Shown here piece by piece: positions 1 to 64,000 of a stretch of 64,000 nucleotides of DNA. Under the pieces are notes generated by a model. The model had not been told where the DNA came from. It saw nothing but the letters and a program-made list of their open reading frames with translations, and ran no database searches. Numbering within the stretch: the first letter of the stretch is position 1; each line of letters begins with the position of its first letter. Position numbers and translations under genes: made by a program. Source of the DNA: Novosphingobium sp. G106 (GTDB taxonomy: Bacteria; Pseudomonadota; Alphaproteobacteria; Sphingomonadales; Sphingomonadaceae); assembly GCF_019075875.1 (NCBI RefSeq), contig NZ_JAHOOZ010000001.1, positions 372,001 to 436,000 on the forward strand, in the 5' to 3' direction.

Positions 1-777
1 CAGAATCGAGATGCGCGGCTGCGCCGATCCGCCGAAACTTAGGGCTTGCCCCGTGACCAGCCGACGAACTGGCTCACCGCGATTTGTCCGTGATTCTACA
101 GCGACCTCGATGGCGCCTTTGAGGAGTCTGACATCCACGCGTCCCCCTACCGTCAGTCCGACGTCGAACACGGTCCCGACAGCTTTCACCGAGCCGCCGC
201 CAGCTGCGACGAGGAACGGACGGGTTTCATGCGCCACTGCAAATCGCGCCCGGCCTCGAACCAACGTAAGATCGCGCCTTTCGATGCTGAACGAGGCGAG
301 CAGAAGGCTGTCCGTGTCGAGTGTGGCAATCGATCCATCGGCCAGTCGGAATTGCCGGATCTCCCCGAACCGGGTGGCCAGACGTTGCTGCGGGACCTCG
401 CCATTTCCCTGCGCGAGCGTAGAGCCAGGTCGGAACGCCTGGTTCGGCGTCAAAACAGCCCAAATCATGACTGCCCCTACGGCAGCGAACGCGAGCAGGG
501 CGGCTATCAAGGCCATCCGACCGATAGTTCCTTTCGGAACTGCCGGCGCGCGCGCGGGGTTGTGGGCAGAGAAGTCCGCGTTCTTCAACGCCTTACCCAG
601 GCTGAATGTCTCGGCGATCCGATTATAGGCCTCGCGGTGGAGTGCGCCTTCGTCGAGCCACGCCTCGAAATCGGCGCGTCGTGCTTCCGCATCCGGGCCG
701 CGCATGACCGCGAACCATTCGGCCGCTTCATCGCGCAGGCTGCCGCGCGAGGCCGGTAAGTCTGAGGCCCGTGTCAT
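1..777 (-). CDS. FecR-type anti-sigma factor (partial, runs off the left edge)
   Basis: The reverse strand is open from an ATG at 777 to the window edge (259 codons). The N-terminal part (EAAEWF, then FEAWL) is typical of the short domain in front of FecR proteins. A hydrophobic membrane segment follows near residues 87-110 (ALIAALLAFAAVGAVMIWAV), then a FecR-like periplasmic region (LADGSIATLDTDS, GTVFDVG). In this family the protein holds an ECF sigma factor at the membrane and releases it on a signal from a TonB-dependent receptor. Its start overlaps the stop of the upstream sigma gene (ATGA), so the two are translationally coupled. The partner receptor would lie left of the window. The C-terminus is not visible. 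Confidence 0.9.
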   Translation of the reverse strand, partial: MTRASDLPASRGSLRDEAAEWFAVMRGPDAEARRADFEAWLDEGALHREAYNRIAETFSLGKALKNADFSAHNPARAPAVPKGTIGRMALIAALLAFAAVGAVMIWAVLTPNQAFRPGSTLAQGNGEVPQQRLATRFGEIRQFRLADGSIATLDTDSLLLASFSIERRDLTLVRGRARFAVAHETRPFLVAAGGGSVKAVGTVFDVGLTVGGRVDVRLLKGAIEVAVESRTNRGEPVRRLVTGQALSFGGSAQPRISIL

Positions 778-1367
778 CCCCGCTCCAGAGCAGCGTCTAT
801 GTAAGCCAGCGCCCGAGCGACATGGTATTGCACCGTGGGAACCGAGATCGCGAGCTTCATTCCGATCTCGCGATAGGTCAGCTCTTCGACCCGGTGAAGC
901 AGGAAGATTTCGCGGGTGCGCTCCGGCAGCTCCGCCAAGGTCCGCCGGTAGATGCGCATGACATCCTCGGCTTCGATCCCGTGCGACTGGTCGGCATCGA
1001 CAGCCGGCTCGGTGCCCTCGCCGATGGGCAAGTGAAACGCGGCGAGCCGGACTTCCAGGCGCTTGGAGCGATCGTAGAGCAGATTGCGCGCGATGCGTTG
1101 CAGGTAGGCTCCGGGCCGAGGCAGGGCCTTTCGAGCCATGAAACCGGCGAGCCTCGCGAAGGCTTCCTGGACGAGGTCGGCCGCCTCGTCGCCCTGTCGC
1201 AGTCTAGCGCGAAAGTAGCGGGCGAGGCGGGGAGCTTCCAGCCGGTAGACCTCTTCGAGCGCTGTCGCGTTCCCGGCCGGCGAAAGCTGGATCTCGCTCG
1301 CGGTGACGGGCGGCACCGGAGGGTCTTCCGGATCGCGGATCCGGGGTTCGGCATTTGTGGGAGGCAT
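774..1367 (-). CDS. ECF-family RNA polymerase sigma factor (FecI type)
   Basis: A 197-residue protein with the two sigma regions of ECF factors. Region 2 includes DEAADLVQEAFARL, and the helix-turn-helix of region 4 includes LPERTREIFLLHRVEELTYREIG. The length is normal for the family, with a somewhat long disordered N-terminus. It sits directly upstream of the FecR gene with an ATGA overlap, the standard FecI-FecR order. It probably drives a TonB receptor outside the window in response to a siderophore or another large ligand; the ligand cannot be told from sequence. Confidence 0.92.
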   Translation of the reverse strand: MPPTNAEPRIRDPEDPPVPPVTASEIQLSPAGNATALEEVYRLEAPRLARYFRARLRQGDEAADLVQEAFARLAGFMARKALPRPGAYLQRIARNLLYDRSKRLEVRLAAFHLPIGEGTEPAVDADQSHGIEAEDVMRIYRRTLAELPERTREIFLLHRVEELTYREIGMKLAISVPTVQYHVARALAYIDAALERG

Positions 1368-1399
1368 GAAACCGCGTGGCCCTGCGGCCGGCGACGCTG

Positions 1400-1421
1400 C
1401 GCTCCGGCCTGCGCCGGAGCG
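1400..1421. repeat. Perfect 9-bp inverted repeat in the sigma-gene leader
   Basis: The arms CGCTCCGGC and GCCGGAGCG are separated by four bases, about 33 bp upstream of the sigma factor ATG. No T-tract follows on either strand, so it is not a clear terminator. It may be an operator or leader structure. The rest of 1368-1657 shows no gene. Confidence 0.5.
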
Positions 1422-1657
1422 TCAATCGACTGGGTGATAGCCATGAACGACGCTGCTACACGGAGTTCCGGCCGACCGACCGCCATGGTCGGACGTGTTG
1501 ATGCCCGGCAGGATGATCCTACAGGTTCGTCACCGGATGTCTCGAACCTGCCCGCGGATCATACCGCAGGCTCCGAGCACCGCAAGAGTCCTCGTGAAAC
1601 CGAGCGATCAGGCCCGATGATGGAATAGGACGGGTGCTGATGGAACGGCGGCAGCCC

Positions 1658-2062
1658 TTATCGAGACCTTGCAGCAAATTCCCGGGTGGCGGCTTCCACC
1701 GCGTCCATGAAATGGTCGAGCACGGCCTGCATGTCCTCGGTCAGCATGACATTCTGGCGCCGGTGATCACTGGTGTCCGGTGAGCGCGATACGGCGCCAA
1801 GCGCTTCAAGCCGGGCTGCCTGGCGATGTGCCGTAGCCGGCGGCCCGCCCGGTGCAAGGCAGGACTGATACACCTGTCTGTTTTCGAGCCGGGCCTCGTA
1901 GAGGTCGAGCAGGATTTCCTGATACGCGCTGGGTGAGAGCGCCTTTCGGGCTTCGACTGACAGATTTTTGCCGAACACGGTAACCTGGAGCCGATAAACG
2001 CGGAGCAGCCAGCGGCAGATGGCCAGACGCCGCGGTAGGATCGCTTCAGAATCGCCCGACAT
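1658..2062 (-). CDS. MarR-like winged-helix regulator
   Basis: A 134-residue protein starting at the ATG at 2062, chosen because GGAGG lies seven bases upstream; a GTG at 2068 is possible but overlaps that site. The middle reads as a MarR-type winged helix: SPSAYQEILLDLYEARLENR, then a recognition-helix region with TAHRQAARLEALGAVSRSPD and a wing DHRRQNVMLT. It is the last gene of the luxI-phyH group, about 40 bp beyond the dioxygenase stop, and may belong to that transcript. Effector and targets are unknown. Confidence 0.65.
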   Translation of the reverse strand: MSGDSEAILPRRLAICRWLLRVYRLQVTVFGKNLSVEARKALSPSAYQEILLDLYEARLENRQVYQSCLAPGGPPATAHRQAARLEALGAVSRSPDTSDHRRQNVMLTEDMQAVLDHFMDAVEAATREFAARSR

Positions 2063-2104
2063 CGGCACCCTCCGCAGTGTCCGGTATTGCCGCCGCTTCG
2101 AAAG

Positions 2105-2977
2105 TCATGCCACCGTCAGGCGTCCTTCGCGCCAGGCGAGGATAAGCGCTTCCTGGTCGTCACGAAGGCTGTCGACCGCGCCGAGCGATGACCCTTCCGC
2201 CTCCAGCAATGTCGACGGGCAGCGCCCCTCGTAGGTGCCGAGATTGGGCCGATGGGCCCGATAACCTGCAAGATCGGCAAGGGGCTGCGACAAGGTCTTG
2301 GCGAATTCGGGCGGATAGGCCAGCCAGGGCAGTTCGTACGGTTTCAGCCAGCCCAGGCTGTAGCTGATGATCATCCCCTTTCGCGACAAGGCGGTCGAAT
2401 TCGCGCCGCCACCGTGGAGAGTCGAGCCGAGGAAGATCAGCGCGTCGCCCGGGTTCATCTCTACGGCAACGGCATCTTCCTCGCCGATCAGCATCTCGTT
2501 CTGCCGCCGATGGCTTCCCGGCCAGATCCGTGTCGCGCCATTCTGAGCGGTGTAGGGGGTAAAAGGCCACATCACATTGACCAGATATTCCACCCCTTGT
2601 GCATGAATGGGCCACATGTCCTGATCACGGTGCGGCGCCTGGGCTTCACTGTTCGCTTCGATTTCGATGGCCTGGGTCAGGTTAAGTTGAACGCGTTCGC
2701 AATGCGGTCCCAGGACTGACTCCACGAGCTCCGTGATGAGCGGTTGAAGCACGAAGTGCTCCGTCCGTAAGGAACGTCGGAGCAACCCATGAAAGCGCTT
2801 GGTGCGATTCCCGTAAAATGAGCCAATTGAGTGCGGAGTTATCGCGAAGGTATCTGCAAAATCGTCCGAAATCGCGGTCACTAAAGCGGTCGGGACGACT
2901 CCTTTCGCGATGCAGTATCCGTCGTCCAGAAGTTGCCGTGTGAGGGAAGAGGTTTGGTCGTTCGCCCTGATGTCCAT
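2105..2977 (-). CDS. Phytanoyl-CoA dioxygenase (PhyH) family Fe(II)/2-oxoglutarate oxygenase
   Basis: A 290-residue protein. The start at 2977 has GAGG about eight bases upstream and avoids overlap with luxI; a longer ORF reaches 3052. The metal-binding H-x-D is seen in APHRDQDMW, with a distal histidine in STLHGGGANS and a following basic residue, the layout of the PhyH fold. Enzymes of this family hydroxylate or halogenate small molecules or CoA esters using O2 and 2-oxoglutarate. It begins 10 bp after the luxI stop, so the two are surely cotranscribed. A role in modifying the signal or a signal-controlled metabolite is inference. Confidence 0.85.
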   Translation of the reverse strand: MDIRANDQTSSLTRQLLDDGYCIAKGVVPTALVTAISDDFADTFAITPHSIGSFYGNRTKRFHGLLRRSLRTEHFVLQPLITELVESVLGPHCERVQLNLTQAIEIEANSEAQAPHRDQDMWPIHAQGVEYLVNVMWPFTPYTAQNGATRIWPGSHRRQNEMLIGEEDAVAVEMNPGDALIFLGSTLHGGGANSTALSRKGMIISYSLGWLKPYELPWLAYPPEFAKTLSQPLADLAGYRAHRPNLGTYEGRCPSTLLEAEGSSLGAVDSLRDDQEALILAWREGRLTVA

Positions 2978-2987
2978 GACCCGATCC

Positions 2988-3614
2988 TCAGCAGTGGGCG
3001 GCATCGAGATCGTCGAGCATGACAAGGCGTGACGGCACCCAGGTCCCGGCATCGCGGAGCAGATCCGGTGTCCGAGCCGAAATTTCTATGAGAAGCGCCC
3101 CCGTCATGGTTCGGTCCAACTTACGCGGCAGGCCGAGAGGCCTGCAATCCCAACCCAGCGCAAGCACCTGCGAGAGCCAGCCCGAATCTGCGATGCAGGT
3201 ATAGGCGTTGATTCGGCGAAGCCGGGCATATTCGACGACAGCCGTCGTCAAGGCGTTGCGCACCAGCCTGCGCTCGCTGGCCCGCAGCGATGGAGACAGG
3301 CAGCCACGCGTCAGTTCCCAGATGTCCGCGCCCGTGGGGACTTGCCCTTCACACAGGTCCGGGAAGATGTCGCCCAGGATGTGAGGTTCGTTCGTGGGGA
3401 TCAGTCGGATCGAGCCGCGGTGCGAACCGCGCTCGTCGGTGGAGATGCAATAGACGGTCCGCGGGCCGTCAAACTGATCGATCTCATATTGCCCGTCAAT
3501 GACGGGCACATCCCATTTACGAAAGTCGACGAATACGCGTTTCCGGTCGCGAAACATTGCATCGAACACGGGGTCGCAGCCCGGCCTTTGCGCGCCTTCG
3601 ATAATCTGGATCAT
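2988..3614 (-). CDS. luxI: LuxI-family acyl-homoserine-lactone synthase
   Basis: A 208-residue protein of normal family length. It shows the conserved N-terminal RKRVFVDFRKWDVPV, the acidic pair YEIDQFDG, GSIRLIPT, and the catalytic-region WELTRGCLS. LuxI enzymes join S-adenosylmethionine and an acyl chain to make an N-acyl-homoserine lactone. The luxR gene lies 80 bp upstream on the same strand and phyH follows. The start codon directly abuts a 36-bp hairpin that contains the ribosome-binding site AGGGGAG, so translation of this gene may be controlled by RNA structure or by a protein bound there. Confidence 0.95.
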   Translation of the reverse strand: MIQIIEGAQRPGCDPVFDAMFRDRKRVFVDFRKWDVPVIDGQYEIDQFDGPRTVYCISTDERGSHRGSIRLIPTNEPHILGDIFPDLCEGQVPTGADIWELTRGCLSPSLRASERRLVRNALTTAVVEYARLRRINAYTCIADSGWLSQVLALGWDCRPLGLPRKLDRTMTGALLIEISARTPDLLRDAGTWVPSRLVMLDDLDAAHC

Positions 3615-3650
3615 GGATGCACTCCCCTGTTGAACACAGGGAGTGCATCC
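3615..3650 (-). promoter_or_regulatory. Hairpin enclosing the luxI ribosome-binding site
   Basis: The plus-strand segment 3615-3630 (ggatgcactcccctgt) pairs with 3636-3650 (acagggagtgcatcc), with one bulged C and a five-base loop. The structure ends at the base before the luxI ATG. Read in the luxI direction, AGGGGAG, the only good Shine-Dalgarno site, lies inside the distal arm. It could be a translational switch, a LuxR-family operator, or both. Confidence 0.75.
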
Positions 3651-3672
3651 ACTGAGGTACGGGCTTCCTCAT

Positions 3673-3690
3673 ATCCTCTGGCTAGAGGAT
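3673..3690. promoter_or_regulatory. 18-bp dyad between luxR and luxI (lux-box-like)
   Basis: Perfect inverted arms ATCCTCT (3673-3679) and AGAGGAT (3684-3690) flank GGCT. It lies about 60-76 bp upstream of luxI and directly after the luxR stop. Length and position suit a LuxR-type operator at the luxI promoter. A weak terminator for luxR is the alternative, but no T-tract follows. Confidence 0.6.
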
Positions 3691-3694
3691 TGCC

Positions 3695-4447
3695 TTAGAA
3701 TCCAAAGATATCGGCGAAAGTGATGTTGCCGTCATAGAGCGCCCGCAACACCATGTAAGCGCGCTGCGCATTGCCGTAGGCGCGGCGCCCGGCTTCGACA
3801 TGATCGTGCGCCGTCGTCTTTGATATCCTCATAACGGCGGCGATCTCCGCGTCGGTCTTGCCGCGACCGACGAGTATCACGGACTCGCGTTGACGCTCGG
3901 TAAGATGCGGCACGGCGTCAGGTTCTTTGCCGTCCATCAATCGCATCAACCTGCGTGCGCATTCGAAAGCAAAAGTCGCTGCCATCTGGGCGAGCGCAAA
4001 GTTGTGCGGATGAATGTTCTCGAAGCTGCGGGCGACGAACGAGCAGGTTCCATTGTATTCGCCGGGCTGGTGCACTGGAATTGTGAGACCTTCGATCAGG
4101 CCATAGCGCCTGGCGCGCTCGATAATGTTGCGGTGCGGGTCTGTCATGTCGAGGCAGTTTGGGATCTCATCCCAGCGAAATGGCCTCACCATCTTGGCGC
4201 TTGCAGCATGGACCGGATCGTCCGCAAAAAAGCGTTTTTCCAAGGACTGTTCGATCCAGTCCGGAGCATAATTTGTCAGCCGGACGGCATTGCCTGGAGG
4301 CCGGGTCAGGTCGACGTGATGCCCAAGAGCAAATTGTTCGAAGCCGAGTTGACGGGTGATTTCCATCATGGTGGCTTCTAGGTCGGCAATCTTCACTGCG
4401 CCGCGCATCTCCTCAAGATATCGATTGAGATTGAAGGTATCGAGCAT
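3695..4447 (-). CDS. luxR: LuxR-family quorum-sensing transcription factor
   Basis: A 250-residue protein with both LuxR domains. The N-terminal autoinducer-binding domain has the conserved pattern NYAPDWIEQ, DDPVHAAS, FRWDEI and GLIEGLTIPVH. The C-terminal helix-turn-helix (residues about 180-240) has LTERQRESVILVGRGKTDAEIA and KTTAHDHVEAG. In this family binding of an acyl-homoserine lactone controls DNA binding. It lies immediately upstream of luxI on the same strand, so it is the cognate receptor. The helix-turn-helix recognition region is somewhat divergent. Confidence 0.95.
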   Translation of the reverse strand: MLDTFNLNRYLEEMRGAVKIADLEATMMEITRQLGFEQFALGHHVDLTRPPGNAVRLTNYAPDWIEQSLEKRFFADDPVHAASAKMVRPFRWDEIPNCLDMTDPHRNIIERARRYGLIEGLTIPVHQPGEYNGTCSFVARSFENIHPHNFALAQMAATFAFECARRLMRLMDGKEPDAVPHLTERQRESVILVGRGKTDAEIAAVMRISKTTAHDHVEAGRRAYGNAQRAYMVLRALYDGNITFADIFGF

Positions 4448-4833
4448 GTGAGCACCCCATTTCGCTGATGAACACGTTTCTCCTCCCCCCTCGTCAGGGA
4501 GAGCCGTTGCTCAACCGGCGAACTTGCTCTCAAGCGGCCAATCCCGTGACAGTCCCCACCGGGCCGTCTCTTCTAAGATGTCCACTTGAGTAGGCTGTTG
4601 TCCTCGCAAATCCAATATCAGTAGAGTGTGGCGACCCTGTCGTAAAAGTATCACAAATCGATCCGCCGTTGCGCGGATAAAATCCCACTTTGGACGATAG
4701 AGCCGGTGGATCATCGCCCTGCAGGATGGATCGGTCTTCTTGGGGCAAGCGGCAGAATTTGATCGCCACGGCGTTGCTCGCCTTGAAGCGAAGGAAGGTT
4801 GGGGGAGAGGGAGGCAGGCGAATGGAGTTTGCC
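4448..4833. other. Intergenic region between luxR and the mobile-element backbone
   Basis: This holds the luxR promoter region (minus strand) and the leader of the primase-like gene (plus strand). Long overlapping reading frames here have no recognisable protein features and run antisense to the next gene. I see no RNA gene, repeat or att site. Confidence 0.5.
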
Positions 4834-5749
4834 ATGGACAGAACAATCGAGCCCCCCCAGCCGCCAGACCCTTCGCAGCATCGCCTCCGATTTGGCCAAG
4901 CAACTTGGCGGCTATCAAACCGGCGCCGGCTTCATGTGCCGGTGTCCCGCTCACGCTGACCGGGAGCCCAGCTTGTCGATCCGGCTCGGAAACTCGGCAC
5001 TTCTGTTCAAATGCTTTGCAGGCTGCGACACGCTGGACGTCCTGCGCGAGCTGAGGACGATCGATACCCGCGTCTTCGAGACGGTATCGGGGGCCGGCGA
5101 TGCTTCGCAGATCGCCGCGCGCCAGGACTGGCTGCGTGGTCGCGCCCGCGACCTCTGGGACCAAGCTCGGCCTCTCGGCGGCACACTGGCCCAGGCTTAC
5201 CTCGAGAGCCGAAGCCTGAACGCGCGAGCGCAAGGGCTTCGATTCGCCCGCCGCGCGCCGCTGGGGCCGCGCCGTTCGGTGATCTACCGGCCGGCGCTGA
5301 TTGCAGCGCTTCATGATGCGGGCCGGCTAGTCGCTGTTCAGCGCATGTTTTTCGAAGAGGGACTGGGCCAGCTTGCATCGGATCTCGGCAATCCTCGCCG
5401 TTTGCTTGGGCGCCCTTTGGGCGGCGCCGTCATTCTTACTCGGGCCTCCGAGGTGCTCGGCCTGGCGGAGGGTGTCGAGACGGCCATGTCGGCGGCTTTG
5501 CTCCTCGGTATTCCGGTCTGGGCAACGCTCGGTAGCGAGAGGCTCCCGCACATCACGGTACCCGAAAGCGTTACGCGCCTGCTCATCCTCCCCGACAACG
5601 ATCGCGCCGGTCGCCTCGGCGCGAGAAAGGCGATGGCGGCCTATGCGCGATCCGGCCGCACTGTCGAGACGGTTTGGCCGCCATCTGGCTTCAACGACTG
5701 GAACGATGTCCTGCGCTCCGATGGGGATAGCGCCTTGTCCGCCGTTTGA
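4834..5749 (+). CDS. Toprim/zinc-finger primase-like protein (frame broken near the start)
   Basis: The protein has a zinc-ribbon-like CRCPAHAD ... FKCFAGCD near residues 35-75 and a Toprim-like region near the C-terminus (LGLAEGVETAMSA, LLILPDNDRAG), as in plasmid and ICE primase/helicase-type proteins. The best start is ATG 4834, with GGAG six bases upstream, but it is out of frame with the body. Removing one C from the seven-C run at 4852-4858 joins them to give about 304 residues. As written, the body frame can only start at TTG (4799 or 4829). It begins the backbone block and is followed by the ParB-like gene. A role in element replication or post-transfer priming is inferred. Confidence 0.8.
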
Positions 5750-5905
5750 ATTGCCGCCTGTTCGCGCTTTTCTGAACTGCGCAAGTGTCTCGGAAGGTAC
5801 GGCTGCCGCGGATTCAGGCCGCCGCGGTCCAGGAGGAAAAGGTGGGGGGAGGCTGATGCGGTCGGCTGCCCGATGGTCGGGGGGCGTCCGCATTGGAGAA
5901 CGCAA

Positions 5906-7930
5906 ATGTCCAATCCCAACATCATCTACGTGCGCGCACTCGACTGCTTCAAGTCGCCGCACAACGTTCGCACCCAAAGCGATGAAGCCGCGGATGCCGA
6001 GCTCGAAGCCAATATCGGCGAGACCGGCATGGTCTTGCAGAACCTCATCGGCGTGAAGGTTCCCCGCCAGCGCAACAAGTACGAGATCTACGGCGGCGGC
6101 CGGCGTCTCGAGGGGGTTCACCGCAACATCACCAGCGGCAAGCTGCCCGAAGATTTCATGGTCGCCGTGCACGTGCTCAAGTCCGCAGACGATGCCATCC
6201 AGATGAGTCTCGTCGAGAACTATCATAGCCTGGCGATGAATCCGGCGGACGAGTGCCGCGCGTTCCAGACGATCATCGAGCGCGAGAACAAGACGCCGGC
6301 CGATCTCGCGAAACGGCTCGGCGTCACCGAGAAATTCGTCCTGGGCCGCCTGCGTCTGGCAAACCTGGCAGAGCCCGTTTTTGCCGCTTTGCAGTGCGGT
6401 GACATCACGCTCGACGTTGCCAAGGCCTATGCGAGCACCGCCGACACAGATCGCCAGACCAAGGTCTTCGAGCAGCTTGCGGAGTCCTACTACGGTCACA
6501 ACGTCAACGAGATCCGGCGCAGCCTTGCTGCTGGTTCGTACAAGGGCGCGGACCCCAAGGCTCTATTCGTCGGCCGCGAAGCCTATGAGGTGGCCGGCGG
6601 CAGGATCGAGGGCGATCTGTTCTCCGACACTGCGAGCGAGGTCTGGCGCGACGGCGAGATCCTCGACCGCCTGGTCGAGGAGAAGCTTGGCAAGGCCGCA
6701 GAGGCCATGCGTCAGCGCGAAGGGGTGCGCGAGGTTCGGACGGTCGCAGCAAGCAGCGTGCCCTACAGCGAGACTTTTCAGCTTGCGCGCGTTACCGGCA
6801 CACCCGTGCCGATGAGCGAGGAAGCCGAGCGGCGCAAGGCGGAGATCGAAGCGGAGATCGACCAGATCGAGGCCGCGGCGGCCGAAGTCGAAGACTACAC
6901 CGAAGAACAGTCCGATCGCCTGGAAGCGCTCGAGGAAGAGCTTGGCGGTATCGTCGAGCCGGCCTGTATCGTCAGCGATGAGGAACGCGCCTCGGCGATC
7001 GCCTACCTCATAATCGGTCCGGACGGTGAACCCGTCCTCCACGAGCAACTCTACGTCGAGCCGGCGGATTCTGCGGAAGTCGACGGTGAGGGCGAGGACA
7101 ATGCCGATGGAGGCTCGGGCGATCCGGACGATGAAGACGAAGCTGTCCCTCCCGGTGAGACCTACAGTCAGCGTTTGCGCGACGAACTGGCGATCATGAA
7201 GACCGAGCTGCTTGCGCTCCACATCGCGAACGACCCCCCGTTCGCGCTCGATCTCGGCATCTTCATCATGGTCGATGACGCCTGCCGGCTCGGCTACAAT
7301 GGGATGCCGAGTGAACTCAGGGCAAAGGCGCCAAGCTCGCGTGTTACCGGCTTCGAGAGCCAGACCGCTGCGGCAAATGCCTGGGCCGAGCTCGACAAGG
7401 CGCTCGATCGATCCTGGCTCGACCACCGCGAGATCCACGAGCGCTACGACGCGTTCTGCTCGCTCGAGGATGCAGCGCGGGCGGCCTGGCTTGGATGGGC
7501 CGTCGCGCGGACGATCCATGCCGTACCTGAAGGCCAGACGGGCAGCACCTTTCTGTCCCACCTCGGCGCCAAGCTCGGGATCGATGTGGCGGCGTGGTGG
7601 CGTCCGACCGCGCGCAACTTCTTCGACCGTCTGACGAAGCCCGCAATTCTGAAGCTTCTCGAGGTGATTGGCGGTCCTGCGCTGAAGAGCCGCTACGGTG
7701 CCGCGCGCAAGTTCGATCTTGCCGTATCCGCCGAGAAGCTCTTCGCGGGCGATGTCATCGCCGACGTCGACGTTAAGGAGAAGGCCCTGGCCTGGCTGCC
7801 GATGTCGATGCGCTTCATCTCTCCAGCCAATATAGACAACGAACTCGTCGAGACCCCCTCGAACGGGACTGTTATCAAAGGTGACGTCGATAAGCCTCAA
7901 ACTGGCGAGGGTCTGCCCGAGGCTGCCTGA
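5906..7930 (+). CDS. Large ParB/Spo0J-like protein
   Basis: 674 residues from ATG 5906, with GGAG nine bases upstream. The N-terminal ParB/sulfiredoxin-like domain shows NVRTQSDEAADAELEANI, the nucleotide-binding-region motif GGGRRLEG, and ENYHSLAMNPADECRAF. A helix-turn-helix follows (TPADLAKRLGVTEKFVLGRL, residues about 135-155). A coiled-coil or acidic linker (EIEAEIDQIEAAAAEVEDYTEE and a Glu/Asp-rich run near 400) leads to a long C-terminal region I do not recognise. At roughly twice the usual ParB length, with no ParA next to it, it may act in element maintenance or gene control rather than classic partition. A strong terminator follows. Confidence 0.85.
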   Translation: MSNPNIIYVRALDCFKSPHNVRTQSDEAADAELEANIGETGMVLQNLIGVKVPRQRNKYEIYGGGRRLEGVHRNITSGKLPEDFMVAVHVLKSADDAIQMSLVENYHSLAMNPADECRAFQTIIERENKTPADLAKRLGVTEKFVLGRLRLANLAEPVFAALQCGDITLDVAKAYASTADTDRQTKVFEQLAESYYGHNVNEIRRSLAAGSYKGADPKALFVGREAYEVAGGRIEGDLFSDTASEVWRDGEILDRLVEEKLGKAAEAMRQREGVREVRTVAASSVPYSETFQLARVTGTPVPMSEEAERRKAEIEAEIDQIEAAAAEVEDYTEEQSDRLEALEEELGGIVEPACIVSDEERASAIAYLIIGPDGEPVLHEQLYVEPADSAEVDGEGEDNADGGSGDPDDEDEAVPPGETYSQRLRDELAIMKTELLALHIANDPPFALDLGIFIMVDDACRLGYNGMPSELRAKAPSSRVTGFESQTAAANAWAELDKALDRSWLDHREIHERYDAFCSLEDAARAAWLGWAVARTIHAVPEGQTGSTFLSHLGAKLGIDVAAWWRPTARNFFDRLTKPAILKLLEVIGGPALKSRYGAARKFDLAVSAEKLFAGDVIADVDVKEKALAWLPMSMRFISPANIDNELVETPSNGTVIKGDVDKPQTGEGLPEAA

Positions 7931-7937
7931 TGTGATG

Positions 7938-7970
7938 GCCGGGATCGCGCTCAATTGGCGCGATCCCGGC
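7938..7970 (+). terminator. Hairpin terminator after the ParB-like gene
   Basis: Perfect 13-bp arms (GCCGGGATCGCGC and its complement) with a seven-base loop, eight bases after the stop codon, followed by a modestly T-containing stretch. It separates the ParB gene from the toxin-antitoxin operon. Confidence 0.75.
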
Positions 7971-8021
7971 TTCAGAAGTTTCGGTTGTTCGGTGCGACGT
8001 CCATGTATCGGGCAATGTGGC

Positions 8022-8056
8022 TTGGCTAGCCAATCGTATATTGTGGCTAGCCAATC
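8022..8056. promoter_or_regulatory. Tandem palindromic operators upstream of the first toxin-antitoxin pair
   Basis: The 13-base sequence TGGCTAGCCAATC occurs at 8023-8035 and again at 8044-8056, exactly 21 bp (two helical turns) apart. Each copy contains the palindrome TGGCTAGCCA. They lie about 40-70 bp before the antitoxin start, where a promoter is expected. This is the usual layout for autorepression by a dimeric antitoxin. Confidence 0.8.
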
Positions 8057-8094
8057 TGGATTTGCATGCTATATCTGTGCAAAGGAGATCTGCC

Positions 8095-8364
8095 GTGGCG
8101 CGTGCTGACCAAACGCAATTTAATGTCCGTTCTGCGTTCGCGCGCGCGCGGGCGCACGAACTGGCAAAACTGACAGGCATGACGGCGACTCAGATCGTCG
8201 AGGAGGCCTTGCGCGGCTACGTACCTCCGACAGCTGCTGCAAAGGTTAGCGGCCTCGTCAAACGCGGACCTATTTTGGTCAAGCCAGCAGGCAGTAAAGT
8301 CATCAGCGCTGCAGAAGCCGAGGCTGCGCTGGACGCCGCTCGAGAGCGCGGTCATGGCGATTGA
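8095..8364 (+). CDS. VapB-type antitoxin (PSK-operon regulator-like)
   Basis: 89 residues from GTG 8095, chosen because AAAGGAGA lies about seven bases upstream; the frame is open further upstream but has no such site. The N-terminal half reads as a short DNA-binding region (AHELAKLTGMTATQIVEEALRGY), followed by a charged, probably disordered toxin-binding tail. It overlaps the PIN toxin gene by 11 bp. Antitoxins of this type neutralise the toxin and repress their own promoter; the tandem operators just upstream fit this. Confidence 0.8.
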   Translation: MARADQTQFNVRSAFARARAHELAKLTGMTATQIVEEALRGYVPPTAAAKVSGLVKRGPILVKPAGSKVISAAEAEAALDAARERGHGD

Positions 8365-8809
8365 TGCGCTGCTCGACAGCAACGTAATCATCGCGGTAGT
8401 CGCCGAAGCGCACGAGCATCACGCACTTTCATTGGGATTGTTCACGTGCGAGAGCGAGCGAAGCTTCGCGGTCTCAGCGCACAGCTACGCGGAGGCGTAT
8501 TCCACGCTGACCCGCAAAGGCGAACACGCCCCCTTTCGATTTTCGCCGGACGAGGCTTGGGCTGCGCTCGAAAGCGTTCGCGCGGCAACGATTCTCATTG
8601 GCCTGACGCCGTCGCAAACGTTCGATACCGTGCGAAGCTATGCGCAAGGCGGCGGCATTGGGGCGAGGCTTTACGACCGTCTGATCGGTGAGGTCGCTAT
8701 TTCGCACGGTCTGTCGGCGATCGTGACTTGGAATACCGGTCACATGCGAAGTCTCTTTCCTGCTCTGCGGGTCACAACACCACGAGACTTCTCTCATGCG
8801 CCGAATTGA
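8354..8809 (+). CDS. PIN-domain toxin (VapC-like ribonuclease)
   Basis: A 151-residue PIN protein. The first acidic residue is in ALLDSNVIIAV, a second group is in HSYAEAYS, and the C-terminal cluster YDRLIGEVAISHG ... IVTWNTGHM matches the PIN layout. VapC toxins cleave tRNA or rRNA when free of antitoxin. It overlaps the antitoxin by 11 bp in a bicistronic operon. The last acidic position appears as Asn in TWNT, which is common in the family. It probably stabilises the mobile element. Confidence 0.85.
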   Translation: MAIDALLDSNVIIAVVAEAHEHHALSLGLFTCESERSFAVSAHSYAEAYSTLTRKGEHAPFRFSPDEAWAALESVRAATILIGLTPSQTFDTVRSYAQGGGIGARLYDRLIGEVAISHGLSAIVTWNTGHMRSLFPALRVTTPRDFSHAPN

Positions 8810-9005
8810 GTAGCAGGGGGCCGGACCGGGTAGCAGGCCAGCTTTCCACTACCACAAGGACCGGCTTCTCGATGTTGACCTGCTTTTCCTGCATTTCAAC
8901 AGTCCTGGCGCCACCTTCCGGCTAAACCCAGCCGAGCAGTCGGAGAGAAAGAGGGAATGAGCTCGGCCAGGACGCGTGTGTCCTCGCTCAAGCAGGAGCT
9001 CAGCC
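8810..9005. other. Intergenic spacer
   Basis: No gene is seen. It contains the leader and AGGAG site of the downstream helicase gene. Confidence 0.5.
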
Positions 9006-12000
9006 ATGAACCTTTCGCTCTTCCCCGAACCTGATGTCGATCTCGCTGGCGACGACGCCCGTGCCACCTTGCTCATGAACGTCGCGCGCGCTCTCGCCGA
9101 CCGGCTCGCCAGCGGTACGCCTGTGTCGCGCCAGCTGCTCAAAACCCTTATTTCCCACGCGCTGGGTGGTTCCGACGCCTGCGGCGACTGGTCAATGCGC
9201 GAGGCGTACGACGCGCTCGAAGCGGCGCAGGTCCTGTTGATGCTGCGCGAGGGCGGCGCGCGCTTCGATTCTTCCGATCCCGCAGCCGCACTCGCGGCGC
9301 ACCAGCGGCTCTTGGCGCTCCTGCCGACGCAGACCTACCGCAGCGAAAATCAGGTCGACCTCCAGCAATTCTCGACACCGATCGACCTCGCCTGGATGGC
9401 AACCCGCGCCGCGCGGCTCCAAGCGGTGGATACCGTGCTCGAACCCTCCGCTGGCACGGGCATGCTTGCAGTTCACGCGCGGCAGCAAGGCGCGGCGTTG
9501 TTCCTCAACGAACGCGATCCCGCTCGCGCTGCCTTGTTGGCACAGGTCCTTGGGGCTGAGGTCTCGCGTCACGATGCCGAATTCATCGACGACAATCTGG
9601 GTGAAGGGGCCAGGCCCAGCGTCGTTCTCATCAATCCGCCGTTTTCGCGGAGCGAGAGCCGCGGTCGCGACCGGCACGCGGGAGCCCGCCATCTCCGCTC
9701 CGCCCTGATGCGCCTTGCGTCCGGCGGCCGCTGCGTGGCGATCATGTCGCCCGCTTTCGCTAAGGGCGGGACAGACGCCCGCGGCTACGAGGCCGTGGCC
9801 GAGATCGCAGTGCCGCGCTGGGAGATGACCCTTGGTGGTCAGCCCTTTGCCAAGCATGGCACCGGAATTGCTGTCCGCCTTCTCGTGTACGACAAGGGCT
9901 GGTCCGGGCCTTCCGAGACTTACACGGCGCAGTCGCTGAAGTCCGCATTGCCGCTGATCGAGGCGATCCCTGAACGCCTGGAACTGGGCGACAGCGTCGC
10001 GATCGTGCGCCTTGTTCCTGTGCCGCGGCCGGTGCTCTCAAAGCCCGCTGCTGCGGTGAGCCTCCTCGCGGGACTGGGCTCCCGGCGGCCTGCGGCCCCG
10101 CCGCCCAAGCCGGTCATAAGCGATGTGGCCGAACCGCTCGTCTTCGAGGCCCTAGAGGAGCCGCCGGCGCATGGCGACCCGGTCGGAGTCTATGTGCCCT
10201 GGCGGCTGACGCGCTTCGCTTTGCCTGAGCCCAAGCCGCACCCCGACCAGCTCGTCGAATCCATGGCGATGTCGTCGATCCTTCCGCCTGCGGCCATCTA
10301 TCGACCGACCTTGCCGCCGTGCGCGGTCGCGACGCTCTCCGACGCGCAGCTCGAGACGGTTATCTATGCGGGGCAAGCCTTCTCCCGCGATCTGCCCGGA
10401 CGCTTTTTGCCGAACGAGGCGGGGACACTGCTCCGCGCCGATGCGGAAGGTCACGTCTATCGTGCAGGCTTCATGGTCGGCGACGGGACCGGCGTCGGAA
10501 AGGGTCGGCAGATCGCCGCCTGCATTCTCGACCGATGGTGCCAGGGGCAGCGCCGAGCCGTATGGATCTCGAAAAGTGCCGCGCTTCTGGAAGACGCGCG
10601 CCGTGATTGGAGCGCTCTGGGTGGGCTCGCCATCGACGTCCAGCCGCTCGATGCCTTCACGCTTGGTAGTTCCATTCCCATGGACAGAGGCATCCTCTTC
10701 CTGACCTTCGCGACCCTGCGCTCACAGCGCGACGATGTTCAGTCACGCCTCCAGCAGATCCTGTCCTGGCTTGGCGCCGACTTCGACGGTGTCATCGCTT
10801 TCGACGAGGCTCACGAACTCGCCAACGCGGCCGGCACGGAAACCAAATTCGGGACGCAGAAAGGCTCTGAGCAGGGCCTCGCGGGCGTGCGTCTGCAGAA
10901 TCTGCTCCCGCGCGCCTGCATCCTCTACAACAGCGCGACGGGGGCCACGGATCCTGCAAACCTCTGCTACGCGAGCCGCCTCGGTCTTTGGGGCAATGCC
11001 GCCTTCGAAACCCGCGAGGCTTTCATGTCCGCGATCGGCGAGGGCGGCATCGCCGCCATGGAAATCGTCGCTCGAGACTTGAAGGCGCTAGGACACTACA
11101 CAGCCCGGGCTTTGACCTTTCAGGGCGTCGAATACGACCCACTCGAGCACAGGCTCTCACCCGAGCAGATTGCGATTTACGACGCCTATGCCGATGGCTG
11201 GGCGATCATTCATCGCAACCTTCACGAGGTGCTTGCCGCCACGAACATCGTCGACCGCTTCAGCGGCAAGGCGCTCAATGCCCAGGCCAAGGGAGCGGCG
11301 CTGTCGCGCTTCGAAAGCGCCAAGCAGCGCTTTTTCGGTCAGCTCCTCATCGCGATGAAGCTTCCTACCCTGCTTGCGGCGATCGAGAAGGACGTCGGCG
11401 AAGGACGGCACGTCGTGGTGCAATTGGTGACCACCTCGGAGGCTATACTGCATCGCCATCTTGCAACTCTTTCGGCCGATGAGCGCGCGCAGCTCGACAT
11501 CGAGCTCAGCCCGCGCGAGTACATGATCCAGTATCTCGAAAACGCCTTCCCGACGCGCCAGATGAAGGTCTTCAAGGGGCCCGATGACGAGCCGCGATCC
11601 GAGCTGATGGTCGACGAGGCCGGCAATCCGATCCATTCAAAGGAGGCCTTGCGCCGCCGGGGCGAGCTTATCGAGCAGCTCTGTGCCCTGCCGGCGATCC
11701 CCGGCGCGCTCGACGAACTCATACGCCACTTCGGCACCGATTCGGTCGCGGAAGTCACGGGCCGAACGCGGCGGCTCGTGCCGGATGTAGCGGGCCGCCA
11801 GCGTGTAGACCGGCGCACGGCGCGCAGCAATCTCGTCGAGGCCGAGGCCTTCATGACGGGCGAGAAACGCATCCTCGTCTTCTCGGACGCCGGCGGTACC
11901 GGCCGCTCCTACCATGCGGATCGCAACTGTCCGACCGCCGACCGCAGGCGCGTCCACTATCTGCTCGAGCCCGGATGGAGGGCCTCGTCCGCGATTCAGG

Positions 12001-13319
12001 GGCTCGGGCGGACCAATCGCACCAACCAGGCATCCGCGCCGATATTCCGGCCCGTGACCACAGACTGCCGCGGCGAGCGCCGGTTCATCAGCACGATCGC
12101 GCGGCGCCTTGACAGCCTCGGCGCGCTGACACGGGGACAACGCCAGACGGGCGGGCAGAACCTGTTCGATCCGGCGGACAATCTCGAAAGCGACTACGCC
12201 CGGGATGCGCTCTCGCAATGGTACTCGCTGCTTTACCGGGGCAAGCTCGCGAGCACGTCGCTGACCGAGTTCACCGAGATGACCGGGCTCAAGCTCATCG
12301 CCGACGATGGCGGCGCGCTCCTCGATGACCTGCCGCCCATCCAACGCTGGCTCAACCGGCTGCTCGCGCTTCGAATCGGCACGCAGAACGCGATCTTCGA
12401 GGAGTATCTCGCGCTGATCGAGGCACGGATCGACGCCGCGCGCGAACGCGGCACGCTCGATGTCGGTGTCGAGACCATCGCGGTCGAGAAGATCGAAGTG
12501 CTGGACGAGCAGGTGCTCCGGCGCGACCCGGCGAGCGGGGCCGAAACAAGGCTGGCACGCCTCGCCCTTCACCGGCGGCGGCGCGCGAGGTCCCTGGCGG
12601 ATGTCCTCGCCGGTTGGAGCGGTTCGGACAGGACCGCCTATTTGCGCAACACGCGGTCCGGCCGCATCGCCTTGCGGGCGCCCTCCTGGTCGATCCTCGA
12701 CAATGACGGAGAGGCGATCCAGGTCTGGGAGTTGATCCGGCCGGGCGGATCGGAGCGCATCCGCGAAACGCGCCTCGCCGAAAGCAGTTGGACCGAAACC
12801 GATGAGGCTACCTTTCACGAGCTGTGGTCGGCCGAGTGCGCGGAGATCGAGGGACGGGTCGAGGTCGATACGATCAATATCGCCACGGGCCTGCTCCTGC
12901 CGGTGTGGAACCGTCTGCCCGACGACGATCTGCGCGTCTGGCGGATCTGCGACAATGCTGGCATCTCGATGCTCGGGCGGATCATATCGCCGGCGGGCTT
13001 CGAGAAAGTGGCCCAGGCCTTCGGTGTGGCGATGGCGATTTCGCTTTCGCCAGCCGAGCTGGTCGACGGCGCGCGGGGCGGCGGCGGCGTCGCCGTACCC
13101 TACCTGCCGCCGGCGCGCCTCGTGCGCTCCTACGTCAACGAAGACGTTCGGCTCGAGATCAGGGATTTTCCTGCAAGTCGGCTCGCCTGGCTCAAGTCGC
13201 TCGGTTGCTTCACCGAGATCATCGCCTACAAGACGCGGCTCTTCGTACCGATCAATCGCGGTGTCGAAATTCTGGCGCTGATCGAGGCTGCGATGTCCGA
13301 TCTCGGCGCGGCCGCCTGA
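9006..13319 (+). CDS. Adenine-methyltransferase/strawberry-notch-type helicase fusion
   Basis: 1437 residues from ATG 9006 (AGGAG seven bases upstream). The N-terminal third has a DNA adenine methyltransferase signature: SAM motif EPSAGTGML near residue 146 and catalytic NPPFSRSE near 211. The rest is a superfamily-2 helicase: Walker A variant GDGTGVGKGRQ near 490, Walker B FDEAHEL near 600, and a C-terminal helicase half with VFSDAGGTGRSYHAD and IQGLGRTNRTNQ near 970-1010, typical of strawberry-notch proteins. Such fusions occur on plasmids, ICEs and phages; some phage relatives protect incoming DNA from restriction. That role here is inference. It is the largest gene of the backbone. Confidence 0.88.
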   Translation: MNLSLFPEPDVDLAGDDARATLLMNVARALADRLASGTPVSRQLLKTLISHALGGSDACGDWSMREAYDALEAAQVLLMLREGGARFDSSDPAAALAAHQRLLALLPTQTYRSENQVDLQQFSTPIDLAWMATRAARLQAVDTVLEPSAGTGMLAVHARQQGAALFLNERDPARAALLAQVLGAEVSRHDAEFIDDNLGEGARPSVVLINPPFSRSESRGRDRHAGARHLRSALMRLASGGRCVAIMSPAFAKGGTDARGYEAVAEIAVPRWEMTLGGQPFAKHGTGIAVRLLVYDKGWSGPSETYTAQSLKSALPLIEAIPERLELGDSVAIVRLVPVPRPVLSKPAAAVSLLAGLGSRRPAAPPPKPVISDVAEPLVFEALEEPPAHGDPVGVYVPWRLTRFALPEPKPHPDQLVESMAMSSILPPAAIYRPTLPPCAVATLSDAQLETVIYAGQAFSRDLPGRFLPNEAGTLLRADAEGHVYRAGFMVGDGTGVGKGRQIAACILDRWCQGQRRAVWISKSAALLEDARRDWSALGGLAIDVQPLDAFTLGSSIPMDRGILFLTFATLRSQRDDVQSRLQQILSWLGADFDGVIAFDEAHELANAAGTETKFGTQKGSEQGLAGVRLQNLLPRACILYNSATGATDPANLCYASRLGLWGNAAFETREAFMSAIGEGGIAAMEIVARDLKALGHYTARALTFQGVEYDPLEHRLSPEQIAIYDAYADGWAIIHRNLHEVLAATNIVDRFSGKALNAQAKGAALSRFESAKQRFFGQLLIAMKLPTLLAAIEKDVGEGRHVVVQLVTTSEAILHRHLATLSADERAQLDIELSPREYMIQYLENAFPTRQMKVFKGPDDEPRSELMVDEAGNPIHSKEALRRRGELIEQLCALPAIPGALDELIRHFGTDSVAEVTGRTRRLVPDVAGRQRVDRRTARSNLVEAEAFMTGEKRILVFSDAGGTGRSYHADRNCPTADRRRVHYLLEPGWRASSAIQGLGRTNRTNQASAPIFRPVTTDCRGERRFISTIARRLDSLGALTRGQRQTGGQNLFDPADNLESDYARDALSQWYSLLYRGKLASTSLTEFTEMTGLKLIADDGGALLDDLPPIQRWLNRLLALRIGTQNAIFEEYLALIEARIDAARERGTLDVGVETIAVEKIEVLDEQVLRRDPASGAETRLARLALHRRRRARSLADVLAGWSGSDRTAYLRNTRSGRIALRAPSWSILDNDGEAIQVWELIRPGGSERIRETRLAESSWTETDEATFHELWSAECAEIEGRVEVDTINIATGLLLPVWNRLPDDDLRVWRICDNAGISMLGRIISPAGFEKVAQAFGVAMAISLSPAELVDGARGGGGVAVPYLPPARLVRSYVNEDVRLEIRDFPASRLAWLKSLGCFTEIIAYKTRLFVPINRGVEILALIEAAMSDLGAAA

Positions 13320-13421
13320 GCGGAGGTTCCGCAGGTGCTAGCGCTGGCACCGTGAGACGGCGAAGGGGAGCGGGAAGGGGTAGGGCGCCGGCGATCGGCC
13401 GGTGATCCGATGGAGGCAGTC

Positions 13422-13739
13422 ATGCCCGATCCCACTTCCCGCACCATTCCGCGCCCGATCGATGAGGCGCTCATCGAGCAGTTCAACCGTGAGCTCGGCG
13501 CGTTGTCGTCGCCGGCGCGCGTGGCCTTGCCGAACACCAACCTCGCCGAGCATATGATCGAACTGCAGGACGACGAAGGTTGCCTCGTTGGCTTCATCCC
13601 GGCCGACACCGCGCCGCGAATGGCGGCGATCGCCTACCGCCTCTACGGACAGGCCTTCAATCGCGGCGTGCGTGCCGGCGAAGAGGCGGCCTGGGCAAAG
13701 CTGCGTCACCTGGTCGGCGCGGCTGCCGCTGAACGCTGA
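13422..13739 (+). CDS. Conserved hypothetical protein of the element backbone
   Basis: 105 residues from ATG 13422, with GGAGG six bases upstream (an in-frame ATG at 13410 precedes the site). Soluble, with an Ala-rich helical C-terminus (AAIAYRLYGQAFNRGVRAGEEAAWAKLRHLVGAAA) and no membrane segment or known motif. It lies 100 bp after the helicase and starts a run of small same-strand genes. Function unknown. Confidence 0.6.
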   Translation: MPDPTSRTIPRPIDEALIEQFNRELGALSSPARVALPNTNLAEHMIELQDDEGCLVGFIPADTAPRMAAIAYRLYGQAFNRGVRAGEEAAWAKLRHLVGAAAAER

Positions 13740-13800
13740 TCGGGCGCTCCAGCAGGGGTAATCTCGCCCATCACTTCCACCATCATGACGGGAGGGCCTA

Positions 13801-14263
13801 ATGGCTGACCGTGTTTCTGCCTCGATCAAGCTGGGCGGGGTCCTGCCGCGCAGCTGGATCGCCAAACTTCTCGAAGTAATCGCTGCCGAACGCCTGTCCA
13901 CCGAGTGGGACGGCGCCCCGTTCAGCGCCGACCAGATCCCGAGCGACGCGCCGATCGAACTCTTCGCCCAAGAGGTTGCCGGCGGCAGCTTCTACGAACT
14001 CGAGTACTTTTGCATATCGCACGCTCTTCCTTTTGTGCGCTGGTGTGATGGGTACAGCGGCGGATGGAGCCCCGAGCGCCAGGTCTTCAACGGAGTGAAC
14101 GAGCCGCAATCCTATAGGGTCACCGAAAGCGACCAAGTCGTGATCACGCGGGCCGAGGCCCGCTCGCTCGGTTCGCTGGCCGCCATCGAGGCGCATTTCG
14201 CCGCCTCGGAGCTCGATATCCCCCCCGCTTACCTTCACCGAACAGGAGACCTGCCGTGGCTGA
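13801..14263 (+). CDS. Conserved hypothetical protein (frame broken at its 3' end)
   Basis: Begins at ATG 13801 after GGAGGG. As written the frame runs on to 14571 (256 residues), but the last 105 or so residues cross the next gene out of frame and read as low-quality Ser/Arg-rich sequence. Removing one C from the seven-C run at 14220-14226 gives a stop at 14261-14263, an 8-bp overlap with the GTG of the next gene and a protein of about 153 residues ending ETCRG. The body (WIAKLLEVIAAERLSTEWDG) is soluble and unrecognised. Confidence 0.6.
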
Positions 14264-14765
14264 CACCTACGTTCAAACCTGCTTCGCGTTCGACTGCACG
14301 GCCTCGGAATGGGCTTTGCTCCAGCAAGCGTTTCTTCTCAGCCTCGACCTCAATTTGGAGGCCGAGCCGGAGGAGATGTCTTCAGACTTTAGGGCTGTCT
14401 TCCCGCCGACTGGCGGCGATCCTTGGTCAGGCTTTCGGGAACTCTTCGACGATCCCGATTACCCGGACTTCGGCGCCGACCTCGCCGGCGGTGAAACCCC
14501 CGACGAAGCGCGCTGGCAGGCGATCATTTCAGCCGAAGTCAGTTTTGACCCGGCGGCAGTGTCCCGTCTGATCCAGCGCTGCTGCGCCGAAACGCTGTCT
14601 TCGGGACCCATCGGCTTCGAATGGAGCATCTCCTGCTCGCGCCAGCGTATCGATGAATTCGGTGGTGGCTGGTGTGCAGTCTTTGCCGACCGGATCGAGC
14701 TGGAGGGCACCCACGAGGCCCTTCGGGCGGCCCTGTTGGGAGAGACGCACGATCGCCGGGTCTGA
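14256..14765 (+). CDS. Conserved hypothetical protein
   Basis: 169 residues starting at GTG 14256, with AGGAGA about seven bases upstream. Acidic, soluble, with an N-terminal helix-forming stretch (TASEWALLQQAFLLSLDL) and later Cys-Cys (QRCCAE) and WCAVFADRIEL. No known motif. It follows the broken frame above with overlapping translation and precedes another small gene by 37 bp, so it belongs to a compact operon. Function unknown. Confidence 0.65.
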   Translation: MADTYVQTCFAFDCTASEWALLQQAFLLSLDLNLEAEPEEMSSDFRAVFPPTGGDPWSGFRELFDDPDYPDFGADLAGGETPDEARWQAIISAEVSFDPAAVSRLIQRCCAETLSSGPIGFEWSISCSRQRIDEFGGGWCAVFADRIELEGTHEALRAALLGETHDRRV

Positions 14766-14802
14766 ACCGAAGACCTCTTTCCCCTGACAAGAGGACCTCG
14801 TC

Positions 14803-15291
14803 ATGGACGAACCCACGATGGATATGTGGCGCGCGCTCATCGCCTTTCGCACGCGCTACGGCCGCAACTGGAAGAGCGCGCTGACGCTGCGCTGGATGAA
14901 CGGAACGGATGACAACGAGGCATTCGGCGCCTCACTGCGCGAGCTGCGCAACCATTTCGGGCCGTCCTGGCTCCACGCGCTTCGCCCGCGGTTCTTGCAC
15001 GAAGCGGCGCGGCGGATCGCGCTGCTCGATCGTCTTCCGCTGATGTGCGCGACCCGCAATCTCGAGACTGGCGGGGCTATCATCCTGAAGCGCGGCGAGA
15101 GCGGCTACTGGCCCTTACCCGCTGACATGACGATCGAGAGTTTCAACGCATCGTTCGCTCCCACGCCCGGTCAGATCGCGGCCATGGAAATCGGATCGGC
15201 CTTCGGATGGGGCGTGCCGGGCGCTGATCCTGCCAACTACGACACTGACGGCGGCCCGTTGGTGCCGGACCAGCGGAGGGAAGGGGGCTGA
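14803..15291 (+). CDS. Conserved hypothetical protein
   Basis: 162 residues from ATG 14803, after GAGGACC. Basic, with repeated aromatic and Arg residues in the first third (ALIAFRTRYGRNWKSALTLRWM), suggesting a nucleic-acid-facing surface, and a Gly/Pro-rich C-terminus. No recognised domain. It lies in the same small-gene operon as its neighbours. Confidence 0.6.
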   Translation: MDEPTMDMWRALIAFRTRYGRNWKSALTLRWMNGTDDNEAFGASLRELRNHFGPSWLHALRPRFLHEAARRIALLDRLPLMCATRNLETGGAIILKRGESGYWPLPADMTIESFNASFAPTPGQIAAMEIGSAFGWGVPGADPANYDTDGGPLVPDQRREGG

Positions 15292-15337
15292 GAAGGGATG
15301 CGGTCGGCTCGATGAGCGGCCGCATTCCCCTCTTCTC
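15290..15337 (+). promoter_or_regulatory. Long inverted repeat in the leader of the DUF932 gene
   Basis: GAGAAGGGATGCGG at 15290-15303 pairs imperfectly with the segment 15320-15337, which ends CCTCTTCTC. The hairpin lies at the preceding stop codon and 14 bp before the ATG of the next gene. It could be a terminator/attenuator between operon segments or protect the downstream mRNA. Confidence 0.5.
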
Positions 15338-15350
15338 AGGAGAAGCTTCC

Positions 15351-16555
15351 ATGAACACGATCACGACCACCGAACGGCCGGTTGTCGCCGGCGATTGCCG
15401 TGCCGGCTACAAGGTAGACATCAGCCGCGGCTGCAATGTCGGCCGCGTTTCTTCGGAGTGGTTCAGCAGGCCAGACGACGAACGTTTCTTGTCGCTCGAT
15501 CCCTCCATGCCCGTGTGCGAGCACGCGCCGATGTCGCCGCCACGCGCATCGTCGAAAGCCGTGCGATCCGCGTCGAGGCTCAGAGCGACAATCCCGAACG
15601 CCTGGCGCTGCTGGCACCGGGCAGCGATGGCCCGGTCGCGCCGACCCATTGGTCCTTTGGCCAGCTTTGCAGTCTCGTCGGCGCGCCGGCCGGCTACCTG
15701 CGCGAACTCCCTGCGGCGCTAGCCGGCATCAACCTTCAGCACGGCCTCATCGCGCACCGCGGCGAGCACGTGAAACTGCTGGAAACGAGCGATGGCCGCA
15801 CCGAGCTCAGGGCCGTGACCGGGCCGGACTATGGGCGGATCTGGGATCATGAACTGGTCGAGGCCGTCATGCGCTTCGCCGGCAACGGTACAGGGGACAC
15901 GCGCTGGAAGGTCCCGGGCGTGCTCGACTGGGGCTCGATGGTCTACAACCCTCACGTCGACGTCAGCCAGGAGACGACGACGCTCTACGCATCCGATCGA
16001 GACGTCTTCCTGTTCCTCGTCGATGACACCCATCCAATCGAGGCAGGCAAGCTGCCTAACGGCGATCCGGACCTCTATTTTCGGGGCTTCTATTGCTGGA
16101 ACAGCGAAGTGGGCGCCAAGACGCTTGGCATCGCCACTTTCTATCTCAGGGCGGTCTGCATGAACCGCAACCTCTGGGGCGTGGAAAACTTCGAGGAGAT
16201 CACCATCCGCCATTCGAAGTTTGCGGCGAGCCGCTTCGCCAGCCAGGCGGCGCCGGCGCTGACACAGTTCGCCGACTCTTCGCCCAAGGACTTCGTCGAG
16301 GGCGTCCGCGCGGCCCAGGCCAAGATCGTCGCACGCAAGGACGAGGACCGCGAGAGCTTCCTGCGCGGCCAGGGTTTCTCCAAGGCCGACACGCAGCGGA
16401 TCGTTGTCTCGGTCCTTGCGGAGGAAGGTCATCCGCCCGCCTCGATCTACGATTTCGTGCAGGGGATCACCGCCGTCGCGCGAACCCGCACCAATCAGGA
16501 CGCGCGCCTCGAGCTCGAAGGCAAGGCGCGGCGCCTGCTGCAAAAAGTGAACTGA
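15351..16555 (+). CDS. DUF932 / phage-plasmid-like protein (frame broken near residue 50)
   Basis: Starts at ATG 15351 (AGGAGAAG upstream) and reads MNTITTTERPVVAGDC up to FLSLD. The body then continues in another frame from HARVRARADVAATRI to the stop at 16555. Adding one C to the CCC at 15501-15503 (or losing two bases) joins them, giving about 401 residues. The body has the conserved features of the plasmid/phage DUF932 family (PTHWSFGQLCSLVGAPAGYL, GRIWDHELV, FYLRAVCMNRNLWG). Its function is unknown in general; it is common on plasmids and ICEs. The break is more likely a sequence error than a real mutation. Confidence 0.78.
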
Positions 16556-16615
16556 CCCCTCCGGGCGCCGAGCACGGTTTCGCCGCCTTCCTCCCTTTGT
16601 TTTAGGAGCCAAGCG

Positions 16616-16906
16616 ATGACCGATCGTCAGCGCGAGGAGACGCGCGCCTATTCCGTCTCCGTAACCTTCCGCAGCGGTTGCGAGCCCTATGCGATCCAGG
16701 CCTTCGAGGTGTTCGCAATCGACGAATTCGACGCCGAACGTCTTGCGCGTGACCGCGCTTCCGAGAGCGTCTACCACGACGTGCGAATCCCCGATCTGAG
16801 CTTGGACGTGACTGTCGAGCTGATCGAACCCACGGATCCTGACGATCCGCCCCCGTCCGCGGCTTCGCCGGCGGCGGGGACCGGTTGGTCCCGTCCGGCT
16901 AGTTGA
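16616..16906 (+). CDS. Small conserved hypothetical protein
   Basis: 96 residues from ATG 16616 with AGGAGCC upstream. It contains a beta-rich core (YSVSVTFRSGCEPYAIQAFEVFAIDEFDAERLARDRA) and a Pro/Ala-rich tail. It resembles the small accessory proteins often found after DUF932 genes. No enzyme motif. Function unknown. Confidence 0.6.
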   Translation: MTDRQREETRAYSVSVTFRSGCEPYAIQAFEVFAIDEFDAERLARDRASESVYHDVRIPDLSLDVTVELIEPTDPDDPPPSAASPAAGTGWSRPAS

Positions 16907-16978
16907 TCCCGGCCGGGCGGGACCTTCCTCGCTTTCGCTCTGTCGCTCTCGCAGCTTCCCGCAAATCGGAGCTTCTTC

Positions 16979-17164
16979 ATGCTGTCCGCCCACCTGCGAG
17001 CGCGTCTCGCGTCCTTTTCGCACGCCTATTCGGTTGCTTTGCGCCTTCGCGAGCAGACCGGGCTGGACCAATACATTGTCCAAACCGCCGATCCACTTCA
17101 GCCGGTCCGCGTCAGCGCAGTTCCGCCCAAGGATGCGAATACGCTCTTGGCGCTGGTCGCATGA
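16979..17164 (+). CDS. Small protein translationally coupled to the PP-loop gene
   Basis: 61 residues from ATG 16979, with GGAG eight bases upstream. Its stop overlaps the ATG of the next gene (ATGA at 17161-17164), which supports it being real. One amphipathic helix (SFSHAYSVALRLREQ) followed by a short beta-like segment. Function unknown; it may only serve translational coupling. Confidence 0.6.
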   Translation: MLSAHLRARLASFSHAYSVALRLREQTGLDQYIVQTADPLQPVRVSAVPPKDANTLLALVA

Positions 17165-18090
17165 CCATCCGTCACCAGCCGGTGCTCGCGGCCTGGGGCG
17201 CCGGCGTCGATTCGACCGCCATGATCATCGAACTGGTGGCTCGGGGAAGTCCGCCCGATGTCGTCCTCATGGCCGACACGGGAAGCGAGCGGCCCGAGAC
17301 CGACGCTTTCGTGCCTATTTTCCGCGAATGGATGGACCGGCACGGCGTCGAGAATCACATCGTTCGCTATGAGCCGCGGCGCTTCAAGCATTGGCCGCCC
17401 TATCATTCGCTGCTCGAGAACCTCCTGACCAATGGAACGCTGCCCTCCATCAACTTCGGACGGCATTCCTGCTCGCAAAAGCGGAAAATCGCGCCCCAGG
17501 ATGCCTGGGCCGAGCTATGGCCAGCCGCCCAAGCGGCCTGGGCACGCGGGGATCGCGTCGTGAAGCTGATCGGCTATGATTGCTCGACTGCGGACAATCG
17601 GCGCTATGCGCACCAAGAAGGGCATTGCGATCCACGCTTCGCGTTTCGCTATCCTCTGCGCGAGTGGGGCTGGGACGCGCGCTGACTGCATCGCCCGAAT
17701 AGACGCCGAAGGCCTGCCCGTCCCGGTCAAATCGTCCTGCTTCTTCTGCGCTGGCATGAAACCCGGCGAGGTCCGATCGCTGCCGCCCGCCTATCTTCGG
17801 CTGATCGTGCTGGTCGCGGCGAGGGCGGCTTCCAGGCTTCGCACCGTCGAAGGTCTCTGGCGAAAATCAGTCCAGGGCAGGGGGGCGCTGCGGCCCGGCC
17901 GGGCTCCATGACCGCTTTCATCCGCGAGCAAGGCTTGCTGGTGACGGCGGAGATTGACGAATTCGTGGCGCAGGCGCCGGTGAATCTGTTGGCGTTCCAG
18001 GAGGGAGCCGCTCGTGTCCCACTCGGTGCGCGCGATTCCATGCGCAGTTGGCTCGCCCAGTTCGAGGCTGGTTGGAATGGCTTCGATTGA
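17161..18090 (+). CDS. PP-loop ATPase, PAPS-reductase-like (frame broken in at least two places)
   Basis: Three adjacent frames make one protein of about 309 residues. The first (17161-17685) has the PP-loop AAWGAGVDSTAMI and HSCSQKRKI. The second continues from ADCIARIDAEGLPVPVKSSCFFCAGMK (a Cys-x2-Cys pair), and the third from MTAFIREQGLL to the stop at 18090. The joins need loss of one G near 17666-17674 and two bases (or gain of one) at the six-G run 17880-17885. The family binds ATP and acts on sulphur or nucleotides; plasmid-borne relatives are common but uncharacterised. Sequence error is the likely cause of the breaks. Confidence 0.72.
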
Positions 18091-18093
18091 TTT

Positions 18094-18118
18094 TGGGATA
18101 TGAGTATGGCATATCCCA
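18094..18118. promoter_or_regulatory. Inverted-repeat operator of the second toxin-antitoxin pair
   Basis: Nine-base arms TGGGATATG (18094-18102) and CATATCCCA (18110-18118) with a seven-base spacer, 20 bp before the antitoxin ATG and within an AT-rich promoter-like stretch. Likely bound by the antitoxin for autorepression. Confidence 0.75.
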
Positions 18119-18137
18119 TATTATTGGAGGATATTCT

Positions 18138-18383
18138 ATGGCGTTGTACGTCAAGGATGACGAGGTCGATCGACTTGCCGATCGCGTCGCCACACTGCAC
18201 CGGGTCAGCAAGACGGAGGCCGTCCGGCGTGCCTTGATGCATGAACTCGAGCGCGAGGGTGTGGCGAGCCCCCTGGTGGAGCGCGGCATGGCATTTGTCC
18301 GGGCCTTGCGCAAACGCGCGGGCGAGGGGGCGGGCCAGCCGGCGGACAAGGCGTTCATCGATAGTCTTTACAGCGACAACTGA
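18138..18383 (+). CDS. VapB-type ribbon-helix-helix-like antitoxin
   Basis: 81 residues from ATG 18138, with GGAGG seven bases upstream. The N-terminus MALYVKDDEVDRLADRVA and KTEAVRRALMHELER match the short transcription-factor class found with PIN toxins. The C-terminal tail is charged and likely binds the toxin. Its stop overlaps the toxin ATG by one base (TGATG). An inverted repeat just upstream is a probable binding site. Confidence 0.85.
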   Translation: MALYVKDDEVDRLADRVATLHRVSKTEAVRRALMHELEREGVASPLVERGMAFVRALRKRAGEGAGQPADKAFIDSLYSDN

Positions 18384-18778
18384 TGTTCATCGATGCTTCC
18401 GCTTTGACGGCGATCCTCGCCGACGAGAAGGATGGGCCCGAACTTCTGGCGCGAATGGACAAGAGCCGCATTCGCATAACGTCGCCCTTGGCGACCTGGG
18501 AGACCACGGTCGCGGTCGCACGCATTTTGGGATTGTCGATCAAGGACGCCGAACAGGCGGTGGAAGAGTTTCTCGCGCTCGCCGCCATTCGCGTGGTCGC
18601 CGTCGATCCCTCCGTTCGTGCCTTGGCAATCGAGGCCTTCGATCGATATGGCAAATCGCGGCATCCGGCCGCGCTCAATTTCGGCGATTGTTTCGCCTAC
18701 GCTTGTGCTCGCCATGCTGGCCTGCCCTTGCTCTACAAGGGCGATGACTTTCCGCAGACGGATATTGAAACGGCGTAG
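18383..18778 (+). CDS. PIN-domain toxin (VapC-like)
   Basis: 131 residues with the full PIN acidic set: FIDASAL near residue 4, WETTVAVAR near 40, NFGDCFAYACARHAG near 99 and YKGDDFPQTDI near the C-terminus. A VapC-type ribonuclease whose free form blocks translation. Translationally coupled to the antitoxin. The two PIN operons of this window are not obvious copies of each other and have different operators. Confidence 0.88.
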   Translation: MFIDASALTAILADEKDGPELLARMDKSRIRITSPLATWETTVAVARILGLSIKDAEQAVEEFLALAAIRVVAVDPSVRALAIEAFDRYGKSRHPAALNFGDCFAYACARHAGLPLLYKGDDFPQTDIETA

Positions 18779-19008
18779 AACAGACTTGGCGTCAGGTCCG
18801 GTGGTGGAGACTGGATTATGACCGAGGCCAAGGGATGTCGCAGCGAGATAGCAGGCGCGGTCCATGAACCGATGAGCGGCGCCCACGATGCCGGAGTCGT
18901 CAGCCAGGCGACTTTGCGCTCATTCGGCGAGGCATGCTTCGCGCCTGCTCCTGGTGTCGACGGCGCCGGGATTAGGTCGGTATGTGAACCGAGGACTTCC
19001 GAGTAGTC
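18779..19008. other. Intergenic spacer without visible gene
   Basis: It lies between the convergent toxin gene and the minus-strand hypothetical gene. Nothing recognisable. Confidence 0.4.
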
Positions 19009-19440
19009 TCAGCCGACGCGGCTCATCGCGTCGCGGGCGATCCGGGCCATATCCGCGCGGTCCATCATCCGCTTCGAATGATCGTACAAATGCAGCGCCG
19101 CCGAGCGGGGAGAGAGCTGCTTCACCTCGTCATAGAGAATGTGCGTGTAGGCGCCGGCGCGGCCCAGAAGCTCGGTGAGCTCGGTCCGCGCTTCGCTGCC
19201 ATCGTCCTCGATACCGCAGGCAACTTCGGCCCACAGGTGCGATACCGCGTCGGCCAGGGCCTCCGCATCATAGTAGCCGCTGTCGAGACTTTCACCGAGC
19301 GAGAGCGCCGCGAGTCGCGCGTCGATATCGTTCGCATCGGGGTCGTTGACGACATCGAGGAGCGGCAGGTTGTAGTTATAGGTGGCAAGCCAGGCGCGCA
19401 TGTCGGGAAGGTCCTTGGGGTCGAGGCGTGATAGGAACAT
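19009..19440 (-). CDS. Conserved hypothetical helical protein
   Basis: 143 residues, soluble and acidic, mostly helical (DMRAWLATYNYNLPLLDVVND, AEALADAVSHLWAEVACGIE, KRMMDRADMARIARDAMSRV). No enzymatic motif is seen. It is the first of several minus-strand genes in an otherwise plus-strand block and lies beyond the remnant that borders the large nuclease gene. No clear ribosome-binding site. Function unknown. Confidence 0.5.
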   Translation of the reverse strand: MFLSRLDPKDLPDMRAWLATYNYNLPLLDVVNDPDANDIDARLAALSLGESLDSGYYDAEALADAVSHLWAEVACGIEDDGSEARTELTELLGRAGAYTHILYDEVKQLSPRSAALHLYDHSKRMMDRADMARIARDAMSRVG

Positions 19441-19611
19441 AAGTCGAACGAGCGGGCAAGCGGAAAGCGCAGGAAGGACGGAAGGCGGCTGCCCGCTGGC
19501 GCGGGCACCGCGGCTCTCGTCTCCGCTACGCTTCGACCGCGCTCCGCCTGCGCCGGTTTTCGGCCTTGGCGGGCTTCGATCCGCTGCCGGGTGCGGCGCA
19601 GGTTGTCGAAC

Positions 19612-19738
19612 CGGATCAGCGCTTGCTGCGGCTGCACGGAGTCGCGCGTCGGCGCTGGACCGAGATCGACCGCGAGCTGACGCAGCGCGCGCATGGCGCC
19701 GAGGCGCAGTGCACAGTGGCTAGCGCTATTTGTCCCTT
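19612..19738 (-). pseudogene. Truncated, diverged copy of the small gene at 23917-24099
   Basis: On the minus strand this region encodes LRLGAMRALRQLAVDLG, closely matching MRLGAMRALRQFAADLE of the intact small gene 4.3 kb away. The DNA is also alignable over about 100 bp (shared blocks such as GATCAGCGCTTGC and CGCGTCGGCGCTG). The copy lacks the first 30 or so residues, being cut off where the large nuclease-TPR gene ends. It marks one edge of the inserted segment. Confidence 0.6.
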
Positions 19739-22700
19739 TCACCCTTGCCGCTGCGCGCGCTGCCTCTTTCCGTTCTTGGCCGACTTTAGCGGCCGTGCAG
19801 TCCGTAGCTCTCTGAGAACTTTCTCGGACGAACGGATCTCTTCGAGATCATAGAAGTGCCCCCCGATCCAGTCAGCAAGATAATCGTACGCATAGCGGGC
19901 GAGTATGTGTCCGCGCGTAGATTGTTTGTTCAGGTCGGCATCGAGAACATGGAGCACAGCCTTCCAGTCGACGGGGCGGGAGCGCACCAGCTGTTCCAAC
20001 AATCGCCCCAAGGCGCGGCCCTTTTGCCAATGGGGGAGTTTGGTCAGCCAGATTCGGCGCATCAGTTGGAGGGTCACGCCGATGTGCGATCGCATGTCAG
20101 CTTTAGCGCCGCCCATGAACCGAATAGCCGCCTCATACAGACCAAAAGCGCGTGGATCGTCGAGCTCCAACATGCCGATCAGTATCGAAGCATCGAGCGC
20201 GAGATGATCATGAAGCATCGCGCCGAGCTTGCCGACAGCAACCAGATATTCGCGCTCCGTCAGGACGTCTTCGGTGCTAAGGACGCCCAGCACGACCTGG
20301 AGCCAGGCACCGCCTACAACCTTATTCTGCGCGGCGAACTGGCGCAGGTTCAGATCTTCCGAGACAATGATAAGGTCCTGGTCGAGCGCGACATGAATGG
20401 AATCGAACAGCTGCTGGGCGACGACGGCACCCATCGCCTTCTCGATCCGGTAATCGATAATCCCATCGGCCGGGAGGATTTCGCAATTGGCTTCGAGGTC
20501 GGCGATGACCCCGTTTACCATCGCGAGTTGGGCCTCGGTCTCCTCGGGCGTGTGGATCCTGCGCCAAGGCTGATCTCCGTCGAAGCCCATCGTCATATAC
20601 TCGCGGCCGCGATTGGATTCGATCTTGGCGCGCAGCTCGAGAATGTCGTCGAAGCTCGATTGCGCTATGCACAGCCGCCCGAAATAGGCCTTCGCCGCGA
20701 TCAGATGGCCTAGCTCGCGCAGCTGCCAGACAGTCAGCGTGTCGAGGACGATGCCCTTGCCACGCGCAGCCCGGACAAACTGCGCAGCCTCGATGCGCTC
20801 GTGTTCCACGCCGACGCACGTCCGCAGGTTGGTTCCCGTCGATTGTAGATGCTCGGCCAAGGCCAAAACGGACTTGTTGGCCATGGCCGCTACCAAGGCC
20901 AAAGGCACGGCTAGATCGGAATATGTCGTCGCTAAGACGTCGTTCTTGTCCTGGAATTCGCGGACGACGTCGAGTACCGGCTGCACATCGCCGTCCTTCA
21001 TGTTCATCTCGAACATTGAGGTAGCATCGGGAAAACGCGCGGCATGGCTCGCCATGATGTCGTGGAGCAGCCAGATGTATTTGTGCTTGAGTTCGCGGAC
21101 CCGATAGCGCCGATCGCCGCCGAATTCTGCAGGCATGATCAGGTCATCGCCCACGGCTTTCCCCTGCAAAGCCGCAGCGAGCGGATGATCTGGCGCGAAA
21201 GTCTCTATACCGTCACGTTGGACCGCGTCGATGACGCCCGCGACGTCCCGGGTACCATCGAGACCCTCGAGACTGAACCAGAAGTCCTTCTGCGCAGGTC
21301 CGGCTTTTCCGATGGGCGCGGGCAAGAACTCGTCGAAGAAGATGAGGCCGGGATAGGAGGCCATGACCTCCTCGTCCTGACGATTGGCTGTTGCAATCCG
21401 GTATCCCAGCCTTAGCGCCCGCTCGGCCTCTCCCGCGCGGCGATGGTTATGCGCGAGCCGCATCAAATCGCCTGCCGCCCCTTGAACGGCGTCGTCGTCA
21501 ACGTCCTTCAGGAGGGCTGCCGCATCTGCGGCGCGGTTCCCGCGCATCAGCGTGCTGGCGAGCAGCAACATGGCCCGCAGATCGGTCGGATCGGCGGCGA
21601 TCGCCGCACGCAGATAGCGTTCGGCGGCCTTGAGATCGCCGCGATTGTGCTCGGCCGCTCCCGCTAGGCGTGCATAGCGCGGGAGGGCGATGACATCGGG
21701 GGCGAGCTCTCTGAAAAACGGTGCGGTCCTCGGCCGGGTACTGGCGTTCGCGAAAGCAAAGCACAGCCACGCGAGCGGGTCGGATGGGCGGCTGAGCGCA
21801 ACACGGCCATCGAGCACCTCGATAACGTCGTCCCAGGCATCGCGAAACACCGAAAGCTGCGCAAACATCACGCGGTCCGAGAAGCTCGTGTCTTCATCGA
21901 TCAGCGACTTCGCCTTGGCGGCGGTGGCAGCGGCTTCCTTCGGTCGGTGGTCCCGAAAGACCTCCGCGACCCCAATATGTGCCGCGATACCCAGCGGCCA
22001 CGCTTCGAGGAGACTCTCGACTTCCTGATCGAGATCGAAATCTGGGGCGGCCTCCCGGCGAGCGCGGAAGACGAGAACGTCGTATAATTGCCGTTCGGCC
22101 GGCGCTAGGGCTTCGCGCGTTTCTGGCCTTCGTGCCTCGAGGGCACCCTTCCAGTCATGGGAATTCGACAATGCCACCATCAGCGGCAGGTTGTTTGATA
22201 TGTCCTGCGGAGCACGCCGAAGGAGGCGAGCCGCTTCGTCGAACTCATCGCGGTCGATGGCCACCCAGGCGGCCGTCGCGAACGTCTCGGCTGCTGTGCT
22301 TCCCAGTGCCAGCATCTGGTCACTGACTGCCTTTGCGCTGTCGAGATCACCAAGCGCCCGGTAGGCCGTGATGAGGTTGTAGGCGATCATGATCCAATTG
22401 GACTCGGTCGCGTTCTCGAAGTGGCGCACCGCCTCCCAGTGACGCTGCAGCAACTCGGCGCCCTGTTGAAGCTTGGTGCTGCGCGCTTCGGTTAGCGCCC
22501 CGAACCTTCCAAGAACTCCCATGTTGAGCGCTTCGTCAACGAGGGCATCTCCGGCCGACCGCAACGCATTGCCGTCTTCCGGAAACCGCTCAAGGGTCTC
22601 CCCAGCAAGGCTCCACCAGCTACCCGGCGCGCCTTTCTCGCGCAGGTAGCTGATCCGATGGATGCGCACGGCCAGATCGTCGAGGAGGGCCTCGGGGACG

Positions 22701-23713
22701 ATTGCCATCGGATCGTGCGGCTCGGACGACATGGAGGCCGCCTGGAATGACAACGCGGCGGCACCGGCGTTGGAAGGGTCTTCGTGCAGTACCTCTTTTG
22801 CAAATGCCCAGGCCTCGGCGATTTTCCCTGTCAGCAGTAGGGCCAGAATGTTGTTCGCCCTGACCTTGGGATCGCCCGGATTGAGCGCATAGGCTTCAGC
22901 CAGGAGATCGGCCGCATCTGTCTCATCACCAAGCTTGAGGCGGGAAAAGGCGATGTTCGACTTTACGCGTGCTCGGATCGCGGGAGCGCTCGTTTCGTTC
23001 AATGTGGCGTCGAGCTTTTCGAGGAGCTCGAGCGCGGTCCGCGGTTTTCCGGCATTCATCAAGTCGCGATATTGGTCGACCTGGAGATCGAGGTGCTGGT
23101 CGAACGCGCTGCGCGCGGTATCGAGCGGCGTCACGCTGATGCTCGCAGCGAGAACCTTCAGTTCCTGCAGAACGCTCTCGCCCTGGGCCTCGATGCGCGA
23201 CTGCCCCTCCAAGGTCTCAATGCCCAATCTGACGAGTTTGTCGGTCGACGCGCTGTAGTCGGGATCGAAGGCGGCAAGTGCCTTGGCATCGGCGCGTATC
23301 TTGTCCTGGAGCGTGTCCCAACCCCAGACCTGGATATCGATCTTGCGCCCCGCAACTGCCTGTTCCTGACTCAGTTCGATGGCCAAGAGATCGAGCACCG
23401 GCTCATCGGTAGCAGTCGTGACAATGTAGAACTCGGTAAGCAGCGGTTGAACGGTGAGCGCCCGTGCGACCTCCGCGCACACTATTGCCTTGGTCAGCTT
23501 GGCGCCGCGCGTGATGAGCTTGCATTGGATGCCGACGGGTTGGTTCGGATCCCGATCACGGCGACCTATCAGGTCGAGCCCGGACTGTTCTTTGCCGCGC
23601 GTGCCATACAATTTGACGTTGGGGTCGTTGAGATGGGCCGCGAACACAGGCACGCAACTTCGCTCGAAGACCTTTTCGTCGGTCGGGATCCCAATAATCG
23701 TCGAGGAACTCAC
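19739..23713 (-). CDS. Mrr-like nuclease / TPR-like repeat / PIN-like domain protein, 1324 residues
   Basis: The start is GTG 23713; no better start in frame was found. Residues about 8-150 form a restriction-endonuclease-like domain: GTRGKEQSGLDLIG (Asp47), then VGIQCK (Gln63, Lys65), a D-x15-QxK arrangement of the PD-(D/E)xK/Mrr kind, and VWGWDTLQDKI. Residues about 190-850 are helical repeats resembling TPRs (ADLLAEAYALNPGDPKVRAN, AERYLRAAIAADPTDLRAMLLL). Residues about 987-1140 look PIN-like: IVLDTLTVW (Asp991), SSFDDILEL, LFDSIHVAL (Asp1104), IIVSEDLNLR (Asp1120). No NTPase motif was found. The gene sits alone, antisense to the backbone, between repeats. Two nuclease-like domains with a repeat scaffold suggest a single-gene immune or abortive system; that is inference. 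Confidence 0.75.
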   Translation of the reverse strand: MSSSTIIGIPTDEKVFERSCVPVFAAHLNDPNVKLYGTRGKEQSGLDLIGRRDRDPNQPVGIQCKLITRGAKLTKAIVCAEVARALTVQPLLTEFYIVTTATDEPVLDLLAIELSQEQAVAGRKIDIQVWGWDTLQDKIRADAKALAAFDPDYSASTDKLVRLGIETLEGQSRIEAQGESVLQELKVLAASISVTPLDTARSAFDQHLDLQVDQYRDLMNAGKPRTALELLEKLDATLNETSAPAIRARVKSNIAFSRLKLGDETDAADLLAEAYALNPGDPKVRANNILALLLTGKIAEAWAFAKEVLHEDPSNAGAAALSFQAASMSSEPHDPMAIVPEALLDDLAVRIHRISYLREKGAPGSWWSLAGETLERFPEDGNALRSAGDALVDEALNMGVLGRFGALTEARSTKLQQGAELLQRHWEAVRHFENATESNWIMIAYNLITAYRALGDLDSAKAVSDQMLALGSTAAETFATAAWVAIDRDEFDEAARLLRRAPQDISNNLPLMVALSNSHDWKGALEARRPETREALAPAERQLYDVLVFRARREAAPDFDLDQEVESLLEAWPLGIAAHIGVAEVFRDHRPKEAAATAAKAKSLIDEDTSFSDRVMFAQLSVFRDAWDDVIEVLDGRVALSRPSDPLAWLCFAFANASTRPRTAPFFRELAPDVIALPRYARLAGAAEHNRGDLKAAERYLRAAIAADPTDLRAMLLLASTLMRGNRAADAAALLKDVDDDAVQGAAGDLMRLAHNHRRAGEAERALRLGYRIATANRQDEEVMASYPGLIFFDEFLPAPIGKAGPAQKDFWFSLEGLDGTRDVAGVIDAVQRDGIETFAPDHPLAAALQGKAVGDDLIMPAEFGGDRRYRVRELKHKYIWLLHDIMASHAARFPDATSMFEMNMKDGDVQPVLDVVREFQDKNDVLATTYSDLAVPLALVAAMANKSVLALAEHLQSTGTNLRTCVGVEHERIEAAQFVRAARGKGIVLDTLTVWQLRELGHLIAAKAYFGRLCIAQSSFDDILELRAKIESNRGREYMTMGFDGDQPWRRIHTPEETEAQLAMVNGVIADLEANCEILPADGIIDYRIEKAMGAVVAQQLFDSIHVALDQDLIIVSEDLNLRQFAAQNKVVGGAWLQVVLGVLSTEDVLTEREYLVAVGKLGAMLHDHLALDASILIGMLELDDPRAFGLYEAAIRFMGGAKADMRSHIGVTLQLMRRIWLTKLPHWQKGRALGRLLEQLVRSRPVDWKAVLHVLDADLNKQSTRGHILARYAYDYLADWIGGHFYDLEEIRSSEKVLRELRTARPLKSAKNGKRQRAQRQG

Positions 23714-23916
23714 TGGTCCATTCCGCCTGCTTCTGCGAACTCATGCAACCGCTGGCGCCAGTTCGTCCTTCGTCACACGTTCTCCTATCGTTCCTTCTCG
23801 CCGATACGGGGGACCGGCGCAATCTGCGGTGGCAGCGAGAACGGCTATTCGCACTGGTTTATGCGCAGGAAATAGCGGCTGCCCGCTACCCCGGGCGGCG
23901 CGGTCAGGAAAGCCGA

Positions 23917-24099
23917 TCAGCGCTTGCGACGGACGCGTGGGGTCACCGCGTCGGCGCTGACTTCGAGATCGGCGGCGAACTGGCGCAGTGCCCGCATGGC
24001 GCCCAAGCGCATCATCCCGTCGCCCTCGGCGTAGTGTTCACGGACCTTGGCGCGCTTGCGCGCGAGGTCCGCGATGGCCCTGACCGTCTCTGCGTCCAT
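23917..24099 (-). CDS. Small conserved protein (intact copy of the flanking repeat gene)
   Basis: 60 residues, a basic helical protein (ETVRAIADLARKRAKVREHYAEG, RLGAMRALRQFAADLEV, ending VRRKR). A truncated relative is found at 19612-19738, so this is the intact member of the pair flanking the nuclease-TPR gene. Function unknown; its basic tail could bind nucleic acid. Confidence 0.5.
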   Translation of the reverse strand: MDAETVRAIADLARKRAKVREHYAEGDGMMRLGAMRALRQFAADLEVSADAVTPRVRRKR

Positions 24100-24269
24100 G
24101 CCGGCGATCCTACACCTTGCGGCCGTCTGGGGGAAGTCGCGCGCGGCGTGAGGGCCGCCTTCTTCGGGCCGCGCTGGCTTCTGCGGTGACCGATCGCTGG
24201 AGAGAAGAGGGGGCTTTTGAGGGGTGTCGCTTGGAGTGGCCGAGCGACATTCGTCAAAGGAGAAGTCCC

Positions 24270-24734
24270 ATGAATATCGGAGAGTTCAAGAATGTGGGCG
24301 GCCGTCTGTTGGGTTCGATCGCGACCCGCACCATCGATCTGCCCCGGCTCGGTTTGCGCCAGGTTGAAAGCACGAACGAGCGTGCGCCCGTCTTCGAGAT
24401 CCTCGCGCTCAACGTCGGAAATCGCTGGGTGCAGATCGGTGCGCTCTGGGAAGCGGTCGCCAAGAATACCACCGGCGAGGCTTTCCTCCAGGGCACGATC
24501 GACGATCCGAGCCTGTCCGAGCCGCTGCCCATCGCTCTGTTCGGCAGCGACGAGGAAGGCTTCCGCGTGGCCTGGCGCCGGCCGCAGCCGCGCGATGCAT
24601 TCGCGCCGCTGAACCGCGGGGCTCCCCGCCGCGAGGACGAGGGCGCAGGTGCGGGCGGGTTCGGCGACAGCACCGCCGGTGAGGGCGGGGCGCTTGGAAC
24701 CGGGGCCGAGCTCGACGACGAGATTCCATTCTGA
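24270..24734 (+). CDS. DUF736 family protein
   Basis: 154 residues from ATG 24270 with AAAGGAG eight bases upstream. The start MNIGEFKNVGGRLLGSIATRTIDL and the beta-rich body (VFEILALNVGNRWVQIGALWEAV) match the DUF736 family of alphaproteobacterial plasmids and ICEs. The C-terminus is a Gly/Ala-rich linker ending in an acidic tip (ELDDEIPF), a pattern seen in single-strand-binding-type proteins; that link is only suggestive. A terminator follows. Confidence 0.8.
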   Translation: MNIGEFKNVGGRLLGSIATRTIDLPRLGLRQVESTNERAPVFEILALNVGNRWVQIGALWEAVAKNTTGEAFLQGTIDDPSLSEPLPIALFGSDEEGFRVAWRRPQPRDAFAPLNRGAPRREDEGAGAGGFGDSTAGEGGALGTGAELDDEIPF

Positions 24735-24759
24735 GTCGATCGGATCGCCGTCGTCATTC

Positions 24760-24799
24760 GGGCCGGGGGAGCAGCGCTTCTCCGGCCCTTCTTCTTTTC
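24760..24799 (+). terminator. Rho-independent terminator after the DUF736 gene
   Basis: A 12-bp stem (left arm 24760-24771, right arm 24777-24788, two G-T pairs) with loop CAGCG, followed by TTCTTCTTTT. It ends the DUF736 transcript and lies 20 bp before the next start. Confidence 0.85.
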
Positions 24800-24820
24800 C
24801 GACTTTTGAGGAGCAGGGCC

Positions 24821-25822
24821 ATGACCCGCACCCATTCTGAGAGCGTTCATCGTTTCGCTGACCTGAAGCAACTCTACGCCGAGATGACCGCCACGCCCGA
24901 GTTCCAGGCGATATTCGGTGAGCCGCTCGGCCTCACCATCGCAGGCGCCGGCGAAGAGCCTTCCGAGCTCGACATGCCCGAGCCGCTCGCTGTCCAGGCC
25001 GATTGCGGCGGGGTCATCGCCTGCCTCTTCGATCTGCTGACCGACACCCGCCTGGAGGCGCTCGCGCCTGAGATCGCCTGGGGCTTTGTGAATTCGTTCC
25101 ACTTCGTCGCGGGAAAGCTCGAGCGGCGCGAGGACACGCTCGCGCAGGAACTGCGCGAGATGGCGCGTACGATGGATATGAGCGAGGTTTTCGTGCGCGA
25201 GCTCGAAGAAAAGCAGCTCCTCTGCCAGTCGGTCGCCGAGCAGCGCGAAGCCCTCGAGGCGATGCGCGACTACGCCGCCGAGATGTACCGCGCCCTGTCG
25301 GGTTGGCCCTGGTCGCCGTCCCGCGGCAGCAAGACTTCGAGGGCAGGCGCGAGCCACATCGATGCGCTCGACTTCCTGAGGGCCCGCCAGCTTGCCGCGC
25401 GGGAACGGCACATGCCCGAAGGCCCGATCGTCGTCTTCTCGGGCCCCGCGGTCTGGCACGATCATCGGCTGATCTGGGAGCGGCTCGAAGCGATCCGCGC
25501 GCGCATTCCGAGCATGACCCTGGTCACGACAGGGCAGCGCAAGGGCGCCGATGCAATCGCGGCGGCTTGGGCTGCGCGCAGCGAGGTCCGAGTGCCGCTT
25601 GTCGCCTACGGCCTCTACGGTACGGGATCGAAGGTCGCCTTCACCCGTAACCGCAAGCTCGTCGAGCTGAAACCGGTCGAGGCCGTACTCTGCGAAGGTT
25701 CGGGCCTGCAGTCGAACCTCTACCAGCTCCTGCGGCAGGCGGGCGTTCCGATCCATGCCTTCAAGAAGTCCGACCAGACCGAAGATGCGGCGCCCACGCG
25801 GCGGCGCATGGGGAGACTGTGA
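24821..25822 (+). CDS. DUF2493 (SLOG-type) protein, copy 1
   Basis: 333 residues from ATG 24821 with GAGGAG eight bases upstream. An N-terminal helical region (residues 1-165) is followed by a Rossmann-like DUF2493 domain: GPIVVFSGPAVWHDHRLIW, RIPSMTLVTTGQRKGADAIAA and EAVLCEGSGLQSNL. DUF2493 belongs to the SLOG superfamily, whose members bind nucleotide ligands, some in defence or signalling systems. It is paralogous to 27429-28403. Its stop is 2 bp from the next start. The function on mobile elements is unknown. Confidence 0.82.
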   Translation: MTRTHSESVHRFADLKQLYAEMTATPEFQAIFGEPLGLTIAGAGEEPSELDMPEPLAVQADCGGVIACLFDLLTDTRLEALAPEIAWGFVNSFHFVAGKLERREDTLAQELREMARTMDMSEVFVRELEEKQLLCQSVAEQREALEAMRDYAAEMYRALSGWPWSPSRGSKTSRAGASHIDALDFLRARQLAARERHMPEGPIVVFSGPAVWHDHRLIWERLEAIRARIPSMTLVTTGQRKGADAIAAAWAARSEVRVPLVAYGLYGTGSKVAFTRNRKLVELKPVEAVLCEGSGLQSNLYQLLRQAGVPIHAFKKSDQTEDAAPTRRRMGRL

Positions 25823-25824
25823 CC

Positions 25825-26040
25825 ATGGCGATCCCGGAACCCTATCGACGCAACTTCGAGACCCTGCTGCGCGCGGCAAGCCAAGGCGACCTCGCGCTCA
25901 TGGAGTGCGCCGACGCTGTGACGGGCGAGGCACGCTACGTCATCTGCGCGGTCGGGCGCGACGGCAGCGACTACCTCTTCACGCCGTTCGGCCATCTCCA
26001 CGACGGCAATCCTTACGAGGCCTATGTTCCGCCGGCTTAG
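25825..26040 (+). CDS. Small conserved protein (DUF6117-like)
   Basis: 71 residues from ATG 25825, with GGGGAG upstream and 2 bp after the DUF2493 stop. Sequence MAIPEPYRRNFETLLRAAS and CAVGRDGSDYLFTPFGHL. From memory it matches the short family called DUF6117 in sphingomonad plasmids; the name is less sure than the gene. Translationally coupled to the DUF2493 gene. Confidence 0.7.
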   Translation: MAIPEPYRRNFETLLRAASQGDLALMECADAVTGEARYVICAVGRDGSDYLFTPFGHLHDGNPYEAYVPPA

Positions 26041-26069
26041 GTCGGCGAAACGCCTTCCGGGATCGGGGC

Positions 26070-26567
26070 CTATTCGGTCAGCAGGGCGAGCTTGCGCAGG
26101 CTGGCGGCGAGGATCTCGGCCTGCTTGTCGGCATCGACGAAAGCGGGCCCGCCGCGCGCCTGAAACGTGACCTTGGTCCCGTCACGATCAGGCTCGAATG
26201 TGGTCGTAAGCGTCATCGAACCGGCGAGGTTCGGATCGTCCGTGACGACCCGAATAGCCTCGACGATCCGCTCTTCGCCGACGAGCTCGACGAATTCGAC
26301 GGCGAGATCGAGCGTACCGGGAAGGGCAGGGCCAAGGGCGCCGGTCAGCGAGCGTATCCTGATGCGGTAGCCGCCGCCGATGCGCGCATTGAGGGCCGAG
26401 AAAGCCAAGTCGACACCATCAAAGGCACGCCACCCGGCCATTGTCTCGGGGTCGAGGAACGCGCGGAACAGGGCGCGCGGACTCGCGAGAACCACGCGCG
26501 CCGCCTGGACGACCTCGCCCTCTTCGCTCGACCTATCCAATGCTCTTCTACCCCTTCGAATCTGCAT
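26070..26567 (-). CDS. SRPBCC / AHSA1-like ligand-binding protein
   Basis: Up to 165 residues with an SRPBCC pattern: VVLASPRALFRAFLDPETMAGWRAF at the N-terminus, a beta-rich core (GGGYRIRIR) and a long C-terminal helix. Such proteins bind hydrophobic ligands. The start is uncertain: the ATG at 26567 has no clear ribosome-binding site, and a TTG about ten codons in, after GAAGAG, is an alternative. It is convergent with the DUF2493 operon. Confidence 0.7.
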   Translation of the reverse strand: MQIRRGRRALDRSSEEGEVVQAARVVLASPRALFRAFLDPETMAGWRAFDGVDLAFSALNARIGGGYRIRIRSLTGALGPALPGTLDLAVEFVELVGEERIVEAIRVVTDDPNLAGSMTLTTTFEPDRDGTKVTFQARGGPAFVDADKQAEILAASLRKLALLTE

Positions 26568-26776
26568 CCGGCGCTGCCGATACTAAAAGTGGTGCTCGCG
26601 TCACACCGGCATTGCCAGCGGCGATCTGGCGGTGAGGATGTCGGAGAAATCAGGCACGCGAGGAGACGGCCACTAGCCGCAGATTGGTTCCGTTCCAAGA
26701 GCGCCCGGCTTGCCGGCCTTGCGAAGGCGCACTATCCCGGCCTTTCGCCATCGCAAAGGCTAAGGAAACGCATGAT

Positions 26777-27082
26777 ATGATCACGCACACGGTGTTCTTC
26801 TGGCTGAAAAACGCAGATTCGATCGAGGACCGCGACAAGCTCATCGCCGGTGTCCGCGGCCTGGCGGCCATCGAGGGCGTGCGTTCGCTCGTGGTGGGCG
26901 TGCCCGCAAAGAGCGGCGATCGAGAGGTACTGGACAAGTCTTACAGCGTGTCCGAAATCCTGACCTTCGACAGTGTCGAGGACGAGGCGATCTATCAGGT
27001 TCACCCGTTGCACAAGCAGTTCATCGCAGACCACAGCCACCTTTGGAGCAACGTGACGGTCTACGACATCGAGGCCGTGTAA
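26777..27082 (+). CDS. Dabb (stress-responsive A/B barrel) domain protein
   Basis: 101 residues from ATG 26777, with AAGGAA about ten bases upstream. MITHTVFFWLKN, VVGVPAKSGDREVLDKSYSV and HPLHKQFI fit the dimeric alpha/beta-barrel (Dabb) fold. Such proteins are small, cytosolic, and linked to stress or ring-compound metabolism. It stands alone between the two DUF2493 genes. Confidence 0.8.
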   Translation: MITHTVFFWLKNADSIEDRDKLIAGVRGLAAIEGVRSLVVGVPAKSGDREVLDKSYSVSEILTFDSVEDEAIYQVHPLHKQFIADHSHLWSNVTVYDIEAV

Positions 27083-27428
27083 TTAGGTCAGCGATTTCGA
27101 CGCAGCCGTAATCCTTCATCCCGTTGAAGGGAGCGGCAAAGGGATTAAGCCGCCTAGCGGATAAACTTCGCCCTTCGCGCCCGGACGCAGTGCCCTGCGC
27201 GGGGCATCGAGCCCCCCCCGCAGGGCAGCTCTTCTTTCTCTCTCAAGTCCTCCAAGTGTGGCACGGGATCGCACCGGCCTCAAGGACGGCGGGGCCCCAC
27301 CATTTTGCTTCGCAAAATCGTGACCCCCACCGCCGCTAGCGCGGTCACGGGCTGCGCTCGCGATCCTTGACCCCGGCGCTCGGAGCCCGTGCCGAGGAGG
27401 GGACCTCTTGCAATTGAAGGAGGTTCCC
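27083..27428. other. Non-coding region with a short hairpin, upstream of DUF2493 copy 2
   Basis: No gene. It contains a perfect stem-loop ATTTTGC-TTC-GCAAAAT at 27302-27318 inside a C-rich stretch, and an eight-C run near 27210. A leader RNA or promoter region for the next gene is possible. Confidence 0.4.
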
Positions 27429-28403
27429 ATGACGAATGCTACCCGTTCCGCCGCCCGCTTTTCCGACGTCGCCGCGTTCCTCGCCGAGGAGACGACCGAA
27501 CTCTCTGAGCGGTTCGCCGCCGCCTTCCATGAGACCGCGGACGAGGTGCGTCTTGCCGCCACCGATGAGGCGATCACGGCGGACATGCCGGACGCTTGCC
27601 AAGCGCAGCTGGGCATCGAGATGATGGTGACGACGCTCTTCGATCTTTTGCGCGACACGCGCCTGGAAAGTCTCTCCGAGAGGCTCGCCTGGGGACTGGT
27701 TCACAGCTTCCACAAGGTGGCGGATCAACTGGATGGCGAGGCGGACCGGGCCGCACGCAAAGTCGGCGATCTCGTCCGCGAGAACGATGGCAGCGAGATC
27801 GCCGCGACCGAGCTGGAGGAAGCCCAAACGCTCTGCCAAGGGCTCGATGAGGCGCGCGATGCGGTCGCATGTATGCGCGATCACGCCGCGGAAATGTTCC
27901 GCATCGAGACCGGCAGGCCCTGGTCAAGCCCGCGCGCCACGCTTGCCTCGGGCAAGCGCACGGCCTCGGTGATCGCGGCGGCCGACTTCCTCGCCGCGAG
28001 GCGTGCACGCCGGATAGATGCCCATGCTCCGCAAGGGCCCGTGGTGATCTTCTCGGGCGGCCAGGTCTGGGAGGATCACGCGCAGATCTGGGATCTGCTC
28101 GATGCGTTGAAAGCGCGGATCCCGAGCATGATCCTGGCGACGACGGCACAGAGCAAGGGATGCGATGCCATTGCCGCGGCCTGGGCAGCGCGCTCGGGCG
28201 TCAAGCTCATCGCCTTCACCCCGGACCTGCGTCTCGGCAAACGGGCAGGCTTTGCGCGCAACGAAGCCATGATGCGGTTGAAGCCGGTGGAAGCCTTGGT
28301 CTGCGAAGGCTCGGGGCTGCAATCGCATTTGGCGCGCCTGGTTCGCGCCGGAGGTGTTCCGGCATGGTTCCTGACCCTGGCTGGGCAGGCCAAGCGGGCG
28401 TGA
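27429..28403 (+). CDS. DUF2493 (SLOG-type) protein, copy 2
   Basis: 324 residues from ATG 27429 with AAGGAGG five bases upstream. Same plan as 24821-25822: a helical N-terminal half (SERLAWGLVHSFHKVADQL, AVACMRDHAAEMF) and a C-terminal DUF2493 domain (GPVVIFSGGQVWEDHAQIW, TTAQSKGCDAIAAAWAA, VCEGSGLQSHLA). The two diverged paralogs are kept 1.6 kb apart. A strong terminator follows. Confidence 0.82.
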   Translation: MTNATRSAARFSDVAAFLAEETTELSERFAAAFHETADEVRLAATDEAITADMPDACQAQLGIEMMVTTLFDLLRDTRLESLSERLAWGLVHSFHKVADQLDGEADRAARKVGDLVRENDGSEIAATELEEAQTLCQGLDEARDAVACMRDHAAEMFRIETGRPWSSPRATLASGKRTASVIAAADFLAARRARRIDAHAPQGPVVIFSGGQVWEDHAQIWDLLDALKARIPSMILATTAQSKGCDAIAAAWAARSGVKLIAFTPDLRLGKRAGFARNEAMMRLKPVEALVCEGSGLQSHLARLVRAGGVPAWFLTLAGQAKRA

Positions 28404-28412
28404 AGGTGATGA

Positions 28413-28452
28413 AGCCGGCGGTGGGTTCGTCCCGCCGCCGGCTCTTCTTTTT
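28413..28452 (+). terminator. Rho-independent terminator after DUF2493 copy 2
   Basis: A GC-rich stem with arms from 28413 and up to 28443 (AGCCGGCGG and CCGCCGGCT, plus GGG/CCC), a TTCG-type loop, and the tail CTTCTTTTT. It marks the right end of the plus-strand backbone block. Confidence 0.88.
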
Positions 28453-28588
28453 GCTTCGGGATGGAATCGGCGGGCTCAGGGAGCCGGCGATGCCGGCCCC
28501 GTCGCCTGCCGATGCACCGCCCGAATGGCGGTGGCCTCCTGCGCGCGGCTTCGCCGTGCTCGTCGCTGGGACGCCGTTCCGGCGAGTT

Positions 28589-28825
28589 TTACGCAGTGCT
28601 GGGGAGGGCCTTGAGCGCGGCGATGGAAGCTATCCCGCCGGCGCGAATCGCGTGGGCAAGGAGCTCGCGGAACTGGCGTTCGGTCAGCGTTTCGACGGCG
28701 AGCTCGGAGGCGAGGGCGCCATAGCTGGCGCGCAGGGCGCGACGGACACCATCGGCTTCGTCAGCAAGTTTTCGCTGGTCGGCTTCGATTTTCGTGAGCC
28801 GTTCGCGGTCGGTCATTTTGGGCAT
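28589..28825 (-). CDS. Small conserved protein of mobile elements (DUF6437-like)
   Basis: 78 residues from ATG 28825, with TAGGAG six bases upstream. An N-terminal coiled coil (MTDRERLTKIEADQRKLADE) is followed by VETLTERQFRELLAHAIRAGG. It resembles short proteins found in relaxosome-type regions of alphaproteobacterial plasmids; the family name is from memory and unsure. Its ribosome-binding site lies inside a 16-bp perfect palindrome, suggesting autoregulation. Confidence 0.6.
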   Translation of the reverse strand: MPKMTDRERLTKIEADQRKLADEADGVRRALRASYGALASELAVETLTERQFRELLAHAIRAGGIASIAALKALPSTA

Positions 28826-28830
28826 GGGAA

Positions 28831-28846
28831 CTCCTATGCATAGGAG
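28831..28846. promoter_or_regulatory. 16-bp perfect palindrome over a ribosome-binding site
   Basis: CTCCTATGCATAGGAG reads the same on both strands and, on the minus strand, includes the TAGGAG used by the gene at 28825. It may act as an operator or an RNA hairpin. Confidence 0.6.
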
Positions 28847-29343
28847 GTCTGCCCGCCGCCCATGAATATTCCCGAGAGGTCGCCGCCAGGCAAGAACGAT
28901 TGCGGGACCGGCGTACCGCCGGTCAAGGAAAAGCTCCCCTTCGGATTGCCCCGCGCTTTCCGGCACGAGGCTGCGCAGCGCACAAAGGCGCTGTGAGGGC
29001 AGGACGCACGCCGAGGCGTTTGTAGTGCACGACCTCTGCGTGGCGTTTCCCAATGGGCAATCCCCTTCTGTCCGCTCCGCCTGAGGCAAAGAAAAAACGC
29101 CTTATTGCGGAATTATGGCCATAAAAACCGCCTGGCACGTCCTCTGCTAACGAATGGCATTCCTAAAAATGCCCGTAGCGTATTACATTGTTGGGACGGC
29201 AGATTTCTAGCTTTGGACAAGTGCAAGCTGTCGCGACCGATGAAGGACCCGACACCCCGACGATGGCCGGCTTCAATGGGTCGATGATAATGCAGAAGAC
29301 ATTCGTCTTTTGCCGATAAAGAACTACGAATTGGGAGAAATTC
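28847..29343. other. Boundary region between backbone and catabolic island
   Basis: Base composition shifts here from very GC-rich to more AT-rich. I see no convincing gene, IS end or att repeat. The right part is the promoter and leader of the TonB receptor gene. Confidence 0.4.
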
Positions 29344-31768
29344 ATGAGCCACAATGCTGAATCTTTGAACGCAGGTCGCCAAGTGAATATCAGGCCTGCC
29401 ATGCGACTGCTGGCCAGCTCAGTATCTGCAGCAGCAATAGTCGTCGGATTTCATGGTACAGCCCTGGCGCAGTCAAATGCCGAAAGTGGGGACCAAACGG
29501 GCCTGGCAGAGATCATCGTTACGGCCCAGAAGCGCGAGCAGCGCTTGCAAGATGTTCCGGTCGCGGTCACCGCAGTTACGCAGGAGACGCTGCAGGCCAA
29601 CCGCATTCAGAATGTTGCTGACCTTTCGGGCATTGCCCCGGGGCTTTCCGCAAGAAACCCCGCGGGCTCCACGGGGGGCAGTCTCGTTCACTCTGCGCGG
29701 AAATGTCGCCAATGCGGCAGCGCCGGGTTCAGACAAGGCGATTTCCACCTACCTCGATGGCGTCTACATCGGGGGAATCCGTGGCTCGGTGTTCGATTTC
29801 GCCGACATCGAGCGCATTGAAGTCCTGCGCGGGCCCCAAGGCACGCTTTTTGGCAGGAATTCGACCGCCGGCGCGGTTAGTGTCTCGACCCGCGATCCCT
29901 CGGGCGATTTTCACGTAAGGCAGGAATTTTCGGCCGGAAACCGCTCCTTGTTCCGTTCGCGCACCTCGGTGGACTTGCCGCAAATCGGGGCGTTCAGCGC
30001 CTACGTTACCTATGTTCACGACGAGAGACGCGGAGACGTGCGCAATCTTGGCGCAGGAACGGTCTGGGACCGAACGAAGACGACCAGCGGCATCGGTGTC
30101 CAGACTTCACCCAAGTGGCTTGGCAGCAAAAACGTCGACAGCGTGTTCGCTGCGGTAAAGTTCGAACCCAGCGATTCCTTCAAGATGGTCTACAAGTTCG
30201 ATCACACCGAAAACAATTTCACGCCCGAAGCGCGCGCCACACTTGCCATCAATTCGGCCGATCCTCGCGGCGTGGGGGGGCTGTTGACCGCCATTCTTGC
30301 CACCCAGCCGCCGGGCGGCGGTCCGTTCGGACTTGTCACCTTGGCACCGTCGGGCAAGCGGCCAGACGCGATCAATAATGCCTATTCGGTCCCGGGGGTG
30401 ATTCGAGCTACCGGCCACAGCCTGACCACGACTATACAACTCACCGACACTTTCTCGGTCAAGAATATCACCGCCTACCGCAAGGCGTTCTCCTATGCTC
30501 CTGCCACGATTGCCGGCTTGGACGGCTTGGTCATTACTCCGGCGCTGGCCGCGATCATTCCCTCATTCGCGCCGTCGGTTGGAAGGCAGTTTCTCACCTT
30601 TGACGGGAATAACCAGGGCGACAATAAGCAGTGGAGCAGCGAACTTCAGTTCAACTATAACTCAGATCTTCTCACGCTTACCTTCGGCGGCCTATATTAT
30701 TACGAGAAAACCCGGAACGGCAGCGTGCCTGGCATGCCGGCCAACTATGCGTTCACGACGGTCGGCGCGAATGGTGTTCTGGCGACGGGCGGAGAATTGA
30801 ACGATTTCACTACGACAAAGTCGTTGGCGGGCTATGTCCAGGCGGAACTGCACGTCACACCGCAGTTCGACATTATCGGCGGTGCTCGTCTCACAAACGA
30901 CAAGAGGCGTGGTTCTCACATCGACGCTTTAGTTGGGACCTTGCCGTTCACCTATGAGAACACGAAGCCGAACTTCTCGATCGGACTAAGTTACAAACCC
31001 ATTGACGACCTGCTTCTCTATGGCAAGTTCGCCAACGGCTTCGTCTCGGGCGGATCGGTGGCCGGCTTCGCGTTCAAACCCGAGACCGTGCGATCATTCG
31101 AAGCCGGTGTGAAGGCAGACTTGCTCGACCGCCGCCTGCGCATCAATTTGGCGTTGTGGGATGCCCATTACAACGAATTGCAGACCTCGCAAGGAGGAGC
31201 CTCGTTCGGTTTGCCAACTGTCCCAGTGCTCGTGGTGAATGCTGGTAAGCTGAAGGCATATGGTTTCGAGCTGGAAGTAACTGGAGCTCCAACAGATGGA
31301 ATCTTGGTCGGCGGATCGCTAGGCTATACACATAACAAGCTCGAAAACCCGCCGCCGTTTCTTACCGTCCCGAATGGTGGAGTCTACGTCCTGGGTGGCA
31401 ATCCGGAGTGGACCGCCAACATCAATGCGCAATACGAATCTCCGGCGCTTTTCGATAATACGCGGCTGGTCCTTCGCGCCGACGCCAATTACCGGTCCAA
31501 AAGTTTCGGCGATCCCAACCCCAATATCGGCCAGTCCATACCGGCCTTTGGAGCCTATTCCGAAGTGCCCCGTCGCTGGTTACTCAACGCGCGTGCTTCG
31601 CTCAAGGATATCACTTTCGGACCGATCACAGCTGACCTCGCGCTTTGGGCAAAGAACCTCACTAACGACAGAACTATGACCTTCCCGGTCGGGTTCGCGA
31701 CGATATTCCGCACCACGAGCTACGAAACCGCACGGAGCTACGGTGTAGACCTGATTTTCAAGATGTAA
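29344..31768 (+). CDS. TonB-dependent outer-membrane receptor (frame broken near residue 115)
   Basis: The first frame (29344) has a signal peptide ending near GFHGTALAQ, a TonB-box-like EIIVTAQKREQ and the start of the plug (DVPVAVTAVTQETL). The second (to 31768) continues the plug (TLRGNVANAAAPGSD, GPQGTLFGRNSTAGAV) and the barrel, ending in Met. Removing one G from the six-G run at 29683-29688 joins them into a protein of about 807 residues. It belongs to the large sphingomonad receptor class for non-iron substrates. As the first gene of the island, it probably imports the substrate. Confidence 0.85.
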
Positions 31769-32110
31769 GGGTTGCTCAGTCCGGCGGTGCCGCTCCAGTC
31801 AGTCGGAGTTCGGCCCCGCTAGAGCGCGAGCCAAAGGTTTTGCTCCCTGACGAAATCGGCAGGCGCCTTCCGTCATGATCAGTTCGGGCTGGTTCAGTAT
31901 CCAGCCGGGCTCGAGCGAGGAGGAGGCCCACGATGCCATCGGGAGGCCTCGCGAGCTCGGCTTCGCGGGTGGCGGCGTCGGCATCGTAGCCCAAAGCCGC
32001 AAAGAATGGTGCGATCAGACTCGCAAAGTGGGCGAAGAAGTCTTGAAAGAGATTGTCTGATCGAAACGTAGAATAAATCGAAAGCCGTCCCATTGGCGGA
32101 AGGGATTTTT

Positions 32111-33273
32111 ATGCACGAAGAAGTACCGAGCAGACTCTCTTACGGGTTGAGACGCCGCGCCATGATCGCGGCCGCAGGTGCGACAGGAATTGCTGCGATG
32201 TTGCCATCCGCCGCTGCGGGACGAAAAGGAGAATCATCCGTGAAGGCTGATCTGACAGGCGGCCTCGATGCCGCGCGCGACTATCTGTTCGCCGAGGCCC
32301 CCCTTGACCCTCAATCTGCGTGAGGCGGTGAATATTTGGGCCTGGTCCGATGACGGACAGATCGCCCTACCGCGCGTCGCAATCGAGGCGGTCGCGCCAG
32401 ACTGGAGCACATTCAACGTCTTCCACAACATGACCTTTCCCGACGGGCGCGTGCTGCGCTACTCGGCCGATGACAAGTCTCTGCCGACGATCGGGCCCAA
32501 GGGCATGCCCACAATCCCTGGGCGCCGGGCCACTTAAATTCGAGACAATCGCACCCTTCGGCGCCTTTCACGCCAGCTTCGATGGGGAAGTCATCGACAG
32601 CCGTTTCGAGGATATGGTCCAGCGCAATCCGGGGACGCGCAAGACGCGCCTGCAATGGGAAATCTTTTACGAGCCCAGCGTGCCGCCATGGGTGCAAGGC
32701 TCGATGAACGCGGAGGCGAAATCGCTGCTTAACTCCGACACCTTCGAAAGCCGCTCCATGGGCGGCGACAGGTTTGAGCAGCTCTGCCATGCCCATGGTG
32801 TCGTCCGTGTCGATGGTGTTGAGCGCAAATTCAAGGGCGGCGCGCTACGCATCCGACGCCGCGGCGTGCGTAATGAGACCGGCTTCAAAGGGCATAACTG
32901 GCAATCGGCGCAGTTTCCCAGCGGTCGGGCCTTCGGGTGCAATGCCTTTCCGCCACCCCCCCGATGGGCCCACTTATAATGAAGGCTATATTTTCCTGGG
33001 CGAGGGAGAGCTGATCCCAGCGAAGATCGTCGAGGCGCCGTGGCTTTCCAAGTTGGAGAACGGCGGCGACGATGTCTCGTTGGTGCTGGAATCGAAGCTT
33101 GGGCGTACGCGGATCGAAGGCGTTAGCGTCAGCAGCATGCCACTGATAGGTGGCACGGGGCAGGGGGGAGTGCTTTCCCGCCGCTGCTGGAAGGAATCGC
33201 GCGCTATCGCTGGGACGGCGAGCATGCCTATGGAATGGTCGAGCGCTCGAACCTGGCGGAGCGGGTCATCTAA
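32111..33273 (+). CDS. DUF7064/7065-like protein with a Tat-type signal (frame broken in four places)
   Basis: A paralog of 56940-57980: GHNWQSAQFPSGRAF and TYNEGYIFLGEGE here match GHCWQAAVFPDGRAF and TYNDGYVYIDGKM there. The start MHEEVPSRLSYGLRRRAMIA is followed by a hydrophobic stretch, a twin-arginine-like export signal that the paralog lacks. The frame must be repaired at 32298-32303 (six C), 32516-32518 (CCC), 32956-32962 (seven C) and the G runs 33157-33168. The true end is then ERSNLAERVI, stop 33271-33273. The repaired product is about 385 residues. Relatives occur in steroid- and terpenoid-type clusters; activity unknown. It may be a pseudogene. Confidence 0.65.
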
Positions 33274-34280
33274 TGTCGGGTGCCGGATTACCTTGGGTGA
33301 CGAGTGGAGTAGCGAAACAGAATGGATATCGGGGTGCGACCGTCAGCTTATGTCGCCGTCATACGAATTCTCATGCGGCAGATCCATTTGGTTTGATGGC
33401 ACCTTTGGGCGGGTCTTCGAAGCTATGTCGGTTGTTGAAAAGTCGGTCGTGTGAGCACGTCGCCTGACCGAAGGGCTCCATAAATCCCGGCCGTGAGGCC
33501 GGCGGGAGCGCGTCCGGGAAAGTTCCCCAGGACGCGCGGGGATTTGTGGAAAGCGGTAGATCGAACGGCACGACCAACCCACCGGGCCGGTCCTTGCCGA
33601 TCCTTCGGAGCGTCGAATGTTCCCCTCAAGATCAGCGATTTACCCCCCCGAATCTTGTCGGTCGTTCGCAGGAGCAAGCTCTTGCGGGAGGGTCGACGCA
33701 CGCCCCTAAGGGCGTAAGTTGTAATGCGCCGTATGCCGGCTTGTCTGCTCATAAATGTCTAAATTCAATAGGTTATGGGGCGGCCTCGTTCCCCTGTCAG
33801 GACACAATCTGGCGAGAACCGGGGCTCGAATCAACCCAAATTTTGCGTCCGGCGCGGGGTGATTCGGCGACTGATTCGCGGTGTCGATCCAGGCAGTCTT
33901 GATGATAGCGCGGCGGGAGTATCGGTCGCAATGTCTCCTTAGTCGGGTTTCCTAACAGTCCGGTTTCAGGCTCAGAAGCCGCGATAGCTGCCGTCAGGGC
34001 GCAGGCATGCTGATGTCGCAAGGTCGCCCAGAGTGCGCCGGTCATCGAGAGACTCTGGCGCGGATTTTTGGTCCTCTCCCAACCTGGCGACTTCTGCGCT
34101 CTGCTACCGTAAGTGGGGAGCTGCGGCGCGGTTGCAACAACGGTGTTTGCGCGTAGCCTTAGGCAGTTGCAGGTTGAGGTGTCATTCTCTTGCATCGCGC
34201 AGCCTTTGCCGCAGCAAGGATGCCATTGCCCTGCGCATGCCAGGTGCGCATATGGCCGCGATATTTAGGGTGAGATCCGC
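33274..34280. other. About 1 kb without a recognisable gene
   Basis: Several open frames lack family features and ribosome-binding sites. The segment at about 33440-33720 is GC-rich and unlike its surroundings and may be a decayed mobile-element fragment. The last part is the upstream region of an IclR gene. Confidence 0.4.
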
Positions 34281-35090
34281 ATGCAGACGAAGAGTTCACC
34301 TGTAGTCGCTCGGGTGGTCGGTGTACTGAATTTTTTCCTCGAGCATCCCGACCACCCGTTCAGCCTCACTCAGATTTCTAAATCGCTTCGTTTAAGCCGA
34401 GCGACGACCCACCTTATTCTGCTGAGCTTCGTTGAGGCAGGCTATTTGTACAGGCGCACTGATAAATCATACATTCTGGGATCAATGATCCCGGCCCTGA
34501 CAGCAAGCGCTGGCCAAAAAGTCTCGACGTTTCCCGTGGGCCGTGATGAGATGCGCGCGCTGGCCGACGATCTCGATCTCGTCGCCTCCGCCTTGTTCAT
34601 TGAGGAAGGTGAAATCGTTGTTCGCGAGCGTATTGCGGCAATCAGTCACCTGGGAAGGCCGGCGCGGATGACGGTGATTCGCTATTCCCTATATCCTGCG
34701 AATGGAGCGTTCCTCCTGCCGCTCAGCGACCGTGAGATACGGACAAAGCTGGCGATGGCTTTGCCGCCCTTGTCGCAGCAAGACCTCGAAATGATCTGGA
34801 AACAAGTGGCATTCGGTAGGAAGTACGGGTTCGTCCTGACATTGGAGGGTCCAGATCGCTCGTTCGATCCAAGCGTGCTCTCAGCCAGCATGTTTGTCGA
34901 GGATCTGGCGGCAGGTGAGTTTGTGTCTCCCTGGTTCTTGGCGGCGCCCGTCCTAAGCGCGGATAGAACGGTACAGTTTGTGATCACAATCCACGGCTTA
35001 GAAGGTCCTACGAGTTCTGAGCGCATCTTCGCGATTGGCCAGCGTCTGAAGGACGGGTGTGACGCCATCGGCCGTTTCTACGGCCGCTGA
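34281..35090 (+). CDS. IclR-family transcriptional regulator
   Basis: 269 residues. The N-terminal winged helix (residues about 8-65: RVVGVLNFFLEHPDHPFSLTQ, LRLSRATTHLILLSF) is followed by a divergent IclR effector domain. The first residues MQTKSSPVVARVV are nearly identical to the regulator at 36931, a paralog. IclR proteins control catabolic operons in response to pathway intermediates. It stands upstream of the AraC gene in the same direction. Confidence 0.85.
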   Translation: MQTKSSPVVARVVGVLNFFLEHPDHPFSLTQISKSLRLSRATTHLILLSFVEAGYLYRRTDKSYILGSMIPALTASAGQKVSTFPVGRDEMRALADDLDLVASALFIEEGEIVVRERIAAISHLGRPARMTVIRYSLYPANGAFLLPLSDREIRTKLAMALPPLSQQDLEMIWKQVAFGRKYGFVLTLEGPDRSFDPSVLSASMFVEDLAAGEFVSPWFLAAPVLSADRTVQFVITIHGLEGPTSSERIFAIGQRLKDGCDAIGRFYGR

Positions 35091-35437
35091 CCGACGCATG
35101 GCTTCGCGCTTGTGGTAGAGCAAGGCAGCGCTAGCACTGGCAGGCTGTCTGTGTCCGCGGACCAAAAGTGGGACACGGACGACATTATGAAATCGATCCC
35201 TGCTCCCCGCCATTATGATGTGAAATGAACCGTTTTGCGATGAACGGCGGCGCCTGATCGACAGAAATACCGTGGGGACGACATCGAGAGGCAACGCGGG
35301 TTGATTGCGAGTGCAATCCGATATATTGGATTTCATTACGAAATAATGTTGCATTGGGAATCACAATCTGGCTCGACCGATGGTCGTAAGCCGCCGGCCC
35401 ACTTTCAGGGGCGCGGAAGAAAGTGGGCAGGAGAAGC
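35091..35437. other. Intergenic region before the AraC gene
   Basis: Contains a 10-bp palindrome GTCCGCGGAC (about 35153-35162) and the leader of the next gene with GGAG. No gene is seen. Confidence 0.4.
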
Positions 35438-36547
35438 ATGGAAGGCCTAAAGGAAATCATCGATAGCGCCGCCTCAGATGGCGAGGCCCGTGCAGACGCT
35501 CACCACGCAATGGTGAGATCTGACGTACTGTTGAATTACGATGCGCTGGTGCGCTCATTGGGCGGCGATGCCGAGGCGATCATGCGAACGGTCGGTATCT
35601 CATCATCGCTTCTCGCAGAGCCAAACGCCGTAATCCCGTTCCGCGCGGTCGCGCAGTTGCTGGAGCGGTCTGCCGCCGTCCTCGATTGCGACGACTTCGG
35701 ACTTCGATTGGCGAGCATTCAAGGAGGTGCGAAGGTCCTGGGACCCCTGGAGGTCGTGATGCGCAACTCTCAGTCTCTGGGCGCAGCCTACCGCTATTGT
35801 GCTGATCATGTGCATGCTTACAGCGATGCAACCCGGATAAGCCTGCAGCAATTGCCTCATGGCACCATGAGTTTCCTGCGGTTTGACATCCTCATACCGA
35901 AATTGCCTTACCAGCGGCAAGCGGTAGAACAGGCCATGCTCCTGGCTCAGGAAGCCGCGAAGATGATCACCTCGGGGCGCACGCGCGCACGAGAGGTCTG
36001 GTTTCTTCACGAAGCGGCTTTGCCGGCCTCCATGTATCAGAAGTATTTCGGAACCACCGTGAGATTCTGCCAAGGCAAAAATGGATTGGTGTTCGAGAAT
36101 GGCGATCTTGCACTCCCGCTTCAGGAACGAGATCCTCAATTGCTTGAGATGGCGAAGTTCTTCATCGATGCCAGATTTCCAACTTACTTACCGCAGTTCT
36201 CCGTCAGGGTTCGCAACATGATAGAGCAGACGCTGGCGTCTGGCGATTGCTGTAACGCGAATGTCGCAACTCAGCTTGGTATGCACCCGAGAACGATGCA
36301 GCGCAGGTTGAGGGAGGAAGGAAGCTGCTTCGAAAGCATAAAGGAAGAGGTCCGCCGTGACTCGGCGTTACGATACCTGACCCAGACCAGGATGCCGCTT
36401 ATGCGAGTTGCTGAAATGCTGGGCTACTCCGAGACTTCTGTCTTGTCGCGCAGCTGTTTCCGTTGGTTTGGGGCTTCTCCCAGGAGGGTAAGGGAGCAAA
36501 AAGGGGCGTCCCCGGCTTTGTCAGATCCTGCTCAGGTCGCTGCCTGA
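35438..36547 (+). CDS. AraC-family transcriptional regulator
   Basis: 369 residues from ATG 35438, with AGGAG six bases upstream. The N-terminal ligand-binding domain is of the arabinose-binding-like type seen in OruR/ArgR-type regulators (NYDALVRSLGGDAEAIMRTVG, FRAVAQLLERSAAVLDCDDFG). The C-terminal pair of helix-turn-helices includes VATQLGMHPRTMQRRLREEG and MRVAEMLGYSETSVLSRSCFRWFG. It probably activates a catabolic operon of the island. Confidence 0.88.
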   Translation: MEGLKEIIDSAASDGEARADAHHAMVRSDVLLNYDALVRSLGGDAEAIMRTVGISSSLLAEPNAVIPFRAVAQLLERSAAVLDCDDFGLRLASIQGGAKVLGPLEVVMRNSQSLGAAYRYCADHVHAYSDATRISLQQLPHGTMSFLRFDILIPKLPYQRQAVEQAMLLAQEAAKMITSGRTRAREVWFLHEAALPASMYQKYFGTTVRFCQGKNGLVFENGDLALPLQERDPQLLEMAKFFIDARFPTYLPQFSVRVRNMIEQTLASGDCCNANVATQLGMHPRTMQRRLREEGSCFESIKEEVRRDSALRYLTQTRMPLMRVAEMLGYSETSVLSRSCFRWFGASPRRVREQKGASPALSDPAQVAA

Positions 36548-36930
36548 CTTTTGCTCATGTCAATCGAATTGAGACAGCGATTCCTGTGCGCTATCAGTTT
36601 CTTCCCCTTGAGTTCGCAAGGCCCGCGGTTCGAAATCCTCAAACGCCCCAGGCTGGAACCCAGGCCACTTTGTAGATCGCATCAACGAAGCGGCAATTAG
36701 ACCGCTATTCCTTGCCCGCAATGCACAATCGGGGTTTGAGGTCACCAGCCTGCCGAGATCGGTAACGCCATTGGTATCTCGCCGTTTCGTCAGAGGGCAC
36801 TGTGATTGTAGATTTATGCTGCCGAAATTATCGAGAACCGCTTGGAATGGTCGGCCCATCGGAGGCAGAGTAACGGCCGTTCTGGCGCCGGCCACGTATG
36901 ATGGTACGAAATTTGGGAATCGATCGCGTT
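36548..36930. other. Intergenic region between AraC and IclR genes
   Basis: No supported gene. A minus-strand frame at 36560-36895 has no family features. Confidence 0.4.
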
Positions 36931-37749
36931 ATGCAGACCAAGAGTTCGCCGGCTGTTACCCGCGTGGTAGCAGTCCTAAATTTCTTTCTCGAGCACGCCG
37001 ACCAGTCATTCACGTTGACGCAGGTGGCCAAGTCGCTTCACCTTAGCCGAGCGACTGCGCATTCAATTCTCCTCGGATTCGTCGACGCGGGCTACCTTCA
37101 TCGACAAGGGGACAAAAGCTACACGCTTGCATTGCTGCTCCCTTCGCTGGCTTCAAGCGCGCGGCAACGCGTTTCGTCGGTTCCAATGGTTCAACATGAG
37201 TTGCGCGCCCTGGCAGATGAATTCGATCTCATTGCCTCCGTCCTGTTTGTGGAAGGCGAGGAGATCGTCGTGCGAGACCGGGTCGCGTCGGTATCTCACC
37301 TCGGACGTGCTCATCCGCAGAGCCGTGTGCGCTACCCATTCATTCCTTCGGGAAATGTGTTCCTTCTCCCGCTAGCGCCGGAGGTCATTCGGGACCGGAT
37401 ATCTCAGATCGTCAGCCAGCCATCCGCAGCTATGATAGAGAGCATTCTCAATGAAGTCGGTTATGGCAAGCAGCATGGATTCATTGCCGGTTTCACGACG
37501 TCGCGAGACAAGCCGGAGAAAAATGACCTTCACCTCAGTGACTTTGCTTCCACCGAGGACCAATCCCAGTCGTTTGACCCCTGGTACATCTCTGCGCCAG
37601 TCATGGGAATGCGGCGTGAGGTCCACTTCGCAATTTCCCTATCTGGATTTGCCTCCCCTCTCGATCGCGCCCAAATTCTGCACATCGGCAGGACACTACG
37701 AATGACATGTGATCGTATAAGTCAATTCTACATAGAACGTGCGGACTGA
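36931..37749 (+). CDS. IclR-family transcriptional regulator (paralog of 34281-35090)
   Basis: 272 residues. The start at 36931 is chosen because MQTKSSPAVTRVVAVLNFFLEH aligns with the first residues of the paralog; an ATG 11 codons earlier exists. A winged helix (LTQVAKSLHLSRATAHSILLGF) is followed by an effector domain with FVEGEEIVVRDRVASVSHLGR, again close to the paralog. The AraC gene lies between the two copies. Confidence 0.85.
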   Translation: MQTKSSPAVTRVVAVLNFFLEHADQSFTLTQVAKSLHLSRATAHSILLGFVDAGYLHRQGDKSYTLALLLPSLASSARQRVSSVPMVQHELRALADEFDLIASVLFVEGEEIVVRDRVASVSHLGRAHPQSRVRYPFIPSGNVFLLPLAPEVIRDRISQIVSQPSAAMIESILNEVGYGKQHGFIAGFTTSRDKPEKNDLHLSDFASTEDQSQSFDPWYISAPVMGMRREVHFAISLSGFASPLDRAQILHIGRTLRMTCDRISQFYIERAD

Positions 37750-38256
37750 CAGCTGTTGCTGCAAGTCTCTGGTTCCCTGGGATGAATGGATTGATTACGA
37801 TCGGGAGCGCGACGACGGAATATCAGGCACCGCTCTAAGCCAGCAAAAGACATTTCCGGGTGGACAGCGAATGATGTCGCGTTCCGTGGGCTAGCTGTCG
37901 TCGATGATCAAGACCAGTACCTGCAAGGAGGATAGGTTCTCTATCCTCGGAGCGCAGGGTTTCGTTGTCTGGGAGTTGTGAGGTCGGATTCTAATCGGAA
38001 GCGGCGCCTCAGGTCCGTCGGCACGGTGTGTGAGAATGGTCGATACTAACTGCAATGGTTGGGTGCTCATCGTCAGCCACAAGCCTGGTATCAACGAAAG
38101 TTCGAGCAGGGCTAGAAATTGATGAAAGGGCCCTTGTACGCGCGGTGCATCAATACGGTGGGTGGATCAAACGATGACGCGAATCGCGGAGAGCCGTACC
38201 GACTCGCCACATGAACGGGGAGTAGGTGGATGGCGCTCGATTCAGAAGGATAGCTT
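37750..38256. other. Intergenic region
   Basis: About 500 bp without a recognisable gene. It includes one copy of GTGGGCTAG (near 37885), also seen upstream of other island operons, and the leader of the next gene. Confidence 0.4.
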
Positions 38257-38823
38257 ATGAAGAAAATCTCTCAGTACGAAGGCAATCTGCTCAATCATGT
38301 TGAGACGCTTTACCGACCCGGTGAGCGGGGACTGGCGGTCACGCTGGCAGAAGCCCTCGGATGCACGATTTCCGATACCGGGTTTGTTGGAGACGGCGAT
38401 GAAACCTTCCTTGCTGCCCACCCTTGGCGGCAAGATCTGGATGTTCAGCGCAACGTATTTTATATGTCACCGATGCGGCCCGAACAGAGCGCTCTCGAGG
38501 CGCGGCTTCGGGCCGTTGCCTACGCGGACCCTCTGCTAGCTGACGCCCTCGATAGCTATCGCGCGATTGCCCGGACCAAGCCATTCGGCGTTCCGCACTT
38601 TGCCATTCGCTATCCGTCTGGTGACGAAGTCCGAGAAGCTGCCACACGGGTCGAGCAAACGATCTCGTCGCAGGCTTCCGGCCGCGCCCATGTACGGATA
38701 TTTGCCCCCGGTGAGGCTGACGCGGCAGTTGGAAACCTGGTTCAAGCCTTCATCTATCAGGATATCATCGTCTCAGGATCTTTCCTTCATGGCCAGCTGA
38801 TCGAGCTGCAAAGTCTGCCCTGA
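38257..38823 (+). CDS. Hypothetical protein of the catabolic island
   Basis: 188 residues from ATG 38257 with GAAGGA eight bases upstream. Soluble, with no signal peptide. Motifs such as TLAEALGCTISDTGFVGDG and AAHPWRQDLDVQRNVFYMSPM suggest a small alpha/beta protein, possibly of the glyoxalase/VOC type, but I cannot assign it. It is a lone gene next to the regulator group. Confidence 0.55.
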   Translation: MKKISQYEGNLLNHVETLYRPGERGLAVTLAEALGCTISDTGFVGDGDETFLAAHPWRQDLDVQRNVFYMSPMRPEQSALEARLRAVAYADPLLADALDSYRAIARTKPFGVPHFAIRYPSGDEVREAATRVEQTISSQASGRAHVRIFAPGEADAAVGNLVQAFIYQDIIVSGSFLHGQLIELQSLP

Positions 38824-39305
38824 CAGGCGGCTTCCCGGACCGAACCTTGCGGAATGTCCTAGCTGCCGCGAACTCCCCTTGAAGGGAAAGATGTCTCGTT
38901 TTGTCTTAGTTTGATGCGAGACACCTGGGAATTTGCGGTTGATGGGCAAACGCGAATGTTGGATCCGGACAATCTCGTGGCAAAGACGCTGGATGATTTG
39001 CTCCCGGACAAAAGCATCGCTAATTGGCATGGCTTCGGTTTGCGCGGTCATTTGCGCTCGAAATCATATATGGCCAAGAGATCCCAGTGTTGCGAGGCTG
39101 CTTCATCGTGCGTTTCGTCAATCTGATGAAGGCCTACTTTGACCAGCCCCTCGATGCGCAGACATCGGGAAGGTAATGCTCTGAGTACCACCTTGTCAAT
39201 TTGGCGCCCGTCCGCTGCGCAAGAAAGAAGGACCGAGCGGCAATGATCCAACTCTGATGCTCACAGCCGCGGCGCATCTGTGAATGCAGGGTCCTGGTCC
39301 AGTCG
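38824..39305. other. Intergenic region
   Basis: No supported gene. A short plus-strand frame beginning near 38914 (RDTWEFAVDGQTRML) is unrecognised and may be a gene fragment. Confidence 0.35.
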
Positions 39306-40163
39306 CTAAAGCGATTTTGGCGTCATTTCTCGAAACGGCGCGATCTGTGGAGCCGAAAAATTCGAACTCGGCTTGGCTGCTGCTGCCTGGCCAGTGTCAA
39401 TCGCGAGGATCTGCCCGGTTACATAGGGAGACATGTCGGACAAGAAGAATGCCGCCGCCTTGGCGATGTCCTCCACGGTGTCGCGACTTCGCATGGGGAG
39501 GCCCCTCGTGCGTGCTTGCTCGATATCTGGTGACGCCTGCGCAAGCTCGCGCGACACGACATTTCCAGGCACTATGACGTTGACCCGTATTCCGTACTCC
39601 CACCATTCGGAGGCCATTGACTTCACCAATTCGGCCAACCTTGCATGCCCGAAATCGCTGGTGGCGCGGCCTTCGCTCGCGATGTCCCTCGGTGCCGCGA
39701 CCACAATTGACCCCGAAGTGCCGCGAGCGATCATCTGCTTTGCTACATTCCGCGCCGCAATGAAAAAGGAGTGCAATTTCGGGCTGAGATCTTGGTTCCT
39801 GCGCTCTTCGGTCAGGTCGACGACGCTCAGCATGCCGTCGAGGGGGCCGATTTCTTGCTCCGCTGCTTCGATGGCGGCGGCAACGGCCGTCTCGCGGCCA
39901 ACATTCGGGCCGAAGGCAAATGCGTTCGCTTTTTGAGAGCACCTTGCGAACGCTGACGCCTCGGCCCGCTCGAGATCGGCATCTAGAAAAGCGACTTTAC
40001 TCCCGAAACTTGCCAATAGCTGGGCGCTGGCTTCGCCGATCGCTTGCTCGCCGCCCATAAAAAGGAAGCGCTTTCCGTCGAGCCCGAACAGTTCGAGCAT
40101 CATCTTTTCCCAAAGATTTAGTTCGAAATGTTCGAGCATGGATTTATCCGGCCGCTCCGGCAT
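39306..40163 (-). CDS. SDR-fold protein with an altered active site
   Basis: Up to 285 residues; the start is uncertain (ATG at 40163, 40139, 40103 or 40100, none with a good ribosome-binding site). The Rossmann start LFMGGEQAIGEASAQLL replaces the usual TGxxxGIG, DADLER follows, and the C-terminus (PMRSRDTVEDIAKAAAFFLSDMSPYVTGQILAIDTG) is classical SDR. The catalytic Ser-Tyr-Lys appear replaced: VAAPRD where SS is normal, and FGHAR where Y-x-x-x-K is expected. It may be a non-catalytic partner or use other chemistry. It lies at the end of the minus-strand ligase-hydratase group. Confidence 0.75.
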   Translation of the reverse strand: MPERPDKSMLEHFELNLWEKMMLELFGLDGKRFLFMGGEQAIGEASAQLLASFGSKVAFLDADLERAEASAFARCSQKANAFAFGPNVGRETAVAAAIEAAEQEIGPLDGMLSVVDLTEERRNQDLSPKLHSFFIAARNVAKQMIARGTSGSIVVAAPRDIASEGRATSDFGHARLAELVKSMASEWWEYGIRVNVIVPGNVVSRELAQASPDIEQARTRGLPMRSRDTVEDIAKAAAFFLSDMSPYVTGQILAIDTGQAAAAKPSSNFSAPQIAPFREMTPKSL

Positions 40164-40271
40164 TGACTGTCGATTGGCGGTCGGCCGATCTTATCTGCAG
40201 CTTCGAGGAGCTCGATGGAATCGATCATTGCTACCCGTCCCTTGGCAGAAGTGAACGACATCGCGCAGATG

Positions 40272-41453
40272 TCAGGCGAGCGGCAATTCGACCTCAGCAA
40301 CCGCTTTCGCCATCACCTGACCTGTCTGAGTGGTCATGGAGATTGTGATTTCCGCAATTCCCACGTCTGTTTCCTGCCTGAGGCCGGTCACGACACCGTC
40401 GATAAAAGTCGCGTCCCCGGTGAATGCCGGGTTGCGATACTGCGCTGCCACGTGTTGGACGAAGCCCCATTCGCCCGCCCAAGCCGCAAGGGAGTCGATG
40501 ATCCAGGCTCCCATTGACGCGCCGTAGCCATAGCCGCGAGGCATGCCGATTTTTCGTGCCCACTTTGGTTGCAAGTGACCACGCGAGGGACCGTAGTAGG
40601 CGCCATCGGTCAATTCGGGATTGAAGCGTTCCATCACAGGATCTCCCTCGTGACCCTGGAAATCATCTGCGTAACCGGCCTCCGCAAACTGATCAGCGGA
40701 CCAGAAATCGCGTCTTGCCCCGTACCAGGTCGTGAACGGAAACGCGCGCCATTCCGTCGTGAACGAGGGCAGGCTATGGGGACCCAGGACGTTGGTCGCG
40801 AGTTTGTCGCCTTCCTTCACGCTTGAAAATAGACGTTTCTCATGGCCCAGGGCTCGGATGCTTTCGATGAACTCGACCTTTCGGGCATCGAGCTCGGCTA
40901 GGGCCTCGTCCGTCCATTCAGGTTCGTCGGTCACCTGGAAGGCTTCTTTCTTTCGCGCATTCTCTACGTTGTAGCGAATGGTCGTTGAGCGCTGGAGCGC
41001 CACTCGTTCGCCGTTTGTATTGATGTAAGTCGTGTCACCCCGCTGGAAACATGTCGGACCGGCAAAGCCCGTGTTTGTTACCTTGTAATCGAAAGGCATA
41101 GGGTAGCACTTGATATGCTCGCCCGCCTTAATGCGGGGCCCGAAGAACCACCATTCATCGCCGCCAAATAGCAAAGCGGAATTCTCGATCTTGCCAACGT
41201 TGGCTGGCCAAACACCATGTGCGATCTCGGTCGAAGCAACGAAACTCTGGGGCGCCACGATGTCGCCCCAGCGGCCTTCTGCCGCGTAATCTGGGTCGAA
41301 GTGAAGCGGGTTCGGGTAGTGCATACCTTGGACCCAACGACGGATGTCGTTCACGGCGACGGGTTCGCGCAGCTGATGAACAGGCAACGGACGTCCGACG
41401 TAGTTGTCCAGGTCGGACGCATCGAGCGGAAGATACTCGTCGGTATTGCTCAC
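40272..41453 (-). CDS. MaoC / FAS1-like acyl-CoA hydratase-dehydratase
   Basis: 393 residues from GTG 41453, with GGAAGGGG six bases upstream; the frame is open further upstream without a start signal. It has two hot-dog-like halves: the N-terminal one with NPLHFDPDYAAEGRWGDIVAPQSF, an FAS1-like dehydratase pattern, and the C-terminal one with GYGYGASMGAWIIDSLAAWAG and a MaoC-like end. Such enzymes hydrate or dehydrate acyl-CoA intermediates in side-chain or ring degradation. It is in line with the upstream acyl-CoA ligase. Confidence 0.8.
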   Translation of the reverse strand: MSNTDEYLPLDASDLDNYVGRPLPVHQLREPVAVNDIRRWVQGMHYPNPLHFDPDYAAEGRWGDIVAPQSFVASTEIAHGVWPANVGKIENSALLFGGDEWWFFGPRIKAGEHIKCYPMPFDYKVTNTGFAGPTCFQRGDTTYINTNGERVALQRSTTIRYNVENARKKEAFQVTDEPEWTDEALAELDARKVEFIESIRALGHEKRLFSSVKEGDKLATNVLGPHSLPSFTTEWRAFPFTTWYGARRDFWSADQFAEAGYADDFQGHEGDPVMERFNPELTDGAYYGPSRGHLQPKWARKIGMPRGYGYGASMGAWIIDSLAAWAGEWGFVQHVAAQYRNPAFTGDATFIDGVVTGLRQETDVGIAEITISMTTQTGQVMAKAVAEVELPLA

Positions 41454-41595
41454 GGAATCCCCTTCCAAAAGTCTATTTAGGAGCCGAAGCATCGTCCACG
41501 TCGGCGGCCGGGTCTTGACCGCGAACGCCAAAATCGCGGTCGGCGACGACACGCGCCACCTTTTTGAGCCAACTTGGTTCCGTTTGATAACGAGA

Positions 41596-43267
41596 CTACG
41601 TCGCGTGCGGCTCCGCGTGAGCGCCGAGGCGCGCCGCGGCTAGCGCCCGTAATTCGGCGTCTTTCACCTTGCCTGATGGCGTGAGCGGATAGTCTTCGAT
41701 CGCGAAGAACAGCACGGATTTGGGCACCTTGTACGCTGCCAACTTATCTCGAAGCATAGAGCGGATGGCCGTTTCGTCGGCGTCAGCTCCTTCTTCTAGC
41801 ACTGCGCACAGCACGATTTTCTCCCCGAGGCGATGATCCGGGATTCCGAGCGCGCGGCAAAGTTTGAGCATTCCAAATGAAGCGGCAGCCGATTCAATTT
41901 CGCTAGGAGAGACATTCGCTCCGCCCGTCTTGATCATTTGCTTGATCCGACCGGTCCAATGCAAATAGCCATTTACATCGATGAACCCGATGTCCCCCGA
42001 ATGGAACCAGCCATCGGGATCGAAGCTGTCTTCCCGCCGCATTCCGACATAGTGAGGCATCAGGGTCGGGCCTCTCACGAGGATCTCCCCTTCCTGGCCG
42101 CCTTGCAGCACCTCGTTGCCGCCAATGGCGATAATACGAAGTTCGATGCCGGGCAGGGGGGAGCCCTGAACTTTGCAGCTGTATCCGAGTTGGCGTCGTC
42201 GAAAGATGACTGACAACTGATGTGCAGCTCTCGCTCATCCCGTAAGCCACGACATGATTCCAATTGGGATCGGGTTTCGTGTTTGGATGACCGTCAAATT
42301 CATTGTTCCCTTGGACTCGGGTCAGCGATGTAAGGTCGGCGTGCTGCCAGTCGGGGTGGTCTGCGAGTGCCGCTGTGTGCGTCGGAAACCCGTAATATTC
42401 GTCGATTTTCTCCCGGGCGATAAGTCTGAGCGCAGCTCCAGGCTCAAAAACCTCCTCAGCAACATAGGTGCCGCCGGCCACGAGGGTGGACCCAAGTACG
42501 GAGACAAGTCCAGCTGACCAAAAGAGCGGGAAAGGTGAGGCAATGCGAGTATCAATATGGCGCCCGTATACTTGCGATTCCCACCTAAATTGCTTTACGA
42601 CTGTGGAGTGCAGGTGGATCACGCCTTTGGGGAGAGCGGTTGTGCCCGACGTATAGATTATGACGGCCTCATCATTGCCGCTCACCCGGGCGGCGCGAGC
42701 GTCAAGCAAGGCATCGCTTACACTGTCGCCACTACCAAGCCATTCATCCCAGGATTCCGACCGATCTTCTGGCATTGCGCCGAGCGTGACAACCCGCCGC
42801 AAAAAGGGATACGCGGCGTGGGGAAGATGCGCTAGAAGAGTATCTATCTCCTTCGCGAGATTCCTGCGCGCAATTGTGCGCTGGGTTATCAAGACGTCTA
42901 TATCGGATAGGGCGATTAGCTGCGCTATCTCGTCGGGAGTTGCAAATGTCGACAGAGTAACTGCGGTGGCCCCCGCCAGAGCGATGCCAAAAATGCTCGA
43001 TACGAATTCGGGTCGATTGCCGAGAAGTATACCGACTCGTCCGTTTTTGCCGACCCCTGCGGCGATCAACGATTTGGCCACGCGGCGCGACTGTTGAAGC
43101 AGCGCCCGGTAATCCCAACTGGTTCGGCGCGCAGAATTCAAGGGATCGTCGAAAACAATAGCCTCGCGCGGACCGTATCGCTCAGCAATTTCGCTCGCGA
43201 AGGCTCCGAGCGTCAGCGGCAAATCCGGATCGAGCGCGGGTAAATCTATATGGGGATATTGGGACAT
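41596..43267 (-). CDS. AMP-forming acyl-CoA ligase (frame broken near residue 370)
   Basis: The N-terminal frame (start 43267) has the adenylate motif IIYTSGTTALPKGV and YGMSESCTS. The second frame, from PLPGIELRIIAIGG to 41596, carries GWFHSGDIGFIDVNGYLHWTGRIKQ and the C-terminal YPLTPSGKVKDAELR. Removing one base of the six-G run at 42156-42161 (six C on the coding strand) joins them in a natural SSGLPLPGIEL context, giving about 557 residues. These enzymes activate carboxylic acids to CoA thioesters via acyl-AMP. In the same direction as the downstream hydratase; probably an early or side-chain step. Confidence 0.85.
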
Positions 43268-43470
43268 GCGTCGCGCTCCTAGTCGCGCCAGTCGTTAGTC
43301 TCCCTTCCCTCGGGAAATCTCGATACCACGCGACAAAGGCCCGACCGGTTCCGACAGTGCATGGCAATCAGCGCACCGGGTGCGGCGATCCCAAGCCGCA
43401 ACGTGACAGAAGTCGCTGGTGCGAAGTCGAAGACGTGGCAGTTCTCCCAGACGAGCGCACCGGCGGAACG

Positions 43471-43801
43471 TCAGGGCAAAACCGACACCTGTAGTCCATC
43501 AATCGCCATCCGGATCTGAATTTGGCAGCTGAGGCGGCTGCCTGGGCCGAACTCGTCGGTCAATTCCAGCAGCTTTCGCTCTTCGAGACCTGGGGGGCCT
43601 ACCGCTTTTCGCCAAGCCTCAGATATACGCACATGGCAGGTGGCGCATGCCCGATTTCCCCCCGCATTGCCCGCCAATGCCCGGTACGTCGGCCTGTTGC
43701 GCCGCGGCCAGCACCGAATAGACCGATCCTTCCGCCTGTACCGTGCGGATAGAGCCATCGGGCATATTGAAATGAAGGACAGGGTGTTGGTTGGAAGGCA
43801 A
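43471..43801 (-). CDS. [2Fe-2S] ferredoxin (frame broken inside the cluster loop)
   Basis: From ATG 43801 the first frame reads MPSNQHPVLHFNMPDG up to VPGIGGQCGG; the second continues NRACATCHVRISEAW to RLSCQIQIRMAIDG. Removing one base of the six-C run at 43658-43663 joins them, making C-x5-C-x2-C and a distal Cys, as in adrenodoxin/putidaredoxin-type ferredoxins of about 109 residues. It can feed electrons to the P450 at 49996 or the Rieske enzyme at 44156. No ferredoxin reductase gene is seen in the window. Confidence 0.85.
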
Positions 43802-44155
43802 GTGATGTCTCGTGGATAGGATTGAATCTCGAACAGCCGCCGATTTAGCACCTTAACTTCGGCATCGCTGGATCAGGGCGCAGTCACGGTTTTCTTCAGC
43901 GCGCCGCATGTGGGCTAGTGCCATTGCCAGCCCACGTCTTGATGGTGAGCGACATTTCTCCGTCACCACGCGACGCAGCATCCAGCAATGTCGCGCCAAC
44001 ACCTAAGAATGTCGCCCGCCATCAAGACGCGAAGCCCGCGTCCGCATAGTTCGATCCCGTCGGCGAAGGGCAAGGCGTAGCCCGTAAGGTGGTGCCGGGC
44101 TCTTGGGCGGCGGCTCTGATCTCGGAGAAGAATCAGGAAGCAACCGGATAGGTGC
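43802..44155. promoter_or_regulatory. Divergent control region between ferredoxin and Rieske operons
   Basis: 354 bp without a gene. It holds an inverted repeat GTGGGCT-N12-AGCCCAC near 43911, inside which GGGCTAGTGCCATTG (43912-43926) recurs with two changes at 51331-51345 before the P450-TonB interval. A candidate regulator site shared by island operons. Confidence 0.45.
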
Positions 44156-45613
44156 ATGGCGATCATTGCTCCGATCGAACGGCAAGATCTCGCGCAAAAG
44201 ACCAGCCTTCGGGCATCGACTTGGAGATTAGGAATGCCTGCCTCACCATATTCACCCGGTGACGTTCGGGACGACTATGTTCCTAATGAAGATTATTTCG
44301 AGGCTGCATTTGCCGCTGCCGAAGCCGAGCACCTTTGGCCAAAGGTGTGGCAAATTGCGTGTCGCCTTGAGGAAATTCCCAAGGTCGGCGACTACTACAC
44401 CTACGATATCCTGAGAGATTCCATCATTGTGGTTCGGACTGGGAAGGGGGTGGACGACGTGCGCGCCTTTCACAACGCATGCCCGCACCGTGGCACGACT
44501 TTGACGATTGGATGCGGGCATGCAAAGCAATTCGTCTGTCCATTTCACGGCTGGCGTTTTTCGACGGATGGACGAAACCTCGAAGTTGTCGATCGCGATG
44601 ACTGGGGCGACAGTCTGGCGGACGGCGACGCAGACCTTGCGACGGTCCAAGTTGGGGCCTGGGGTGGTTGGGTCTGGATCAACATGGATCGCAACTGCCA
44701 GCCACTGGATCAGTTTCTTGAGCCAATGAAGTCGCGCTGCGACTTACTCGAGTTCGATAAACTCAGATTCTCATGGTATAAAACAACAGTTGTTCCGGCC
44801 AATTGGAAGACTGTTGTTGAGGCATTTACCGAATTCTATCATGTTCAGACGACCCATCGACAAATGCTAACGTACACACGCGACTATTCTACCTCTCGTG
44901 GGATGGGGCGTCATGGTTGGATGAGCTATGAATTCGGAACAGGGCTTCCGATTGGCCGCTCGGACCGGCTCGAACCACTTGAGGTCGAGCCCGACTTTCG
45001 GGAATACCTATATGAATACGGCAAGCAGTTCAAAATCGACCTTGCTGCCATGCAATCTGAGCGTGCGTTCCAAGTCATCCAGAGTTTGCGCGAACTGCCC
45101 GAGGGCACCAGCCCAATCGATGTCCTGACGAAATGGGGCGAAGGAATCTATCAAGCTGCCATTGAAGAAGGTTCCGGGTGGCCGGAAGGTCTCACGCCGG
45201 AATACATGGCCGAAACCGGTTTTGATTGGCACGTGTTTCCCAACACCGTCTTTCTTCATCCCGCCGTAGAGGCAGTACTTTGGTACAGAATGCGGCCCTT
45301 CGGGGACGATCCTGAGAAATGCCTGTTCGATGTGTGGTCGCTCGAACGGTACGCACCGGGAAAGGAGCCGCCGCTCACCCGCGAGTTCTACGAGAATTTC
45401 GCCGACGGTGATTGGCCTTTGATTTACCGCCAAGACTTCGAGAACATCCCGCGCGTGCAGAAGGGCCTTCGCTCAAGAGGCTTTAAGGGTGCCCGCCCTA
45501 GCCCCGTGCAGGAGCGAGCCATCGCTAACTTTCACCGTCGGCTTCGGCAATTCATGCAAGATCCGCGCGCCGATGATGACCTTGGTCCCGAGCCGAGACG
45601 ACACAAATCATAA
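44156..45613 (+). CDS. Rieske non-heme iron oxygenase, alpha subunit
   Basis: Up to 485 residues; a start at the ATG at 44234 is also possible. The Rieske cluster is seen as CPHRG near residue 109 and CPFHGW near 128. The catalytic domain has NWKTVVEAFTEFYHVQTTH with the two iron-binding histidines near 227-232, and a later acidic residue in the PFGDDPEKC region is a likely third ligand. Such single-component oxygenases hydroxylate or demethylate ring compounds. First gene of a plus-strand operon of six genes. No small subunit is present. Confidence 0.88.
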   Translation: MAIIAPIERQDLAQKTSLRASTWRLGMPASPYSPGDVRDDYVPNEDYFEAAFAAAEAEHLWPKVWQIACRLEEIPKVGDYYTYDILRDSIIVVRTGKGVDDVRAFHNACPHRGTTLTIGCGHAKQFVCPFHGWRFSTDGRNLEVVDRDDWGDSLADGDADLATVQVGAWGGWVWINMDRNCQPLDQFLEPMKSRCDLLEFDKLRFSWYKTTVVPANWKTVVEAFTEFYHVQTTHRQMLTYTRDYSTSRGMGRHGWMSYEFGTGLPIGRSDRLEPLEVEPDFREYLYEYGKQFKIDLAAMQSERAFQVIQSLRELPEGTSPIDVLTKWGEGIYQAAIEEGSGWPEGLTPEYMAETGFDWHVFPNTVFLHPAVEAVLWYRMRPFGDDPEKCLFDVWSLERYAPGKEPPLTREFYENFADGDWPLIYRQDFENIPRVQKGLRSRGFKGARPSPVQERAIANFHRRLRQFMQDPRADDDLGPEPRRHKS

Positions 45614-45625
45614 AGGAACCAAGCG

Positions 45626-46045
45626 ATGAACCTTATTCCATTATGCGCAGCGCGTTTCGACGTCGATCCGCCCATCCAGTTTGGCCGCACACCAACGGGC
45701 CAGCGCTCGCAGAGCGATATTCGGGGAGTGGTTTTCGAAGGCGAGCGGCTGCGTGCGACACTCGCCGGGACGGCTTCAGACTGGCTGGTTTTGAACGGCG
45801 ACATCGGGACGATCGACGTGCGCATGGCGCTCAAAACTCATGACGGTGCGCTGCTCGGATTTCGATATAGCGGCAGGCTCGATGTGGCCGATCCCGCCAA
45901 TCGTTGCAGCCGCGTGGCTGGCCTTTTTGACACTGGCGATGAGCGTTATCGCTGGCTCACACGGTCGCAGATCGTTGGCAAGTCCAGGCTAGAGCGGAAC
46001 GGTCAGGAATGGATCGTCAGCTACCAATTCTACGAGCTCGATTAA
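45626..46045 (+). CDS. DUF3237 domain protein
   Basis: 139 residues from ATG 45626, with AAAGGAACC eight bases upstream and 12 bp after the Rieske stop. Motifs PPIQFGRTPTGQRSQSD, WLVLNGDIGTIDVRMALKTHDGALL and YRWLTRSQIVG match DUF3237, a small beta-barrel family often found in aromatic and steroid catabolic clusters. Its biochemical role is unknown. Confidence 0.85.
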   Translation: MNLIPLCAARFDVDPPIQFGRTPTGQRSQSDIRGVVFEGERLRATLAGTASDWLVLNGDIGTIDVRMALKTHDGALLGFRYSGRLDVADPANRCSRVAGLFDTGDERYRWLTRSQIVGKSRLERNGQEWIVSYQFYELD

Positions 46046-46187
46046 TTGAGGCCGGCTGCCACCCCGATGCGGCCGCTGCGGATTTTCAAACATTAAAGCG
46101 AGTTGGAGTTCCCATGGAGTGCTGCAGGGACGCTCGGCCGATTGCCAAGCAACAAGCCTCATCCCCACAATTTCTTCGCGTTCTGCG

Positions 46188-47852
46188 ATGACGGGCGACG
46201 TATGGGACGAGGAAGTCGATCTCGTAGTGATCGGCAGCGGTGGGGGCGGGCTGGTTGCCGCAATCGAAGGGGTGCGATCGGGCATGAAAGTGGTCGTGCT
46301 CGAGAAGAACGAAAAGATCGGTGGATCGACGGCGATGTCGGGAGGAATTCTGTGGCTTCCAGGGAATTCCGTAATGCGGCGGGCCGGTGAGAAGGACTCC
46401 ATAGCAGAAGGCCGCCGCTACCTCGACAACCTCATTGGCGACCGCGATCCTGCGTCGTCGCCGGAGCGAAGAGAAGCGTTCCTTCAAGGCATCGGACCGA
46501 TGCTGACAATGCTCGAGCGCGAAGGTCTGCGCTTCTACGCCTGCAAGGGCTACCCCGATTATTACGATGAAGAGTTGGGCGGACGGCCGCAGGGGCGCGC
46601 TATCGGAGCGCACATGATTGTCTCCGGCGCGCTGGGCGACGATGCCGGACGTCTCCAGTTGTTGCCGGGCTGGAACATGCCGGTTGCGACTGACGAATTC
46701 GCTGCGCTTTCGCGTGCCGGGCGCACGCTAAAGGGGAAACTCATGGCGCTGCGCGTGGCGGGGCGGACGTTACGTCAAAAGCTTGGCGGTCATTCGCTCT
46801 TGTATCGAGGTGCCGCTCTTCAAGCCCGCATGCTGCTGGCCGCCCGCAAGCTTGGCATTGACATCCGCACGGGTCAGAAGGTCGTCGCCTTGCTTGGCAA
46901 GGACGGCGTCGAAGGCGTGGAAATTGCAGGCGCCGAGAGCGGCACGACCCGCTGCATTCGAGCGAAGCGGGGCGTGCTTCTGGCGGCAGGTGGATTTTCG
47001 CGAAACGCAGATCTTCGTCGGCGATTCCAGGCGATGGAAGCCGGTGCCGATTGGTCGATGGCGAACCCCGGCGATACGGGCGATCTACTTGAACAGGCGC
47101 GGGCGCGTGGGGCGTCTCTGGTACACATGGACCAGAGTTGGTGGGTTCCCGTCTCACTCAAGGCGAGTGGGCAGCTGGCCGGCTTCCACTCACCTCAGGA
47201 GATGCAGAAGCCGTTCTGTATAGCCGTCAATCGAGATGGAGAGCGCTTTGTTAATGAGGCGGCATCTTACATGGAGATCGGCCAGGCTATGCGCGCAAGG
47301 GGCGGTGTGCCGGCCTGGATCATCATGGAGGCGCGGCATCGCAAATATTACCCGTGGGGTACGGTGCCGCCCCGCATCATGCCGGCCAGTTGGCTGAACT
47401 CAGGTTATATGAAGCGCGACGATACCCTGGAAGGATTGGCAGGGCAGTGCGGCATCGATCCGATCGGATTGCGCCGCACGGTCGAACGATTCAACGCGTT
47501 CGCAGCAGCGGGCCACGACGCAGACTTTCGGCGAGGGGCTCGCGCCTACGATCGATATCAAGCCGACCCCCGTGTCAAACCAAATCCGTCGCTCGGACCA
47601 TTAAGCCAGGCGCCATTCTATGCTGTACAGATCGTCCCTGGCGACGTGGGTACGGCTGGAGGCTTGATGGCGGATCCAGCCGGAAGGGCGCTCGACTCCG
47701 CCGGCCGGCCGATCGCTGGCCTCTATGTCTGCGGAAATGCGGCTGCACCGGTATTCGGCGCTTTCTATCCGGGCCCCGGTGCCAGCATCGCCGCGTCCTT
47801 CGTCTTTGGCTACTTGGCGGTGCGCCATATGGCCGGTTCCAACCGGAGTTGA
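46188..47852 (+). CDS. FAD-dependent 3-ketosteroid-dehydrogenase-like oxidoreductase
   Basis: 554 residues from ATG 46188. The FAD-binding start is VVIGSGGGGLVAAIEG near residues 13-28, then VLEKNEKIGGSTAMSGGILWLPGN and LLAAGGFSRNADL. The C-terminal PFYAVQIVPGDVGTAGGL matches the Tyr and Gly region of 3-ketosteroid delta-1-dehydrogenases, and YVCGNAAAPVFGAFYPGPGASIA the flavin end. It may desaturate a cyclic ketone next to the carbonyl. The real substrate is unknown; related fumarate-reductase-like flavoproteins act on other ketones. Confidence 0.85.
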   Translation: MTGDVWDEEVDLVVIGSGGGGLVAAIEGVRSGMKVVVLEKNEKIGGSTAMSGGILWLPGNSVMRRAGEKDSIAEGRRYLDNLIGDRDPASSPERREAFLQGIGPMLTMLEREGLRFYACKGYPDYYDEELGGRPQGRAIGAHMIVSGALGDDAGRLQLLPGWNMPVATDEFAALSRAGRTLKGKLMALRVAGRTLRQKLGGHSLLYRGAALQARMLLAARKLGIDIRTGQKVVALLGKDGVEGVEIAGAESGTTRCIRAKRGVLLAAGGFSRNADLRRRFQAMEAGADWSMANPGDTGDLLEQARARGASLVHMDQSWWVPVSLKASGQLAGFHSPQEMQKPFCIAVNRDGERFVNEAASYMEIGQAMRARGGVPAWIIMEARHRKYYPWGTVPPRIMPASWLNSGYMKRDDTLEGLAGQCGIDPIGLRRTVERFNAFAAAGHDADFRRGARAYDRYQADPRVKPNPSLGPLSQAPFYAVQIVPGDVGTAGGLMADPAGRALDSAGRPIAGLYVCGNAAAPVFGAFYPGPGASIAASFVFGYLAVRHMAGSNRS

Positions 47853-47856
47853 ATCC

Positions 47857-48801
47857 ATGGATGTGCTCGTCTTAGGCGCGACAGGTTACGTCGGTCGTCA
47901 CGTGGTGAAAAGACTGGTGAAGGGGGGGCATCGTGTGACGGGCTTCATCAGGTCGAAAGCCCAAGCTGCCAGCTTGGCTGAAGCTGGAGCGAGACATCTC
48001 GCCGGTACGCTCGATGACATGTCCCAGATGGTGAGCGCGCTCGCCCCTTTCGATGCGGTCTTGTGGATCGCGCAATTGATGCTGGAAGACGAGGCGCGGG
48101 TCGTGACGGCTCTCCTCAACGGGCTAGCCGGGACTGGAAAGACTTTCGTCTTCACTGGCGGGACCAGCCTCATCTCAGAGCGCACCGACGGCGCCTGGAG
48201 CGAAAATACGTTCGCCGAGGATGACGCATTTGTACCACGGCGTCAGATCGCCCCGCGCTTGGATATCGAGAATAAGGTGCGCGAAGCAAACGGTGCGGGG
48301 TTGCGCACACTGTGTATTCGTCCGCCTCTGATCTGGGGCAATGGCACCTGCAAGATAATTTCCGACATGTATCATTCCGCCCGTGAAACAGGCGCGGTCT
48401 GCTACATGGGCGCAGGCCTGAACTGCTATTCCAATGTCCATGTCGATGATCTTGCGGAAGTTTATGCTCTTGCGCTCGAGAAGGGCATCGGTGGCGCGCT
48501 ATATCATTCAGTATCTGGCGAAGTGAATTATCGGCAGATGGCGGAAACCATTGCCGGCCACCTCGGCGTGCCAACGCGGTCGATTGGGTTCGAAGAGGCC
48601 GTCGAACTTTGGGATAAGTTCACGGCCCTGATCGTGTTCGGCTCATGCAGTCGGTCCCGCTCGCCGCGCGCGCGAGATGAACTGGGCTGGTTACCCCGTG
48701 CCGACCGGCTCGATCTTCTGGCCGAGTGCCTGAATCCGATCTTCACGAGCGGCGCCTCCCGCAATCTATCCTCATGGGTTCGCTCCAATGGGGCAGGGTG
48801 A
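47857..48801 (+). CDS. NAD(P)-dependent epimerase/dehydratase-like protein
   Basis: 314 residues from ATG 47857, 4 bp after the flavoprotein stop. The Rossmann motif LVLGATGYVGRHVVKRL is at the N-terminus, FVFTGGTSLI follows, and RPPLIWGNG is as in extended SDRs. The usual Tyr-x-x-x-Lys is not obvious; the RLDIENKV segment sits at that place. It may reduce or isomerise a hydroxyl/keto intermediate. Tightly coupled to the dehydrogenase gene. Confidence 0.78.
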   Translation: MDVLVLGATGYVGRHVVKRLVKGGHRVTGFIRSKAQAASLAEAGARHLAGTLDDMSQMVSALAPFDAVLWIAQLMLEDEARVVTALLNGLAGTGKTFVFTGGTSLISERTDGAWSENTFAEDDAFVPRRQIAPRLDIENKVREANGAGLRTLCIRPPLIWGNGTCKIISDMYHSARETGAVCYMGAGLNCYSNVHVDDLAEVYALALEKGIGGALYHSVSGEVNYRQMAETIAGHLGVPTRSIGFEEAVELWDKFTALIVFGSCSRSRSPRARDELGWLPRADRLDLLAECLNPIFTSGASRNLSSWVRSNGAG

Positions 48802-48869
48802 GCCGAAAGCTGCCTTTGCAAGGGGCAGGGCTCGACGTTCGGATCGATGACGGAAATGGAGACAGCGCG

Positions 48870-49826
48870 ATGAAAGTTGTCATTATAGGCACGGGATTCG
48901 GCAACCGTGTAATGGCCCCAGTCTACGGGCGCGCGGGCTTCGAAGTCGAAGTCATATCTCCGCGCGATGGCGAGAGGCTGTCCCGCGTCTGCGCGGCCGG
49001 CGCCGATCTCGTCTCCATTCATTCTCCGCCCTTCATGCACCGGGACCATGTCATGGTCGCGCTGGACCACAATATTGCTGTGCTTTGCGACAAGCCTTTT
49101 GGGCGGAATGCGGCCGAAGCGAGCGAGATGCGAAACCGCGCCCGTGAGCTCGGAGTGTTAAATTTCGTGAACTTCGAATTTCGCCGCTTTCCGGTGCGAG
49201 TGAAGATGCGCGAGCTCATTCGGAGCGGTGCGATTGGAACTCCACAGCACATCAACTGGGAACTCTTCACCAACGGACTTCGCACGAGGAAGTACGGCTG
49301 GCTTTTCGACAATTCTCGTGGCGGTGGCTGGATCGGAGCCTATGGGTCACATTGCATCGACACGCTGCGGTGGTTGTTCGACAGCGAAGTGACCCGGTGT
49401 GGCGGCACTGTGCGCACGGATATTACCGCCCGTATCGGAGATGACGGGGCTGTACATGACGCCACCGCGGAAGACGCGTTCTCGGCCTGGTGCTCCATGA
49501 CCAATGGCATTTCTGTCCTGATCGACACGGCGTGCGCAACTTCAGTGGCGATGCCGCAACGAGTTCAGGTTCTCGGCAGCGAAGGCGCCATCGAGCTTAT
49601 CGGAGACCAGAAACTGGTGTTGCGAAAGCCCGGCGAAGAGGACCAGAAATTTACCCTGCCGCCGCCAGAAGGCGATGGGCACGAGCCTGGCTTAGGGCCT
49701 TGGATCAGCGACGTGCGAAATGCTCTGCAGTCGCAAAGTCAGATTTCGCCGTCATTCGACGATGGTTTGGCCACTGCGAAGATCATGGACCAAATCCGTG
49801 CTGATGCCTTCCGGACTGACCGATGA
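48870..49826 (+). CDS. Gfo/Idh/MocA-family oxidoreductase
   Basis: 318 residues from ATG 48870, with GGAG about nine bases upstream. Rossmann start MKVVIIGTGFGNRVMAPVY; the family Lys-Pro is in VLCDKPFGRNAAEA. C-terminal GGGWIGAYGSHCIDTLRWLF carries the conserved His and aromatic residues. These enzymes oxidise or reduce sugar-like or cyclic alcohols with NAD(P). In the same operon as the Rieske and P450 genes. Confidence 0.85.
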   Translation: MKVVIIGTGFGNRVMAPVYGRAGFEVEVISPRDGERLSRVCAAGADLVSIHSPPFMHRDHVMVALDHNIAVLCDKPFGRNAAEASEMRNRARELGVLNFVNFEFRRFPVRVKMRELIRSGAIGTPQHINWELFTNGLRTRKYGWLFDNSRGGGWIGAYGSHCIDTLRWLFDSEVTRCGGTVRTDITARIGDDGAVHDATAEDAFSAWCSMTNGISVLIDTACATSVAMPQRVQVLGSEGAIELIGDQKLVLRKPGEEDQKFTLPPPEGDGHEPGLGPWISDVRNALQSQSQISPSFDDGLATAKIMDQIRADAFRTDR

Positions 49827-49995
49827 AAGAGCGTACGCAGATTGGCAGGATGCGATCATTTATTGAGCAAGTATATGGCGCACGTTGCCCTCGGCGTCGG
49901 GGCAGCGCCGGGGACCGACCTTCGGGCGCAGATAGAGTTGCGATGCTGCACCGTCAGCGAGCGATCGAACTGTCTATTCATATATCGGAGATACC

Positions 49996-51291
49996 ATGAC
50001 CATAGCCGCCAAGCTTGCCGCTATTCGAGCAGCGGCAACCGCGCCAGAAAATGTGCCCGCCAACCGCGTGTTCGATCTGCACTGGGCAATGGGGTCGGTG
50101 GCAAACGATCTCACTGATCCCTATGAGCCGTGCCGTTGGCTCTGCGGAGAGAGTGTGCCGAGGCTTCTCTACAATGCTGCGTTGCCGTCCGGCGAAGGAG
50201 AGGGCGTCGCTGGCATCGGCAATGGTGCATGGGTGGTCACGCACTATGAAGACATCGAGCGCGTCTACACCGACAACGCGCACTTCTCAAACGACGGTGC
50301 GGCCAATTTCCAGGCACTGATCGGCGAGACATTTCGTTCGATACCCTTGGGCGTCGATCCTCCAGATCACGCAAGATATCGCCAATTTCTCGTGCCGCAC
50401 TTTTCTCCGGCATCGATCAATCGACTGGACGCGCAGATCCGCGCGATTGCCGTCGAGATGATCGACAGCTTTGTTACTACTGGAGAGGTCGACATCGCCT
50501 GGGATTTCGGACGCGTATATCCGGTGCGGATCTTCATGAATCTGATGGGTTTCCCCGAGCACATGTTCGAGCAGTTTCTCGACTGGGAATGGGATATCCT
50601 ACATTCTAACTCTCGCCTTAAAATGGCGGCTGCCCTTCGCGATGTTCTCGCATTTCTCCGCAGTTTCATCGCCGAAAAGCAGCGAAATCCGGATGCGACC
50701 CTGGTTTCAAAGATCGTCCACGGCAAGATATCAGGTAGAGCGGTGACGGACGAGGAACAGATCGGTATCGTCTGGTTTCTGTGGCTTGGAGGGCTCGATA
50801 CTGTGGCTGCGACAATCAGCCAGATGTTTCGTCGCATGGCGCTGGAGCCCGAGATTCAGCGGCAGATCAGAAACAATCCTGAACTGGTGGGATCGGCGGT
50901 CGAGGAGTTTCTGCGAACGCAGCCGATCCTGTCGACAAGCCGTACCGTTACGGAAGACTTCGAGTGGCACGGCATCCAATTGAAGCAAGGAGACAAGGTC
51001 TCATGCCTGAATCCGGCCGGCAATTTCGACCCGGACAAATTTGCGGACGCCGCGAAATTCGATCCCAGCCGGCGTCCAAATCGGCATTTCACCTTTGTTG
51101 CCGGGGTCCATCTGTGTCTTGGGGCTCCTCTAGCGAGGCGCGAGCTGCGAATTCTTCTCGACGAATGGCTCAAGCGTGTGCCGGAATTCAGGATCAAGCC
51201 CGGCACGGATACGACAGTATTTCCTGGCCTCCTCTCGATCCGGAACCTTCCGATCGTTTGGGATCATTCCGTTATATCCGAGGGCATATAG
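49996..51291 (+). CDS. Cytochrome P450
   Basis: 431 residues from ATG 49996 with GGAGATACC upstream. It shows the I-helix oxygen site FLWLGGLDTVAATI, the E-x-x-R motif in AVEEFLRTQP, and the heme loop FVAGVHLCLGAPLARRE with Cys374; the loop has Ala where Gly is usual. It belongs to the soluble bacterial P450s that hydroxylate terpenoids, steroids or similar. The 2Fe-2S ferredoxin at 43471 is a plausible electron donor. Last gene of the plus-strand operon. Confidence 0.92.
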   Translation: MTIAAKLAAIRAAATAPENVPANRVFDLHWAMGSVANDLTDPYEPCRWLCGESVPRLLYNAALPSGEGEGVAGIGNGAWVVTHYEDIERVYTDNAHFSNDGAANFQALIGETFRSIPLGVDPPDHARYRQFLVPHFSPASINRLDAQIRAIAVEMIDSFVTTGEVDIAWDFGRVYPVRIFMNLMGFPEHMFEQFLDWEWDILHSNSRLKMAAALRDVLAFLRSFIAEKQRNPDATLVSKIVHGKISGRAVTDEEQIGIVWFLWLGGLDTVAATISQMFRRMALEPEIQRQIRNNPELVGSAVEEFLRTQPILSTSRTVTEDFEWHGIQLKQGDKVSCLNPAGNFDPDKFADAAKFDPSRRPNRHFTFVAGVHLCLGAPLARRELRILLDEWLKRVPEFRIKPGTDTTVFPGLLSIRNLPIVWDHSVISEGI

Positions 51292-52104
51292 TCAAACTGA
51301 GCAGATCAGTGGGCTGATCGCTGCAGCGCCGGGCTAGCACCATTGGCCCGGGCTAGTTCTGCAATGTCGGGCCACTATCGGTTGCTGGGCTACACTAGCC
51401 CATGTTGGCTTGGCGCATTTCTGGCCGCGCTGTCCATGGTCGGGTCGAGATACAATCTGCCGGAAGGCAAAGAGGCGCTCCAAGCGCGATTCCAGGTGAT
51501 TGGAAAACCACATCTTCTCGCCACGCCTAGGAGCATGTTCGGAATTTGAGGGGCAGTATTTAAATGTCCTGGTCATTGTTCTTTTGCAGATGACCTCGGG
51601 GGGGGCACGGCCTTCTATCCGAAGGCAACATTCGGCCATGCTGCCGTTTGAGCCCTTCGCTGATCACTGTCGTCAGTCGTCTGTCGGGGGTGCCCCGCAT
51701 GTCGTAAGCGGTGCCGTTAATGTCGCGCACTGCCAAGACAAAATTGGCCGCTCCGGGCAGGTCAATGTCCTGAAAAAAAGTGAAGTCTGGGCAGTCTGCA
51801 ATGCGCGGTCATAGTGACTAAAAATATTAGTAAAGGTTATCGATTGAGAATGTAAGAATTATGCAGTTGTAGTATTGTATCCATCTAGGTGATTGCGAAT
51901 ATTCCGAACGATCCTATCTATATATTCGATAATCACGATGATTAGATCGCCGTATACAGATGAAGATAGTTTAATTATGTAGCTAAATGGTAAATTCACA
52001 CCCATTTAATTCATAGAATTATATAGAAATAAGTTGTTACATAAAATGTGGCCAAGCGAGGCGCGATTTTTCGGTTCTATAAATAAAAATGGGAGGAAGA
52101 CGAA
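51292..52104. promoter_or_regulatory. 813-bp control region with a strongly AT-rich half
   Basis: No gene is seen. 51331-51345 repeats the sequence found at 43912 with two changes, and CACTAGCCC at 51393-51401 is its inverted core. From about 51810 to 52090 the DNA is unusually AT-rich for this window, ending just before the TonB receptor with GGGAGGA as ribosome-binding site. Likely a regulated promoter. Confidence 0.5.
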
Positions 52105-54607
52105 ATGAACTCATGTAAAGATAGCCCCGCGGCGGTGCGGCGCATGCTTAGGCTCTCCGGCATTGCCGGAATGACCGCTGTTGCATCGTTCCTCGCATCG
52201 CCCGCCTTTGCTCAGTCCGCCGATGAGGCGGCGGTGGACGGCGATGCGATCATCGTGACTGCTCAGCGTCGCAACGAATCTCTTGTGAACGTGCCAATGT
52301 CCGTCGCGGTTGTCTCACCGGAAACGCTGAGTTCTCTGGGGATTAATTCGGCGCGCGAACTCACCAATGTGACCAGCGGCTTTCAGATAAATTTCGGCGG
52401 ATCTTATCCGCAGCCGTCTATCCGGGGCATTAGCACGACAGCTGGTACCTTTGAGAACAACGTGGCCCTTTTCATGGATGGTCTCTATCAAACGGCGCCG
52501 CAGGTCCTGAACATGGATCTGCCGAACGTTCAGGGCATTCAGGTGCTCAAAGGTCCGCAAGGCACGCTTTACGGCCGCAACGCAACGGGCGGCGCGATTC
52601 TGATCGATACGCTGGATCCGAGCGCCGATTGGACCGGAAACATCGAAGCAACTTACGGTCGTTTCAGCGACAGGCGCGCGCGCGGATATGTGTCGGGCCC
52701 TCTCTCGGACAGGATCGGTGTGAGCCTGGCAGGGACATTTCGCAAAACCGATGGCTACTACAAGCGAGCCAGCCGGACGACGCCTGGGCAATTTGATGGA
52801 CGCTTCCTCGGCCTCGAACAAGAAGGCGTGCGTGCGAAGATCAAAGCCGAACTCACGGATACGCTCCGCGTGACGCTGGCATACAATTATTTGCGTGCCA
52901 GCGATCCGCGGGGAACGATTTTCACACCGATCGAGAACACAACGGCTCCGTTCACCGCACCTGGCAACAATACGAGACCGACCGGTCTGGGTGAAGCCTC
53001 CGGCGACGTGTTTAGTCAGCCTTTCTGGCAAAACGAAGGCTCCATCAAGCTGGAGATCGATACCGGTATTGGCACCTTGCGCTCGGTGACCGGTTATAGC
53101 GATGCGAAAAGTAAGACTGTCTATGATTTCAGCGGGAGCTATGTGCCGGATAGCTACGGTTCATCGATTATTCGTGACAGGACTATCCAGGAAAATGTGG
53201 ATCTGAATATCGACAAAATCAAGGACGTGGATCTTATTGTCGGCGGGAATTACTACAATATACGAACAAATTATGATCCCAAGATGCCAAATTCAGTGTT
53301 CCTGGGCCCCGCGAGCTATAGGCCATTTTCATACCCGGACCCCGCGACGACCCTAGTACCTCTGTCGGCCTACCGGCGCGCGTCGGACACGTATTTCTTC
53401 CGCACGAAGAACGCATGGGCAATCTTCGCGGACGCAACCGTTCACGCCACCGAGCAGCTGACACTCAATGTGGGCGCTCGTTATAGCAGCGAAACTCAGG
53501 ACGTGTCTGGCACGAAGAACGTGTTTTGCTCTGATCCGCTGAACCCCGCCACATTGAACTGCACGCTCGGGACCCTTCTGCCAGGCGCGCAAGGCACGCC
53601 ATATACGGTGGCGAGTTCCGCAAGGACCGCCAGTTATTCCAAGTTCACTCCTCGTGCGTCCATCCGGTACGCATTGTCGCCGGGTACGAACGTCTACGCC
53701 TCCTATTCGAAGGGTTTCCGCAGCGGAGAATACAATCTCACAGTGCCCAACGACAACCCGGCTCTTTGGCGAGATGCGAAGCAGGAGTCCGTGGATTCCT
53801 TCGAAATCGGCCTGAAGTCGCAGGGGCGTCGTTATCATTTCGAGCTGGCCGGCTTCTATTCCGATTACCGCAATCTCCAAGTCAGCTTCATTCAGAACAT
53901 TGGCGGTGTTCCAGTTGCCACCCTCGCAAACGCACCCAAGGCAAAAATCTACGGTGTCGACCTCAACGCAGACTATGAGATTTTCGACAACTTCAAGATC
54001 CGCGCCGGCGGTACCTGGCTCCACGCGCGTTATGGCGACCGCTTCTTTTTCACCGGCTCAGGTGTGAATCCTGCGGTTGCCGCTTTCAACACGAACACGA
54101 CCGATCCGCTCAAGAAGCTTGTGAATATGACGCTCCAACAGGACCTTTCGGGGCTGCAGATGGCGCGAGCACCGGATTTCGCGGGCTTCGTCGGCTTCGA
54201 TTATCTGATCCCCAAGGGCGAGGGCGGACTGCGCATTGCTGCCAATTTGAAGTATACAACCAGCTATGTGGCGACTAATCCTTCTGTGTGGGGCGGCGAG
54301 CCATTGGCGTCCTATAACGCGAGATTGGCCCTCGATCCCAACGCAGCGCCGAACAACGCTGCGTTGTTGGCAGGGACCCCTTACGCGAACCGGGCGAGCG
54401 AGCAACGTGCGCGTCAAAGCGCCTTTGCGCTGATCAATGCCTCAGTGACTTGGACGGATCCATCGGACCATTATTATGTTCGCGTCTGGGGCAATAACCT
54501 CACCGACGTGAAGTACAGGCAGCATTATGCTCCCTCTTCGGGAGGTACCTACGTACCGATGGCAGAGCCCCTGACCTTCGGGGGGAACTGTTGGGTATAA
54601 GTTCTGA
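52105..54607 (+). CDS. TonB-dependent outer-membrane receptor (last codons frameshifted)
   Basis: A receptor of about 833 residues. Signal peptide to about residue 36 (ASPAFAQS), TonB-box-like DAIIVTAQRRNESL, plug motifs SIRGISTTAGTFENN and GPQGTLYGRNATGGAI, and a 22-strand-type barrel. As written it stops at 54600 after FGGNCWV. Removing one G from the six-G run 54580-54585 gives FGGTVGYKF and a stop at 54605-54607, restoring the C-terminal Phe needed for barrel assembly. It probably imports the hydrophobic substrate. An MFS carrier follows. Confidence 0.9.
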
Positions 54608-54629
54608 TCTGACGAGCATCATTAGGAAC

Positions 54630-54661
54630 GAGGTTGGCCCGGCAGCGTCGCGGCCAGCCTC
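54630..54661 (+). terminator. Likely terminator after the TonB receptor
   Basis: Arms GAGGTTGGCC and GGCCAGCCTC pair with a single G-T wobble around a 12-base loop, 22 bp after the corrected stop. The T-tract is weak (GTTTGG). Confidence 0.55.
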
Positions 54662-54730
54662 GTTTGGATGCGGCAGCTCGACGACTTCAAGCGGCATTAA
54701 CCCATTCGGTTTGGTCGATGGACACCAAGA

Positions 54731-55951
54731 ATGATTGTATCGGCGCGGGACGAGTGGTCCAGAAATTGGGCACTGCCTTTCGTAGGAATGCTGGGCGTCG
54801 CAGGCTCAACGCTCCTTCCCTCGGCTAATGGCATCCTGCTGGAGCCGTTGACCCACGAATTCGGCTGGTCCAAGTCGCAGTTCTCATTTGCTTACTTGAT
54901 CCAGGTGATTGTGGGCCTTGCAACGACGCCTCTGGCCGGGCGGCTCATCGACCGCTACGGCTCTCGGCGCGTATTACTCAGCGGACTTCCTTTGGCCGCC
55001 GTTGGAATGGCCATGGTGTCGCTCGTCACTTCGCATGTTTGGACATGGGTGCTGCTCACCGTATGTCAGGGTCTGACGATGGCACTGGTTCTACCTCTCG
55101 GCTGGATGAGCGCCGTAATCAGCCGTTTCGACGCGGCGAGAGGTATGGCCTTGGCCATCACGCTGGCTGGGGTTGGCTTTGGAGCTGCCCTGTGGCCGGT
55201 TCTCGGCGCGCAAGTCATGAGCTGGCTCGGATGGCGAGCCGTTGTACCTGTTCTGGGTGTCGGTTGGGCCTTATTGTTGCTTCCAATCGCCGCCCTGCTG
55301 CTTCCACGCGAGCCGTTTCTTGCGCCTGCCGACGAGGCGAAGGGCAGGGGATTGTCCTGGCTCGGTCCCATCCTCAGGTCGCGGTCGTTGCTTTTGCTAA
55401 TCGCGGCGGGCAGTCTTTTTATCGGCGTCGTCCATGGCTTCAATCTGCACCTGATCGCGCTGCTGCGCACCTTGGGGTACGGCAAGGTCGCCGCTGCAGG
55501 CGTCACGTCGCTAGCGGGTGTCTTTGCGATAGTCGGTCGGCTTGGCGCCGGCATGCTACTGGACCGGTATTCAAGCAAGCCGCTTGCGATCGGTGTGTTC
55601 CTTGTTCCGATCGTCGCATCCGTCCTTTTGCTGCTCACAACCACCACGGGTTGGATGCCGGTCACGGCCATCGTCCTGCTCGGCCTTTCACTTGGGGCGG
55701 AATCCGACATTATTGCCTACGTTGCATCGCGTGAATTCGACCGCAGGGCCTTCGCTTCAGCTTATGGCGTCGTAAGCGCGGCGTTCGCTCTCTCGGCCGG
55801 ATCTGGTCCGTTGCTTGTCAGCATGCTGTATGATGTCAGCGGTTCCTACGAGCCTTTTTTGATTGTGGCGTGTCCGGTACTCTTGATTGGCGCTGGTCTG
55901 ATCGGCCTGGTCCAAATGCCCGGCAGACCTCAGAGAAGCGAGGGTGGGTAA
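54731..55951 (+). CDS. MFS transporter
   Basis: 406 residues with about 12 hydrophobic segments and the MFS loop motif GRLIDRYGSRRVLLSG after helix 2; a similar GRLGAGMLLDRYSSK lies in the second half. The start at 54731 lacks a strong ribosome-binding site. It is paralogous to the carrier at 59408, and both resemble monocarboxylate-type carriers. Inner-membrane uptake of the compound imported by the neighbouring TonB receptor is the likely role. Confidence 0.88.
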   Translation: MIVSARDEWSRNWALPFVGMLGVAGSTLLPSANGILLEPLTHEFGWSKSQFSFAYLIQVIVGLATTPLAGRLIDRYGSRRVLLSGLPLAAVGMAMVSLVTSHVWTWVLLTVCQGLTMALVLPLGWMSAVISRFDAARGMALAITLAGVGFGAALWPVLGAQVMSWLGWRAVVPVLGVGWALLLLPIAALLLPREPFLAPADEAKGRGLSWLGPILRSRSLLLLIAAGSLFIGVVHGFNLHLIALLRTLGYGKVAAAGVTSLAGVFAIVGRLGAGMLLDRYSSKPLAIGVFLVPIVASVLLLLTTTTGWMPVTAIVLLGLSLGAESDIIAYVASREFDRRAFASAYGVVSAAFALSAGSGPLLVSMLYDVSGSYEPFLIVACPVLLIGAGLIGLVQMPGRPQRSEGG

Positions 55952-56028
55952 GCGCACAATTCGCTTCAGGTCTTTGGTCGCATTCGCGATAAGCCGGTGC
56001 TCTGGATAAGGAAAAAACGGTTGAATGT

Positions 56029-56850
56029 TCAGCTCGCTCGCTGTTGGAGGTAACCCTCAGGTTCGGAACCCTCCTCATCATAAGCAACAGGTTCAGCTTC
56101 ATGAACCAACTCGTCGATTGCGACGTCGATCAGTTGCACAAGGTAGGCTTCGCCCGGGATCTCTTGAGAGTCGTGCACGAAACCCACTACGAACGGATGG
56201 TCAGGCGAGTGGCCAGGGATGACTCGCCCAGTCATCATCGCCGTGCTTCCAAAGCCCATGGCGTCATTCTGGCCTTTCGCCTCGAGTGATATCTCAATAC
56301 GGGGTCCAGCCACCCCTTCCGCGCGCAGAAGGCTATCATCAGACGCGGATGATATTTGGTGAACGAGCTCTTCCCGGCAGGGCTGTGAAACAGCACGGAG
56401 CAAGAGCTTTCCCGCGGTGGCGTCGCAGAGCCGGCATTGGATCCCGGCACGCAGTCCTTTGGTCGACTGCGACATGTACTGATTGGGCCGCCAGTGAACG
56501 ATTTGAGCGTTGATCCCGTTCCGGGCCACGATCGCGACCGGGAAGCCGACAAGCGACACGAGGCGATCGACCAGGCGCACCACTCTGCCGTCACGTAGAA
56601 TAGCTGGCTGGCCAAAAGTGCCGATCAAAGCCGCTCGAGGCGAAAGGTGGTATGTTCTCCGCGTTGGATCACGCCAAATCATACCCAATTCAACAAGTGT
56701 CAAAAGGATTTGCGACGTGCTGGACTGCGGCCTGCCAAAATGGCGAGAGATACCCATGACGGTCGCAATCGATGTGCCATCTGCAAGATAGTCAAGGATC
56801 TCGAAGATTCTCTCTACGTATTTAACTTGTAAACCACTCGATTCCATCAC
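56029..56850 (-). CDS. IclR-like transcriptional regulator
   Basis: 273 residues (GTG 56850 or ATG 56847, with AAGGA upstream). The winged helix includes RIFEILDYLADGTSIATVMG and RPQSSTSQILLTLVELGMI; the effector domain is degenerate compared with classic IclR. Its DNA-binding region (PQSSTSQ) is like that of 60856-61674 (PQSSTSE), so the two form a second regulator pair distinct from 34281/36931. Convergent with the MFS gene. Confidence 0.75.
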   Translation of the reverse strand: MMESSGLQVKYVERIFEILDYLADGTSIATVMGISRHFGRPQSSTSQILLTLVELGMIWRDPTRRTYHLSPRAALIGTFGQPAILRDGRVVRLVDRLVSLVGFPVAIVARNGINAQIVHWRPNQYMSQSTKGLRAGIQCRLCDATAGKLLLRAVSQPCREELVHQISSASDDSLLRAEGVAGPRIEISLEAKGQNDAMGFGSTAMMTGRVIPGHSPDHPFVVGFVHDSQEIPGEAYLVQLIDVAIDELVHEAEPVAYDEEGSEPEGYLQQRAS

Positions 56851-56939
56851 TTGGTCCTTATAAGTCGGACGCGCGGCGATGTTGGATGGTTCGCCCCTGA
56901 AATATTATCGATCAAGGTTATCTCGGCGAATGGCTTTTA

Positions 56940-57980
56940 TTAGGTGAGATGGCTTGCCCAGTTGGATCGTTCAATCATGCCAAACGCGGTTTGGTCTTCC
57001 CAAGTATATCTCACAGCTCCCTGATGTAAAATAAAGCCAGGAGCGTCATCAGATATTCCGACTTTGAACGTATTGCAGGAGCTTACGCCGCCAATGTGCG
57101 CAACCCCAAGTTCATATTCCAATTCTAACGACACATCCTCGGCGGTCGCGACAAGTCCCTTGATGTGGGGTATCTTGCGACCCCTTGCGCGGTACATCTT
57201 TCCGTCAATGTAGACATAGCCGTCATTGTACGTGGTACCATCGTTGCGTGGCGGATAGGCGCAAAGTGCGAAGGCGCGCCCGTCGGGAAATACTGCTGCC
57301 TGCCAGCAGTGCCCGCGAAATGCGCCGAGCGGGCGCACGCTTTGCCGGTGAATTCGATTGCCGACACCGCGAAACGACCTTTCCCGGCCATCGAGGGTGA
57401 GTTTGCCCTCGGCCCTAAACGTTTGCTCGACGCGCCAGCCAAAGCCCATAAGTCCGGCATCAATTCGCTCGGCCTCATTCATGGTGGCGAGTCTTTCGGG
57501 TCGGAGATCTTGGGTCCACGCGGGCGCTGCCATCGTAATCTCCACCTCGAGGCAAAGATCCGCGCGGTGCTGTTGGTTTACCGCCCCTTGGATCATGGCT
57601 TGTGCTGTCGTATCAATCGGGCGTCCCTGGTAGCTGGCCCGCCATTTGTGAAACGGCTCGATGCATTCGAGCCTGAGGCCACCGGTTCCCAGGATGGTCG
57701 GCTTCCCGTTCGGGCCAAACGGAGAATGGCTTAAAGTTGGTCCTGGCCGGTCGACCATCGCTCGACCATCAGGAGTGGCGAAGTTCAACTGGGGATCATG
57801 GCGATCCCAAGACGCTCCAATCGCCTCGATGCCGATGCGAGGAAACGCGAATTCGCCGTTTTCCTCGTATAGCCAGATAGATGCGCTTTCCCGAAGTTCG
57901 AGATTATCCGGTTTGCCTGTCAGCATGAAGTCGATTTCCGGCTCGAGTCCTCCGGTCCAGCCATCGGTGAATTGGTTCAT
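56940..57980 (-). CDS. DUF7064/7065-like protein
   Basis: 346 residues from ATG 57980 with GGAG eight bases upstream. It has no signal peptide. It contains RESASIWLYEENGEFAFPRIGIEA, GHCWQAAVFPDGRAFALCAY and FGMIERSNW. It is the intact relative of the broken, Tat-signal-bearing gene at 32111. The family (name from memory) occurs in sphingomonad and actinobacterial clusters for lipid-like substrates; a beta-rich ligand-binding or isomerase-type fold is possible but not shown. Confidence 0.7.
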   Translation of the reverse strand: MNQFTDGWTGGLEPEIDFMLTGKPDNLELRESASIWLYEENGEFAFPRIGIEAIGASWDRHDPQLNFATPDGRAMVDRPGPTLSHSPFGPNGKPTILGTGGLRLECIEPFHKWRASYQGRPIDTTAQAMIQGAVNQQHRADLCLEVEITMAAPAWTQDLRPERLATMNEAERIDAGLMGFGWRVEQTFRAEGKLTLDGRERSFRGVGNRIHRQSVRPLGAFRGHCWQAAVFPDGRAFALCAYPPRNDGTTYNDGYVYIDGKMYRARGRKIPHIKGLVATAEDVSLELEYELGVAHIGGVSSCNTFKVGISDDAPGFILHQGAVRYTWEDQTAFGMIERSNWASHLT

Positions 57981-58075
57981 GTCGAGGTCTCCATTGTCCA
58001 GACGGCGACGCCACTCTCAAATGGGGCGTCGGTTAAGATATTCTCGGTCAAACGGCGCAAAGCGCGAGCTAAGGG

Positions 58076-58933
58076 CTATTGCTCCAGGCGATCGCAAAAT
58101 CGCGATGGCGCCGAAACATCTTGGGCGTCGATCATCGCCCCGACCACTTGAGCCGTTGCTCGCACTGCATCGACGTGGCCGAACGCATCGATGCGTGGAC
58201 CGATCAGTTCCAAGTCGAAGTTGCCCTGATAGCCGGCGGCATTGAGCCAACCCATGAGTCTCTCGAGCGGGATCGCGCCAGTGCCTGGCACGGCTCGGCA
58301 TGGCATCGCGCGATCTCCCGGAACGTAGTCGCTTAACTGAACCAAGTGGCAGCGCGGCATGGCCCGCTGAATCGTCTCTTTGAGACCCGCTTCCGCCCAA
58401 ACGGGAAAGACATCGATGCACACTCCGAGGTCGGCCATTTCCGCGAGCAGGACAGTGTCACGCAGCGAATGCGCAAGATGGCTGTCCGCATAGAAGATCG
58501 GTGCCGGCTCGATTAGAAGCAATATGCCGGCCTCCCGAGCCTGGGATACGCAAGGCGAAATCGCCTCGCTGAAGGCTTGTGCTGCATCCTCCCATGCTTC
58601 GTTTCCATGCCCACCTGTGAGCATATAGACCGATCGAGCGCCAATTGCCTCGGCCGACCTAATCAATCTATTCAAATCCGCACGTGCTGCCGGCCAAAGC
58701 TCGCGCTGCGTCACGGCAGCGTCAGAAATGAAGGCATGAGAGATCGTCTCTACACGGAAATGGTTCTCGCGAATGTTCTCGATCAACCGAGGTGACAGTT
58801 TGTCCGTCAAAAGATTGCTTCTTAAGCTCACGATTGTTGGCGACAAATTTCGCCAGCTTTCGAGAATCTCAGGAATTTCAGCACCGGCGAAGCAAAGCGA
58901 ATTGACTGAAATGCGCGGATGAATCGCAGACAT
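58076..58933 (-). CDS. Xylose-isomerase-like TIM-barrel protein
   Basis: 285 residues from ATG 58933 with TAGGA upstream. It has the sugar-phosphate isomerase/epimerase (AP endonuclease 2) layout: ISVNSLCFAGAEIPEIL, SVYMLTGGHGNEAWEDA, LLIEPAPIFYADS (metal Glu), LGVCIDVFPVWAEAG (Asp) and HLVQLSDYVPGD (Asp), then FDLELIGP (Glu). It probably acts on a cyclic or sugar-like intermediate together with the Gfo/Idh enzyme. It lies 95 bp before the DUF7064/7065-like gene, probably in one operon. Confidence 0.82.
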   Translation of the reverse strand: MSAIHPRISVNSLCFAGAEIPEILESWRNLSPTIVSLRSNLLTDKLSPRLIENIRENHFRVETISHAFISDAAVTQRELWPAARADLNRLIRSAEAIGARSVYMLTGGHGNEAWEDAAQAFSEAISPCVSQAREAGILLLIEPAPIFYADSHLAHSLRDTVLLAEMADLGVCIDVFPVWAEAGLKETIQRAMPRCHLVQLSDYVPGDRAMPCRAVPGTGAIPLERLMGWLNAAGYQGNFDLELIGPRIDAFGHVDAVRATAQVVGAMIDAQDVSAPSRFCDRLEQ

Positions 58934-59121
58934 TCAAAGTTTCCTATCGTGACCTATGATCTAAAAAGGTCTGACTGTTTGGGTTGACGCATTCGAGGCA
59001 TCCGGAACCCAAAAATACAGTCGGAATAGGCCCCGAGCAGGAATCCTGGCTTGCGTCTTGCTTCGGCTTTGATTGGCGAAATTATTGTGAAAATGAGAGG
59101 CTGGGGCAGATTACGGAAAGT

Positions 59122-59142
59122 ATAGGCAGTTATATTGCCTAT
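59122..59142. promoter_or_regulatory. 21-bp operator-like palindrome in a divergent promoter region
   Basis: Perfect arms ATAGGCA (59122-59128) and TGCCTAT (59136-59142) with a seven-base spacer. It lies in the 474-bp region 58934-59407 between the minus-strand TIM-barrel gene and the plus-strand MFS gene, which otherwise holds no gene. A probable site for one of the local IclR-type regulators. Confidence 0.6.
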
Positions 59143-59407
59143 CAAGGTATGGCGCGTATTGATGTGAAGCGACAATTGTTTGTGTCCGTAAGACAGGCGA
59201 GGAAATGATTTCACCTTTCTCCGGTCTCTCTCTATCGTAAAGCCCAATTGCAGTGTCATGCGAGCAGGAAATCCCAAGAGAATCTGTCCCCACCACATCA
59301 GCCTAGTTTCACCAGGCGCCAAGCACCTTCAAAATTCAGTCATCAAGAAGACTGCGCGAGGCTTGACCGCTCAACGCGGCACCGCACTTTTCTCAGGCGA
59401 TTGACCG

Positions 59408-60661
59408 ATGCACACGACTTCCAAGCATATGCTGTCGAGACAGGAGTGGGCACAGCACTGGCCACTGGTTGCGGTTTCGGCAATCGGGATCTCGATCATT
59501 TCGATCCACTTATACTCGCTGGGCGTCCTTATAGAGCCGCTGCAGCGAGAATTCAGGTGGACACGGACCGAAATTATGCTCGGACCGGCGATCGCTTCGG
59601 CGAATGGGATTTTTCTTGCGATCGTAAGCGGTTGGCTGATGGATCGCCTTGGGCCAAGACGCATTGCGCTTCCCGGTCTAGCCGCATTCTGCCTTTCGAT
59701 GATCAGTTTCGCCGCGATGGATGGCGAACTTTGGAAATGGTACGCGGTCTGGATCTTGCTTTCACTGAGCACGATTGGGTTGCTGCCCAACGTTTGGTGC
59801 GGCGCGGTCGCAACGCGTTTTGAACGCTCTCGCGCATTCGCCTTTGCCGTCACGATCTGCGGGCTTGGACTTGGCTCGGCGGTCATACCAGGTCTGACAA
59901 CAGAGCTTCTGGCGCATTTCGGCTGGCGAGGTGCTTATGTCGGACTTGGTTTGATATGGGCTGGACTGACGTTGACGCTGTCCTTTCTGTTTCTGCGGAC
60001 GCCGCGCGATGTCGATGGCATCAGGCGCGCGCCCAAGCAGCAAGGCGCCGCTGCCTTACCCGGCGTCGCATTTCGCGAAGGCGTTCTCTCATCGGCTTTT
60101 TTCAAGCTTCTCGCCTTTGGCTCCTTTTTCAGCTTCTCTGCAGTAGGTGTGATCATGAACTTGGTCCCGCTGCTTCGAGACAAAGGGCTTTCGGCCGAAA
60201 TGGCCGCGGCCGTCGCCGGCTCCGCCGGTTTGATGTCGATTGTTGGACGTCTCGGTACAGGCTTGCTGCTCGATCGCTGCAAGGGGGCTGTAGTTGGGGG
60301 CATCGTCGCGCTGATGCCGGTCATTCCAACGCTCGTCCTGCTGCTGTTGCCAGTCAATCCTCCCACTGCTTTTCTTGCAGCAGGCTTGCTCGGGATCTGC
60401 CTGGGCGCGGAAGTCGACATGATTGCCTATCTTGCCTCAAGGCACTTTGGCCTTCGCAGCTACGGCGTTCTTTTCGGTTTTTTGGTGAGCGGCACTGCCG
60501 CGGGCACCTCGCTCGGCCCTTTAGCCGCCGCGGCTCTTCGAGATAGCACCGGAAGTTATAACGCGATGCTTTGGCTCACGTTGCCTTGCTACGCAATTTG
60601 CTCCATTTGTCTAGCGGTGACGGGAGCCTATCCGGTCTTCCGTCCGTCGACTTACGAATAG
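59408..60661 (+). CDS. MFS transporter (paralog of 54731-55951)
   Basis: 417 residues with about 12 hydrophobic segments. MFS motifs GWLMDRLGPRRIALPGL and GRLGTGLLLDRCKG align with the other carrier, as does GAEVDMIAYLASRHFG with GAESDIIAYVASREFD. The N-terminus is longer (MHTTSKHMLSRQEWAQHW). It is divergent from the TIM-barrel/DUF7064-7065 operon. Two similar carriers suggest two related substrates, or import of a compound and export of a product. Confidence 0.88.
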   Translation: MHTTSKHMLSRQEWAQHWPLVAVSAIGISIISIHLYSLGVLIEPLQREFRWTRTEIMLGPAIASANGIFLAIVSGWLMDRLGPRRIALPGLAAFCLSMISFAAMDGELWKWYAVWILLSLSTIGLLPNVWCGAVATRFERSRAFAFAVTICGLGLGSAVIPGLTTELLAHFGWRGAYVGLGLIWAGLTLTLSFLFLRTPRDVDGIRRAPKQQGAAALPGVAFREGVLSSAFFKLLAFGSFFSFSAVGVIMNLVPLLRDKGLSAEMAAAVAGSAGLMSIVGRLGTGLLLDRCKGAVVGGIVALMPVIPTLVLLLLPVNPPTAFLAAGLLGICLGAEVDMIAYLASRHFGLRSYGVLFGFLVSGTAAGTSLGPLAAAALRDSTGSYNAMLWLTLPCYAICSICLAVTGAYPVFRPSTYE

Positions 60662-60855
60662 CATCGCCCTGTCATTCTGCCCGATTTTCGATCTTCGCAA
60701 CCAGATGCGCGCATTCCAGCCTTGGTGCCGACCTATCGATGTCTTTCTAGCGTACCATAGCAATTATGATGATAGTTATAGGGGAGCCAAAAGCGCAGGA
60801 GGCGGCCGAGTTGTTCGATAGGCAGAAATGACCTACATCGTTCGGGCGGACTTGA
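60662..60855. other. Intergenic spacer between convergent MFS and IclR genes
   Basis: No gene or clear terminator is seen. Confidence 0.35.
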
Positions 60856-61674
60856 TCAGGGAGCCGTAGCTATGGCTGTCAACGCTGAGGCAGTCTCGTC
60901 CGGTCGTTCGATGAACGAGCCGTTCACTGGGATCATTGCTTCGATGTCGCGCTTGACTGCGGCAACCAGTAGCTGGGACTCGACTTGTGCGGTACGTGGA
61001 TAGAAGATCCCCAACGCCATCCTTGTCTGACCGAGGTTCTCCGGCAGCAAGATCGCGCTGATTTCTATGTTTGCACTAAAACATGAGAGGCCGGAGGACC
61101 AACCTTTAGAGCCAAAGTAGGCAATGCGATTTCGCACCACTCCAGAATCGAATTTTTCTTCAGGACGCGCTTCGCTCTGGGTGCGCCAGAGGAGGCCCGT
61201 AAGCCTAGTTTCTGAAAGTGTCGACAGAAGAAGTTGACCAACGACGGTCGAAGTCAAGAGAGGAGGTCGATTCAGGTTGCAGTCCTCGATCTCCGTAGAA
61301 TGCCGCCAATGGAGGACTTGAACATCGACCCCCGACATTCCGAAGAGGCCGACGCCGAATTTATGGATTCGCGCAAGGTCGTTGATGTAGCTAAATAGGC
61401 GCCCGTTTGTTGCTTCGGCGTCTACGCCATAACCGAGCGCAGCGAGCCGCGGGGACGCACGGTACCGCCGCGAGTCCGTCAGCTTGTAGAGAATACCTAA
61501 ATCTACCAGGGTGGTGAGAAGTTCGGAAGTACTCGATTGTGGCCACTTATATCTCCGAACGATTTCCATCACGGAGGCTTCATCTCTCCCTTGCGAAAAA
61601 TACGTCATCACCTCGACGACGCGCTTGGCCATTTCGCATTTCTTCGATCGCTGAATTTTTGGCACGATTTGCAT
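60856..61674 (-). CDS. IclR-like transcriptional regulator
   Basis: 272 residues. The winged helix includes RVVEVMTYFSQGRDEASVMEI and KWPQSSTSELLTTLVDLGILY; a divergent effector domain follows. Similar in its N-terminal half to 56029-56850. It closes the catabolic island and may control the neighbouring MFS gene. Confidence 0.75.
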   Translation of the reverse strand: MQIVPKIQRSKKCEMAKRVVEVMTYFSQGRDEASVMEIVRRYKWPQSSTSELLTTLVDLGILYKLTDSRRYRASPRLAALGYGVDAEATNGRLFSYINDLARIHKFGVGLFGMSGVDVQVLHWRHSTEIEDCNLNRPPLLTSTVVGQLLLSTLSETRLTGLLWRTQSEARPEEKFDSGVVRNRIAYFGSKGWSSGLSCFSANIEISAILLPENLGQTRMALGIFYPRTAQVESQLLVAAVKRDIEAMIPVNGSFIERPDETASALTAIATAP

Positions 61675-61761
61675 CTGTCCACTGGTAACATCGAGAACTC
61701 ACTCGCCGGATCAACCGATAATCTCGAGGCGGTTCGCGCGCTCTCCGGCTGGAAGTCTCGC

Positions 61762-62058
61762 TCAAGCGATGAGGCTCGGCCGCGTGCGCGCGAGTATGTC
61801 TTGGATCGAGGCGAGCGATCCACACGGAAAGGGTCCCTGAACAAAAAGTAGGCGTCTGTCTTGACCCGTCGCGTCAAAAAACAGGCGGTTCGCGCCATCT
61901 GGGGACGAGCGCGGGTTGAGCAATGGCCAGCGCAGCGTAGCCCGTAGGGCGAGCGAAGCAGGCCATTGCTTGTGCAGTTCGGCAGCGAACGCCGCTGTGG
62001 ATTCGTATCCAAGGGCCGAGCGCGGGCGTTCCTGGTTAAAGTCTTCCGCCCATTCGCT
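61762..62058 (-). pseudogene. C-terminal remnant of an IS3-family transposase (orfB)
   Basis: The minus strand reads SEWAEDFNQERPRSALGYES, then FAAELHKQWPASL, the typical end of IS3-family OrfB proteins, and runs to a stop at 61762. An in-frame stop lies directly before the first homologous residue, so only the last 99 codons remain. It shows an older IS element at the right edge of the island. Confidence 0.8.
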
Positions 62059-62157
62059 TCATTGACCGTCCTTTCATTGACCTGCCTCCCGAATCCTCGA
62101 CCGTTTTGAGCTGGAAAATTCCAGTTATGATCGGAGGGTCAGGAGACGGAATGAACG

Positions 62158-62424
62158 ATGAAGAGGACTAAGTTCAGCGAGGCGCAGATTGCCTTCGTGC
62201 TGAAGCAGGCCGAGGATGGCACGTCAGTCGGCGAGGTGTGTCGCAAGGCCGGGATCAGCGAGGCGACCTACTACAATTGGCGCAAGAAATATGCCGGGCT
62301 GATGCCGTCGGAGATGAAGCGTCTGCGCCAACTCGAGGAGGAGAACGCCAAGCTCAAGCGGCTGGTGGCTGACCTCAGCCTGGACAAGGCGATGCTGCAG
62401 GATGTCGTCTCGCGAAAGCTTTGA
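62158..62424 (+). CDS. IS3-family transposase OrfA
   Basis: 88 residues: helix-turn-helix with KFSEAQIAFVLKQAEDGTSVG and ISEATYYNWRKKYAG, then a leucine-zipper-like LRQLEEENAKLKRLVADLSLD. It binds the terminal repeats. orfB begins in the -1 frame over the orfA stop, with a CGAAAG stretch as a possible frameshift site, as usual for IS3. Confidence 0.92.
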   Translation: MKRTKFSEAQIAFVLKQAEDGTSVGEVCRKAGISEATYYNWRKKYAGLMPSEMKRLRQLEEENAKLKRLVADLSLDKAMLQDVVSRKL

Positions 62425-63163
62425 GGCCTGATCGGCGGCGGCAGCTGGTCGATGAAGTTCGCGGCACATGGCAGGTCAGCATCCGGCGGGCCTGCGCCGT
62501 GCTTCGGGCGGAACGATCGAGCTACCACTACCGCGGTTGCCGCACCGATCAGGCCGACCTCAAGAAGCGCATCCGGGAAATCGCGGAGACGCGGGTTCTC
62601 TACGGCTATCGCCGTGTTCACGTCCTGCTCTGGCGCGAGGGGTGGGAGATCAACGGCAAGCGGGTCTACCGGCTTTACAAGGAGTTGGGCCTGCAATTGC
62701 GCAAGAAAGCACCCCGCCGGCGAGTGAAGGCAAGGCTGAGGGAAGGCCGCTGCGCGGCCTCCCGCGTCAATGATGTCTGGGCCATGGACTTCGTCCATGA
62801 CCAGCTTGCAACGGGACCGAAGCTGCGCATCCTGACGGTGGTCGACACCTTCAGCCGGTACTCGTCAGCGGTCGAACCCCGCTTCCGCTTCCGTGCGCCG
62901 GACGTGATCGAGGTACTCGAGCGGGTCTGCGCGAAAGTTGGCTATCCCGCATCGATCAGGGTCGACCAGGGCAGCGAGTTCATCTCCCGCGAGCTGGATC
63001 TTTGGGCCTACATGAAAGGCGTGACGCTCGACTTCTCGCGGCCTGGCAAGCCGACCGACAATGCGTTCATCGAAAGCTTCAACGGCAAGTTCCGGGCAGA
63101 GTGCTTGAATGCCCACTGGTTCATGAGCCTCGATGACGCGGTCCGAAAATGCGAGGCTTGGCC
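62421..63163 (+). pseudogene. IS3-family transposase OrfB, 3'-truncated
   Basis: The integrase core is nearly complete: first Asp in DVWAMDFVHDQL, second in RVDQGSEF, Glu in NAFIESFNGKFR. Homology ends at KCEAW near 63163; the last 18 residues of the written frame (PVLLHGYRARR...) come from the adjoining HEPN DNA in another frame. About 40 normal C-terminal residues are lost, so the transposase is probably inactive. Confidence 0.88.
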
Positions 63164-63705
63164 GGTTCTTCTTCATGGATATCGCGCGCGACGGCATCGC
63201 GCTGTTCGAAGCCGATGATAAGCCGCTGCCGGAACCCAAGCCGAAAACGCCAGAAGCTAACATCGCAATGGCGCGGGAATACTTCGAGGAATGGTTCCCC
63301 GCTGGCGCGGGGATGCTCAAAACCTCGCGCTTCAGTTTGAGCGAAGGCCGGCTGAAGGATGCCGCATTTCTCATGCATCAGGCGGCCGAGAGACTTTACC
63401 ACTGCGTCCTGCTCGTCAGCACCTTTTACACCCCGCATAATCACAATCTCGCGTTTCTGCGTACTCAAGCCGAGAGACTCGATCTTCGGCTGGTCGATGC
63501 ATGGCCTCGTGACACCCGGAAGGAACGGGCAACGTTCGAGAAGCTCAAGGAGGCCTACGTCAAAGCTCGGTACTCCAAGCACTATCGCATCAGCGCGGAA
63601 GAGTTGGCGTGGTTGGACGAGCGCGTCGAAGCGCTTGGGCAGATCGTGCACGTCATTTGTTCCGAGCAGATCGCTGCGCTTGAAGCGAGGGCCAAGGCGA
63701 CTTGA
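63164..63705 (+). pseudogene. HEPN-domain C-terminal part of a nucleotidyltransferase-HEPN protein
   Basis: From about 63164 the frame reads RFFFMDIARDGIALFEAD, like the end of an MNT nucleotidyltransferase domain, then a full HEPN helical domain (AREYFEEWFPAG, KDAAFLMHQAAERLYHCVLL, HNHNLAFLRTQAERLD) to the stop at 63705. The N-terminal nucleotidyltransferase part is replaced by the IS. Translation could restart at ATG 63175 (177 residues). MNT-HEPN proteins form toxin-antitoxin or defence modules. Confidence 0.75.
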
Positions 63706-64000
63706 GTTTTGCCGGAGGGGCCAGGATTGCGGGGCACGAGTGCGAGTGAAAGTTGGAAGTTCCTGCGGGCGCGTTTTGGGTTTGCTGCGAACGGCGACTC
63801 TTACCGGTCAGGGTTCAGCCTGCCAAATAGGCGGGGCCGATCCGCCCGAGGCACCGTCCCTTTCCAAGACTGAAACAGGCCCCTGACCGAAGCAGGTCAG
63901 CACACGCAACCCGCGCGCCTTCAGGGCCGAGTTGTCGCCCTTCGGGCTACTGCCCGCACCACCCCTTAGCCGCGTAGTTTCCCTCCCTGCGGTCGGTGCG
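63706..64000. other. Right edge of the window, no gene recognised
   Basis: GC-rich again, like the backbone. No complete frame with family features; the next gene may start beyond the edge. Confidence 0.35.

Follow-up and report, generated by a model that had tools for sequence, protein, structure and literature searches.

Genes and Features at the Locus

The window is the whole stretch of DNA that was analysed, 64,000 nucleotides long, and the gene described here occupies positions 19739-23713 of its minus strand. This ORF starts with GTG and encodes a protein of 1324 aa. Its coordinates, strand and length had been given exactly by an earlier, sequence-only reading, and database matches identify it as a genuine protein-coding gene: 94 database proteins match the N-terminal part, and at least 58 match the C-terminal part among the scored set of 7993 best candidates, ranked by shared words. 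The gene is present in one copy only. Conservation was assessed mainly in alignment A1, which contains 50 rows from P0001-P0104 picked for their spread of identity (many proteins, including short or partial ones, are omitted) and whose nearest row is 75% identical to the window protein; alignments A2 and A3, of 77 and 76 rows, were picked for identity spread in the same way. The features are as follows.

19739-23713, minus strand: whole gene, predicted Mrr-like REase - TPR - GreA/B-C - PIN - C-terminal helical domain, 1324 aa
23264-23713, minus strand: predicted Mrr-like PD-(D/E)xK nuclease, residues 1-150 (E17, G45-x-D47, Q63-x-K65), from motif, Mrr_cat profiles and alpha-beta order of the model
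21344-23107, minus strand: TPR superhelix, residues 203-790, from Pfam TPR_19 (54.7 bits), model and PDB matches
21074-21325, minus strand: GreA/GreB C-terminal (FKBP-like) domain, residues ~797-880, from fold and profile
20255-20779, minus strand: PIN domain of family PF20698, residues 979-1153 (D991, D1022, D1104, D1120)
19796-20254, minus strand: conserved all-helical C-terminal domain, residues 1154-1306, from model m054f279e94f9 and a conserved block
19009-19440, minus strand: backbone gene of 143 aa that bounds the cargo slot on the left; each of the two N. resinovorum plasmids has a copy with 52% identity
23917-24099, minus strand: small backbone gene of 60 aa that bounds the cargo slot on the right, with 46.7% and 45% identical copies in the two N. 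resinovorum plasmids
19572-19708, minus strand: incomplete, diverged duplicate of the small-gene region 23877-24011, lying across the cargo gene from it

Domain Organization

The N-terminal domain is predicted to be an Mrr-like PD-(D/E)xK nuclease. The D-x15-QxK pattern noticed at the outset (Asp47, Gln63, Lys65) proved invariant, with each residue present in 50/50 rows of A1 and again throughout the 76-row alignment, and E17 is conserved in 45/50 rows of A1. Among 31 aligned N-termini, Mrr_cat_2 matches 29 and Mrr_cat 22 at E<=1 (best E 8.2e-6 and 2.6e-4, respectively); the window copy by itself is matched by Mrr_cat_2 only, at E 0.042, under the Pfam cut-off. In the predicted model, the order of strands and helices at the N-terminus fits this type of nuclease. 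In fold searches with the model of residues 1-790, TPR matches took up the hit lists, which did not confirm an REase fold, and the REase profile produced a single chance match against PDB sequences (E 0.46), with no solved relative. The E...GxD...QxK motif and the Mrr_cat profiles of most aligned N-termini are common to Mrr-type restriction nucleases. Unlike these, the window protein has its nuclease fused to TPRs, GreA/B-C and PIN, and no DNA-recognition domain was identified in its 1324 aa.

The TPRs form the largest portion of the protein. The helical repeats had been recognized before, at a length of about 650 residues; the array is nearer 590 (~203-790). The earlier three-part layout of nuclease, TPR and PIN overlooked both the GreA/B-C domain at ~797-880, between TPR and PIN, and the helical domain at the C-terminus. 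GreB-like sequence is still recognisable in residues ~797-880 (E 1.5e-7), and PF01272 matches the region in 28/35 members at E<=1. The equivalent of the GreB Ser-Pro loop is chiefly His-Pro or His-Ala (A1: H843 in 41/50 rows, P844 in 25/50 and A844 in 12/50), and the Gre coiled coil that would precede the domain is absent. The window protein shares the C-terminal FKBP-like domain with GreA, GreB and Gfh1 by fold and profile, but carries it without an N-terminal coiled coil, inside 1324 aa and beside a PIN nuclease.

PF20698 matches the PIN domain at 95 bits, against a Pfam cut-off of 27.8. The acidic set first proposed (Asp991, Asp1104, Asp1120) is strongly conserved in A1, in which D991 occupies 50/50 rows, D1104 45/50 and D1120 43/50, the other seven having E; a fourth acidic position, D1022 (46/50 rows), had been missed. 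Because the search of the PIN profile against the PDB led nowhere (PPR proteins head the list through short repeat alignments, and RNase P rows have E>=0.17), the assignment rests on the PF20698 match and on fold comparison. Four conserved acidic positions on a PIN fold are a trait shared with VapC, with other PIN RNases and with HARP RNase P. In contrast to VapC-type PIN RNases, the window PIN is part of a larger protein and has no adjoining antitoxin gene. The helical block that follows accompanies the core in most relatives scanned. With the C-terminal model, Foldseek returned nothing at E<=0.001. A Pfam search detected no NTPase domain in the protein, as had been claimed, and a PADLOC run did not recognise it.

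Relation to Known Systems

The TPR-GreA/B-C-PIN conflict system was predicted by Kaur, Iyer, Burroughs and Aravind (eLife 2021;10:e70394; PMC8195603), and its Pfam family is PF20698. The passages of that paper that present the system list REase among its replaceable N-terminal effectors, describe the gene as mostly standalone and propose docking on the polymerase. By its sequence, the window gene is a member of this system, of the REase subtype: it encodes a PF20698-type PIN, GreA/B-C between TPR and PIN, an N-terminal TPR array and an REase as N-terminal effector, and the window copy is standalone, a feature from which several relatives depart. The constant core and its order are those set out in these passages, with no difference in kind. 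A new architecture is excluded by PF20698 and the 2021 description, and the earlier statement that no characterised system has this exact order overlooked that prediction. No experimental characterisation of TPR-GreA/B-C-PIN was found in the open-access literature, in a search that papers spelling only "GreA/B-C" could escape. DS-3 of DefensePredictor (PMC13092281) is likewise a defence system that consists of one protein and includes a PIN RNase; as described in the part of that source dealing with DS-3, its PIN is split across both termini and a Gre domain is unmentioned, unlike in the window protein.

Cargo Slot and Mobile Backbone

The ORFs on either side of the gene (19009-19440 and 23917-24099) are regarded as backbone, since both are present in two plasmids of one Novosphingobium species, N. 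resinovorum, that lack it. The window gene is cargo on a plasmid-type backbone, and in the two N. resinovorum plasmids the same slot holds Phd/VapC; the sequence-only reading had placed the gene antisense inside a mobile-element backbone. Local alignment of 19572-19708 with 23877-24011 (direct repeat D1) scores 129, the best of 200 shuffles reaching 78. As the bordering ORFs are backbone genes, the claim that there is no partner gene is valid for the window copy, and the cognate antitoxin that would mark a type II VapBC module does not adjoin it; the VapBC pair at 18048-18778 is distinct and separate from the gene.

Distribution and Neighbourhoods

Relatives are patchily distributed. The gene occurs in 3/99 genomes of the family and in 14/398 of the phylum, its own included in both counts. 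Ten of the 14 lie above the PF20698 cut-off, and nine of these (own plus eight) have the REase block, which is absent in L058. In the tree, near-identical genes are found in a Ponticaulis MAG and in Aurantiacibacter. A relative titled Streptomyces (L019) has a ScpB-like neighbour common to alphaproteobacterial plasmid loci; contamination is therefore possible, and no claim of cross-phylum transfer is made. A phage-borne gene was considered and rejected, there being no match in the 50,697 phage records searched and one relative among 43 candidate stretches of viral contigs.

Matches were found in 25 plasmid records, and 12 regions from these were examined. Annotated defence-type genes lie near the match in five of them: helicase, AAA ATPase and exonuclease; SIR2, ATP-dependent endonuclease and UvrD helicase; AAA ATPase, helicase, SduA domain and SLATT; TIR and cyclase-ThiF-Mov34; and SIR2 and DUF262. 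A sixth contains CHAT, MazF and YhaV. The remaining six have no recognised annotated anti-phage system, some of them carrying toxin-antitoxin or methylase genes.

The neighbourhoods of homologs are rich in PADLOC matches by comparison with control stretches. At E<=1e-8, 91 families were matched among 93 neighbour proteins from nine loci and 193 among 88 neighbour proteins picked by the analyst from 202, against eight among 134 proteins from nine control stretches on the same contigs, all tallies counting families and not proteins. Many of the 91 matches are probably owed to one methyltransferase and many of the 193 to GajB models, while mad3 and AriA were found in the control too. Neighbour and control proteins were called with the analyst's own crude gene caller, a tenth control stretch (L086), from a genome with a weak match only, was left out of this PADLOC comparison, and several neighbours scanned singly are ordinary enzymes or a transposase. 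Together, the patchy spread, the defence-rich neighbourhoods and the Phd/VapC cargo slot support a role in defence.

Proposed Mechanism

The domain order, the conserved active-site residues, the patchy, island-like distribution and the cargo position on a plasmid-type backbone are observed. The reading somewhat favoured here takes the product of this single mobile gene to be an immune protein of the TPR-GreA/B-C-PIN type, REase subtype, that acts by docking on the polymerase. The GreA/B-C domain probably binds RNA polymerase, and would do so at the rim of the secondary channel, like GreA, GreB or Gfh1. The adjacent PIN would then cut the transcript of a polymerase that has stalled or been hijacked. 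The TPR superhelix would restrain the Mrr-like nuclease until an invader is sensed, and the released nuclease might cut DNA, either the transcribed template or, in an abortive response, the host chromosome. Both nuclease activities, like the docking, are predicted from the domains. The earlier notion of a self-contained two-nuclease sensor-effector is upheld in part: its TPR scaffold, its defence role and its two nuclease domains, the REase as a predicted fold, are supported. The overlooked GreA/B-C domain shifts the likely picture from TPR sensing with two acting nucleases to probable docking on RNA polymerase. If correct, the prediction describes an immune protein that attacks at the secondary channel, and the gene, being compact, single and intact with both active sites conserved, is a convenient test case for it.

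FKBP-like folds have many binding partners, which leaves some room, though clearly less, for a two-nuclease sensor-effector that dispenses with RNA polymerase. Here the TPRs, the largest part of the protein, would recognise a phage component and free the two nucleases, Mrr-like DNase and PIN RNase, with GreA/B-C purely structural or protein-binding. The change in the Ser-Pro loop in most rows may have weakened, abolished or otherwise changed binding to the polymerase, and without the coiled coil the PIN would need another route to the transcript. The retention of recognisable GreB-like sequence argues in the other direction, as it suggests a kept partner.

It is distinctly unlikely that the gene serves conflict between elements or stabilisation of its carrier instead of anti-phage defence, guarding it against rival plasmids or punishing its loss. 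The slot filled by Phd/VapC elsewhere, the plasmid records, the backbone-related proteins adjoining 4/51 homolog loci against 0/10 control loci, and the resemblance of some relatives' partners to AbiE, a type IV toxin-antitoxin system, point that way; yet the window copy has no antitoxin partner, annotated anti-phage systems are found close to several relatives, and one system can act against phages as well as plasmids. A housekeeping factor for transcript or DNA quality control is highly improbable: GreA/B-C and PIN do occur in housekeeping proteins, but the single copy on a plasmid-type backbone, the near-identical genes in Ponticaulis (L017) and Aurantiacibacter (L027), the patchy spread and the absence from most close relatives disfavour it.

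Operon Partners of Relatives

Some relatives, for which the claim of no partner gene fails, are preceded by an AbiEi/AbiEii-like pair, the start codons overlapping, or by a HEPN-like (HEPN/Abi_2-like) gene, and further partners are RES and DUF2235. The non-standalone relatives with the AbiEi/AbiEii-like pair or the HEPN-like gene are new here. All four kinds of partner go unmentioned where PMC8195603 describes the system, and they offer a further testable lead. No title among the literature matches listed pairs AbiEi with Mrr or PIN. An extended form of the polymerase-docking reading, rather unlikely as a whole, is transcription-coupled restriction, in which the protein would ride the polymerase in Gre fashion, PIN cutting the transcript and the Mrr-like nuclease the transcribed DNA. 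In one clade, the translationally coupled AbiEi/AbiEii-like pair, with a second Mrr_cat fused to the AbiEi-like protein, would make this a three-gene system whose polymerase-bound sensor releases a nucleotidyltransferase toxin.

The L014 locus lacks the DUF2235 gene. ORFs of 201 aa in L029 and L050 were considered as a separate REase family and are read instead as core-less remnants, because their RES/Xre-DUF2235 context is common with L068, where the full gene follows.

A Known, Predicted Conflict System

The open reading frame at 19739-23713 on the minus strand encodes a protein of 1324 residues from a GTG start codon, exactly where it was first reported. The gene is present once in the 7.23 Mb host genome, and its own G+C content of ~0.62 is near that of the flanking stretches. 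Database relatives number 94 for the N-terminal part and 58 for the C-terminal part (among the 7993 best candidates scored). The gene belongs to an already known, predicted kind of system, the TPR-GreA/B-C-PIN conflict system of Kaur, Iyer, Burroughs and Aravind (eLife 2021; PMC8195603); a literature search, mainly of open-access papers, turned up no experimental test of it. The portion of that paper dealing with the system describes the gene as mostly standalone. Its predicted target there is RNA polymerase that viral DNA has hijacked, whose transcript the PIN domain would cut; the N-terminal effector would form a second, apoptotic line. All testable sequence features of this description are present in the window gene. 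The sequence-only reading, a two-nuclease, one-gene immune candidate, is confirmed as an observation; it identified the right kind of system, but with an incomplete anatomy and a mistaken claim of novelty.

Active Sites and Predicted Mechanism

The catalytic residues proposed for both predicted nuclease domains are conserved across 50 chosen alignment rows. At the N-terminal nuclease, D47, Q63, K65 and G45 each occur in 50/50 rows and E17 in 45/50; D47, Q63 and K65 are likewise invariant in an alignment of 76 rows. In the PIN domain, D991 is found in 50/50 rows, D1022 in 46/50, D1104 in 45/50 and D1120 in 43/50, the other seven having E. Both nuclease sites therefore look selected, to a degree that chance matches to the motifs would not give.

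In the most likely of the proposed mechanisms the GreA/B-C domain would dock on RNA polymerase, the PIN domain would cut the transcript, the TPR region would provide restraint and sensing, and the REase would cleave DNA. The position of the GreB Ser-Pro loop is mostly His-Pro or His-Ala in these proteins, and no Gre coiled coil lies ahead of the GreA/B-C domain; the protein may therefore dock differently or not at all.

Operon Partners in Relatives

Departures from the standalone arrangement are the freshest part of this analysis, and the conflict-system section of PMC8195603 makes no mention of such operon partners. They lie directly upstream of the core gene (the counterpart of the window gene) in the following homolog loci, with positions within each locus:

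L016:8080-10004, Mrr_cat + AbiEi_2 gene, then AbiEii-like gene
L017:6769-8690, Mrr_cat/AbiEi_2-type gene, then AbiEii-like gene (by similarity)
L027:8080-10001, the same pair (by similarity)
L054:4871-6795, the same pair (by similarity)
L026:3009-5005, the same pair (by diverged similarity)
L070:8260-8979 and L071:8260-8979, HEPN/Abi_2-like gene of 239 aa, 9 bases upstream

The core gene begins where the AbiEii-like gene ends, with an overlap of 4 bases in L016 (on the same contig as L053) and L054, and of 1 base in L017 and L027. The Pfam domains were read on the L016 copies, where the first gene scores 29.8 bits on Mrr_cat and 24.1 on AbiEi_2 (cut-off 21 for each) and the AbiEii-like protein 20.3 bits on AbiEii, under the cut-off of 22.5. 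Both genes are 66-90% identical in L017, L027 and L054; in L026 they have diverged (29-31% identical) and lie 9 bases from the core gene. In L019 an AbiEi/AbiEii-like pair is found ~3 kb downstream, whereas L018 retains just a terminal fragment.

The HEPN/Abi_2-like genes of L070 and L071, which are different conjugative plasmids, are 87% identical and are preceded by a winged-helix gene; the L070 copy scores 25.5 bits on Abi_2 (cut-off 25.6). L021 retains an end piece of such a gene. Upstream of the core gene, L068 carries RES/Xre and then DUF2235, and L014 RES/Xre only, while in L075 a RES gene overlaps the core-gene start by one base.

Defence Neighbourhoods

At nine homolog loci, 93 neighbour proteins match 91 PADLOC families, and a further 88 neighbours, picked from 202, match 193, against 8 families for 134 proteins from control stretches of the same contigs; the tallies count families, not proteins, and are inflated by single methyltransferases and helicases, but the contrast is large despite this. 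Ten neighbours scanned singly were mixed, including an Eco57I-type methylase, a UvrD helicase and an AAA protein, but also a transposase, a carboxypeptidase, an amidohydrolase and an NAD(P)H-hydrate dehydratase. Five of the 12 plasmid regions fetched contain annotated defence-type genes, given here one region per line:

Helicase/AAA/exonuclease
SIR2, ATP-dependent endonuclease, UvrD helicase
AAA/helicase, SduA, SLATT
TIR, cyclase-ThiF-Mov34
SIR2, DUF262

We read the helicase-endonuclease pairs as Gabija-like. A sixth region holds CHAT, MazF and YhaV, and the remaining six contain no recognised annotated anti-phage system, some having toxin-antitoxin or methylase genes.

Cargo Slot and Distribution

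The plus-strand backbone of the window encodes a ParB-like protein, a Strawberry-notch helicase, two SLOG/DUF2493 proteins, DUF736 and, by similarity, DUF932. Annotation and DNA matches show the same gene order in Novosphingobium resinovorum conjugative plasmids, where a Phd/VapC pair sits between the 143-aa and 60-aa genes that flank the window gene. In the window, part of the 60-aa gene region is duplicated, in diverged form, across the window gene from the first copy (alignment score 129, against 78 for the best of 200 shuffles). The window gene is therefore cargo, carried in a slot whose content can be exchanged and which a partial duplication borders. Directly left of this slot lies:

18048-18778, plus strand, VapBC pair, an Rv0623-like antitoxin with a PIN toxin

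Related backbone proteins adjoin homologs in 4/51 loci (L006, L008, L009, L010) and in 0/10 controls, which makes plasmids of this type recurrent carriers.

The family is sparse, occurring in three of 99 genomes of the same taxonomic family and, at phylum level, in 14 of 398 (10 over the cut-off), own genome included in each. Matches occur in 25 plasmid records, in 11 of which one place covers at least 80% of the protein; phage records gave no match to the protein and viral contigs one. In the tree the window gene groups with sphingomonad relatives, and near-identical genes occur in a Ponticaulis MAG and in Aurantiacibacter, as would be expected of a transferred gene. The L019 contig is titled Streptomyces; the ScpB-like gene beside its core gene is also common to alphaproteobacterial plasmid loci, and the assembly is possibly contaminated.

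Odd Relatives

Several relatives differ in architecture:

L050:8995-9600 and L029:9995-10600, REase alone (201 aa), ~61% identical to the window protein, without the TPR-Gre-PIN core
L068:9001-12942, full gene in the RES/Xre-DUF2235 context common to L050 and L029
L056:7835-12214, 1459-aa version with ~170 additional residues ahead of the REase
L064:1729-7515 (also L065), proteins of >1900 aa matching PF20698, the Pfam family of the system, below cut-off

The L064 protein starts with a bacterial Death-like domain (bDLD3) and has a sub-threshold HTH_upst_double_PIN match. In L009, L012 and L026 the gene is split into two ORFs, which may reflect a costly defence gene or assembly error.
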